Assembly (NCBI RefSeq): GCF_964355755.1
Contig: NC_092679.1
Coordinates: 3,968,001 to 4,032,000, forward strand
DNA length: 64,000 nucleotides
From: Antedon mediterranea
Taxonomy: Eukaryota > Echinodermata > Crinoidea > Comatulida > Antedonidae
Direction of reading: 5' to 3'
Position numbers and translations under genes: made by a program. Below the pieces are notes generated by a model, which was given only the letters and a program-made list of their open reading frames with translations, was not told where the DNA came from and did no database searches. Of this stretch, positions 1 to 64,000 are shown in pieces. Every line of letters begins with the position of its first letter. The first letter of the stretch is position 1.

Positions 1-3242
<3,242 letters not shown>

Positions 3243-4036
3243 ACAGTGTTACTAATAAGGTTTACTATTTTTCACTCGTTCGGCGGGTGAACATTGGATA
3301 TCATTCCTGGTACTAAATATCAACTTTATTATCGTAAATCATGAATTATTTTTTATTCATGACAGTGGAATGGTTTCAAACACCTAAGCCAGGATTTCTA
3401 CATCTGACTCCAACTACCGCTCCATAACATAGTATTCGTAATAACATTTTGAATGACGTAAATTTAACGTCATAATTTGTGTCAAAGTACTTACGTTTAT
3501 ACCTCATGCAAGAACAGAGAGTTATATTATGCGTTGATATATACGGTAATAACTAATGGTAGTATTGCGTAATTTATACGAGTTTTACGTTACGCTTGGT
3601 GAATCGAAGCATTCCTTGGTAAACGTTGAAGACCAATCGAAACGGGAACGTGCAAACATTTTTCAAAGACTATAATTAGACAAACGTAATTAATAACGTA
3701 ATTAATTATATAGTACTTTAAGATACTATCGGTTATCGCACCTTGAAGAAGTAGATATATATAAAATACATTATTAGAACATTGTATCATGGCTTAAGCA
3801 GTACGCGATTCTTTAGTTTAGTTTATTTTTAAATTTAATCAGGAAAATTTGGTTGTTGTCTGATGACATTTGTGTAGCCTTTTTGGCGTTTACTCGGTAT
3901 ATCTCTTTTGAAGATGTAATTTCTCATTTTAGATAAATTTGCATCATAATATGTATTGATAATGTTAGTAGATTGAGTTTGCTATTAATACTCTGCGTGC
4001 TTTTACACTTTTTTGTATATCTCATTTATGAAAGTT

Positions 4037-4042
4037 AATAAA
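4037..4042 (+). promoter_or_regulatory. Candidate polyadenylation signal for calmodulin
   Basis: AATAAA about 800 bases after the calmodulin stop codon. Calmodulin mRNAs often have long 3' UTRs, but nothing in the sequence proves that this hexamer is the one used. Confidence 0.35.
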
Positions 4043-4320
4043 AGCTAGGTAGAATATCGATATGATAATGTGCATTATCTTTCATTAAAAATTATTAGGC
4101 CTATCATACATTATTCCGACAAACGATAACGAATCGAATACTTTATTACACGCTGACAATAGAGTAATCTTATTTCGATAGTGCAATCCCGATGTTTAAA
4201 CAACAAGGCCATATACATGTCTGCAGTCGCGTGCTCAAATTTGAGTTAGTGTTTACCGACCGACCGACATAGTGAGCTGTAGAGTCGCGTTTGCACGCGA
4301 TTAATAAGCTAATCAATTAA

Positions 4321-4410
4321 TAAATAATAATAATAATAATAATAATAGATTTATATAGCGCAAATGAACGATGTCTCTATGCGCTCGACAATTTAGGGCA
4401 ACACTTAGGC
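4321..4410 (-). mobile_element. 3' tail of a SINE or LINE on the minus strand, ending in an (ATT)n microsatellite
   Basis: A TAA/AAT run at 4321-4348 is followed by ATTTATATAGCGCAAATG. Read on the minus strand this is GCGCTATATAAAT followed by (TTA)n. The same tail occurs at 34058-34122, 62427-62595, 29837-29900 and 14610-14655. The upstream limit of the copy cannot be fixed by eye. Confidence 0.65.
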
Positions 4411-5228
4411 TAAAGGGTAAAATGGTATAAAGTTTCTTATTTTGTTTAGGGCCTATTATAAAATATACACATCTGCAACAAAAATAACCCCACTTATTTT
4501 TTGGAGAGCGGTGAGAAGAGAAACAACGTCATCATCAGAGTGGTGCCAAACACATTTTCGTATTAGGTTATAAGAAAGCTACACCCAGATATTGGCGGAA
4601 CCTTGCAGTATTTTGATTGGAAGAATTACATGACGATCACTTACCACCCAATTGAATTCAATTACTGATCCATCCATTTCTTCTGAAAATTTAAGAAAAA
4701 AAAACAATGTTTGAAACAGACAAACTGACTAAAAATAGAGCGTACCTCTAATTATTGTATTTGTCCACGAGTGAAAATTTTTTTGTTAAACTTATGGTTA
4801 TAATGCAGTGCCTCAAAAGTGGCAAACTCTTTATTAAGCTTATTACTAAATTAAATTATAGGCCTACAATATTTGATTTCATTATGATGACCTCAGTATA
4901 GATGTTAATTCGATAGTGTCATCCTCCCTACATAACGTTATCGCCAATAACATTATGATTTTTTAAATTAAAACTAACGGACACCAAGTTTAAACAGCTT
5001 TGATATTTGTTATGAAAACGTTTAAAAAATTGACCTATACTTAACTCTGTAAAAATATACACAGCTGGTAACTGTTGGCTTCCCATCCCTGGGATTGCTC
5101 TAACTATGGCAATCCCCTGCAGCTTCAAACAAACTTAAAGTTTAGCGCGGCTACAATTCGAAATCGGCAATTAATGAAACCTTATCTCAAGTTTAGTGCG
5201 GCGAATTCAACCATCACGTTCGGTAGAA

Positions 5229-5551
5229 GCGGCACGCGGGACTTAATAGACAGCAGTACTCGAAAATCATTAAGTTTGGTGCGCGACACGCATTTTGACT
5301 ACAGTACTCTAAAACTATCAAGTTTGGTGCGCGGCACGCATTTTGACAGCAGTACTCGAAAACCATCAAGTTTGGTGCGCGGCACGCATTTTGACAGCAG
5401 TACTCGAAAACCATCAAGTTTGGTGCGCGGCACGCATTTTGACAGCAGTACTTGAAAACCATCAAGTTTGGTGCGCGGCACGCATTTTGACAGCAGTACT
5501 CGAAAACAATCAAGTTTGGTGCGCGGCACGCATTTTGACAGCAGTACTTGA
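5229..5551. repeat. 48-bp tandem repeat array, about 6-7 units
   Basis: The anchor TTTGGTGCGCG occurs at 5275, 5323, 5371, 5419, 5467 and 5515, exactly 48 bases apart, with units nearly identical. A diverged precursor copy lies just upstream (5140-5235). Because 48 is a multiple of three and the unit lacks stops in several frames, open frames appear on both strands; I do not regard them as genes. Confidence 0.95.
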
Positions 5552-7222
5552 TGCGCAGCACTTTCTCGACGGTGGTATTCAATATATTTTCTCACATGCC
5601 ATATCTTAACTGCATAATGTTATAATTATCAACACCTGGAATAATCATGTGTACATTCGGACAAATATACAATATATTTGATTTGAATATTAACAGGCAA
5701 TAAAACAGGTCTACTGCAAAAACACAAACATCTGTATCACAACAAACAACATATGTTTACATTTCGTTTGTTTAAGAAAGAAAACTTATATTGTTAAAAA
5801 CCAATGTACATTCTCGCCGGAAAATTATTATTTGTATTAACGGTGATGATGAATATCATTATGTCTCAGAAAATAGGCCTAACAATTACGGTAATCACGA
5901 ACATTTTATTTTCAGTCAATCACAAATCTGTAAATTATACCATAATAAAACTGTTTTTGCTTTATAATATCAACATTTCTAATTATAACAATATCGATAG
6001 AAAAAACCGGAGGGTTCACTCTGTAATCGCTAAATATTGTTCTGGTGTGCACCATTCGCATATGCGGTTGCCTTGGCAGGACATTTTGTTGCATCGATTA
6101 TAAAAATGAAATAAAATTACTGGCATTGAATTGTTAAATGAATACAAAAAAATTCCACCTGCAGTGTATTAATACAACAAACATTTAAAAAAAATAATTC
6201 CGTGATTAAATTTTTAATAATGTATGGAAGGTTGTTATAGCAAAAAACAAACAACAATTTATAGGCCTAGTGTTCGCTTGATGTGACTTTTGTCTTGTCT
6301 GATTTTTGTCTGGATATTATTATGATTACATTCACAACCTTTTAGTTTAAAGAAAACCAGACTCAATATAAAAAGCACTAAACAACGCAGTTTACTGATG
6401 ATACACGTAGACATGGAGGTAGGTCTATAATACATCCATGGATATACAGACAATACAGCATTAGTACTGAGGAAATTTTTAAAATGTACATTAAAAATAG
6501 ATATACAGTACAACAAATTACAGTCACAAATAAATAACCAAATATATAATTTCATATCAATACAATTAGTCAACAACATTTACAATATAGGCTTGAAGTT
6601 ACCATTAGTAATACAGTTACTGAATTGACAGTGTCCGAAATTGATAAGTTTAATAAAATCATAACACCGAGAGGGCTACACAATAGAACATAGAATATTA
6701 TAAGCACCTACTCATAGGATCTTTTAGGATTTTAGAGCTTTGATACACAAGAATATACGCAGTGCGCGTATCGACGATATCTACGCGTGCTACATTCGTG
6801 ATGATATCTTTACGCGACAACCGCATCACAGAGCGCAAAAACTACCGTAATATTAATTGGGCCTTATATATCGACCTTTTGAAATCATCTGTAAATTTAA
6901 CATTTCACTTGAAAGTTAAAAACATACAATACAATAAGTGCACCCCAAAAACATGACTTCATGAAACTTAGTAGGCCCACTGGGTCTGTCGAAAAATGTA
7001 CTAATTTAATTGCAATTGCCCAAAACAGTTATTGATGTATAATATTGTAGCGTGATGATTAAATTAATATAGATTTGTACGTAAGTATTTTAATCTCATT
7101 TAATGTTTAATATAATAACATATTCCATTGCACTCGTGTAATTAAATCAAAATGGGGTAATTTCGTTTGTTAAATTATTTGCAGGGAAAAACATTCCACG
7201 TGAAATGTTTAATAGAATAGAA

Positions 7223-7390
7223 GTTTCACATTCTATTTAAATTGAAATGTTTAATGTAAAACAACCAATAATGTTAATTATTCATGCAGACAAATAAAGT
7301 TTCACATTCCATTTAAATTGAAATGTTTAATGTAAAACAACCAATAATGTTAATTATTCATGCAGACAAATAAAGTTTCACATTTATTAT
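7223..7390. repeat. 76-bp tandem duplication, two full copies and part of a third
   Basis: Copies start at 7223 and 7299 with GTTTCACATT and end CAGACAAATAAA; a third begins at 7375 and breaks off after about 12 bases. The two full copies differ at about one position, so the duplication is recent. Confidence 0.92.
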
Positions 7391-8344
7391 GATTAACTTT
7401 AATATTAGGAGTTTCTTTCTCGCCATTACAACACGTTTTGTGAGTTGTTTAATTGTAGGATTGAACGCATTTTATTATTCAATGAAAAAAGAATCACCCA
7501 AAAAAATAGCATTTTAGCAGATCTCAGCGGCGCATTCCCTTATTTCACACTCTATACCACTCCAGCAAAACCCGTAAAATAAATAAAATGGTTTAGTTAT
7601 GTACATAAATATAAGCAGACACATTAGAATTTATACTATTACTACTGTATTTACATCCATGAGGTATGATTAACCCATGGAGCTATAAATAGCTCCATAA
7701 TTAACCCATACTAAAATGCAACAATAAAGCCTCTTGATACAGGAAGAATATCAGCAAGTTTTGTAGCATAAATAATTAGATAGTAAAGTTCTACCAAATG
7801 GTGGTACCATTGTCTTAGTATCAGGTTGAGCATATACTTATACTTTATAATTCATGCACAGGTACTAATAACCAAGGCACAAACCGCTTCATTTGCAATT
7901 CAAACCTCATGAAGAGAACAATCTACTGATTATTTTTCATATCATGAAGATGAAACAAAACTCTTATATTAAATACTGCATTAAACAACTGCTCCATGTA
8001 TAAACTTAAGGCATCAACTGATTTTAAATACAAGTCTTTATAATCTTTTAAAATAGTGGTATGAATACTACATTAAATAGAAGGTTAGTTTGTACGAATT
8101 TAAGAGTGTATCAAGGTATATTCATTGAATATTATTTTAAATACATTAAATATCAGCTTACAAAAGGAATGTACGACTTTCAGATTAAAGTTAAGAAAGG
8201 GTGTTCATAAATTGCACACAACATTGGACATATCTACTGTATAAACAGTCCTAAACTACTACTGTATAACAAATAAAAATGTTCAATACCATACAAATGA
8301 CAAAATTGTCCCACTGATGTCAGAAAGATGAATATAGAAAGGGA

Positions 8345-8650
8345 CATGTTCCATTGATGTCACATTGGTGATAGAAGTGACATGTCCCATTGATGACAGA
8401 AGTGACATGTCCCATTGATGACAGAAGTGACATGTTCCATTGATGACAGAAGTGATATTTTCCATTGATGACAGAAGTGACATGTTCCATTGACGACAGA
8501 AGTGACATGTTCCATTGATGACAGAAGTGACATGTTCCATTGATGACAGAAGTGATATTTTCCATTAATGACAGTGACATGTCTTACTGACCGACAGAAG
8601 GTACACGTCTTACCGATGACAGAAGGGACATAACCCATTAAATGACATGT
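8345..8650. repeat. 25-bp tandem repeat array, about 11-12 units
   Basis: The unit TGACATGTTCCATTGATGAC followed by AGAAG recurs head to tail, with variants (TGATATTTTCC, GACATGTCCC) and decaying copies toward 8650. Because 25 is not a multiple of three, the minus-strand open frames through it show a 25-residue super-period and overlap in all three frames, which marks them as artefacts. Confidence 0.93.
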
Positions 8651-8828
8651 AACATTCACGACAAAAGGGATATTAAAACACCCAGAGTGTACGTACAAGT
8701 GATTCAAACGCACACTGATCAATAGAAGACATTGTAACCTGATTAGGCCTAGTTGGCACAGAGCACACTACTCCCACAAAAATATTAATACAATATATTT
8801 TTTCAGTTGAGAGTGCAAGAGTAGATAT

Positions 8829-8850
8829 AATAATAATAATAATAATATTG
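8829..8850. repeat. (TAA)n microsatellite
   Basis: About seven ATA/TAA units in a row. No retroposon tail motif was noticed beside it. Confidence 0.85.
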
Positions 8851-9221
8851 TAAAATATGTTACCTCAACACAATGTCGTATAACTTATTTAAACATAAAG
8901 ATTGCATTTCATGTTTATATGTAGTGTAATGAGCATTATGTATAAAGTGGGGTGAGAATATAACCTGTTGTGTACCTATTCACCTCAGTGAAAATGCAGC
9001 AAAGAGGCATATCATCACTAATCTTCCAATCAAAATGGTATTGGTAAGATCTGTGTTGTTTTTATAAACATTTTGTTAATAAATTCCTTACCAATATCCT
9101 ATAAAATCCTTCATAAAAATACAACTGAGACGATTTTAAAAATTACTTGTAATATAAAGGATAGATTCTGTTTTGAATAATCGATTCCACCGTGTCGTTT
9201 TTCTTCATACCATCAAACCAA

Positions 9222-12200
9222 GCTAAACCCAGCTGACCCTTCATTGATGGCAATCACTAACGACCTCTGGAGTTTCTCGATGGTGTCATAGGTAGGTAGG
9301 CAAAGTTGGTTGAAGCTGCAAATATAATTTTAAAATAGTTTTTACAAAAGAATATTGAATCCTATCAAATAAAAGGTTTTGTGTGAGCTGTTTGTTAAAT
9401 TGTGTGAAAAATAAAAAAAATCATTTCTTTACAACTTTTTTGCATTGTTAAAAAATATGGACATTTGTCTATCAATTATTTGAGAGATACAGAGAGTTTG
9501 CAAGTCATACATAATTGTACTGGGAACATTAACAGTACATTTAAAAATCATACCATATTGCATTCAATATGGCAGTAAAACTGGCAGCATTAGTTGTGCT
9601 TTCATGTTTGTTCGTTATAAAAATATTTGCTATTTACGCATCTATACACATATATCAAAATGAATACATTTGAAAACCACCCCGGATTGGGTGGGTAGTG
9701 GGTAGTTGCTATGGAGTGGATATCTTTGCAATTATAATATATATTCAATATTCCTCACCATGTATGAGCAGTGGGTAATGTATTATGAGCTGGCACTGCA
9801 ACAATTTGGAAATTTGGTTTCAACTGTGAGAAGCCTCCAGATGAAAGCTGAGCACATCCAGTTGTAAATTGCAGCAAACGGGACATCTCTTCTTGAGTGA
9901 AACCACTGACAACCGTCCAAAACCAATCTAATGTCTAAAAAAAATATTTGTTGTACATTCAAAATAGTTATATAACTATATAACTATTATATTATAGGCA
10001 ACGTCTTATATAATTCAAGGTGCTCTCCAGGTGGAATGCCATCTTGAGATGAGTAGTAGTAATTACTACAGTTTTTGTTTATTTGTAATTAATTTATATG
10101 CAATTTTACTTTCTATGGACCAGAGATTCCAAAATAAAAGATCGAATAAATGAATAACTGTAAAAAAAAATAAATATATCCAACTGTATTTTAACATAAA
10201 TAGATTATTATTAGATTACGAATTACAGGTAATCTACCCTATTGTTGATTAAACCTTAAACCAGTTACAGCAATTCATTCATTTACAATGAATTGAAATA
10301 AACTAGGTTAATAGGTTAAAAACAAGACACTTGACCTTTACACAGAAACATGTAAGGATGTAACAATAGTTCATGCCTTGAACTAGTTATGTCAAAGAAT
10401 AAAATATTTACACTCTAGTTAGGCTATTAGTTGAAAAGCGTGTATTTTTTGTTGTCTTTTTAGGACAAATAGTAATTACTATTTGTAAAATAATGTCACT
10501 AAAAATGACGTCATTTTACAAGTACATACTGTAGTTTTTACTATTTTTGATATTTAGTGTTACAACACCTCTAAATAGTAGGTTATATAACCGAGTATAG
10601 TATAATGGTTTGCCCATAGTTTAACCAGATAATAGGAAAATCGCAAGACACAGTGTATCTATATCTCATTACCTTGCTTCCATCAGGTCCATTCCAACCT
10701 GCTGCTATGTGATGGCTTCTCAAGTCAGCAATGTCAAAAGAAGATGTTCCGCACATGAGCAGTTCAAGCTCGTTCTCATCAAACATACTCAATAGGGAAT
10801 CAGGAATAAGGTCATTCAAACCTGAAAAATAGAGTTTCAATTTACACAAATCAAACAAAAGTCATGCTGTACAGTGGCTGAAGCGTGTTTTCCAGTTAAC
10901 GTTAAGTTGCTTTAAATTGACCAGTTAACGTTAAGTTGCTTTGAATTGACCAGTTAACGTTAAGTTGCTTTAAATTGACCAGATTCAATGCTTCTACAGG
11001 ATAAGAAGGCAAAAATCAATGTTAAAAAGTAAGTAAGTTATAAATTATAATACAAAAACAATTTATTATTGATTATTAATTACTCAAACTCTTAAAATAA
11101 ATGCATTGAAAATGGATGATTTTCATTTTTCTCCTTTTTCAATAATAATGGCAGTTTGTTATAGTGCCTACTATCCACTATATTAAGCCTTTCAGATCAT
11201 TATTTACTTTAACCTTTTAGCCCTTAGCAAATAAGGAATGCTTGTCAGTTTCAGCAAAAAATAGTTTGAATAAAGAAATAAGTGTGGAAACAGGAAAGTA
11301 TTAGTTATTTTACAAGGTATATATATATAATGGATTTCTATAAATACTTTGAATGATTGTTATTTCTAGGAAAAGTTAGGTAGTTTATCACAGCCTTTCC
11401 TGTGCCTACTGAATGTTATATATTGTGGTAGGAAGAGTAAAGACTATGGCACTCAATTAAAATGGTTAAAGATATAATTGTCCTTGAGCTTGTCCTTTTT
11501 AGATTTTTTGTTCACACACAATAGTTATTCATTTTGACAAAATATTTCATACAATTTACCAAATAAAGTAAAGCTCATCGTCTTAAAATCAATGTCTTTT
11601 TTATAAGCAAAATAGAGAGTTTCTAATTTTGGTTTTGGTGAATTTGAATAATACATTTTGTCAAATGAAAGGACTATAAAATAGAGTACCTTTAGTAAAT
11701 GCTTCCAGCTCCCCTTCAACACATTTACTTAGTTTGTGCTCAGCTAAGCAATTCAAATACTGTATCTTGTTGCTTTCAGTAACAGGGATACCAGCCCCAT
11801 CTGCTTTTAACTCAACAACCTATATATTATAGTAAATTAAATAATAATAAATTAAATATTTTTAAAATATTGTTCATGTAAACATGATCAATTTGTGATA
11901 AATTGTGTAATTTAAAGAGTAGCATATGAGTTTATACAGTTAATAATAATGGCTGTACAGTATATTTAATTTATAACATAAAAAACTTAAATTCTAAAAA
12001 ATGTTTCTTTTTTGATAGATTAGTTTGTTTCTCTGCATTTATATATCTAAAATGTCAAATATTTTTTTTCGATGTGGAACATGAAATATTTATCCAAAAA
12101 ATTTATTAGAAATTGTCATGAATACTAGATGTAATAGATCTTTGACAAAACATTTAAAATGAATGATTTATCTACCTTATCTACTTGCCCATGATCGTTA

Positions 12201-15200
12201 TAGATCTCTTCTGAAAAGGTCAAACCAAGGTCGGCATCTATCTTATTATCTAATATATACTTGCCCTTAGACATGAACAATTCTGGATCATCTGTTTCAA
12301 AGTACTGTTAAAAAAACAAATTGAAATACATAGTATTATATAACTTCATTTTAAGCTCTGTCTACACTATCAAAATAGTATAAACCAAATATGGTAGTGA
12401 TATGACATCATCATGTTCATATATGGGCACATCAACATTTTTGTCACATAATGTTTAATAGTGTACACAAGGCTAAACAATATTCATTCTGTTAAAAAAA
12501 ACTGTTTGGTCAAAGATGTGCAAATTTGAGACAAGATGTAGTCTGTGTTTTTTGTTTTTATTTATATCAGTTGTTTGCCTTCATGGACTTCCTTGGTAGG
12601 TACAAGTAAACAAGTCCATACAGTACAATGCTAGTGACAACAAGGTCAAAATCATTTGAATAAAAAATCTTCAACAAAATATCTAAAGCCTTGTCTACAC
12701 TATCAAACTTGATGTGACAAAAAAATGTGTTGTGCTCATATATGGACATGATGATGTCATATCAATACCATAATTGGGCAAATCACTACTATATTTGGGC
12801 ACATCACACTTTTTTGTCAAACTAGTTTAATAGTGTAGACAGAGCTTTATACATTATAAATCAAATAAAAAAAATCATCATCATACCTTATACGTTACTC
12901 GTAAGCCAATAAGTTGTGCGAGAAACGACCGTGAGAAGCGTGCACGGACTAGTTGAGTATAGGAAGGTCCTAATGATGATTCGTACAGACACTTCCCAAC
13001 TATCTTGCCAGCAAATTCATAATACTTTAACTTAGACAGATGCTGTGGCCTATCTGCATTCGGATGAACCTATTATGGAAATACTTAATGTCACTCAATC
13101 AGACAGTAACAAGAAAACATTTTATTTTTTAACTATAGTATTTTAAAAAAAACAATACCATCTACCAATAATGAACACTTTTGGCCTAATTCTGGTAGTT
13201 CGAATGTGTATTTAATTAGGAAATAGGTTTGAGACATTTCAGACCTAAAAAAGTTTGAATTTAAAGGAGTTTTCGTTCCAGTATTGTGTCGGTAGAATCA
13301 ACTTTATTGTGACCTTCCTACAGACTATGCTTTAATAAAGCATAATCTACCAAAACCTCTTCATCGTCGCAAGTTCCACAATCAACAAATTGATTATTAC
13401 AGAACTAGGAGACATACTAGACGGCCTACTAAAGTAGTGGCTGTGTTGACAGTGACTGTGTGTATTAGTACAGAGTAACCCCCTACTTGTCTCGAAAGAT
13501 GTACTAGGTTCTTTAAAGTGAACATGAGCATTTTGTGTACACGGGACCTACGATTAATTATAGATTTTATCCGAAAAGACTCTTTTTACCACCAGAACCA
13601 TGGAGCGAGTGAGGCTCGAACCCTTGCCGATATTATGACTACATTTTACGGCTCCACTGTCTTAACCACTCGCCCATGTGTTGCACACTGTAAGTGTGTA
13701 TTTAATGATCTGCTGTTTATTAGAAACAGTACAATTTGTACAAGGGCTATCCTTACCAATCCTTGTGCGTCGTCTTTAAAACTTTTGAAGAGTTCATTCT
13801 CTGATTTGAATAGACTGTCACACACAATACCAAACCATTCACGAGATAAGCCACCCCAATCCAAACCTTAAATTAAAAAATAAAACATTACATATTGTTT
13901 AAATTCTTGCCGAAATTGGGATTTCATTGAAATATAATATATTATAAAATCAATCAAAAGTATTTTTACCTTCTTCTCCAAGGAATTTGATTTCAAATTT
14001 CTTGCACCAGTCTGATGTAGTAAAGGATTTAGTTGCTTTCATAGACTATAAAAAAAGATATAATGTAGTTATACATTGAGGGAAGACATACAGCACAAGT
14101 CCATAATAGGCTAGGATTGTTACAGAAAGGACACTTCCATAAATTAGGTACAGTTTGAGTCATGTAATTAATACACAGCATACTGTACAATAATTAGAGT
14201 GAGTCAGACAATATGGAAGTTACTAACAATTTTGAGGTTGATTATTGTAAAGCTTGGTTCCCACTAGGACTCAAGACAATGATGATACTTTAAAAAAATT
14301 ATTAAAAACACATTTATTCATTATGGAATATGGAAATCATGAAGTTTTCCAAAGTTTTTTAGAATTGTTTAGTATACTTTTTCCTGGCCAGCATTATCTT
14401 TGGGGTGCCTCTGTCTTGGTTGTTGTCTCTGAGCACCTGGTCGTCTGTGGCAAGGCAAATGTGTATCCTGCTCCTTTGTTTGGTCACCTAGGTAGGGGTC
14501 CAGGACCGCGACAGAACGAGAACAGATGGGGACCCTCCAAAGAAATTGCATTTTATTTGTCAGGCATTTGTATGATTTGTTTTTTATTTTTTAAATGCAC
14601 CTTGAGCACTCTTGAGTGGTATGTGCGCTATAAAAATCTTATTATTATTATTATGTAAGGACAACATAAGTGTTTTGACCAATCTTAAATTAATGGACCA
14701 TCCAAATTGTCGCTTGTGATTGGTCAACTCACTTGCGTTGCATGTACGTCCTTTGTTGTTACTTAACCAAGTAAGCCTTTTATGCTAGTATACATACACT
14801 TTCAAGTATTGAGTATCTGTCAATATTCAGGTGGATAATGGTACGAGAGTTCCGCTTGTGTTTATTACTAACTTCCTGATAAAAATATTCTTGCTTTGTT
14901 TTAAATGTTTCCGAACCACCTAAAAAGATAAGAAAAGATAGTTTATTGTACAGTTTAAGTGTTCTGAATGCGTTTTTAATGGTAAAAACAAATGTGGACC
15001 TTTGGAACTCAAAGAAAGTCTTGGTTTGGGAGGGAGAGTTTTCAGAGAGTCTGGTATTGGCAGAGTTGAATTAATCATACTTGATTTCGAAGCCACATAT
15101 TTCAAGACATTTTTACTAAAATTGGACATACTGTAGATATCATATAACTGGTTGAAACGAGGCAAGCAACAGATTAAAGCGAGATAAATTGAGTAGTTAA

Positions 15201-18200
15201 TTTGAAGAGAATAGACCAAGAGGGCGCCAACTAACTTTTAGTATGTAACACGTTGTATACTAACTAAACTACTTATTTTGAAATTTGAAGGGTACTTGTA
15301 AATCTGTGAAATATAATAATAATAATACGCATAATATAGTATTTTAAACAAAAAATGAATAAGCATACCAATATTCTTGAGTAGAAATTTTGTATACGTA
15401 GCAGCTAGTATATCACGATTCTCACATGCTAGTGTGACTGGGTCTTGTCCACTGTCATCTATAGTAAATTCAGGACTATCACCGTTCCCGTGAAAATAAA
15501 ACTGAAATATTTAAAAATTATTTTTAAATCAATCATGGTAAATAATTAGAACAAATCTTTCTTCTGAATTTGTAATGAATTCATTCATTCATTCATCAGT
15601 GGAAAATTATTATTTCCATTTATATTCATTTGCATATAAAATAAACATAGAAATTATGTTTGAGATGAGAAATGATTAAATATTTTACTCTGATTGGAAA
15701 AATTACTTAAGTAATGTGTAGAATATTCAAGCAAATTTGTTTTTTATTTGCAATTTTCTGATGCCTGTTCTGTAAATATTGTTTTAAAATTTAGTAATAT
15801 GATGCAATATGAAACACAAGGATAATAAATACAGAGGTTTAAGCTTGGTTCCCACAAAGACGCAACACAAGCAAGTTGACCAATGACAAGCGACAATCGA
15901 ATAATCGATTGATTGTGATTGGCCAAATCCCTTATGTTGCGTTACTTTGTGTTTCTAGTGGGAACCAAGCATTAGACAACTGTAATCAAATTCGAATTAA
16001 GTTACCTTAGTTGACGGGCAGACTCTAAACGTATGTAAACGCTTTGGGATAATCCTCAGATAGAATTCTTTGATTGTAAGTTGCTTTGGTGAGATGTAGC
16101 AAAAGACTTTCTTTGGTTTACGAAGTTTTTCGCTGTTGGCTTCTAAAAGCCGAGCCTCGTAATAACTGTCCATATTCTTCTTGCTAACCGTTTTATTGAC
16201 CTGTGCCATGGCGTCCTCTAAAAAAAGAAAATGACAAAAATGCTACAAAAATGATCATAGTGGAATATAAGTTTCAAATATGTAATCTCCTGTGGTTGTA
16301 TTAAGGCGCAGGTGTAAAAAGGTCCTTAATGATATACTGTACAATCTACAGAAATCTCACAAGTAAATTATCCTGGGCTACCTAGTATCAAATGGCGACG
16401 TAACTTGTTACAATAGGAACGCTGATTATTTTCTGCAGATAAAGACTTGGCTTCATCTATTAATATGTTGATACTTCATTAGTAAATTGTTGTATAATAG
16501 CTTTAACATTTTTCATCAACGAATCCTAATAAACAAAATTTAGTTGGGTATGTCTACAGTAGAGTAACGATCAGAGAGGTTTACCTTTAAAGCTCTAAGA
16601 GCTTATTGGGTTACCCTCTTTCTCTTATCCTGTCATTTGTATATACCTGTATTTGTATTATTGTATTTGATGAATGAGCAACAAAAACAACATTCAAGGA
16701 ATAAGCTGATTTAATTTTGAAGTGAGCCCTCCCAAATCTCGTTACCTGTTAATACTATGATGTTGAATTCTCCATTGGCAAACTGCTGATCCTTGTAGCT
16801 TGCTACAGCCTTGAAACAGCCTGGCTGGTAAAGCTTGATGAATAGAGAGATGAGGTTGTCATCTTGCACAGTCACATCCCACAATGGATTGTCTATTTCT
16901 GATGGGCTAGAATCAAGCTTTGGAAAATAAGAAATAAGATGAAATAATTTAAAAAAATTTAACTGTTTATGTAGAGCAACTTATTCTCAATAAAAACATC
17001 TTTAATGTAGCTGATAATCCTCCAAATGAATATATAATCCCAGCATCCAATATAAGACCACCTACAAACTTGTAGTACAATAATAATAAAAGTAATAGCT
17101 ATATACGTTTGGTAAAAGGTTACTTTATTTTGTTGTATTAATTTGTAATGTACCTGAGTAATGTAATTTATATTATTTTATAAATACTGGAAAAAAACAA
17201 ATTGTAGTACAATCAAACCTTTGGGCCCCACAAAAGTGTCCCTTTAACAAAAAAAATAGGTGTTCCTTAAAGGTTGGAAATACTGTAGTATTCAAACATT
17301 ATATACACATATTACACCTTGTTCATTTCACAGATTGTGTGGGCGTGTGTAATAACAGTGTTCTCTAAATAATCGTGTTCTATTGTATATCCATTTACCA
17401 AGAAACTTACAGTTGTAACTTTCATTGCATATTCTTTAATACTTTCTTTAGATATTCGTTCCTTGCACACGTTGCCATATTCATCACAGACTTCTAAATG
17501 TAAGGCATGCAGCTCATCTTGTCTAACTACTATGGTTGAACTATGGTTTACAAAGTTGCATTTTGCTGGCACTATGCAACCTACAACAAAACAAAAGTAT
17601 TATAGATGTATTATTCCCCTGAATACATTTTTTTTGTTGAAATGCCATTTTAATGTCTTAACTTCACCAGATGCGCACAATGAATTAACTTGACATAACT
17701 CAGTCACTATGATACTGCATTACGGTTCAACCCCTTATTTGGGACCAGTGGTCTCTAAGGCCTCTATTTAGGGGACACTCTTATTAAGTTGAAACTTTCT
17801 TGGGTTTGGAAAGTTTTTGTTTATATGATTATACAGTTATGTAAAGAAGATATTTTTGTTAATGATGTAATGTTATAACATTTTAGGGGTGGTATCTAAA
17901 AGAAGACAAACCTGGTAAAAACTCTTTCTTGTATGGATTTTCTGAGATAGGTTTACTGTGTATTTTAACATAAAATTTATAAATCCCCGATCGTCTAGTA
18001 GTAAAAGACACCCTAACTGCATTATTTTGATCTTCACATTTTTCAATTTGACAAGGTACAGACTGGCTTCCAACATCGATACTTGCCAATACCTCATCAG
18101 CTGAGCTAATTTCAAAAACTGAACCCCATCCATGGAAAAACTAAAACAGAAACAAATTATGTCAAAAAATAGCAAGCAGCTATTTCACATGATCTAAGCA

Positions 18201-21200
18201 TTAATTACTTGCAAGTGGGGTGATTTAGCTGTTTTAAATGTTAATGTAAATTGACATGTAATTAAGCATAGCTGCAAGGTAGGTTTTTAATAAAAGAAAT
18301 TTAAATATCAACAGTTAAATGTTGTTCTGCAATTCATCAAATGTAGGGATTGTATTGATTACCAGTTCACGATTTTAAAATCAATGCAAGATAATTCACA
18401 TATTCATTCCTCAGTTTATGATTTGTACACCTTCAGTCAATCAATCAAATAAACCTAAATATTTGTCTTCCACTATCAAACTACTGTAGTTTGACAAAAA
18501 AAAGTGTGATGTGCCCAAATATGGTAATGATGTGCTCAAATATGGCAGTAACATGACATCATCATATCTGTATATGGGCACATCATACTTTTTGTCACAT
18601 AAAGTTTGATAGTGTAGACAAAGCTTTATACAATTATTACTCTTTTTTTCAAATTCAAGAAGCAATTAACAAATTTTATATATTTTTTAAAAGAAATCCA
18701 AGTCGACCTTAATGTGAGGAAGCCATTAAAGCTATGTTTAGCCTGAACCCGAATTCGGTGGTGGCCTCAGAAAGCTCCTGGCAATGCTACACTATCAAAC
18801 TAGTTTGACAAATATGGTAGTGATATGCCCAAATATGGTACTGATATGACATCGTGTCCATATATGGGCACATCACATTTTTTTGTCACTGTACAGTTTG
18901 ATAGTGTAGACAGAGCTTTAAACATCACCCACTTTTACAATTTTATTTTTATTATTTTATTAAGCCACCACATTGGAAACAGGGCTTAGTGTGAACACAC
19001 CTTTAAGGTATATTCAGTCTTATTTTAGTTTATAGTAACAAAAATTAAGCTTACCTCAACTTTAAAGTTTTCCATTCTTCCAACAATTTGATTATCTTCC
19101 CAACCCCATGTTATTTTGGATTTGTAAGGATCAAGAAAATTCCTTTTATCCCATAAATTGTTGATATTACGGTTTCCCAAGAGCAGATATGAGACGACAA
19201 ATATCATCAACAAAGCAATTACTGTAAACAAACAAATTTGATTTTTAATTACTGTAGTTTTTTTATGGTTTAAAAAAAGATAATTGCTTCACATTAAAAG
19301 ACAATTAACAGGCCTGGTCTTTTAAGGTGAGCGAGTGCAATCACTCACCTAACACACTCCTAAAATGGCCTTGAGGAGTTGTGATTTACAACACGCTTAA
19401 ATTTGGTAAAACCAAAATACAAACAGCCCCTCTGAATGTATTAAGGAGTGCAATTTGTAGCACACCTATAATTTTCAAATGACAAGGCCTGTTTAACTAG
19501 TACAGTAGTACGGTCATTTTTATTGCGGTTGTGAAAATTTAAAACACTAAATAGTACAACAAAGCCACTACCTTTTTGGGTGTAAAATAACATTTAAGGA
19601 ATGACATTTGGGTTATATAATCATAAAGCTCTGTCTACACTATCAATATATGGACATGTCATATTTAGGCATATCACTACCATATTTGGGCACATCACAC
19701 ACTAGTTTGATAGTGTAGAAATAGCTTTAGTATGGTGAATCAGTTTAATACTTACAATAAAAAAATGACCCTTCATTTTCATCCACTTGTTTATCTTGAA
19801 CTATTAGCTTTTTCCATATGTTGACATCTTTATTTTCTTCCTTTAAAACCAATTGTATTCGTTTTGCCTCATTTTTAAGTACATTAAAATCTTCAGGTGA
19901 AATCCGCAGATCAATGGCTGACGAAACCGCTATTAAACGTAATTGTTCAATGTTCCAATAGCCTTTGGATGCCAGACTGCATAAAATATATGAATACTTA
20001 TATTAATATTAATTGATGTTACAAAAAAGTGTGATGTGCCCATATATGGACATGATGATGTCATATCACTACCATATTTGGGCATCACTACCATGTTTGG
20101 GCACATCACACTTTTTTGTTAAATTAGTTTGTGTAAACAGACCTTTAGTAATATCAAATTATAGATTGCCTAACAAAAATACAGCATTTGTAATTCAAAT
20201 TTTAGTTCCAAGTTAGTAAAGAGTTCATTATATATTAGATGAGATACAATGATGAGACAATTATGAAAATGTCCTACTTTACAGATATGGAAATTGAGCA
20301 TAAAGATATCACAATAAATTATGTTAAATCTTATTACTGTGGAACATCGTGCAATAATAATACTGTATTATAGACTTTATAGTACTGTAGATTTTTATTA
20401 AATAATTATTTAAAACAATTTTAATAATTCCTCAATGCTATTTTATAATTCAAAAGGAAAATTACTAAAAAAATTTCCTGAGAAAACTGTTCCATAAAAC
20501 GCATCTCACCATATCTCTATTCCTGTTGTACTACTGTGAGATTAGGCCTATAAAATACTCAGTCATTCTATACTACTAATATTAATAATACTTTAAAGGC
20601 ATGAAGAGAGAATGCTAAACCGCCTGAAGCAATTACACAGTACTAGTATGCTGAAAATATATATAATAAAGATAAACAATTGTCATTTGAATCAATGTGA
20701 TATACTGTACCTATGAAAACAATGTTTGAGACCAATGCCTTCAAGCCATTGCAGAAGATATGGTATGTTCTGTAGATGAGCTATTCCTTCTTTTACTTGT
20801 GTTTGTTCTTCAAGAAACAAATCTGTAAAAGCTCTATGTGTCAGGTCAACTTCTCCGCAGTCCTCAAATGACCTACATCCTAAATATTCGTAACAAAAAA
20901 ATCATTATGCGTTATTTTACATTATACATTTTCTCATTTAACCAAGGCATAACTATTTTTGGATGGCTGGAAATAATAAATCCTACTATAAACTTAGAGT
21001 AGGCCTAACAACATTATTAGCCATATAGCCAGCTTAGTTAGGCTAACTAGTAACTAATGTCTCTTCAACATTCATCATGCTGCTGCGTTTAAATGTAGCC
21101 TACCCGAAAAATGTAGGTCTAGGCCTACGCCTATTCTATTGACATTTCATTATTATTATTGTTTGTTTAATAAATGTTGGGAATTTATTATAAATTGATT

Positions 21201-21466
21201 GTGCTAATTTGCACAATATATACTGTGTGTTTAAAAAATATATATGTAAATTGATCAATTGATGAAAAATCAGAAGCAAACTCACCAACTGCATGAAACA
21301 CATGCTCGTAGGCCACTAGTTTCTGGTCGATAAGCCAGTTTCTAAATGACTTCTCGCCTTGTCCATCGGCTTCAGAGTTCACAAAAAAGGGTGCTAGGCT
21401 AAGCTGAAAGGTGATCAAAAAGAGGGCGGGGATGATAAAATGTTGTACGATTTTTCCTCTTGCCAT
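9222..21466 (-). CDS. AREL1: AREL1-type HECT E3 ubiquitin ligase, complete, 18 exons, about 971 aa
   Basis: Exons 5' to 3': 21466-21286, 20879-20711, 19976-19756, 19221-19055, 18140-17912, 17580-17318, 16917-16746, 16217-16006, 15501-15369, 14919-14798, 14045-13970, 13866-13757, 13069-12887, 12304-12176, 11819-11690, 10821-10673, 9934-9759, 9315-9222; all phases agree. AREL1 transfers ubiquitin from E2 to targets; the human protein ubiquitinates IAP antagonists such as SMAC and HtrA2. Order: signal-peptide-like N-terminus (1-30), a helical region absent from human AREL1 (about 35-185), a membrane segment (IALLMIFVVSYLLLG, about 191-205), filamin-like repeats (about 230-470), the family block KPKKVFCYISPKQLTIKEFY (about 495), and the HECT domain (about 625-971) with LDWGG, FDENELELLMCG and catalytic HTCFNQLCLP. 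Cys941 is encoded TG|C across the last intron. As read the protein ends INERVSWV; one base fewer would give the family-like ending EGSAGFSLV. Confidence 0.95.
10892..10980. repeat. 29-bp tandem repeat, three copies
   Basis: CCAGTTAACGTTAAGTTGCT followed by TTRAATTGA repeats at 10892, 10921 and 10950. It lies in the AREL1 intron just upstream of the exon ending at 10821. Each unit contains the palindrome GTTAAC. Confidence 0.95.
12353..12475. mobile_element. Palindromic MITE, family M1 (TIR AAGCTCTGTCTACACTATC)
   Basis: Starts AAGCTCTGTCTACACTATCA and ends AATAGTGTACACAAGGCT, the inverted match. The interior carries the family block ATATGGTAGTGATATGACAT and ATATATGGGCACATCA. Lies in an AREL1 intron. 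Confidence 0.85.
12685..12848. mobile_element. Palindromic MITE, family M1
   Basis: Left end AAAGCCTTGTCTACACTATC, right end AATAGTGTAGACAGAGCTTT. The interior reads in the opposite sense to the copy at 12353, only 210 bases away in the same intron. Confidence 0.87.
13305..13690 (-). mobile_element. tRNA-derived SINE, family A, minus strand
   Basis: On the minus strand the head reads GGGCGAGTGGTTAAGACAGT (A-box-like) and then GGTTCGAGCCT (B-box), followed by a body with CATCTTTCGAGACAAGTAGG. The same head and body occur on the plus strand at 49046-49370. It lies in an AREL1 intron beside the exon 13757-13866. The 3' limit is approximate. Confidence 0.8.
14250..14765. mobile_element. MITE family M2 interrupted by a LINE insertion
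   Basis: The left end AAGCTTGGTTCCCACTAGGA (from about 14252) matches the M2 copies at 15841 and 57136. The interior of M2 (GCTTGTGATTGGTCAA, CTTGCGTTGCATGTACGTCC) resumes near 14710-14755. Between the halves lies the LINE 3' fragment, so the LINE inserted into the MITE. The right terminus is eroded. Confidence 0.65.
14270..14656 (+). mobile_element. 5'-truncated non-LTR retrotransposon (LINE) 3' end
   Basis: The translation includes LKKLLKTHLF, the usual last segment of reverse-transcriptase ORFs of CR1/L2/Jockey-type LINEs. About 300 bases of 3' UTR follow, ending GTGCGCTATAAAAATC and (TTA)n. The 134-codon frame across it is not a host gene. Clade assignment is uncertain. Confidence 0.7.
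15841..15972. mobile_element. MITE family M2, complete copy
   Basis: Left end AAGCTTGGTTCCCACAAAGA and right end TTTCTAGTGGGAACCAAGC are inverted repeats. Inside are GTTGACCAATGACAAGCGAC and its inverted counterpart GATTGTGATTGGCCAA. The element is about 130 bases and could fold end to end. It lies in an AREL1 intron. Confidence 0.88.
18473..18628. mobile_element. Palindromic MITE, family M1
   Basis: From CCACTATCAAACTACTGTAG to GATAGTGTAGACAAAGCTTT. The interior holds AAATATGGTAATGATGTGC, a second ATATGGCAGTAACATGACAT and ATATGGGCACATCA, that is, two copies of the inner motif. Confidence 0.85.
18786..18918. mobile_element. Palindromic MITE, family M1
   Basis: From TACACTATCAAACTAGTTTG to GATAGTGTAGACAGAGCTTT, with inner TATGGTAGTGATATGCCC and ATATGGGCACATCACA. 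In the same AREL1 intron as the copy at 18473. Confidence 0.88.
19625..19728. mobile_element. Palindromic MITE, family M1, short internally deleted copy
   Basis: AAAGCTCTGTCTACACTATC at the left, GATAGTGTAGAAATAGCTTT at the right, about 100 bases in all. It lies just downstream of exon 19756-19976 of AREL1. Confidence 0.85.
20015..20145. mobile_element. Palindromic MITE, family M1, left end missing
   Basis: Begins inside the element (TTACAAAAAAGTGTGATGTG) and has the inner repeats CCATATTTGGGCATCACTA. The right end is decayed (GTTTGTGTAAACAGACCTTT). Confidence 0.75.
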
Positions 21467-24400
21467 TACACTACCTCATTCTTATCAAATATTGAAATGC
21501 GTTCGCCCAAAAATAATGGCAATATTATAAACCCAATAATTATTGGACCAAAACAAAGTTTATTACGCTGTAGGCCTAACCACCAAAGCTAAAGCCTGGG
21601 AGACAGAGAAAAATTGCCTTTCCACTCAAAACAACCCATGCATAAAAAATGTTATAGTGCCCTCTATAGTTTCAATTTTACAAAGTTTTTCTTTCACATC
21701 TCAAGTGGTAGGTCGTAGGCTAAGTACAGATTTATAACTATAATTAATTTGATAAAATTATACCAATACCTTATTATAATGATCCGGATGATGAGACCAC
21801 CTAATCTAAAACTCAGTCACCTCATTAAGAAATATCAATTAATTCGACACAATAATAATAATATAATACAGAAATATAAACAAAATACATATTATAAACA
21901 TTTAAAAGAAAATGCAATAGCAAAACTTTAAACTATTTACAATAACCAATAAACACTGCCCTCCATCATTTATTGATGCAAAAAGCAGTTTACAAAATTT
22001 TAATTGCAAGATACAGCTTTAAAATGATTTTTCTTTAAAAAATGCATTTATTACTTTAAACCAATAAAACAATTTGAAAATATAATGAATATACATAACT
22101 TAAAATCAAAAAGTCATATACAAAGTTTTATGAATAAATAAACATTATTATAAGATTCATAATCAAAACACATAGGTGAATATTTTTAGCAGGATATAAA
22201 GCAAAAAAATTAACAAATTAAATAGAAATAGAAGTAAGTAGACATAACACAACTTTTCATAATGTTCAAAGTTTATTTTGAATAGTCAGGTAGTGAACAT
22301 ACAAAATAATATTAAACTCAGTATTTAAATTGTTTGTTGTTTTGTTTTGGGTTTTTTGGTGTGATGTATTTTTAATGAAAAAAGACACAGAGACAAGTAC
22401 ATTTTATATATGTTCATATTTGTTTTGAATCTAGTGTAGAAAACCAAGGCTTATTACTGCAACACTGAAAAGATACAAAATGCAAAGAAACAGATTGAAA
22501 AATCTTTTTTTTTTCTGCTGCAAGATGCCATAAGAAACCATGGCAATTGCATAATCAAATGTAAATCATTGGAAGCTGGAGCTAAAGAAACATAAGCATT
22601 GAACAAAATATTCTTTTTTTTTTAAAGAAAACCAAAATGCAAACAGAAAACAGACCTCAACGCAAACCGAAAAACACACCAACTGACAAGATGCATGACA
22701 TATCATGGCAGAAATATGTAATCAATGGAATATACCTGGGATTTCAGACAAACCAAATATGAATCAACCGGGCTTTATGAGTTTTTATCTACAGTACAAG
22801 CCTAGCAGCTAGTTACAGATCTTACTTGGTTTTTATGCTTGGATGCTTGAAGCCATGTCTTGCTGCGTTAGTAACCTACCTTTGTGTTTCCATTTCCTAA
22901 AAAAAAGTCTTCCAACAACACCAGTGTGCATGTTTAAGTGTTAGTAGCGAAAATCATTTTACAGTTAAATATGTCAACTACCAGGCAATGAAGAAATATT
23001 TTGACAATGTATGAAATGGTATTACAGTTGTGTATTCAACCATTTAGGAAATAATTATTTAACCCTGTACATGAAAATTATTAGGAGTGAAGCTGAAATA
23101 AAAAACATGCATAATAAAGTCTAAGGAAAATAAAACTATCAAAGACAGAGGTGATGGTACAGAAATTATGGCATCTGTTGGTCAACAGACACTGTGTGTG
23201 TAACACGTTGAAACATACTCCTATGAATGACGTCATTCACAAGCAAAGCTCAAGTGGCTGTGAGTTTGAGAACGTCATGCGCGCCACACGAAATGAAATG
23301 GAGGTTGTGGTACATCTATCTATTAGATCTAAAGTTATACTTTTATGGAAAACCTGATACTTTTATAAACTAAATCAAAATGATTTCAATTGAATAAAGA
23401 TTATTCTAGGTCTAGAAACTGAAATTGTATAATAAGGCAAGATAAAAGACAAACAAATTCCACCACACCGAGATGATGTGAGCTTTAGGCCTACGACGAC
23501 ACGGAGGAAGAGATCTCACTCCCTGGTGAGAGAAATGAGCATGTTCATAGTTTCAATTTTATTTACAGTAGGCTTATCTGTTAATAATATTGATAAGCTA
23601 TTAAATATCTATACAATTAATTAAATGTATACTTACATTGCCTGAATGTGACGTATGTTTGATTTATGTATATTTTTTAACAAATAAAACACCACCTACT
23701 TTATCTCATCTCTTGGCGCTCTGGCTTTCTTCTCTAACTTTTCTTAACTTAATATGCAAATTAGAAGAGGGAAATAGTTGTCGTTGATTGGCTCATTTGG
23801 TTGCTGAGCATTTTGAGAAGATTGAGCTTTCCGTTGATTGGCTATTTAGAGATTACTTTTCTATCCGGGCATTTTGAACCGTTTTGGTATCACACAACCG
23901 GCCATATAACATTAATACAGAATGTAGTTCTTTTCTTTGGAGCTCAATGGCGTAGTCATTTTTTTAAACTGACAGCTATCATTGTGTGTCGTCCTCGTAC
24001 ATAATTATTTTTTTTTGGCTGTAATGAATATGTCTCAATAACAACTAACTAGCTTTCTGTATATTTTGTATACATTTATAGATTAATAATAAATTGTAAA
24101 TATAAAATAATTATATATAGCTTTTAAAATTGGTATAATAAATCAGTAACTATAGGCCTACAAAATAACGTATTAGGTGTTTTCCTTTTCTTTCATTATG
24201 GCTGAGACAAAATTGTCACACTTGGATTTAACGTTTGTCATAATTTGACTGAGCACGGCTCATATTTTAGGCTGACTCTTTAATATTATTATTTATATCA
24301 TATCACAATATCGGATATGGTCAGTGTAGCATCTGTAAAATATCTAATGCCTGGTTAATAGATTATTAATATCACAATATTAACGTCCGAATTTGCTGAG

Positions 24401-24663
24401 CACAGGCCTATGGAGCTATACTATGCCCCTCTCCAGATTTTTATAAACAATCTATGTAATTTATGCATTTTGAAACTATTTTTTATTTTTTGAAATTATC
24501 TTGCACTATTATTGGTCATTAATTTTATCGTCGACTTCCTCGTGACATGACAATGTTCAAGCATTTATTAATAACTCCCTACATCATAATCGAATAACCC
24601 AGGAGTACACAGTAATTTAGTTTGCCAAGCCTAATCTTTTTGGAAATCCGGATCATTCGCAGG
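21467..24663. promoter_or_regulatory. Divergent 5' interval between AREL1 (-) and the carotenoid oxygenase (+)
   Basis: The two start codons face away from each other across about 3.2 kb, so both promoters must lie here. I see no exon and no clear TATA box. The TAGGCCTA octamer and close variants are frequent (near 21571, 23486, 24153 and 24405). A TGACGTCA-type CRE-like site lies in the stretch near 23228-23236. The 22000-23150 part is plain AT-rich sequence. Confidence 0.4.
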
Positions 24664-27600
24664 ATGTTGCTTCGTAACAGTGGGCTATTTTTTCGTAGAT
24701 TAGGCATAGCAAGCATCATGTCGACTTCTATTAATGAAATGTTAACAAAGACTTATTTGAAAGATAATCCAACCCCAACAGAGGCTGTAATCGAAGGTAA
24801 GACTCAACTCAGCAAACCGTGTGATGACAGGCTGGGAATGTATACAAACATGGGAAATTCCCCATGTCGCAACAGTCGACCTTTACACTACAGTAGTAGT
24901 TATTAGGCCTGTAGTATTTAGTAATCATAATAATAAGATGATTTGTTCATTATTTTCTTATCTGAGTAGCCAACGCAATAAATGTGGGGGAAAGGAGGTG
25001 CATCACACAGTGCAATAGGCCTCTCTGTAGATGTGACGATGGAGACTGTGCTGGAGGAATTCCCAATGTCGCAAAGTTGACCGGCCCTATGTGGGCTACC
25101 TTTCATAGTAGTTCAAATTAGGCCTGTAGTATTTAGTAATCATAATAATAAGATGATTTGTACATTATTTTCTTATCTGAGTAGCCAACAACGAAAGTAA
25201 ATAATTTGCATACAGTTAGATGCCTATTTTATTATTGTCTGATACTAGCACTGATCCAAATCAAATCTCCTAAACAACTCATCAACATTGTTTTATTTTA
25301 TTAAATTATCTGACATTATTAATTTAGGATGTTATCTCTCTCTATATATGTTAGGAGCGTTACCACAATGGCTTAGTGGGGAATTGCTTCGAACTGGTCC
25401 AGCCATATTCGAGGTTGGCGGCCAAAAAATGAACCACTTCTTTGATGGATTTGCAATGTTGTTACGATTCACAATCAAAGATGGCAGCGTTAAGTATCAA
25501 AGTCATTTTTTGAATAGTGAGACTTACAGACAATCTTTCAAACAGAATCGCATCGTTGTGTCACAATTTGGTACCGCATCCTACCCAGATCCATGCAAGA
25601 GTATTTTCCATCGTTTCATGTCAAAGTTTTCGGTTCCTGAGCTGACAGACAACGGAAATGTGAATATTATTCCTATTGCTGATGAACTATATGCGTCTTC
25701 AGAAACGCAGAACTTGTGCAAAATTGATTTAGATTCAATGACAAATACAGAGAAGGTAACTTAACAGAGCAATAGTTTTATCAGTGGCGTAACGCAGAGA
25801 CATGAAGCCCCTGGTTAGGTAACCCCTCCAAGTTCCAAGGCTGGGCGTTTGAACCTTTTCGTCATATTTGAATGCCTGTTTTTTCCTCTAAGCACTGCTC
25901 ATGGGCCCCCTGAGCGCTCATAGCCGTTACGCCACTGAGTTTTATAATACTCTATACGGAGTATATTGTTTTTGTATAGTTCTATTTTTATATATGATTT
26001 TTTTATATGAGGGCCCCTTGATTGTCAGCATATTATTGCTGTTTAGGGTCACCCTCTATTATAACAAATAGTAGATATTAAATATGATTAAAATTCAATG
26101 CAATTAATTTCTCTCAGAAATCCTGAATCCCACCCCCTAAAAATGTAGTTGGATTATTCAAACATTGTCTAAACTTATTTTTATAATTCTTAAGAATTTT
26201 GTATTTGATGTTGAAATTTGTACTTTTTATTGTTTATTGTAAGCTGATGTAATCTCATTCTTTTTTAATTGCACCCTAGTTTGAAACCCCATTTTATCAT
26301 TTTCTTGAATCATTGTACATACTATTATTTTATTTGTGATTTGATGAAGAAATGTATTTGTATTATTCAGATACTGATATACTCAGTCATATTATAATAA
26401 TTTTTTTTGCTAGTTCATGATTTGATAAATTATTTTTAGATTATCATCTATTTTATATTTTTCACAGGTAAATATTTTTCGCAGAAATAACATAGCTGTG
26501 AATACGCAGACAGCGCATCCACATGTTGAATCTGACGGGACTGTCTACAACCTTGGAACAGCATTCTCTGGAAGAAGTTGCTATAAGATCGTCCGCTTTG
26601 ATGCTCAAAAGAAAGGTTTCATACTTGCTCAAAATGAGCATTTTTTTAAAAACTAATGAGCAAGTCTCAAGACCTAAAAATTAAATTGAAATAGTAATAT
26701 ATGAAATTTACTAAAATGAGGTAGAATCGTAACGTTTCAGGCAATTTCATACAATATAAATGAGTTTTTGACCTGACCTGGTGTTAAAATATATTAAATT
26801 TACCTGCATGGAGTAAATTATAAAATTTGAGATAATTTCATGTAATAAAAATGTTTATAAATCCAATTTACTTGGTTATATTTGCATTAATATTATATCT
26901 GTTATATGATTGAGAGTCATCTAAACAATTTGTCCTATCTACGGTAGGTAAAAACTTTTGACACAACTGTTTAACTGACTTGTGAATTTCCAGTTCTTAT
27001 GGAGCATATCATTTTAAACTACAGTATATTGTCCCCCTGAATTTTGTTGAATATGCCATTTAATGCCACACATCAACCTTAACTAAAAATTGGATAATAA
27101 AAAAAATATTTACCTGAAAAAAATGTAAATTTATAAAGTTTGTTTTGTCTCTTTATAAGTGAAACCATTATTTTTGTTCATTTTTCTTCTACAGAAGTGA
27201 ATAACTTGATTAAAACTACAAAATGGTCTTTCAGGTCTGATTTTATTAATCTACATTGTTCATGTTTTTTGGGAACAATGTATCTTTAAACTATTTTGTT
27301 TTTGTTTGTGTCACTAGAATCAGGGCCAACTGCGTCAGTGGTTAGCACCATACCATCATCATCAGGACGAAACCCATCATATTACCACAGCTTTGGAATG
27401 ACTGAAAATTACATCATCCTGATGGAATACCCGTTTATCGTCGACGTCCTATCCTTAATCATTTCACAATTTACGGGAAAAACGTTCTTCAACACATTGT
27501 CCTTTGACCAGGCCAAGCCAACGTATATCAACATTATCGACAAGAAGACGGGTGAAACTGTTGTCAAGCACAAAGCAGACGCCATGTTTTCATTTCATCA

Positions 27601-29608
27601 TGTTAATGCGTTTGAGAAGGATGGTCACATCTTCATGGACCTTCTACATTATGATAACATCGATATTTTTCATAAACTATTCCTTGAGAATATTCGAAAG
27701 GATGATTTAAATGAAATATATGCAACTCCAAGGCGATTTGTTTTGCCCCTTAAAGTAGAAAAGGTTTGCTAATTGTTTCATATATTATATTTTTCAGGTT
27801 TTTTATTTAGATTTGTATCTTTACTCTTTATTGAAAAAAAAAAAATCATTACTAAAGAAAATAATAAAAGAACAAAATCATAATATTACATTAAGAGACT
27901 GATTGATTTCAACCACTTAAGAAAACATATTCATTCATTTTTACAAATAAAACAAAAAATTCAACCACAAAATAAAATATTAATTTAACTTGGATCATAC
28001 CATTAATTTTGCCTTCAAACAATTGAATGCATACCGGGGACGAGACAACGTAAAATAAGATAATACCATAATGTTATAAACAAAAGAGAGGCTTTCCACA
28101 CATAGTCAAAAAGTCATTGTTTTTACTTTTTTGTAGGATTCTGCGACAAATGGTGAATTAACTCTTCCTGCTGGTACGTCCTGTCGTGCTGTTGTTCAAG
28201 ACGATGGAATGGTCCATTGTCACTCAGAGGTTTTAATGGATGTTCGTAAGTGGAATAATGCTGTAAACATTTTTAGATTAATCATCTTTTATTATGATGC
28301 ATAAATGCTAAAACAACACAACAGTGTTTATTTATTTAACTTTCACCATTTCTATATCGCTTTAAAATTTTAAGATGATGCTTAATGTACAGTTAATCAC
28401 TCTTATAAATAAATACAGGTATTAAATTCACACAGTGTATATAATCTCTCAAGTTTAAAATCATTTTGTGTGTCAATGTTTTGTTGTTATTCAAATTTGT
28501 CTTTCATACTCTAGGCATTGAACTTCCGCAAATGAACTACAAAGAATACAATGGCAAACCTTACAAATACTTTTATGGAGTTAGTGCCGGATTCAAAGAG
28601 GTAAGAACGATGCCCCCCCCCCCCCCCCCCTTATGATCTATCAAACACACACCTATAAAACTCCATAGAACAGACTTCTATTATCGATGAGACACCCTTA
28701 TTCACTGTTCAGTATCCTCAGTGGTGTAATGCAGAGGCCTGAGACCTCCGGTTTAGGAACCCTAAGTGGCCCTCCAACGCTGCTGGAGTCCGGGTGTTTT
28801 TAACCTTTTTACAACATATTTTAATGCTTGTTTTTTTCCCTGGTCACTGCTCATAAGCTCCAGGGCCCCTGGGTCTAGTCAGTGAGTGCTCAAAGCTGTT
28901 ACGCCACTAAGTATCCTATATATGTTAATCTTTTCTTTTTATAGTTACTGAAAGTTGATGTTGAAAATAAAACATCTGTGAGGTGGTTCGAAGAAGGATG
29001 CCATGCGTCTGAACCAGTGTTTGTTGCAAACCCAAAAGCAAAAGAAGAAGATGATGGTATGTTCCGCCTAAAATATTTCTGTATTTATCTTATCCTGATT
29101 ACCATAACAATAACAATCAAACATTATATAGTACCAATTCCAATCATGATCAAAGACGCATTGTGTCCTGAAATTTGCTAAATAAATGAGTTTTTTAATT
29201 AATCTTAATGAGTCAAAAGTAGGTGAAAGTTTTACAAAAGGAGGGAGTTTGATCCAAAGAGAGGGTGCAACAAAAGAAAAGGAGCGTCCATCGTAAGTTT
29301 TAGTCCAGAAACGGGGAACAGATAGCAATGATAGGGAGCCTCTGCACAAAGGGCTTTTTAAGATTGTTTCTGAGGAGGAAGGCTCAATATCTTTGATCAC
29401 CATGCCCAGAATATTTGTACTTATTATATTAAAATGTTATATTAATATTCCAGGAGTGGTCTTGTCAACTGTTCTAGATTGCCGAGAAGGAAAGCGTCCA
29501 TTTCTGCTTGTCCTCAATGCGAAGACTTTTAAAGAGGAATGCAGAGCAGTGGTACCAGTTGAAGGATGGGCTTATAGTTTACATGGCCGATTTGTATCAA
29601 AATTCTAA
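24664..29608 (+). CDS. Carotenoid oxygenase (beta-carotene oxygenase BCO1/BCO2 family), complete, 8 exons, 529 aa
   Basis: Exons: 24664-24796, 25355-25755, 26468-26615, 27318-27763, 28137-28245, 28515-28600, 28945-29056, 29454-29608. The family are iron(II) enzymes that cleave carotenoids with oxygen to apocarotenoids or retinal. The four histidine motifs of the seven-bladed propeller are present: AHPH (195-197), YYHSFG (His251), FHHVNA (321-322) and LHG (His522). Other hallmarks are [35 protein letters not shown] and the EEDDG block. Length matches the family (about 520-580). I chose ATG 24664; its first 20 residues ([19 protein letters not shown]) are basic and hydrophobic like a mitochondrial presequence, which would favour BCO2. 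A second ATG at 24718 would give the cytosolic start. Which of BCO1 or BCO2 it matches cannot be settled by eye. Confidence 0.94.
24840..25191. repeat. 215-bp-spaced partial direct duplication in carotenoid oxygenase intron 1
   Basis: A block of about 130 bases ending ATTAGGCCTGTAGTATTTAG then TCTTATCTGAGTAGCCAAC occurs at about 24840-24972 and again at about 25055-25187. The last 70 bases are nearly identical; the first part is diverged. Confidence 0.85.
25782..25937. mobile_element. hAT-type MITE with perfect 8-bp target duplication, family M3
   Basis: Terminal repeats CAGTGGCGTAACGC and GCCGTTACGCCACTG. The flanks are AGTTTTAT at 25774-25781 and again at 25938-25945, an exact 8-bp duplication as made by hAT transposases. 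The element is 156 bases and codes for nothing. It lies in intron 2 of the carotenoid oxygenase. Confidence 0.93.
28613..28630. repeat. Homopolymer of 18 C, twelve bases into intron 6 of the carotenoid oxygenase
   Basis: The donor GTAAGAACGATG is followed at once by (C)18. The length may be unreliable in the assembly. Confidence 0.9.
28719..28909. mobile_element. hAT-type MITE with perfect 8-bp target duplication, family M3
   Basis: Ends CAGTGGTGTAATGCAGAG and GCTGTTACGCCACTA. The flanks are AGTATCCT at 28711-28718 and AGTATCCT at 28910-28917, an exact 8-bp duplication. It shares interior words with the copy at 25782 (AACCTTTT, ATGCTTGTTTTTTTCCCT, AGTGCTCA). It lies in intron 6 of the same gene. 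Confidence 0.93.
29185..29403 (-). mobile_element. LINE reverse-transcriptase C-terminal fragment, minus strand
   Basis: The minus-strand translation holds [40 protein letters not shown] and a following KKLIY, the standard C-terminal end of CR1/L2/Jockey-type reverse-transcriptase ORFs. It is 5'-truncated, sits inside the last intron of the carotenoid oxygenase and is opposite in strand to it. Confidence 0.82.
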
Positions 29609-29639
29609 GTCTATTGTCATTGAAAGTAGATAATGCATG

Positions 29640-29833
29640 TTTGCGAAAGGGTGTTGAGTAATTGGTCAGATGTTTGCCCTACTCTGATTTGTACTTTATA
29701 CTAAGTTCATTGAGAATGTAGTACCCGCTGCTTACTTGGGCTTGAATGTACTTAGTATAAAGTGACCAATTAGATCATGTATATTGTATAACACTCAATT
29801 AAAATCTTGCTTGATTGGACAATATAGGGTCAC

Positions 29834-29837
<4 letters not shown>
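29640..29837. mobile_element. Short inverted-repeat element, family M4
   Basis: TAATTGGTCAGATGTTTGCC, CTACTCTGATTTGTACTTTA and, at the right, TTGATTGGACAATATAGGGT followed by CACATA. The same words in reverse order on the other strand lie at 50492-50600, which shows a dispersed family. Inside, TACTTTATACTAAGT and ACTTAGTATAAAGT form an inverted pair. Confidence 0.75.
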
Positions 29838-29866
<29 letters not shown>

Positions 29867-30160
29867 GAAATTTGTAAAGCGCATGTATCCGTCTAAGAAA
29901 GACGCTCACTGCGCTACTGAAATTATTACCCCAGTCATTTTGGATCAAACACGTATGGAAACTCCCATAATGCAGCTAGTAATCGGTGCAAAGTTGTGTC
30001 TTGATCTAACCGGGTACCCATTTATACACCTTGGTGGTGAGAGGCAAACGTAAGTAAAGTATATTGACTAGGGATACAAGCAATGCGACGAGAGTTGGAT
30101 TCGAACCTCGGTCTCACGATCAGTAGTCCAACGTCCAACACACTGTGCCACACGCCCTCA
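29837..30160 (-). mobile_element. tRNA-derived SINE, family B, apparently full length, minus strand
   Basis: On the minus strand: head GGGCGTGTGGCACAGTGTGT with B-box GGTTCGAATCC, then a body of about 230 bases with CCGGTTAGATCAAGACACAA. The 3' tail is GCGCTTTACAAATTTCCA followed by (TTA)n at 29837-29865. The tail matches the end of the LINE at 14270-14656, as expected of a SINE mobilised by that LINE. Confidence 0.85.
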
Positions 30161-30363
30161 CAGATTGTATTAAAATATATTACATAATTATTTATAAATA
30201 TTTATTTTAACACTTGTTTTGAAGTGTTGGTATTTCGTTTGTTGTTTATTTGAGAGATTAAATTTAAATAAAGAGACTGTAGATTTAAAAGGTATTTTAC
30301 CTGATGCATGTTGTTTAGAAAGATTTTAATAAATTGAATGAAGATGTTTAATAATGTTATACT

Positions 30364-30490
30364 AAAGCTCTGTCTACACTATCAATCTTTATGTGACAAA
30401 AAAATGTGATGTGCCCATATATGGACATTATGGTGTCATATCACTACCATATTTGAGCACATCAAACTTTTTTTGTCAAACTAGTTGTAC
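30364..30490. mobile_element. Palindromic MITE, family M1, right end missing
   Basis: AAAGCTCTGTCTACACTATC at the left and TTTTTTTGTCAAACTAGTTG at the right, where it breaks off before the outer repeat. Confidence 0.85.
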
Positions 30491-31384
30491 TTTAATTTGA
30501 ATTTCTTTGATTGAACTTTAAAAACATCAAGTACTGTATATGTTAGAAATTCTACACAGTAGGCTGTATGGGATTTTTAAAATACTAGGTCAATTGGACT
30601 TAACATCAATTTTAAGTATCAATAATTGGTGAGACCAGGATGTAAGATTTATGCAAATAATTCCCATTAATCCTAAATCTCTCCTTATAAAATTCTTATC
30701 AGTCACAAATTGAATAGCTCCACAAAAAGAAAAGCATTTTATGACTTATTTTTATTATTTCTTATTATAATGTAATAATAATAATTCTATTCTAACACAA
30801 TTTCACAATTGTAACCATTCGTGGTTTGAATGTTTGTAGTACATTTATTCTAATTGCACAATTAAGTAGACATAAATATTTTTTTTTATATCTATATGTA
30901 ATTTTGGAGAAGATCCCTACCATTATTTAACTTTGCATAAAATGTAACTACTGCAAATAGTGTAATCTGAAACTATTTCTATTACCTAAACTAAGATATA
31001 TGAAACTAGAATTGCGAGATCGAGACTATTATTTAACATTTGCATGCTTTCTCCATAATCAATTACACTGTAAATAACAATGTGTTTTTACTTTCAACAA
31101 GGTTCATTCGTATACTGGTAATTAAATAATATATACAACATATAAATGTAATATAACACCTTATGATGTTTACATTTTTACACTATAATGTTTTCCCATT
31201 TATGCTAATTTCTAGATGTTCTTGTATCATGCATGGCTAATAAAAATGAACCAGTTAAAGTGCAATAGTACACAAAAATAATACAATGATAAATTAGTAA
31301 TTTTAGCGATATATTTGTGATTTTAGCTATAAATTGTTCTACACATTTTAAGAAATCTATGCTATGCTAATGAACTACATTGCT

Positions 31385-31612
31385 AAAGCTGTGTCTACAC
31401 TATCAAACTTTATGTGATGTGCCCATATATGGACATGATGACATCATATCACGACCATATTTGGGTATATAACTACCGTATTTGGGTATATAACTACCGT
31501 ATTTGGGTATATAACTACCATATTTGGGTATATAACTACCATATTTGGGTATATCACTACCATATTTGGGCACTTTTTTTGTCAAACTAGTTGATAGTGT
31601 AGACAGAGATTT
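31385..31612. mobile_element. Palindromic MITE, family M1, expanded by an internal 21-bp minisatellite
   Basis: Ends AAAGCTGTGTCTACACTATC and GATAGTGTAGACAGAGATTT. The inner motif TATTTGGGTATATAACTACC is repeated about five times at 31455-31570, making this copy about 80 bases longer than the others. The minus-strand frame through it reads repeated SYIPKYG and is not a gene. Confidence 0.9.
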
Positions 31613-31894
31613 ATTAAGATTGGCTAATTTAGTGAATAACTTGTTACAGTATAATTAACACTACTTTGTATATTATTATATTGCACTGAATAACATATAT
31701 AACTAGTATAGCTGTACACTCAGAAGGTGGAGATTCTGAATTAAACCACACACCGGGGCAGGAACATGCCATTACAAAATTAACCTAGGCTATGTGAAAG
31801 TGGTATATTACTGTAATTTGTAATAAATAAATTTTGCCAAAGAACAGACTTTAGGAATGTTTAATAATATGGCTATATCAATCAAATGATACTA

Positions 31895-32029
31895 AAGTTA
31901 AGATGTAGGTGCAACGCAAGGAAATTGACCAAAGACAAGCGACAGTTTGGATAATCCATCGCTTGTGATTGGTCAAATTACTTGTGTTGCTTCTACGTCC
32001 TTGCGTTGCATCCTAGTGGGAACCAAATA
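31895..32029. mobile_element. MITE family M2, left end decayed
   Basis: CAACGCAAGGAAATTGACCA, then GCTTGTGATTGGTCAAATTA, and the right end CATCCTAGTGGGAACCAA. Matches the copies at 15841 and 57136. Confidence 0.83.
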
Positions 32030-32191
32030 TTAAGGTTAACATGTGTTATATCTTCAATTTTATCTTTAAAAAAAACCTAAAATGTTACATATACAGTACT
32101 GAACACAATTAAACTATCATTAAATATACAATTTCTTAATATAAATAAAAATTGCCAAATCAAATTTTAAACAAATCATAATTTATAAAAT

Positions 32192-32285
32192 TAAAAAATA
32201 AGTACAGAACTATGGTATATTAAAAAATAAGTACAGAACTATGGTATATTAAAAAATAAGTACAGAACTATGATATTTGTAAAAA
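32192..32285. repeat. 29-bp tandem repeat, three copies
   Basis: TTAAAAAATAAGTACAGAAC followed by TATGGTATA, with AGTAC anchors at 32201, 32230 and 32259. Confidence 0.95.
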
Positions 32286-33112
32286 TATGTACAGTAATAC
32301 AAACAAAACACATCTTAAAAAAAAATATTTAAAGACAATCGAACACAAAAATTACAACCAAACCAAATCAAGATAAAATGGTCCTGTAATGAATACGCAG
32401 CTACCGCATTCTGCACATGCTCAGAAACCAATGCACAGAATGTTTATATGTAAGCAAGTGCTATGTTGGAGTTATTAAGGGCCTAAACAATTTGGAAATA
32501 ATTAGAGGTGGGATATACTCAAATTATATTAACAAAATATTGTTAATAATAATGATAACAATTACTATTATTACTATACCATATTTCATACATGTTTAAT
32601 GCTAAGCTATCTTACTATAATTTTATCAGCAGCTGGTAGAATTATATGATTCTTTATACATACTTCTAGAATTACTTCAACATGCACCAATCACAACAGT
32701 CGTTTCAGGATAGCACCAGGCTATGATAAGCTAGCTCAATTCTCTTTCGTTACTCAGCACCTCAGTTCAATAAGATCACATTATTTAAATACATTATAAT
32801 AATTACAACTGAGAGATAGATTACTACTAAACACTTTCTCTTCTTACAGCACCTAACTATACAGTACAATAAATTAATTAAAAAGTCATTAAAAATGAAT
32901 AAAAAACATTGTGGCACCGTTGTTATTAAGTAGAGAATATCATGATTATTACAGTGCAGCCAATTATCCATGAATCAAGTGTTACTGTATGCAGAGGATT
33001 GATTGATCATTTCATTAAAATAAATGTTACTATAAAAAAAAAAGCCTCACTGAAAACCTCTCATAACAATGGTCAATGCTCTATATGTATATTGTACATA
33101 ACACAGAATCTG

Positions 33113-33238
33113 GAGGCCCCTGTTTTTTTTGGAAATATTTTAATGCGTGGTTTTTTCCTCTGCACACTGCACAGGGACCCCTAAAGCTCCAGGGCCCCTG
33201 GTTTTAGCCAGTGAGTGCTCATAGCCTTTACATCACTG
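33113..33238. mobile_element. Remnant of the hAT-type MITE family M3
   Basis: Shares GAGGCCCCTG, ATTTTAATGCGTGGTTTTTT, AGCTCCAGGGCCCCTGG and GCCAGTGAGTGCTCATAGCC with the copy at 28719. It ends TTTACATCACTGG, a decayed terminal repeat; the left end is lost. Confidence 0.75.
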
Positions 33239-33633
33239 GCTGAACAGCAGATGTTTGCCAACCAATTTAAACAAACAGAGCTGATACTTAACTACTAAGT
33301 TCTAGTTTATATTATATATGTAGAGTAACGAGTAACTTGTATCAAGATATAATATTTCATATTCAGAAATATATAGTATATTCTATCAAGGTAGAGAAGG
33401 GACTAGGTCCTAAGGTTAAGGTAGAGTAGAAAGCTTTTGGTGTATAGTAATGACAACAAAACCATCAAGGTTTAGCCAAGCCATTGACCCAATACCAAGT
33501 ATGAGCTAATCAACTCCTTTAATTTTTGCTCATGTGGACACACTTCTCTTCATCCTCCATCCTGTCAACATCACCAAATCAAAAGCTATCTGTATCAAGA
33601 TTATCAATAAAATCACCGGTTAGGAGCATTACC

Positions 33634-36600
33634 CTAGATGGTGTTATAGGCGTAGCCATATTTTTGGAGAAGTACCTTCCGCTCATCTACCACGAGTTTA
33701 AAGTATGTTGGATTGCGTGATGGCCATAGCAGGTACACCATTGCAGAGATTGATAGTAGGTCTCCAGACAAGGTCATACCTGAAACATAGAATTTAATAA
33801 AAGATAACTAATTGTACTGTATTATTTATGGAGATCACAGGGATCTGGAAAGATTCAGGGAGGTACTGTACTGTAGCAATAGAGGCACATGCTCCCCTTT
33901 GACAGCTAAAATAACAATAACATATTTGATATCTATTTTTACTATTAATATTACTGGTACTGTATATGTTTAGAGCTTCCCTGTTTAAAAATTCTGAATA
34001 TGCCACCTTCATACAAAAACATAATATGGTTGGAATTCACTTATTTTCGTATTAGTTTATGTACAGCGCTTAGAGGTTTCACAACGTTAGGCGCTATATA
34101 AATCCAGGATATTATTATTATTTAAATAATCATAATGCTAAAGGTTATTTATGGAAAAATCAATGGCTGATCCAAATGGAAATAAGCAACAGCCAGAAAG
34201 AAAATGTCAAACTTTCAGAAAACACTATTCTATCATCAGGGCTAAAGCTCTGTCTACACTATCAAACTAATGATGTAATGTGCCCATATGGACATGATGA
34301 TGTCATATCACTACCATCTTTGGGCATATCACTACCATCTTTGAACATATCACTACCATATTTGGGCACATAACACTTTTTTTGTCAAACTAGTTTGATA
34401 GTGTAGACAGATCAGGCATCCTTCAGTTAAAAAATGACTATGGAATCATAATAATATACAGTACAATATATCCAATATACACAATATTATTTTTTTTTTA
34501 TTATATAAAGATTTATATAACTATTAGGTATTTAACTTTATATGCAGATGGTTTAATATATGGATGATGACCAATATTGGATTCACCAACTGTATAAAAT
34601 AATGTAGTGAAATGAAAGCCTACATATAATATAAACCTGGATGACAAATTCATTTCAGACAAACATAGACAGGAAATTTGATAAACGTTAATATGAATCA
34701 AATAGGACATGTACATTAACGACTGTTTCTGTGCATTATTAAGCATCTTCCTGAATAAAGTCTTTGATTATAATAAGCAAGGGAAAATATTGCTTTGAAC
34801 AGTACTTGTAACCAAGCAATCATTTAAAGCCCTGTTTACACCATCAAACATTATAAGATGTGCCCATATATGGACATGATGATGTCATATCACTACCATA
34901 TTTAAGCATATCACTACCATATTTGGGCACATCACACTATTTTTGTCAAACTAGTTTGATAGTGTAGACAGAGCTCAAGATAAATACATCTGCTTTAAAT
35001 CTCTGGCTGCAACTTTATCATGCACTATCACTCCCAAGAGGCTCACTAGTATGCCAGAGTTTCATTATATGAAATTATTATAATATTATGTAATAATTAT
35101 GTTATTACATAACCTTTCTTTTTAAAAGAATTGTGAATTTATTTGCCAGTTTTAGCTAGTCATGTATGTTACAATAGTTGTACCCAATAAACATGAACTT
35201 TTCCTAATACAGTATGATTGTATTATATTTATTTCAAACAATAATGGTTTTGTTTTCTTTGATTACTGTTTTTTTAATTGTTAAATTATAAAAGAATTTT
35301 ATTCTTTTAAATCTAAAAACTTGTTTTGAAACTACTATCCAACAATAGATATTCTGTCATAAGCAAGTTTCAGTTTTTGTAATCTTTGATTGTTACAGAA
35401 TACTTCACTCTTATAGCTATTGACAACATACCAGTTATAGCCTTCAGTCTATACTGTGGTGAGATCATAGCAGCGATTATCACAAGTATTGGTAGATGAA
35501 TAAACCACACAAAGTAACCAATGCCAAAGTACTTGTAAAACTTAAGCTTTGGCTCAGCACTCTCCTGAAGCCTGGTGGTGTGAAGCTCATACACGAACCA
35601 GATGAGAATGATGAGTCGGAGGGCTAGAACAATGCCACCAGCAAGTGACTGGTATTCGGTGGTATCGGACACAAAACTGATCATCAACTATTAAATGAAA
35701 TTTATAGAAATGAATCTTATTAACCAGACATGGAACAGCCTAGGGAGACTTGCTCAGAGCAGAGGGAACTCTGGGAACTACAGTACTGTATGCACTGCAA
35801 TGTGTGAAGAGGGTAAAAATAAATTGATAAATTGATGTTAATATAACAACTCATTTACATGAGTTTTTAGGCAGTTGCTATGATCCATAAACAAATCCAA
35901 TATGATATCATACGTTCAATACAATACGGTTACTTTACCATCATTATTCAAATAAATACAATTAATGAGTTTGCATACATAATCTAAATTATTTTAAAGC
36001 CCTGGGATAAAGTAATCTTAAAGAAACATAATTACATTATTGATATCAAAATTAAAAAAATGATTAATATGATTAAAGATTCATCTATATTAATATTATA
36101 ATGTGAATTATCAATTGATGATAACAAAAAGCATTTGGTTTTCTACAAAAAATAAATTGTAAAATAAATTTAAAATTAGTACTCATCCATTAAATTATAA
36201 AGAGTTCCAATTTTGCTAATAACACTAATTTATTTATCTATTGCCAATGAAGGAATTGATAATTAAGGGCCGTTGATAAATGATACATTCAAATAAAATA
36301 TTTGATATTCTGTACAATGGTATACAAACTATACGTCATTATAATAGGTTAAAATATTAGCAAATAGCAATTACAAAAATATATTTAAAATATGTATTGG
36401 TATAAATAAAAGCTTTAAAAATAATTTATTATCAATTTGATAAACTATTGAAAAATAATTCATTAAAATTAAGAATGTTTGATATAAATTTGATTAGGTG
36501 CCTTTATCATACTAAATATATTTAAACTATTAAATCAGCTTACCATTTGCCAAAAGTACAGAAACACATAAAAGAGCGAATAAACACCCCAAACGGCAAA

Positions 36601-37767
36601 AACTATCTTCTTTTGATGAATGTCGGTTCTTGTAATGGTCCAGCCCTTAGCCAGCAACAAAAGCAGAAGCATAAAACAACACTGCATCACTATTTGAAAC
36701 AACTGGCCCATGTGCTCCAACCATGAAAAGCCCTTGCCGTTCACCGCATACAACACGTAATGGATGAAGTAACACACTACGCCAATATACTCCAAGAACA
36801 GACACAACGTGAGGAGTTTCACCAATGGATGCGACTGCCCACATTGCGCTGTGATCTGCGCAGGGAATAGGATTGTATAGAGGAATGCAAACACCATGAA
36901 CATCTGAAGGATGGTTTGTTTCTCGTAGGAGAATTGGAATGTGAAGGGGTTAAAGTTGAAGCTGCCGTTTGGGTAGCCATTGACGAGCCAGATGTTGTAG
37001 TCAACCACTGCGTCTGATGTTGACTGGGCCCATGTGCAGTTCTTTGTCATAGACTCGTTGTCGTATGGGTAACAGGCGAGAAGAACTAGATACCAATACC
37101 TGTGGAAAATAAGAAAAATGTTTCAAAATTACATAGTGCTGCGCATCATCAATTTATAATGCTAGACTAAGTTTACTAAAGTGAAGAAAAATAAATACAT
37201 TTTTTTGTACCAAAATATTTAACAATTTTTATTTACATTTTTGAAAATATAAACAAATGAATGTGACAAGTTTTACCTTGGTTTGCTATCTAAAATTTGG
37301 AATGTAAATTGTGAATCTTGCACAAGATCGTCTTCTCTTTCAGTGGGACAGATCTGGTCAATTTGGCAAGGCACTTCAACAATGTATTTACCCATATTTT
37401 TCGGATTGCACCTGTTTATCATTTCATAGTTTGTTTGGTCGACTAATACATCGAAAATTTCTGAGCAGGAATCAAATATTTGACTCGATAAAACATCATC
37501 GTATTTCGGAAATGCGTCTTTATCTAGCAACATCAAAGAAAAACTCGCTAGGCTCTGCTGGTCATCTGCTGCTGAACCATATTGAAGAGTAACGTTACCA
37601 TAAACATATCCTCCTCCGTCCATCGCACTGTCGCTAACCGGATTAAAACTGAATTTTGCGAGCAGGCTTGAAAAACTACCGCTATCCCACGTCCCAACTA
37701 TATGCATACAACTTACAATATGAAATGCACTACAAGATACCACTATAAAAACTAAAGAAAAATTCAT
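33634..37767 (-). CDS. Seven-transmembrane protein of the GPR180/TMEM145 family, complete, 4 exons, 482 aa
   Basis: Exons 5' to 3': 37767-37277, 37099-36544, 35687-35432, 33779-33634; the phases agree and the stop is TAG. The protein starts with a signal peptide (MNFSLVFIVVSCSAFHIVSC) and has an extracellular domain of about 215 residues with several cysteines and NGS/NCT-type glycosylation sites. Seven hydrophobic segments follow, including MFMVFAFLYTILFPAQI, CCFMLLLLLLAKGWTITRTD, GIVLALRLIILIWFVYEL and FVWFIHLPILVIIAAMIS. LLLLLAKGWTITR, the signature of this family (related to GPR180, TMEM145 and the GOST superfamily), supports the call. Such proteins sit in the secretory or plasma membrane; ligands are poorly known, so I give no molecular role. 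The start is head to head with DPP3, 554 bases apart. GPR180 versus TMEM145 orthology is not settled here. Confidence 0.9.
34058..34122 (+). mobile_element. 3' tail of a SINE or LINE with (ATT)n
   Basis: ACAGCGCTTAGAGGTTTCAC, then GGCGCTATATAAATCC and ATTATTATTATT. Same tail as near 4321, 14640 and 62440. It lies in the last intron of the GPR180-like gene. Confidence 0.7.
34244..34411. mobile_element. Palindromic MITE, family M1
   Basis: AAAGCTCTGTCTACACTATC to GATAGTGTAGACAGAT. The inner motif ATCACTACCATCTTTG appears three times in tandem. Confidence 0.9.
34826..34976. mobile_element. Palindromic MITE, family M1
   Basis: AAAGCCCTGTTTACACCATC to GATAGTGTAGACAGAGCTC, with two copies of the inner motif CACTACCATATTT. 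In the last intron of the GPR180-like gene. Confidence 0.9.
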
Positions 37768-38321
37768 TTTTAGATAGTTTTTCTTCTCTCAAACAAGATG
37801 CGTTTTGTTGGGTTTTTGTTTCTTTCTCCGCCGAATCTATTATGTACAATGTCAAAGTTCAGTTAAATCATACATCGTATCTCTTGAAAGTTTTGTATTC
37901 TACTACCGCTACTGATTGTGTTCCTATTGGATCTGAATTAACAAGCGTCCATGTGATATTGCAAAATCATTCAAGCATAAAGTTTAGAGAAAGGAAGACT
38001 TGTTTGGTTGGAATACTGCTTCTCTTTCATTTCAATCCAGATCTAGCAAGAATTAATGCCTACAAATACAAGTTAGTATAGTAGTAGTTAAACCTCTATA
38101 CTGTGTTTCTTCAGTTAATGAGTTTTGGATTATCTTTGTTTTAGGCCAAATATACAACCATCCATCATAGATAAGCTAGCCTATAATATAACTAATTTGC
38201 ATAAATTTGTTAACAGGTGGCTACAGTCTCAGTCTCAATTGGATCGAAGGTATCAAATCAATCACCACAGCTACCAAACCAACAGCAGTAGCAGCAGTAT
38301 AGTGCAGTTTAGAAACTCAAA
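37768..38321. promoter_or_regulatory. Short bidirectional promoter region of the GPR180-like gene and DPP3
   Basis: The two start codons are 554 bases apart and point away from each other. The interval must hold both transcription starts and both 5' UTRs. No TATA box is obvious. The stretch GGCTACAGTCTCAGTCTCAA to AACAGCAGTAGCAGCAGTAT (38219-38300) is likely DPP3 5' UTR, but an upstream 5' UTR intron is possible (an acceptor-like TTTTAG lies at about 38140). Confidence 0.55.
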
Positions 38322-41300
38322 ATGACCGATTCACAGTTCCTTATCCCGAACTCTGCCCCCATAGTGAATCTTGATTGTAAATCAGCATGGAATGGCCTCA
38401 ATGACAAGGAGAAGAAATATGCGCATTTCCTTTCAAGAGCATCATGGAGTGGTGGGTTAATATGCCTTCTTCAGTGTTCTCCAGAGTCTCCTATCATATT
38501 CTATCTGCTTCAGAAGTTGTTCAGAGCACAACCAGTTAAGGAATTTGGAGAAGCTGCTAAGAAAATCTGTCCAGAAGATTGGGAGGTACGGACTCCAGAT
38601 GGCAAACGAGAATATATTACATAAATATGACATTATTTAAAAGGACACATCCGATTTTCAAAATCGTGACAGTCAAATCGCTCAAATTTAAATTTTTGGC
38701 GAGTCCTGGGTTAATTACATGGTTAACATACTTTTTGATCAATTGATAAACTTAATCTTATTGGCAGTGGATTAGATGTGTATAAAAGTATCTTGTAGAT
38801 GCAAACATGTCTTTTTTACCTAAATGGAACTTGGTGAGTTTACAAACTGTAATTCTGGCCCACTATATTTTAATTAATAGAATTTGTAAAATGTTTGTTT
38901 GTTTCAGGCATTTATGACATATGCTGCAGCCTTCTACGCGAACCTTGGCAACTACAAGTCATTTGGTGACACAAAGTTTGTACCTAATCTACCAAAGGTA
39001 AAATATTTCGTCAAAGTATAATTAAAATAATACAAGAACGCAAGAAAATATAGCAATTTGCTTTCATAAGATGAAGTATAAAGCTGAATAATTTAAATAT
39101 CTTCTCAATGATTTTATAAATGTGAAGCTGTAGTATGGTAAAGTATACTGAAATAATATTAAACATTGTTTTATACAGTAATTGGTTACTGTGATAGAAT
39201 TACTATTCTGCTAAGACAACGATTATGTTATTTATATAGCATGCTGATGTACTGTACTGTGTTGGATTAGTTCTCAATATCTCTATTGAGGAAGAAGGTT
39301 CTTAATGGAACACATTGTACTTAAAATTTTTAATTAAAACTTCATTTAAAGGAAAGCTTCAAGAAGATTGTATGGGCGAGTGCAGCTTACGGAAAAGATT
39401 CTACAACTATCGAGAAAATCTGGAATGCTTGTGGTGATAATATGTATTCTTTAGAGCCTGTGCAAAAGCAGATGGGACTAGGAGATAAGGTATACAGTAG
39501 CCTAGTCCAACAGACTGAATACTGAAATCCTTTTTTTTGTCTATTGTCATAATAGAACAATAATGGAAATTCTTCTTAAAGATTGGCAAATATTAGTAGG
39601 ATAAAAGCAGATAAACTATAAAACAAAAATTCCTATACAGAGTACACATACAATATTGCACAAAACTTGAAAATTTAGACGTTTTTAACTGGAGAATAAA
39701 TCTATGATATTGTTGTTAAATGTCATATTGATGCAATTACAGTATGAGCTCACATGTGCAGTGTAATAATCCTACTCACAGAGTTAGCTAAATACAGGCC
39801 AACCAACCAACACATATTGGTCCTCACTTATATTATACCCCATATATAACATTTATTAGAATAGGCTTCTAAAATCAACAATGGTTATTTCACCTTTTGT
39901 TGTAAATACCTTGTTGTGATTGGTTTAAACCATTTCTTATGATGACCCCTTTTAAGAGGTCACAATCACAACATAATAGTACTTTGTGATACTCTACATC
40001 CTAATCATTTGCTTTTTAACATTCGATATACTGAATAAAAAAAACCCAAGCTTATTGCCAGACTACAAACCGTTTATTATAACATGTTTTATTCAGTTTT
40101 TATTCATCTTTTTAGGGCATCTCAACTTACTTTTCTGGCAACTGTACCTTGGAGGATGCTGAATTGGCTCAGAAATTCTTGAATGAAAAGGTTCACAACA
40201 AACATTATATTACAATACACTATGAAATATTATTATGACTTACTACTACAGTACTTACATACTTAAATACAATAGATAAATACATTCATTTATTTTACTA
40301 AAAATGCTTTTCAATTTTTTGCATAGAAAATTAGTCCTTACAACACACGTCTGTTTAAAACAATTGGAGCTGATGAGAAACCTGAGTATGAAGTTAGACT
40401 GGCAGCATCAGATAGTTCAGGTGTGTAATAATATGAGAAGCATCACAGTATCTCACTGTCGACAGAGTGTGTTTGAGATTTATTATTTTCTAAACTAAAC
40501 TTATTGGAATCCAACTACAGTAGAACTACTCTTTTGGGACACCCCCATTAAGAGGACACTTTTACATGACATGAATAAGGGGAAATATATGATGTAATAC
40601 CAGGGAAGAGTGAATTTAGTGTAATTTACTGTTCCCTGGTAATAGTACAACTAACCCCCATTAAGGGGACACTTTTACATGACATGAATAAGGGGAAATA
40701 TATGATGTAATACCAGGGAAGAATGAATTTAGTGTAATTTACTGTTCCCTGGTAATAGTACAACTAACCCCTATTAAGGGGACACTTTTACATGACATGA
40801 ATAAGGGGAAATATATGATGTAATACCAGGGAAGAGTGAATTTAGTGTAATTTACTGTTCCCTGGTAATAGTACAACTAACCCCCATTAAGGGGACACTT
40901 TTACATGACATGAATAAGGGGAAATATATGATGTAATACCAGGGAAGAGTGAATTTAGTGTAATTTACTGTTCCCTGGTAATAGTACAACTAACCCCCAT
41001 TAAGGGGACACTTTTACATGACATGAATAAGGGGAAATATATGATGTAATACCAGGGAAGAATGAATTTAGTGTAATTTACTGTTCCCTGGTAATAGTAC
41101 AACTAACCCCTATTAAGGGGACACTTTGGAAGACATGAACGAGGGAAAATATATGTTGTAATACTACAACTAACCCCTATAAGGGGACACCTCTATTAAA
41201 GAGACACATTTTTAGACCCAAGGTGGTATCCCCTTATTATAGGTTTTACTATCAATATCATCCCATAATCTCAATATCTTGAATAGTGTCTAATAAACTG

Positions 41301-44300
41301 TGATTTGTTTTTTTTTCAGGTGAAGGAGCACCATTTGGTGACTTTAAATTTGATGGCATTAACTTCAAAGTAACGCAAGGTGATTATGGATACCTGATGT
41401 CAAAGGTCGCAGAAAATCTGAATAAAGCAAAAGTATGAATTTGCTATATTTTCATTTTAACCAATGTCACAATGCAAAAAGATATAATAACCATGATTTC
41501 TTTTTATGTTATGTGAGACCAAATTTACTTACTTAAATTTTTATCAAGGAATTTGCGGCCAATGAGAATCAGAGTAAAATGATTGATGGGTATATAGAGA
41601 GTTTCACCACAGGATCAATAGACGCTCACAAGGAAGGCTCCAGAAACTGGATCAAAGACAAAGGACCAATTGTAGAAAAGTAATTCTTTAATTCAAATAT
41701 TGTAGTGACCCCCAATCCCTACCTTCTCAAACCCAAAGAGCTATTGAATTTGTAGAAAAATTTAAATTGCATATTTTTTCATCTAGTAACAAAACAATTT
41801 TGGAGCTTTGATTTTGACTAGATGCAAACTGATATGATTTAGGCTTGTATGCACAGTCATGATCGTGTTTTATTTATGTACACAATGTTATTTCTGTAAG
41901 CTCTCTTATTTATGTGCCTTCTTTCAGCTATATTGGCTTTATAGAAAGCTATCGTGATCCATATGGAGTGAGGGGAGAATGGGAAGGTAAACAATTTTTC
42001 TAATTTAAACATTTTATTGTAAACACTATTTTAATCTGATAGTGTAGACAGAGCTTGATACAAAATATTTTTAAATTAATTTTAGACAATTTCTATTTTC
42101 AAAGGCTTTGTTTCAATAGTCAACAAGGCAATGAGCGCCAAGTTCTCCAATTTGGTCGACCAATCAGAAACCTTACTGTCGCTGTTACCATGGACTGCAG
42201 ATTATGAGAAGGACCATTTCTTGAAGCCGGACTTCACCTCCTTGGATGTGTTGTCGTTTGCTTCCAGTGGTATTCCTGCAGGAATCAACATTCCTAATTG
42301 TACGTAATCAACATAGCAAGACATGTTATCTTGTAATGTCATGTAAAAATAACTGTTGTCTACACTATCAAACTAGTTTGACAAAAAAAATGTTATGTGC
42401 CCAAATATGGTAGTGATATGACATCATCATGTCCATACTGTATATGGGTACATCACATTTTTTGTCACATAAAGTTTGATAGTGTAGACAAGGCTTGCAA
42501 AATAGTTTTGTCTGTCTGTTTTTGATTTATTTTATTATTGTTTTTGTATTTTTTTTAAGATGATGACATTAGACAGGATGATGGCTTTAAAAATGTATCA
42601 CTTGGCAATGTACTGTCAGCGCATAGCAAAGGCGATAAAATTACTTTTCTCACTGAAGAAGACAAGGTAATACAATACATGTTCCTATTTCAGACTAACA
42701 AGTTAATCGTATATCCTCGGGTATAATCCAACTGATTTCACAAACAGGCATATCCCCACGTATAGTCCCAGTATTGGCTTTTGATCTGGATGTATAGTAG
42801 GTTCTCTCTAGCCAGTTCAGATGAGTTTTTGCAATAAATGCATAACAATCAATTTTTTACTGAACCAATGTTTTCCCAGGTAATAGTCCCATTCCCAAAA
42901 GTCGGCCCACGTTCATGTTCTAGGGGGTATGATTAAACCACAGGATATACAGTATTTGAATCATCAGGAAATTGCTTTCAAATCACTAAAACCTATTTTC
43001 TCTTTAAAATCTCTAGAAACTGTTTTCTAGTCTCAAGGCATCAGCCTTTGAAGTGCAGGTTGGTCTACATGAACTGCTTGGACATGGCAGTGGAAAGCTG
43101 TTCATTAAAAACAAAGATGGCTCTTTCAACTTTGACCCAGAGGTCAAGAATCTGATAACTGGAGAAAAGGTATTTACATTTTCTTTCCCACAGTTCTGTC
43201 TGATGTAATTAATGGACATCGCAGGCTGTTCTAACATTTAAACCTTTTCGCTTGAATATTTTTATTATTGAATTACAGTAATGAGCCTTATTTAGTGATG
43301 TCTTTTTGTTGATTACAGATTTCCACGTGGTACCTTGAAGGTGAAACATGGGATACCAAATTCTCCACAATGGCCTCCACTTATGAGGAATGCAGGGCTG
43401 AATGTGTTGGCTTGTACCTCTGTCTTAATAGAGATATTCTCAAGTTAGTACATTGTCAACAAATTGACATTACAAACTCTTAATCTCAGTAGAAGGAAAT
43501 CTATTAAGATTGGTAGGCCAAGTACAGTAGCATTGAGTAAGCATACAGTGCCCATTGGCATTTATGGAGGAGCCTATCAAGAATTATCTGAAGTAGGCAA
43601 GACACGGTGGTTCACAGTTTTTGTCTAGATCGATCCCATGTACTGTACATTGTTTAAATTTTTTCTGTAATAGCTGTATTAAATTTATCCAAAATCTAGT
43701 AATTGTTATTCCTGAATTCTCTCTTCTTGAAGGATATTTGGACATGAGGGTGAAGGAGCTGACAACATCCTGTATATTAACTGGTTAAATATGGTACGAG
43801 CTGGGCTGTTGGGATTGGAATTCTACACGCCAGAAACCGAAACATGGAGACAGGTTTGTTCATCGTCCACTGTTCCAAATAAGGATGTTATTAATAGTGG
43901 AGCTGTAGCTTGGTGGTTAATGTGCTTGCCTTCCAATCTTAAGGTCCATGGTTCAATCCTGATCTAGGGTTGTAACTCATGACTCTTTCAACTCCACTCC
44001 CTACTGAGCCTCAAATGAGATTTGGTTTATAAGCATGATAAATTATAAATAGTTTATCCATCTTGTAATTGATGAGTTACTCGCTGTTGGATGTGTATAA
44101 AGGATACGTTGACATCTTGTTTGAAAGATAACCTAGAAAATACTAATTAATTGTGTTCTAGGCCCATATGCAAGCCCGACATGTGATTCTACGCGTTCTA
44201 CTAGAAGCTGGGCATGGGCTAGTGACTATCACCAGGACCACCGATGAGGATGGGCAACCAAATGCAATCATAACATTAGATCGCAGCAAGATAGAAACGG

Positions 44301-45502
44301 TTGGCAAGGAAGCAATTGGAACATTCCTCAGGAATTTACAGGTAAATATGGTAATTTTTGTCATATGGGTTATTTATGACCTTTGTGATGACCTCTAGGA
44401 AATAACTAATTCCATCACATTAAAATACTAGTTAATTTTGTTAATCTCTGTCTACACTATCAAACTTATATATACATATACCATATATTGACATATCAAT
44501 ACCATATTTGAGGATATAACCACCATATTTTGGATACACTTTTTTTGTCAAACTAGTTTGATAGTGTAGACAGATTTAGTCATCCTAAATCAAAACATAT
44601 GCTTATATATAGTGTACATCATAATTGCATTTTTTTGACATCAGGTGTACAAATCGACTGGTGACTTTGTCGGAGCCAAAGCGTACTATGGCCAGTACTC
44701 TGCTGTGAATGACGACACACCTGAAAAGTTTCTAAACTTAAGAGAAGTGGTGATGCTACAAAAACAGCCCCGTAGGATGTTCGTGCAAGTAAACACAAAA
44801 CTGAGTGAAGGTAGGTTGAATGTCAGGACTGTGTAGAAACTTCTATAGCATAAAAACAATAAAGGTTTCGGTGCTCAGACCCAAGTTGAGGATTTTGGCA
44901 TTTTATAAATTAGTGGAATAAAAATATATGCCATCATTTTATAGTAGAGCACTGTGGGTAGTCTCATCTCAGCCTCTGTTGGTAATCATACTGTGCTGGG
45001 CTAACAACCCTACCACCTAAAATGATCACATTACTTTTGTAGAAACCACAAGGGTTTATCGCAAATAGCGTGAGCGATGCATGATGGGAAGGAATTGGGG
45101 GAAATAGTAATAGTAAATAATAAAAAATGTATATACGCTATATGCTATTGCTCCCAATTCCGTCCCATCATGCATCGCTCACACTATTTGCGATAAACCT
45201 TATTGTGGCCATATGTCCCAATTAGAAATGGATTATCTAAACGCTATGAATTACTACCCTACGATGAAAACAATAATGTAGAGCTGTAGTCAGAATTACC
45301 AAAATACATTTAATATCTATAATAATTTAAATTTAATCAATAATAATATTTGTAAACATAATCTTTTTTAGGTGGTTCAGTGGAGCTCTGCGAATATGAA
45401 GCCACGGCTACAGGAATTGTTGAATCTTTTATTGACCGATTCAGTGAGGCGTATGAAAGCAACGTCTATGATCTCTGGCAAAAAGACAAACAACATTTTT
45501 AA
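38322..45502 (+). CDS. DPP3: Dipeptidyl peptidase III, complete, 16 exons, 713 aa
   Basis: Exons: 38322-38585, 38908-38997, 39352-39489, 40116-40190, 40327-40420, 41320-41432, 41549-41679, 41928-41986, 42105-42299, 42560-42666, 43017-43169, 43319-43443, 43733-43853, 44162-44341, 44645-44810, 45372-45502; all phases agree. DPP III (family M49) is a cytosolic zinc peptidase that removes dipeptides from short peptides such as enkephalins and angiotensins; in vertebrates it also binds KEAP1. The zinc motif HELLGH is at 440-445 and the second motif EECRAE at 496-501, at the spacing normal for M49. Other matches are [51 protein letters not shown] and the end block [10 protein letters not shown]. 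Length is close to the family's 720-740. The C-terminus ends early ([10 protein letters not shown]), shorter than in mammals. The KEAP1-binding ETGE of the human protein is not seen; the equivalent stretch reads LITGEK. Confidence 0.97.
40555..41220. repeat. 113-bp tandem satellite, about 5 full units, in DPP3 intron 5
   Basis: GACACTTT starts units at 40555, 40668, 40781, 40894, 41007 and 41120, exactly 113 bases apart. Each unit contains a hairpin made of ACCAGGGAA and TTCCCTGGT about 25 bases apart, and CCCCATTAAGGGG. Two variants alternate (GAAGAGTG with CCCCCATT; GAAGAATG with CCCCTATT) in the order A B A A B. The last copy is decayed. Confidence 0.96.
42030..42053. mobile_element. Solo terminal repeat of MITE family M1
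   Basis: CTGATAGTGTAGACAGAGCTT without a partner left end within 200 bases. In DPP3 intron 8, about 50 bases before exon 9. Confidence 0.7.
42355..42497. mobile_element. Palindromic MITE, family M1
   Basis: GTCTACACTATCAAACTAGT to GATAGTGTAGACAAGGCTT with the inner ATATGGTAGTGATATGACAT. In DPP3 intron 9. Confidence 0.9.
43897..44130 (+). mobile_element. tRNA-derived SINE, family C
   Basis: Head GAGCTGTAGCTTGGTGGTTA (A-box) and GGTCCATGGTTCAATCCTGA (B-box GGTTCAATCC), then a body of about 170 bases with CTCATGACTCTTTCAACTCC. It lies in DPP3 intron 13, in the gene's sense. The 3' limit is approximate and no poly(A) or ATT tail is evident. Confidence 0.7.
44445..44578. mobile_element. Palindromic MITE, family M1
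   Basis: CTCTGTCTACACTATCAAAC to GATAGTGTAGACAGATTT, with the inner motif ACCATATTTGAGGATATAAC. In DPP3 intron 14. Confidence 0.87.
45046..45208. mobile_element. Foldback (long inverted repeat) MITE-like element in DPP3 intron 15
   Basis: The left arm runs from CCACAAGGGTTTATCGCAAA through AGCGATGCATGATGGGA to GGAATTGGG. The right arm is its inverse, from CCCAATTCC through TCCCATCATGCATCGCT to TTTGCGATAAACCTTATTGTGG. Arms of about 55 bases surround a loop of about 55 AT-rich bases. No coding capacity. Confidence 0.88.
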
Positions 45503-45784
45503 ATAGAGCCCACTTAAAGTGCTCTTGTCATGACATGAATGTCAATTCCTAAAAGGAACTTAGATTACAAAAACAATATACTGTAGTAAAATAAGTCAAA
45601 ATATGTCTCAATACACACATATATTTTTTTGTGTGTAAAAATGTCAATTCAAGTTATCCATTTCTTTTTTGATATTCTCACCAATTTTTATTGGGTTATA
45701 CTTAAGCATTAAATGGAGTTTTCCATATGATTGGTTTGAGCTATTCTATTTACCCAGACTATTTATTAACACTCTGTATGGTTT

Positions 45785-45790
45785 AATAAA
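45785..45790 (+). promoter_or_regulatory. Candidate polyadenylation signal of DPP3
   Basis: AATAAA 283 bases past the stop codon, followed by a T-rich stretch. Confidence 0.6.
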
Positions 45791-45813
45791 ATGATTTCTG
45801 TAATTTCTTGATT

Positions 45814-45819
45814 TTTATT
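45814..45819 (-). promoter_or_regulatory. Candidate polyadenylation signal of NANP
   Basis: AATAAA on the minus strand about 100 bases past the NANP stop codon. Confidence 0.5.
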
Positions 45820-45916
45820 GTTTGGTTTTATAAACTAAGATCTTCAACATTTTAGTATAACTTTTTATAGTGCATAATAATTAAGACCGCACTGAGAAAA
45901 CACCTATACTGTATTA

Positions 45917-47055
45917 TTAACTTTTGTTTGCAATTTTGTCTAATACATTGGTTAATTCTAGTATACTTGAAATAGTGTAATGAGGCTTTGGAGCAGAAGA
46001 CGCAGGTGGATGACCACCTGGGTTTATCCATACAGTTGCGAGACAATCTGAATTGATTCCACCTTCAATGTCAGTAGCTAGACTATCTCCAACCATTATA
46101 CACTCGGTAGAGGTGACAGACAACATCTTAAATGACTTTTCAAAGATTGAAATATGCGGCTTTGCGTGTGGTTCATCACCGCTGATCACCATGCCATCAA
46201 AATAGTCTCTGGCATTGCATTGCTTTATCTTAGATCGCTGAATTACAGAATCACCGTTTGTTAGTAGTAGTAATTTATATTTCAATCGTAACGCTCTCAA
46301 AAAAGATTTGATTTCTTTTGTAAAAAAGATACCCTCGATTCTTGTGTCCTTCCACAGTTGATAGACTTCAGATGCTAATGCTAGACTGACATCACTGCCA
46401 AGAGCTGTCTGCCATAAACCGGTTCGCCACTCATCTGGTGTTTTTATACCATCGGGGTCAATTTCCTTTTCCTTAAGTAACTTCTGAAAAGCTAAAATTG
46501 CTTCTTTTGAATTAAAATGTTGATAGTTGGTGCAAATATAGTTTTCAACCTGAAATAAAATATATTGTATTATTACTTGTATATTACAGAAAGGTTAAAA
46601 ATAATAGGCGTATGAATATGATTTTAAAATTATAAATACATCATTACACATTATATTCAATTTTTCTTTTTAAATGTCTTCATTCAATTTTTGACTGCAA
46701 CTTTATCTCCAATTTCGGTATTCGTGTTTCCGCCTGTAACTTAAGAAACAACAATAATTTAGCTAAATAATATACATTACAGGTTTATTGCTTTATTTAT
46801 TAATTACAGAATACAGGAGCAGTTTTAATTCAGTAGTTCAAAACAACCCACAACACTAGTCATATAGTGATGATCAGTATATAGATTTAGTAGTCTAGTA
46901 TCTATACTATTACTAGCCTAGTACTACTACTAGTAGTAGAGGTATCAGTACCACCAACTATTTACCTTAGAATATGCTTTAGTGTCTGCTCCTTTTGTGT
47001 CAACGAGGGTGTTATCTAAATCTAATAATATAGCTTTAACTTGAAAGTTATTCAT
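45917..47055 (-). CDS. NANP: N-acylneuraminate-9-phosphatase, HAD family, 2 exons, 240 aa
   Basis: Exons 47055-46966 and 46549-45917. The enzyme removes the phosphate from N-acetylneuraminate-9-phosphate, the last step of sialic acid synthesis, in the cytosol. HAD motifs in order: motif I DLDNT (Asp12 nucleophile, Asp14), motif II LLLLTNGDS, motif III Lys in HAKPHISIF and motif IV MVGDSLATDIEGG. ATVWINPGG and PHYTISSILEL match the C-terminal region of animal NANP. Length is near the human 248. The start ATG is the first in frame and gives the usual short lead before motif I. It is head to head with RAD51 (756 bases) and tail to tail with DPP3. A related HAD phosphatase such as HDHD4-like is the same family; another HAD specificity is possible but less likely. 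Confidence 0.9.
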
Positions 47056-47811
47056 TTTAAATATGCAATCATAAACATGAAAAAATAATGACAATCTCAC
47101 AACCACGTATCACACTCTTTAAATCTAAAAGAACCAATGTTTACATAAAGTAAATTTCGGAACTTATTTCTTAGTATGCTGGTAGTTCGACCTGATCCCC
47201 TAACTTTCCATGTTTTATAAAGGTAAAATTAGCGCGTCCATAATTTCTGTAGGGTATAACAGTAGTGACTTGATTTTGTTTATTACTTATTATAAAGATA
47301 ATATTCAAACAAACGTACAACACAATATGTAAAACCAATATTTTTATTACTGGTTATTCTAAATTTGCTTTAACTGTAATAGTAGTTTACTTTCAGTTTT
47401 AAGCAAACGACATTAGGAATAGTACAACAAATGGAATTGGCCATTGAAGTGGCGCGCTCGTCCAAAAGAATAATAAAGTCTACGTAATTTTCGACGTCGA
47501 ACAAATTGAAGCTAAAATGTATGTATTAAATTGTTGTATTTTCTTTAATTTATACATGTTTTCGAATATTTAAAAACATCAAAATAGTAATAAATAAAAT
47601 ATACATGTGTATGTATAAACAGTTTTAACAGTAATTGCTTTATTGAATGCAGTTAATTTCCTTTGACATTCGTTTGTGTGGGTTTTTTTTGCTCAGCCTG
47701 ATTCCTGAATAAACTCTCCTTTCACTGTTCTTCTGGGTGGTGGCCAGCTGATAACCAGCTATCTAGTAAGGCCTAGCCTATATTTTGGTTTTAAAGAGGA
47801 CTACATTCAGT
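47056..47811. promoter_or_regulatory. Bidirectional promoter region of NANP and RAD51
   Basis: 756 bases between divergent start codons. It includes a GC-richer patch, GAAGTGGCGCGCTCGTCC, near 47445-47462; GGCGCGCT resembles an E2F-type site, common upstream of S-phase genes such as RAD51. The site is only a pattern match. No TATA box is clear. Confidence 0.45.
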
Positions 47812-52109
<4,298 letters not shown>

Positions 52110-53430
52110 ATATAAACTGTGGTTTCATTATTTTCTTTAATTGTTATTAAATTATATACTTTATCAATATGTGAATTTAGGGCAGTAGACCAACCTGTAT
52201 GGAAGAAATGAGGGTGGTAGACATATATCCACCACAGAGCCATCTATTGAAAGAGTTACGACATTGTGTTCATGGATTAGAAAGTCATGTAGTACATTAC
52301 CAGCCATCTTTCTGTCCAACTATACCTATGTAGAGTATGGAGTTGAATCCTTTCTTATAAAAATATATAACATTCAAAAGGATTTAACTACCGAATTTAA
52401 TATCAAAAAACAATCCATTTGTTTAAAGGATTTTTTTAAATTATTAAGTTAATTATTAACATGATTTTAATCAACAAAATGTAAAAACAGTACATTAACT
52501 ATAAAGAATCACTATCCTAACTAAATGCACACGCGTAGAGCGTGTATGAGGTGCGAAATATTTTGGACACAAAAATGGCTTCCAATCCACTCAATGTCAG
52601 AACTCTTCCAGTATATGGCTCTGATCCACCACAAATGTATATGTTTTTTATTAGCTAATATCTGGCTTGTAGTCATTTCAGAACTGAAAAATGATCAAAA
52701 AATACAGTCATTACCAATTATTTTCTTTTTATTGATATACTCCCTTTCCTTTATTATATATATTTAATTGTTAGCAAAAAACTGTATAAAGCTCAGTGAA
52801 AGATAGTAATGTACAATGATAAATATAAAAATGTTATATTTTAAAAGATAAAAATGATAAATGTTATAGAATTGCATTCTTGCAAATTTATCATCTGTAA
52901 CAACATTTATTTTGTGTGGCCACAAATAAACACTGATCAGTAATGTATTGTAATTTCACAGTGATAGTGTAAATAAACAGTTTTCAAAAACAAGTTTTTA
53001 TACTATAGAGTAATTGTTTATTAATTGTTTGGTTCCTTTCATATTTCCCAGTTGCAGTAGCTATACTTGCCTAGCCATGTTTAGCATATTCAACTAAAGT
53101 TGGAAACAAAAATGACAGTCGGTTTAAAGAACACCAACGTCAAGCTCTGACAAACATGTTATTATATGATTTCACGATATGTGAAGTTATTGTGTTTTGC
53201 ATAAAGTTATTATTGTTTTATTTTATTGCGTAACAATACTAACATACTGTGTCACAGAAGAAGTGGTGAGGTCATCGTATGAAGTGCGTTGCGCATGTAA
53301 CATACCACCCATACGCGCACGCATGTTAAAAAGCGACGATAATTGTGTGAAAGAAGAAAAACATACAGCAGCAGTATCTAGGCTATTCATCATTCTTCTT
53401 GAGCTCAAAAATCATTATCAAATAATTACA
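52110..53430. other. RAD51 3' UTR and upstream region of the plus-strand COX8-like gene
   Basis: AATAAA hexamers near 52925 and 52971 may end RAD51 transcripts. No other gene is seen. An open frame runs into the COX8-like exon from 53197, but it begins at a TTG and is probably 5' UTR. Confidence 0.5.
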
Positions 53431-54086
53431 ATGATCCCTCTTCGTCTGCTTAAAGTTAGTACAGTTTTGAAGCAACTAAAAAGAGGAAAAATATCAACCA
53501 CTGCGCCATTAAAAACGCTTCCTGTACAGGTACAGTAAATGACAGATTTATTTTTTGTTTTTGACATCCCCCAGCAGCCAGGCCTATCTCCCCATTATAA
53601 CACGAGGAGCGCATCTCTTTGTTTTTGGGAGAAAGGACTTTTTGCATTCTCTCTGTTGCATCTATGAAAATCACGTCTCGTTCGTAGACGAAAGGTTTTA
53701 TCATTCATCAAATAAATTTCAATTCAAATGTAAAAAATGTTACAGAAAATCTTTTCTGAAAAGATGGTGATGGTACGTCGTGTACAACTTGTACACGACG
53801 TACCATCACCATTTTTCAACAAATAATGACGATTTTATACATGATCGATGTGGGTTCGGGTTAACACCCACGTATAGAATCCATGCTAATCCCATGCACC
53901 CACTAAAAGATGTATTGTCCCCCCAAAACATGATACGTAGGCCTAGTTCAATCTCTTTTTTTCTTCTCTTTTTTTAAGGATACTGTTATTGGTTTGGTTT
54001 TGATGTCCGTTGGTTGCTGTGCTTTACCAGCTTGGTTAATGGTTACTCGCCCTAGACCAGCAGAAGGAGACAGACCCAATGTTTAA
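53431..54086 (+). CDS. COX8-like small mitochondrial inner-membrane protein, 2 exons, 68 aa
   Basis: Exons 53431-53529 and 53979-54086. The protein begins MIPLRLLKVSTVLKQLKRGK, a basic helix suited to mitochondrial import, and then has one membrane segment (TVIGLVLMSVGCCALPAWLM) and a short polar tail. The layout, the length (COX8 precursors have about 69-80 residues), the VIGL start and the P.W in the membrane helix fit cytochrome c oxidase subunit 8, a nuclear-encoded accessory subunit of complex IV. Sequence identity in such small subunits is low, so this is a family-level call. A second COX8-like gene lies 824 bases away on the opposite strand, tail to tail, with a clearer match. The intron sits directly before DTVIG, in phase 0. 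Confidence 0.62.
53764..53812. repeat. Perfect 24-bp inverted repeat with a 1-base centre
   Basis: ATGGTGATGGTACGTCGTGT then ACAA, one C, and then the exact inverse ending CGTACCATCACCAT. The pairing continues outward with one mismatch (TGAAAAG versus TTTTTCA). In the intron of the COX8-like gene, it would form a very stable hairpin in RNA and could extrude in DNA. Confidence 0.97.
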
Positions 54087-54909
54087 CAACATTGGCAACA
54101 TCATCAGAGCAGTAACATCCTAACACGTCTGAACAGAGAGTGACTGGCTATTATTACCCCTTTCACACCGGAGTGATCTCCGGAGTTGTGGTGTGAGAGG
54201 GGTTTGTATCAGCTACATTGATCGTGATTCAACGATACCACCGCAGTTGAGACAGACATAAAGATGAGTCAAACAAAAACGTTTAAATGATGTACTGTAC
54301 TCTTGGTCAAAAAATGTTAAGAACTAACGAAAATTGTTGATAGGCCTCTACTGTACAAACAATAGGCCCTATTTTAATATTACGTTTAGGCATGTTGTAG
54401 GCCTATTTAGTTAATGTAGTTATTTGTTGTTTTCTTCAATTTTGCAATGCAACTACTACGATATTCCGTTGTTCGATGTGCCTAGGATAAGTTTGTTTTT
54501 AATTAATAATAATTAATATTGAACAATTCATATTTCATTGTATTAACGTTTTTACTTCTGTACTTTCTATCAAATCAACTATTATAGGGCTATAGTACCA
54601 TTTTATTATTAGAAAAAAAAAATATATATAATTGAATAATTTACTACATTAAACTTGTCTTACGGCATAAAAACAAACCTCTCTTACACACATTGACAGA
54701 CACCTGCTGGTATTTTTAAGAATAGAAAGTAAAACACAGACAAAAAAAAGATCCTTTGACAAAATTGGTATTACAGTACTGTAGGATAGTAGTATTCAAC
54801 TTTTAAAGATTGTATTCATAATCATAAATAAAAACAATTATTGAACAAGTCATTATTTCTTAGCATAAATATTTATAATTGTTTTCGTCAAGCTGAATTT
54901 CTCCATCGT
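54087..54909. other. Convergent 3' interval between the two COX8-like genes
   Basis: Carries both 3' UTRs. Candidate polyadenylation signals are AATAAA at 54827-54832 (+) and at 54607-54602 (-). These lie past one another, so the transcripts could overlap by about 200 bases. A small inverted pair, CACCGGAGTGATCTCCGG, is near 54167-54184. No other gene is seen. Confidence 0.5.
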
Positions 54910-55252
54910 TTAGTCTTCTTGTTCATCACCTCTAGTTTTATATTGCGGAACATGGTTAAAGAACCACGTTGGGTATAAAACAACGGTGCATAGGAATGAT
55001 GAGAATCCTATAACAGTCTCTGCTGCACTCAAACCAGGTTTTGGAAGAACTGCCTAATAAAGATAAACAAAAATATTATATTAATAGACCTACAGTAGAC
55101 CTATGCGTTACAATGACAGATTTGTACACACAGACATAACCATTTAAACAGTTCTGTACCTTATTACTTCTGTAGGCCTTTTGAACAGAACGTGTAGCAG
55201 GAGAAGTTAATATTTGTCGGTTTACCGAACTTACAATAAGTCTTCCAAACAT
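54910..55252 (-). CDS. COX8-like subunit of cytochrome c oxidase, 2 exons, 78 aa
   Basis: Exons 55252-55160 and 55053-54910. The N-terminal 31 residues (MFGRLIVSSVNRQILTSPAT and RSVQKAYRSNK) are rich in Arg, Ser and hydrophobics and lack acidic residues, as in a mitochondrial presequence. The mature part has LSAAETVIGFSSFL, a membrane helix ending YPTWFFNHV and the tail PQYKTRGDEQED. This agrees with COX8, where the helix ends in a P.GW-type motif followed by HLE.Y. It would sit in complex IV of the mitochondrial inner membrane. It is head to head with the CCDC88-like gene. The shared ETVIG/DTVIG start and P.W pattern suggest that the plus-strand neighbour is a paralogue. Confidence 0.75.
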
Positions 55253-56465
55253 CACGAAGATAATTTATTTATTAACAATTATTAGACAATGTACAAAAAT
55301 GTTACTTGAAGTAGTAGTAGATCTACTGATCTTGATCGAGTTTACAACAAACTAGGCCCGTACAGTAAAAAAAATGTTTTCTTTTGTTTGTGTTTATGTT
55401 TTTGTTGTCATACGTCACTAAGGAAACGCGTGCTGCATTTCACTACGCACTCACCGAAATACATACGCATCACCCCTACACACGTACACACACACTCCTT
55501 CAACAACCAACTCCCATTTTTAACACCCTATCCAACATGCGAAAAATATAATTATTAATAATTATATCATAACAAATATACAGTATTCACCATTTAATGA
55601 AAATTTTAGACAAAATCATCAAGTATACGTAACGTACGCGCGCATCCATTGTACGTCGTACGCGTACGTTTGAAGATGTATGTTTTTTATATAGCGACAC
55701 CTACCGGTGGAATTACAATAGATTGAGTGTTGATTGGTTAATGATGACCTGAACTCTATCAATAGAAATGAAGTTTCAAAAACAGCAGAGAGAAGAAAAC
55801 TAATTTCGGCGGCGGCGGAGAGTGTGGAGTTTTAGAGTGTGGGGAGAGTAGAATACTAATAAAAGGAATTATACATTAAATTACTTGCTTGAAACGTCTG
55901 CTTTGCACAGTTGATTTCTATAGAAGTTCTGTACATTTTAAAGTCTGTTTTATGGTAAGTAATTACACCTTACCCGGCATCTTCTTAATTAAAAGAAGAG
56001 GTCTCATCCCCGCCGTGCCGTGTGTGGCATAGGCCTATACAAGAATGATTGATACTGTAGGCTAGCCTACGGTCAGCTAGCCAAAAGGTCTAACCCTCTA
56101 CCTCCTAGCTAGTAGGCTAAGCCCGAATGCTGAACGGTTCTGCAGTGTCCCCCAGTGCCTGTCCTGTGCTGATCTTGTTGTGTCTGCTTATCCCATGTCA
56201 TGAAAAAATAAAATGACCAATTGAAATTCCAAAACGCCACAATCTTTTTAAAAAAGCTTAGAAATGAATCCTTTTTTGTGGTTGAGGTGTTAAGCCTAGG
56301 CTAGTCCTATATTAATTATTATCGATGAATGTGCATGCTTTATATATTCGCCGTTGCTAAAGATACGGTACCGTATCCATGCTTTTAAAAACTAAAGATA
56401 CGGTAATTATAGAGGGCGCTTCCGTTTGCTAAAAGTACGGTAAAATTGCATTCCTAAAACTCGTA

Positions 56466-56555
56466 CCTAAATATAAAACTCCTTCCTAAATATTAAACTC
56501 CTTCCTAAATATTAAACTCCTTCCTAAATATTAAACTCCTTCCTAAATATTAAAA
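56466..56555. repeat. 19-bp minisatellite inside the inverted-repeat element
   Basis: CTCCTTCCTAAATATTAAA repeated about four and a half times, almost without change. Confidence 0.95.
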
Positions 56556-56607
56556 ACCTAACCCTCTAAATAATCTCTCTTAAATTAAAAACTAAAAAAA
56601 AAAATTT

Positions 56608-56700
56608 AAAAAAAGACGTCAAGAGGAGTATCGAACCCCCAACCCCTTAAGCCAAAGACTCATCACATGCCCACTAGGCTACACAGCTGGCTTGCAGAAA
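56608..56700 (-). mobile_element. tRNA-like segment (probable SINE head) inside the inverted-repeat element
   Basis: On the minus strand: GTGTAGCCTAGTGGGCATGT (A-box-like), then GGTTGGGGGTTCGATACTCC (B-box GGTTCGATACT with a pairable T-arm). No matching acceptor stem is seen at the 5' side, so it is not a functional tRNA gene. Confidence 0.6.
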
Positions 56701-56893
56701 ACCAATGCAATAACCTATTTGATTAACATCCACATTACATAGCGCCCTCTATAATTACCGTACCTTTAGTTTTTAAAAGTATGGATACGGTACCGTATCT
56801 TTAGACATAACGTTATATATTATTCCAGTTTTGACTGGCCTAGGCCTATAATAAATTTAAAATTGTTAATTGCAGAAGCATACTACTAATACT

Positions 56894-56929
56894 ATGATTT
56901 TCCCCATGGAGACTTACTTGGAACATTAA
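56894..56929 (+). other. Short upstream ORF in the CCDC88-like 5' UTR (11 codons)
   Basis: ATG at 56894 and stop TAA at 56927-56929, upstream of the main ATG at 57002 in the same exon. It contains a second in-frame ATG (CCCCATGG). It could lower translation of the main frame. The peptide itself is not expected to have a role. Confidence 0.6.
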
Positions 56930-57001
56930 ACTCGGATTCCTATTATGCCTGGATAAATACGTGGAATTTATACATTTACACAGGAGGGAAGTAAAACCAC
57001 T

Positions 57002-60000
57002 ATGGCGTCTACAGTGGATGATTTTATGCTGCACCCACTTGTGGTTTGGGTAAGTTTAAGAAAGTAGAAAACAGTATACAACTTTGTCTGGTCCTGATGG
57101 TGGTAAAGTGAAGTGTACTGAAATCATATCAGTGTAAAGCGTGGTTCTCACTAGCGACGCACCACAAGGACGTAACACAACGCAAGTGAATTGACCAATC
57201 ACAAGCGATGGCTTATTTGCTTGTGATTGCTAACTGTCTATAACTTCGCTTGTCATTGGTTGAAACGCTTGCGTTGCGTTTACGTCCTTGCGTTACGTTC
57301 TAGTGGGAACCAACCTTTAGCAACCTGCAATTTGTGGTGGTTTTTTTATCGTCAAAATTACATAGTATATTTTGTTTCTGTTAAACTTAATAATGTATTA
57401 TAATTTTCTTTCTTTTTTATTAAGCTGTTTATCTGCCTATTATCCAGGGTAGTCACAGGGTTTTGACACAGAAGAAGAACAGGAAAAGATTATAATACCT
57501 GTTTTCTGTGACCTTCGTAAAACACAGTAGAAAACATGCATATTACAGTTGATCAACCTTCTATACTTATAACCTTCATTTGCATAATTTTAGTTTCAAT
57601 ATTTGCTGTACTATTGTTTCAATATAAAACCCAAGGTTCTTTAACCCCACAAAGCAAAGGTTAGCAAAATGTAGTCTATGATTCAATCGTCGTTATTGTT
57701 GTGTTATCAATTAAACTTGAATGAATTCAACTATCCAGTAAATGATCATTAAGGAACACAAACAAGGTATCATAAAGTAAGACATTAATAAAAAAAAAGG
57801 CTTTAAGTTTTTAAAACAAAAATTATGCTATGAAAATTCTGTAAGAAATAAGTTTTAAAATTAAAATATTCAAACAGTAGTAAGTATGATATCTTGTATT
57901 GAGAATATTTGATTATTCATTATCAAGTATAATTGTATTATAATTGTATTAGTTAGCTAATACTTAATAGTTGAATCACTTCATAATAATGTAGGCCCAG
58001 TGGTATTGACACACACCTACATTCTCCCAGCCAGAGCATCACATTATCAGTTATCTGATATTCTGAAAACGACCTGCTGATGAAATTCTTTCAATTAACA
58101 CATGTACAGAGAGTGAAATGTCTTTCAGCACATGTCCCATGGTATAGAAGAACTTTGAACTTTACATACAATTAATTGGTCATGCTGCACAATTCAATCA
58201 AATTATCTATTTATTAAATAAATCGGTAAAAATTTCGGAGGGTTGGATCCAAGGGAGGAAGGGGCCCATCCGCCCCGGTGCTCTTCTAAGTTTTGCAAAT
58301 TGTAAAAATACTGGATCCACCACTGTTTCGTACCAAATGTGGTTTATGGTTCATCTGAAAGTTCTAAAAAAGCACTTTTTCTGTCATTCAATTATCAACA
58401 GGTGAAAACTGTAAGTAAAGATGGTGGATTACTAAGCTATGCAGACTTGATTGATGGAAAATATCTCAATACAGTTATGGCGAAAATGTGAGTAATTATT
58501 ACTTTTACCATCCCAAAACCTGATTCTTCAAGTTTCTGATTATTGGGGTTGACTGTTCTTACCCAGACAGTATTGCACACTAGATAGTATTAAAACACAA
58601 GACAACAGACTATACAAAACAACTGTTTATTTTTCTTATCACCTACAATCCAAATTGAGTGCATCCTGTATTGGGTCCCTGTTGTTATGGTTACCAAGAG
58701 TTTGCATTACAGGTTAACCATTATCAACATGATCCAATCTGCTGATTGTTTTTAGTGTTCAGAACTGTAAATTTTACAAAATCAACAAAATGAGTTTTTT
58801 TTTAAAATTTGTTGGACAAGATCAACACAGTGATTGAGACTAAAGTATAATAATAATACATAGCAAACAAGAAAATTTATTTCAATCAACAGATGGTGTA
58901 AATAAATACTGTGTAGAAATGTGTTTTTAATGAAAATTAAATATATAGTTTTATGATGTGTATTCATGCCATTGTTACAGTACAGAAAGAAATTACTGCT
59001 TCGTATCTACGCGTAGGCTTTCGTAGGTAGAACGTAGGTCATTGTTCTCTCCTACGATGTATTGTTTGTAGCCTACGATGTATTGTTTGTAGCCTACGAT
59101 GTATTGTTCTCTCCTACGATGTATTGTTCTCTCCTATCTACGATGTATTGTTCGTAGCCTACGATGTATTGTTATGAAATCTAGGCTACGCCTCGATCGT
59201 AGGGTGGTTCGTAGAAGCATGGACAATGCAAACAAACAATGTATTGTTTGCTAATTAAAATCCTACCTAAAGATAGTAGGTCAATTTTTGTAGCCGCCCT
59301 ACATCGTAGGTAATTGTTCTCTCCTACGATGTATTGTTTGTAGCCTACGATGAATTGTTTGTTATCCTAATTTGGACGGAAATCCGCCGACGAAACGACA
59401 TCGGGCCGGTGGACATCAGCTCACGTAGAGAGAGTCGAGGCTAGGCCTAGCTAGCTTGTTTCGGCGGCCTACACTATAAATTATTTATTCCTACCTTGTT
59501 GGGTTAGCGAATTATAAAAACAACGACAACTAGGCTAGGACACCAACAAAATATATGCAAAATAAATATATATTCCATATTAAGATTTAACATAAATAAA
59601 TAGGCCTTTTAAAATGATTACGACATGTATAAAGAAAAAGGCCCGACCAGAATTTGGAGGGGAAAAAACATGTGAGCTGAGCAGTTTAAAGAGAGTATTA
59701 TGTTTCATGTCATGTGACACAAAATCCAGGTACACGATCTTAATTACTGTTTTATCGTCGTCAGACGGTAGCCACCCTAAAAAAAAACATGTGAGAAATT
59801 GCGGTAAGCAGAGAGTATCGCGTTTCATGCCAAGTGACCCAAAAAAAAACTAGGTCTGTATTAATTACGGTCGTTCTGTCGGCAGTCTTTTTGAACGACC
59901 GATTGAACGTCCTGATGCTATATTTAGAATGAATTGTTTACGATCTTTTTTTTTTCGGCATCGTTTCTGGATGGGACGTTCGCTATATTATGTTTATTAG

Positions 60001-61589
60001 TTGGCCTGTTCGTTGCGGTTCACCTGTGTTGGATCGTGTCTCTCTCTACGTTATACATTGTGGGAAATTTATATTTGCCGTTGAGTAGGTAAACACGCAC
60101 GAAGGAAAATATTACGTTTAAAAAATATTATTTATTTTTTATTAATTTACAACTTTGTCCTCCGCCAATTAAATTTAACACATTAATTTCACACCTTACT
60201 TCACTAAGAACATCGTAGGGTTGTTTATTTTGGTTACGAACTCCCTACGAAGTTCAGAACGTAGCTCATTGAAAGTTGTTTATTGAGGTTACGAAGCCAA
60301 ACAATGGAACCTACGAACCCAACAACGTAGCCTACGTTCTATCTACGAAGCTACTTCGTAGGTAAAGTTGCAGTATTTTCTTTCTGTACTGTATATAAAG
60401 CTGTGACAACCGAATAGTGAAAGGTTTTCTAAATTTATTCTGTAAAATATATTTTTAATTACATTAATATTAATATTATGTGCGTGTGTTTTACAAATTC
60501 TATTAAGCTCTGTCTAAATGTATGGAGATGATGATGTTTTCATATCAACCATATTCGGGCATATCATTACCATAATTGGGCACACCATACTTTTTTTTTC
60601 AAACTAGTTTGATAGTGTACAGCTTTAGAATTGAATGTTATTGTTACGGTATTAATTATTTTCAATCATTTTGTGAACTTGCTTGTGCAATGTCCGTATA
60701 CCTGCTGTTTGTCTATTGCAGCCACATGTCAATACCTAGTTTTATCAAAGTGTCTGTTTGTTAGCAAGGTGAGATCAAGCTGTTTGTCGGGGTTAAAAGA
60801 ACAAGTTATTAATACCGCCCAACACTGTATAAGTTGAAACCTCTGCACAGCAACTTTCGTTTACAGACTTGCCTGCAATTACATCACTTCCTATTCTGCT
60901 GTGTTTTCACCTAGAATCAGTTATGCTTGATTTGAAAGTGTCAAAACAAGTTTTAAAATGCAAATGTTTTTCCGTCCATTATTGTTTGAAGTTACTTTTT
61001 CTTTTCTTTTAAAATCTGAATGCATTAAAAGAGAAACCATCCATTATTGCCACATGACCAACATACGCATACATAATGACAATATTCACATTCAATTAGG
61101 AACCATTGGACAGTACAACATTAGGTACACATTTAAATGGAGTTAATGTATGAAAAATCAATGTCTTTCAGCACATGTCCCATAGTACAGTTATGTGAAC
61201 CCAAAGCAAAGCATTCCAATGCAACTACCCAGTGTTGGAGTACCCCTTTAAGAGTACTAAACTATGGGCCTTTTCCCACTATGTTACATTATATAATGCC
61301 ATTGACAATTAAACTAACTGTACAGTATTAATTATTAAAGCCAAAATTCCATTTCATAGTCTTGTTTACTCCATCTGTCGGAGTGACGTGTGTAATTATT
61401 TGTCGTATTGTTGTTGACGTTTTTCACAATGAATCTAGTAAAATTGTATTCATAACTAAACACTTTCCTTTTTTATGCAGAAATTGTCGGTCAAGCGATG
61501 TTTCCGTTAGCAATGAACTGAACAGAGAGGTCAACTCGCGTATACAGAATCTTGACCGGTTGCTGAAAAGCATCAGAGTGTATTATCAG
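57002..61589 (+). CDS. CCDC88/Girdin-like HOOK-domain protein, first three coding exons (partial, continues beyond window)
   Basis: Coding exons 57002-57049, 58402-58487 and 61481-61589; the phases agree. The protein starts MASTVDDFMLHPLVVWVKTV and goes on to LSYADLIDGKYLNTVMAKI and RIQNLDRLLKSIRVYYQ. This is the N-terminal HOOK (calponin-homology-like) domain of the CCDC88 (Girdin/Daple/Gipie) and HOOK family, which binds dynein light intermediate chain and microtubules ahead of long coiled coils. FMLHPLVVWVKT closely resembles the CCDC88 start (F..SPLVTWVKT), and the ending before YYQ also fits. 81 residues are present; the rest of the domain, the coiled coil and any GBA motif lie outside. 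The ATG follows an 11-codon upstream ORF. The third exon is preceded by a 3-kb intron that holds a transposon. Confidence 0.85.
57136..57319. mobile_element. MITE family M2, long copy
   Basis: AAAGCGTGGTTCTCACTAGC to CGTTCTAGTGGGAACCAACC; inner GAATTGACCAATCACAAGCG and inverted CGCTTGTCATTGGTTGAAAC. The copy is about 180 bases, the longest of this family here. It lies 86 bases after the donor of CCDC88 coding exon 1. Confidence 0.88.
58978..60391. mobile_element. 1.4-kb non-autonomous DNA transposon with long terminal inverted repeats and TA target duplications
   Basis: The left end CAGTACAGAAAGAAATTACT and right end (inverse) CAGTACAGAAAGAAAATACT extend inward as related repeats of about 60 bases, ending GTAGAACGTAGG and its counterpart. 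TA flanks both ends (58976-58977, 60392-60393), as left by Tc1/mariner-type transposases, which also often start CAGT. Inside, CCTACGATGTATTGTT units are tandemly arrayed at 59048-59170 and again at 59300-59355. No transposase frame is seen. In CCDC88 intron 2. Confidence 0.85.
59048..59170. repeat. 20-25 bp minisatellite inside the 1.4-kb element
   Basis: CCTACGATGTATTGTT followed by TGTAG or CTCT, about six copies; two more at 59310-59355. Confidence 0.9.
60504..60627. mobile_element. Palindromic MITE, family M1
   Basis: AAGCTCTGTCTAAATGTATG to TTTGATAGTGTACAGCTTTA, with the inner ACCATATTCGGGCATATCAT. In CCDC88 intron 2. Confidence 0.83.
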
Positions 61590-62426
61590 GTTGGTGATTT
61601 CTTGAATTAATAATAATAATTAAAAACCTAATATTAAAAACCGTTACATAACTGATAATTGTCTTAAAAGAATCTCATGTAATTTATCCATAATGGATGG
61701 TCTATTACAGTATGTGGCTAGCTTACCTGGATTTACTGTACATGACAATAGCCCACCATTCATTAAGCACCACCCCTATCAGATAATGGAGCCGCCTGCC
61801 AACTGTTACCATACAATCCTTATCACTTTCATGTTTGTTTAAAAATAATTATGATCCCACAATGTTTGTCCCCTATATTTTTATGCTGTATCAGTGATAA
61901 ACTCGCCGACGGTGCAAGACCCCATTTACAAATTTCGTTCCTGGGCTACTACATGATCAGGGGCCGAATTTAACTTTCTCAGTCCGCTCCAGCATATTAT
62001 TTACACTTGGCTCTGAGGATTCATTATACCTCATTACCATTGATCACAACGATTCATAGCTGAACTTGGTTTGAACGCCTTGCCAGATGATCAACATTTT
62101 TGCCAGTAAAGAATCAACCCAAAGCATTCACAGCACTGCATTTATCAATTTCAATCGTGTGAATGGGGTCTAAGTAAATTGGCTGTATTATTACAGGATT
62201 CTCTACACCATTAGCACTCCATACATGCAATGATAAAGATAGAGTGAATTGATTTTTAGTGAAATATAAAATCAAGTTAGTCTTTCTGTATTGATTTGTC
62301 TCTGTGTATTGACTTACATTGCTCTTTAATCAAATAAGACCGAGGTTCAGCACAAAAAACATCCTTATGAAATCCTATTAATATTTGTTTGATGTAGTAA
62401 GATTTTATAGCCACGTAAATTTTACT

Positions 62427-62600
62427 ATAAATAATAATAATAATAATAAACTACATTTATATAGCGCCTAATGGATCACTGACCCCTCTAGATGCATTAC
62501 ATAGACCCTAACTAATGGTAATAAACTATCCCCCGCCAGACACCATTCCGGTATTTCTTAGTCAAGGTTTCGGGGATGGAAACGATCAATCTATCTTACT
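62427..62600 (-). mobile_element. 3' part of a SINE or LINE on the minus strand, (ATT)n tail
   Basis: ATAATAATAATAATAATAAA then ACATTTATATAGCGCCTAAT. On the minus strand this is GGCGCTATATAAATGT followed by (TTA)n. The upstream body AGACACCATTCCGGTATTTC is not matched elsewhere in the window. Confidence 0.65.
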
Positions 62601-62702
62601 ATAGTGGTTAGATTTTACTACAACAATAATATGCCATTTTGTAATTTGTAATAGTAAACACTTTCAATATTACTGGGCTGGTCTCAGAAATAACGGTGTT
62701 TT

Positions 62703-63805
62703 AAGTGTTTTTAATGGTTGATAAAACAAAGTTGGTTCCTCTTGGACCTTGCTGTAGGCAAGTCAGTCTTGTAAATGTTTTAGGGAGTTATCAGAAGTAT
62801 TCCAAGTGTTTTTAATGATTGATAAAACAAAGTTGGTTCCTCTTGGACCTTGCTGTAGGCAAGTCAGTCTTGTAAATGTTTTAGGGAGTTATCAGAAGTA
62901 TTCCAAGTGTTTTTAATGGTTGATAAAACAAAGTTGGTTCCTCGTGGACCTTGCTGTAGGCAAGTCTTGTAAATGTTTTAGGGAGTTATCAGAAATATTC
63001 CAAGTGTTTTTAATGGTTGATAAAACAAAGTTGGTTCCTCTTGGACCTTGCTGTAGGCAAGTCTTGTAAATGTTTTAGGGAGTTATCAGAAGTATTCCAA
63101 GTGTTTTTAATGGTTGATAAAACAAAGTTGGTTCCTCTTGGACCTTACTGTAGGCAAGTCAGTCTTGTAAATGTTTTAGGGAGTTATCAGAAGTATTCCA
63201 AGTGTTTTTAATGGTTGATAAAACAAAGTTGGTTCCTCTTGGACCTTACTGTAGGCAAGTCAGTCTTGTAAATGTTTTAGGGAGTTATCAGAAGTATTCC
63301 AAGTGTTTTTAATGATTGATAAAACAAAGTTGGTTCCTCGTGGACCTTACTGTGGGCAAGTCTTGTAAATGTTTTAGGGAGTTATCAGAAGTATTCCAAG
63401 TGTTTTTAATGGTTGATAAAACAAAGTTGGTTCCTCTTGGACCTTGCTGTAGGCAAGTCTTGTAAATGTTTTAGGGAGTTATCAGAAGTATTCCAAGTGT
63501 TTTTAATGGTTGATAAAACAAAGTTGGTTCCTCTTGGACCTTGCTGTAGGCAAGTCTTGTAAATGTTTTAGGGAGTTATCAGAAGTATTCCAAGTGTTTT
63601 TAATGATTGATAAAACAAAGTTGGTTCCTCTTTGACCTTACTGTAGGCAAGTCTTGTAAATGTTTTAGGGAGTTATCAGAAGTATTCCAAGTGTTTTTAA
63701 TGGTTGATAAAACAAAGTTGGTTCCTCTTGGACCTTGCTGTAGGCAAGTCTTGTAAATGTTTTAGGGAGGTATCAGAAGTATTCCAAGTGTTTTTAATGA
63801 TTGAT
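62703..63805. repeat. Tandem satellite of 97- and 101-bp units, about 11 copies
   Basis: The anchor AAGTGTTTTTAATG occurs at 62703, 62804, 62905, 63002, 63099, 63200, 63301, 63398, 63495, 63592, 63689 and 63786. The spacing is therefore 101, 101, 97, 97, 101, 101, 97, 97, 97, 97, 97. The two lengths differ by the 4 bases AGTC in CAAGTCAGTCTTGT versus CAAGTCTTGT. Units are otherwise nearly identical. Open frames through it are artefacts. Confidence 0.97.
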
Positions 63806-64000
63806 AAAAAAAACATGTTGATTCAACTTGCACTTTAGAACATTTTTGTAAAGCTTTTTGGGAGAGGTTCTGATTTTCAAAAGGTCCAGGTTTTTAAAGA
63901 GTCAACTAGTACTAGTAGTACACCAAACTAAACTGTACAAGGAATATCTTTTTATTATGTTGGTAGCAATAGCATAGGTTGGCCTACTTTTTACTAACCC

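Follow-up and report, generated by a model that had tools for sequence, protein, structure and literature searches.

An amino-terminal extension with SAM-like repeats on the membrane-anchored HECT ligase AREL1 of the crinoid Antedon mediterranea

A stretch of 64,000 nucleotides from Antedon mediterranea (contig NC_092679.1), referred to here as the window, carries on its minus strand a gene for the HECT ligase AREL1. The first-pass annotation read this gene as starting well upstream of the membrane segment near which the human protein begins, with a signal peptide and a SAM-like helical region. This raises the question of whether the additional residues belong to the ligase, which fold they adopt and on which side of the membrane they lie. 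The gene model was derived from splice sites and homology in the genomic DNA of one species and comprises the following features, with positions given in the window:

21466 to about 9205-9210, minus strand: AREL1 gene, 18 exons encoding 943 residues, all donors GT and all acceptors AG, phases consistent
21286-21466, minus strand: exon 1, start codon, hydrophobic ER-entry segment and first portion of SAM-like repeat 1
21368-21466, minus strand: signal peptide or signal anchor, residues 1-33, from hydropathy and the -3/-1 rule by eye
20711-20879, minus strand: exon 2, remainder of SAM-like repeat 1 (residues 40-98 overall) and beginning of repeat 2
19756-19976, minus strand: exon 3, remainder of SAM-like repeat 2 (residues 99-165 overall), acidic linker and the first membrane-segment residues, FFY
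19055-19221, minus strand: exon 4, bulk of the membrane segment (residues 188-206) and beginning of the filamin-like region
17912-18140, minus strand: exon 5, filamin-like repeat (Pfam Filamin)
9205-17580, minus strand: exons 6-18, remaining filamin-like region, lysine-rich segment and HECT domain

The coordinates that had been assigned to the first three exons were correct to the base, with GT donors, AG acceptors and phases 1/2/1, and the estimate of about 190 residues upstream of the membrane segment is borne out by the finding that these exons encode residues 1-190 of the 943-residue protein.

The HECT end is, by sequence comparison, that of AREL1. From the filamin-like region to the C-terminus the protein matched human AREL1 (6jx5) with an E value of 5.6e-150, whereas the second-best family, HUWE1, reached 5.8e-60 in a comparison that covered the HECT families with a solved structure; no other HECT ligase compared came as near to the HECT domain as AREL1 did. 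Pfam HECT matched with an E value of 1.7e-74, and the catalytic cysteine was found in the C-lobe at position 910 of 943 (AHTCFNQLCLP), at the same distance of 34 residues from the end as human C790 of 823. The Pfam Filamin match in exon 5 had an E value of 1e-5 and, at 26.7 bits, lay 0.2 under the cut-off of 26.9. The filamin-like region between the membrane segment and the HECT domain aligned with human AREL1 and is directly preceded by the single transmembrane segment at residues 188-206. Human AREL1, also named KIAA0317 or FIEL1 (6jx5 and 6loh represent its HECT end), thus has in common with the crinoid protein the membrane segment, the filamin-like region, the HECT domain and a lysine-rich KPKKV(F/Y)CY(I/V)SPK segment. 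It differs in that its 823 residues begin within the membrane segment, whereas 187 residues precede this segment here.

Several further features of the gene and its surroundings could be read from the window. In human AREL1 the lysine-rich segment at residues 346-360 drives condensates (2025, PMC12864862). At window 16125-16080 and 10760-10700 (minus strand), the lysine/tyrosine-rich segment reported for phase separation of the human protein is conserved as KLRKPKKVFCYISPK, but the reported V-ATPase-binding hinge, GTGDIS in human (PMC12864862), reads GTSSFDIA. The AREL1 introns contain copies of a short inverted-repeat element, TAAAGCTCTGTCTACACTATCAAACT...GTGATGTGCCCAAATATGG, at 20011-20129, 19624-19729, 18498-18593 and 12678-12855, which probably represents a MITE family. 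Exons of a calmodulin gene were recognized by their EF-hand sequence on the plus strand at 1870-2912. Short tandem-repeat arrays at 5214-5619 and 8283-8583 have open frames that give repeated peptides on either strand (SSLVRGTHFDSSTRKP; HVTSVINGTCHFCHQW); these arrays are probably non-coding.

Exons 1-3 are open throughout their 571 nt. The start ATG lies at 21466-21464; nine bases upstream, at 21478-21476, a TGA stands in the same frame. In all three exons only the spliced frame is open, every other frame containing 3-10 stops. The spliced frame also had the best codon score in these exons, in a range equal to that of the known AREL1 exons; the score of exons 1-3, taken alone, is within the range of chance open stretches. 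The case for their link to the ligase comes from exon 4. Its own frame holds no ATG from the preceding stop to midway through the membrane segment, so that coding sequence is required upstream. The exon 3 donor reads GTAAGT in a phase matching exon 4, and exon 3 closes with the codons for FFY, with which the membrane segment becomes complete. Human AREL1 starts with MFYVIGG, which aligns as FFY/LIAL over the joint between exons 3 and 4, FY/LI facing the FY-VI of the human sequence.

These arguments from the genomic sequence favor exons 1-3 as part of AREL1, which would thereby receive its start codon and the beginning of its membrane segment. Alternatively, the three exons might form a separate small secreted-protein gene terminating a few codons into intron 3 (...SFFYCKY stop), with AREL1 using a different first exon; read-through past the exon 3 donor does meet a stop after three codons. 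We consider such an arrangement improbable, however, in view of the perfect GTAAGT donor in the phase needed by exon 4 and of the FFY residues, which complete the membrane segment as in human. Moreover, the divergent neighbor seems to begin near 24.6 kb on the opposite strand, so that no other same-strand gene is evident close by. The exons found at 24616-29600 on the plus strand, divergent from AREL1, read like a carotenoid oxygenase of the RPE65/BCO type. Relatives of the extension were found neither in plasmids nor in viral contigs nor elsewhere in the 354-Mb genome.

With exons 1-3 assigned to AREL1, hydropathy peaked at residues 11-29 and 188-206. The first segment (residues ~10-29) reached 2.08 over 19 residues with basic residues ahead of it, and the second a mean of 2.55. 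The N-terminus consists of MARGK, a hydrophobic core and NSEA/DG, the best-looking cleavage site being after residue 33 (-3/-1 rule by eye); the alternative site, SLA/P, has a proline at +1. An N-terminal hydrophobic segment is therefore present, as had been proposed, but the signal peptide suggested for it, if cleaved, is not distinguishable from an uncleaved signal anchor. Either form would place the extension in the lumen. The proposed membrane anchor could be located by hydropathy at residues 188-206. Its flanks are acidic on the N side (DENEGS) and basic on the C side (NRN..DKR). Human AREL1 resides in the ER, with its transmembrane segment at the extreme amino terminus and everything else in the cytosol (PMC12864862), so that hardly any of the human protein is on the lumenal side. 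Taken together, hydropathy, flanking charge and the human topology indicate that residues ~34-187 should face the ER lumen. We regard as highly improbable the reverse case of a tandem SAM extension in the cytosol, the first hydrophobic stretch being unused as a signal and the transmembrane segment reversed or not inserted. The SAM domains known so far are mostly cytosolic or nuclear, which would fit that case, as would the proline within the hydrophobic stretch. Against it stand the hydropathy of 2.08 over 19 residues at the extreme N-terminus with basic residues ahead, the positive-inside rule and the cytosolic HECT end of human AREL1.

Two stretches of the extension had been singled out for their SAM-like spacing. 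Both show the W-L...L..Y/C...F/L pattern. Repeat 2 (residues 99-165) matched Pfam SAM_1 with an E value of 0.0018 and 19 bits in context, and with 0.00028 and 21.6 bits when the tandem region was used alone; the match is under the curated cut-off of 23 bits and covers the first half of the domain only. Repeat 1 (residues 40-98) matched no Pfam family even at an E value of 10. The profile check suggested in the first-pass annotation thus gave SAM_1 for repeat 2, below cut-off, but nothing for repeat 1. A profile derived from 20 SAM exons of the crinoid genome gave scores that 9 of 5000 shuffles reached for repeat 1 (p ~0.002) and 15 of 5000 for repeat 2, and with hhalign 0 of 150 and 1 of 150 did so, respectively; since the regions had been picked by eye ahead of testing, these p-values are flattered. 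When all 64-residue windows of the protein were scanned with the SAM profile, the top scores all fell inside the extension. In pairwise tests the closest sequences to both repeats were several SAM exons of the crinoid itself, with best z values of 4.4 and 5.1. The spacing noted earlier is consequently real and the second stretch is upheld, whereas the first draws weaker support, from our own profile tests. A divergent SAM domain is probable for repeat 2 and possible for repeat 1. An origin of the two repeats by recent duplication was discarded, their mutual similarity not being significant (111 of 2000 shuffles).

Structure models were of low confidence. AlphaFold run without an alignment gave a pLDDT of 67 for both repeats together, with repeat 1 modeled as one long first helix unlike a SAM domain, and a pLDDT of 55 for repeat 2 alone, with a helix order that fits SAM. 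Foldseek returned few and insignificant neighbors for the poor repeat 2 model, mostly SAM domains (EphA2, p63, EphA6/Caskin1 and tankyrase); in a second look, SAM-domain entries made up 8 of the 10 neighbors listed, none of them significant. HEPN proteins, Bcl-2 proteins and designed bundles appeared in the fold search with the tandem model (Z up to 5.3) and were taken as generic helical matches of a poor model. Even if the extension exists as modeled, belongs to AREL1 and faces the lumen, it might be an all-helical module of another sort, with repeat 2 as its only true SAM domain or with none. The Pfam match to half of one SAM below cut-off, the single long helix of repeat 1 and the lack of a significant match in the fold search speak for this, while the pattern shared by both repeats, their top rank when the entire protein was scanned for SAM and the predominance of SAM among the weak fold neighbors speak for SAM domains. 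We consider another helical fold unlikely, although it carries appreciable weight.

To our knowledge, the STIM proteins are the main other case of SAM domains in the lumen. STIM1 and STIM2 have in common with the layout predicted for the extended AREL1 a signal, a lumenal SAM domain, a single transmembrane segment and a cytosolic working part, as well as the ER as location. They differ in having one SAM domain where two SAM-like repeats are seen here, and the HECT ligase replaces their cytosolic part. Unlike in the EF-SAM of STIM, Pfam found no EF-hand family in the extension. A STIM-like SAM domain by sequence, tempting by eye, was rejected, with shuffle p values of 0.41 for repeat 2 and 0.085 for repeat 1. 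Two adjacent SAM repeats are also present in AIDA-1/ANKS1B and in Caskin, and the best PDB sequence match of repeat 2 was the tandem SAM of AIDA-1/ANKS1B (2kiv), at a non-significant E value of 0.51. These proteins, however, are scaffolds with ankyrin repeats and are not known to be lumenal.

We favor, with a probability of roughly 0.6, a single-copy AREL1 orthologue whose tandem SAM-like module would lie in the ER lumen and cluster or recruit the ligase. The N-terminal hydrophobic segment would direct the nascent chain into the ER, so that residues ~34-187, with the two SAM-like repeats and the acidic linker, would come to lie in the lumen; segment 188-206 would cross the membrane, leaving the filamin-like region and the HECT ligase in the cytosol. 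The lumenal repeats would most likely bind one another or a lumenal partner. Association through SAM domains is seen in tandem SAM proteins, AIDA-1 among them. How many ligase molecules the ER membrane contains, or where they lie, could then be set from the lumen side, comparable to the clustering through the lumenal EF-SAM of STIM1. The lumenal SAM of STIM1 helps to hold a resting state, and this state is released on store depletion (PMC11506743). As for the earlier proposal of a lumenal or N-terminal module on a membrane-anchored HECT ligase, gene identity, extension, anchor and second SAM-like repeat are in its favor, and the first repeat is its weak part.

In the open literature searched, we found no SAM domain in AREL1/KIAA0317, no SAM-HECT protein and no paper on AREL1 in echinoderms. 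A survey of animal HECT ligases from 2010 described domain layouts as identical or nearly so within each subfamily (PMC2837046). A mussel AREL1 gene model has 511 residues (PMC11353290) and is evidently incomplete. The extension may be widespread outside vertebrates yet undescribed, and its restriction to "this animal" in the first-pass annotation would then be too narrow. Human AREL1 builds ER-lysosome contacts (PMC12864862). More speculatively, and in our estimate with a low probability, AREL1 might ancestrally be a HECT ligase that senses the ER lumen, a STIM-like tandem SAM controlling ligase clustering at ER contact sites, with the sensor half lost in vertebrates. If the extension is ancestral, its absence from vertebrates would be a loss, which bears on the position of the human start codon with respect to the ancestral coding sequence. 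A folded lumenal module in an orthologue would, if confirmed, imply that control of the ligase from within the ER is possible or existed in the past.
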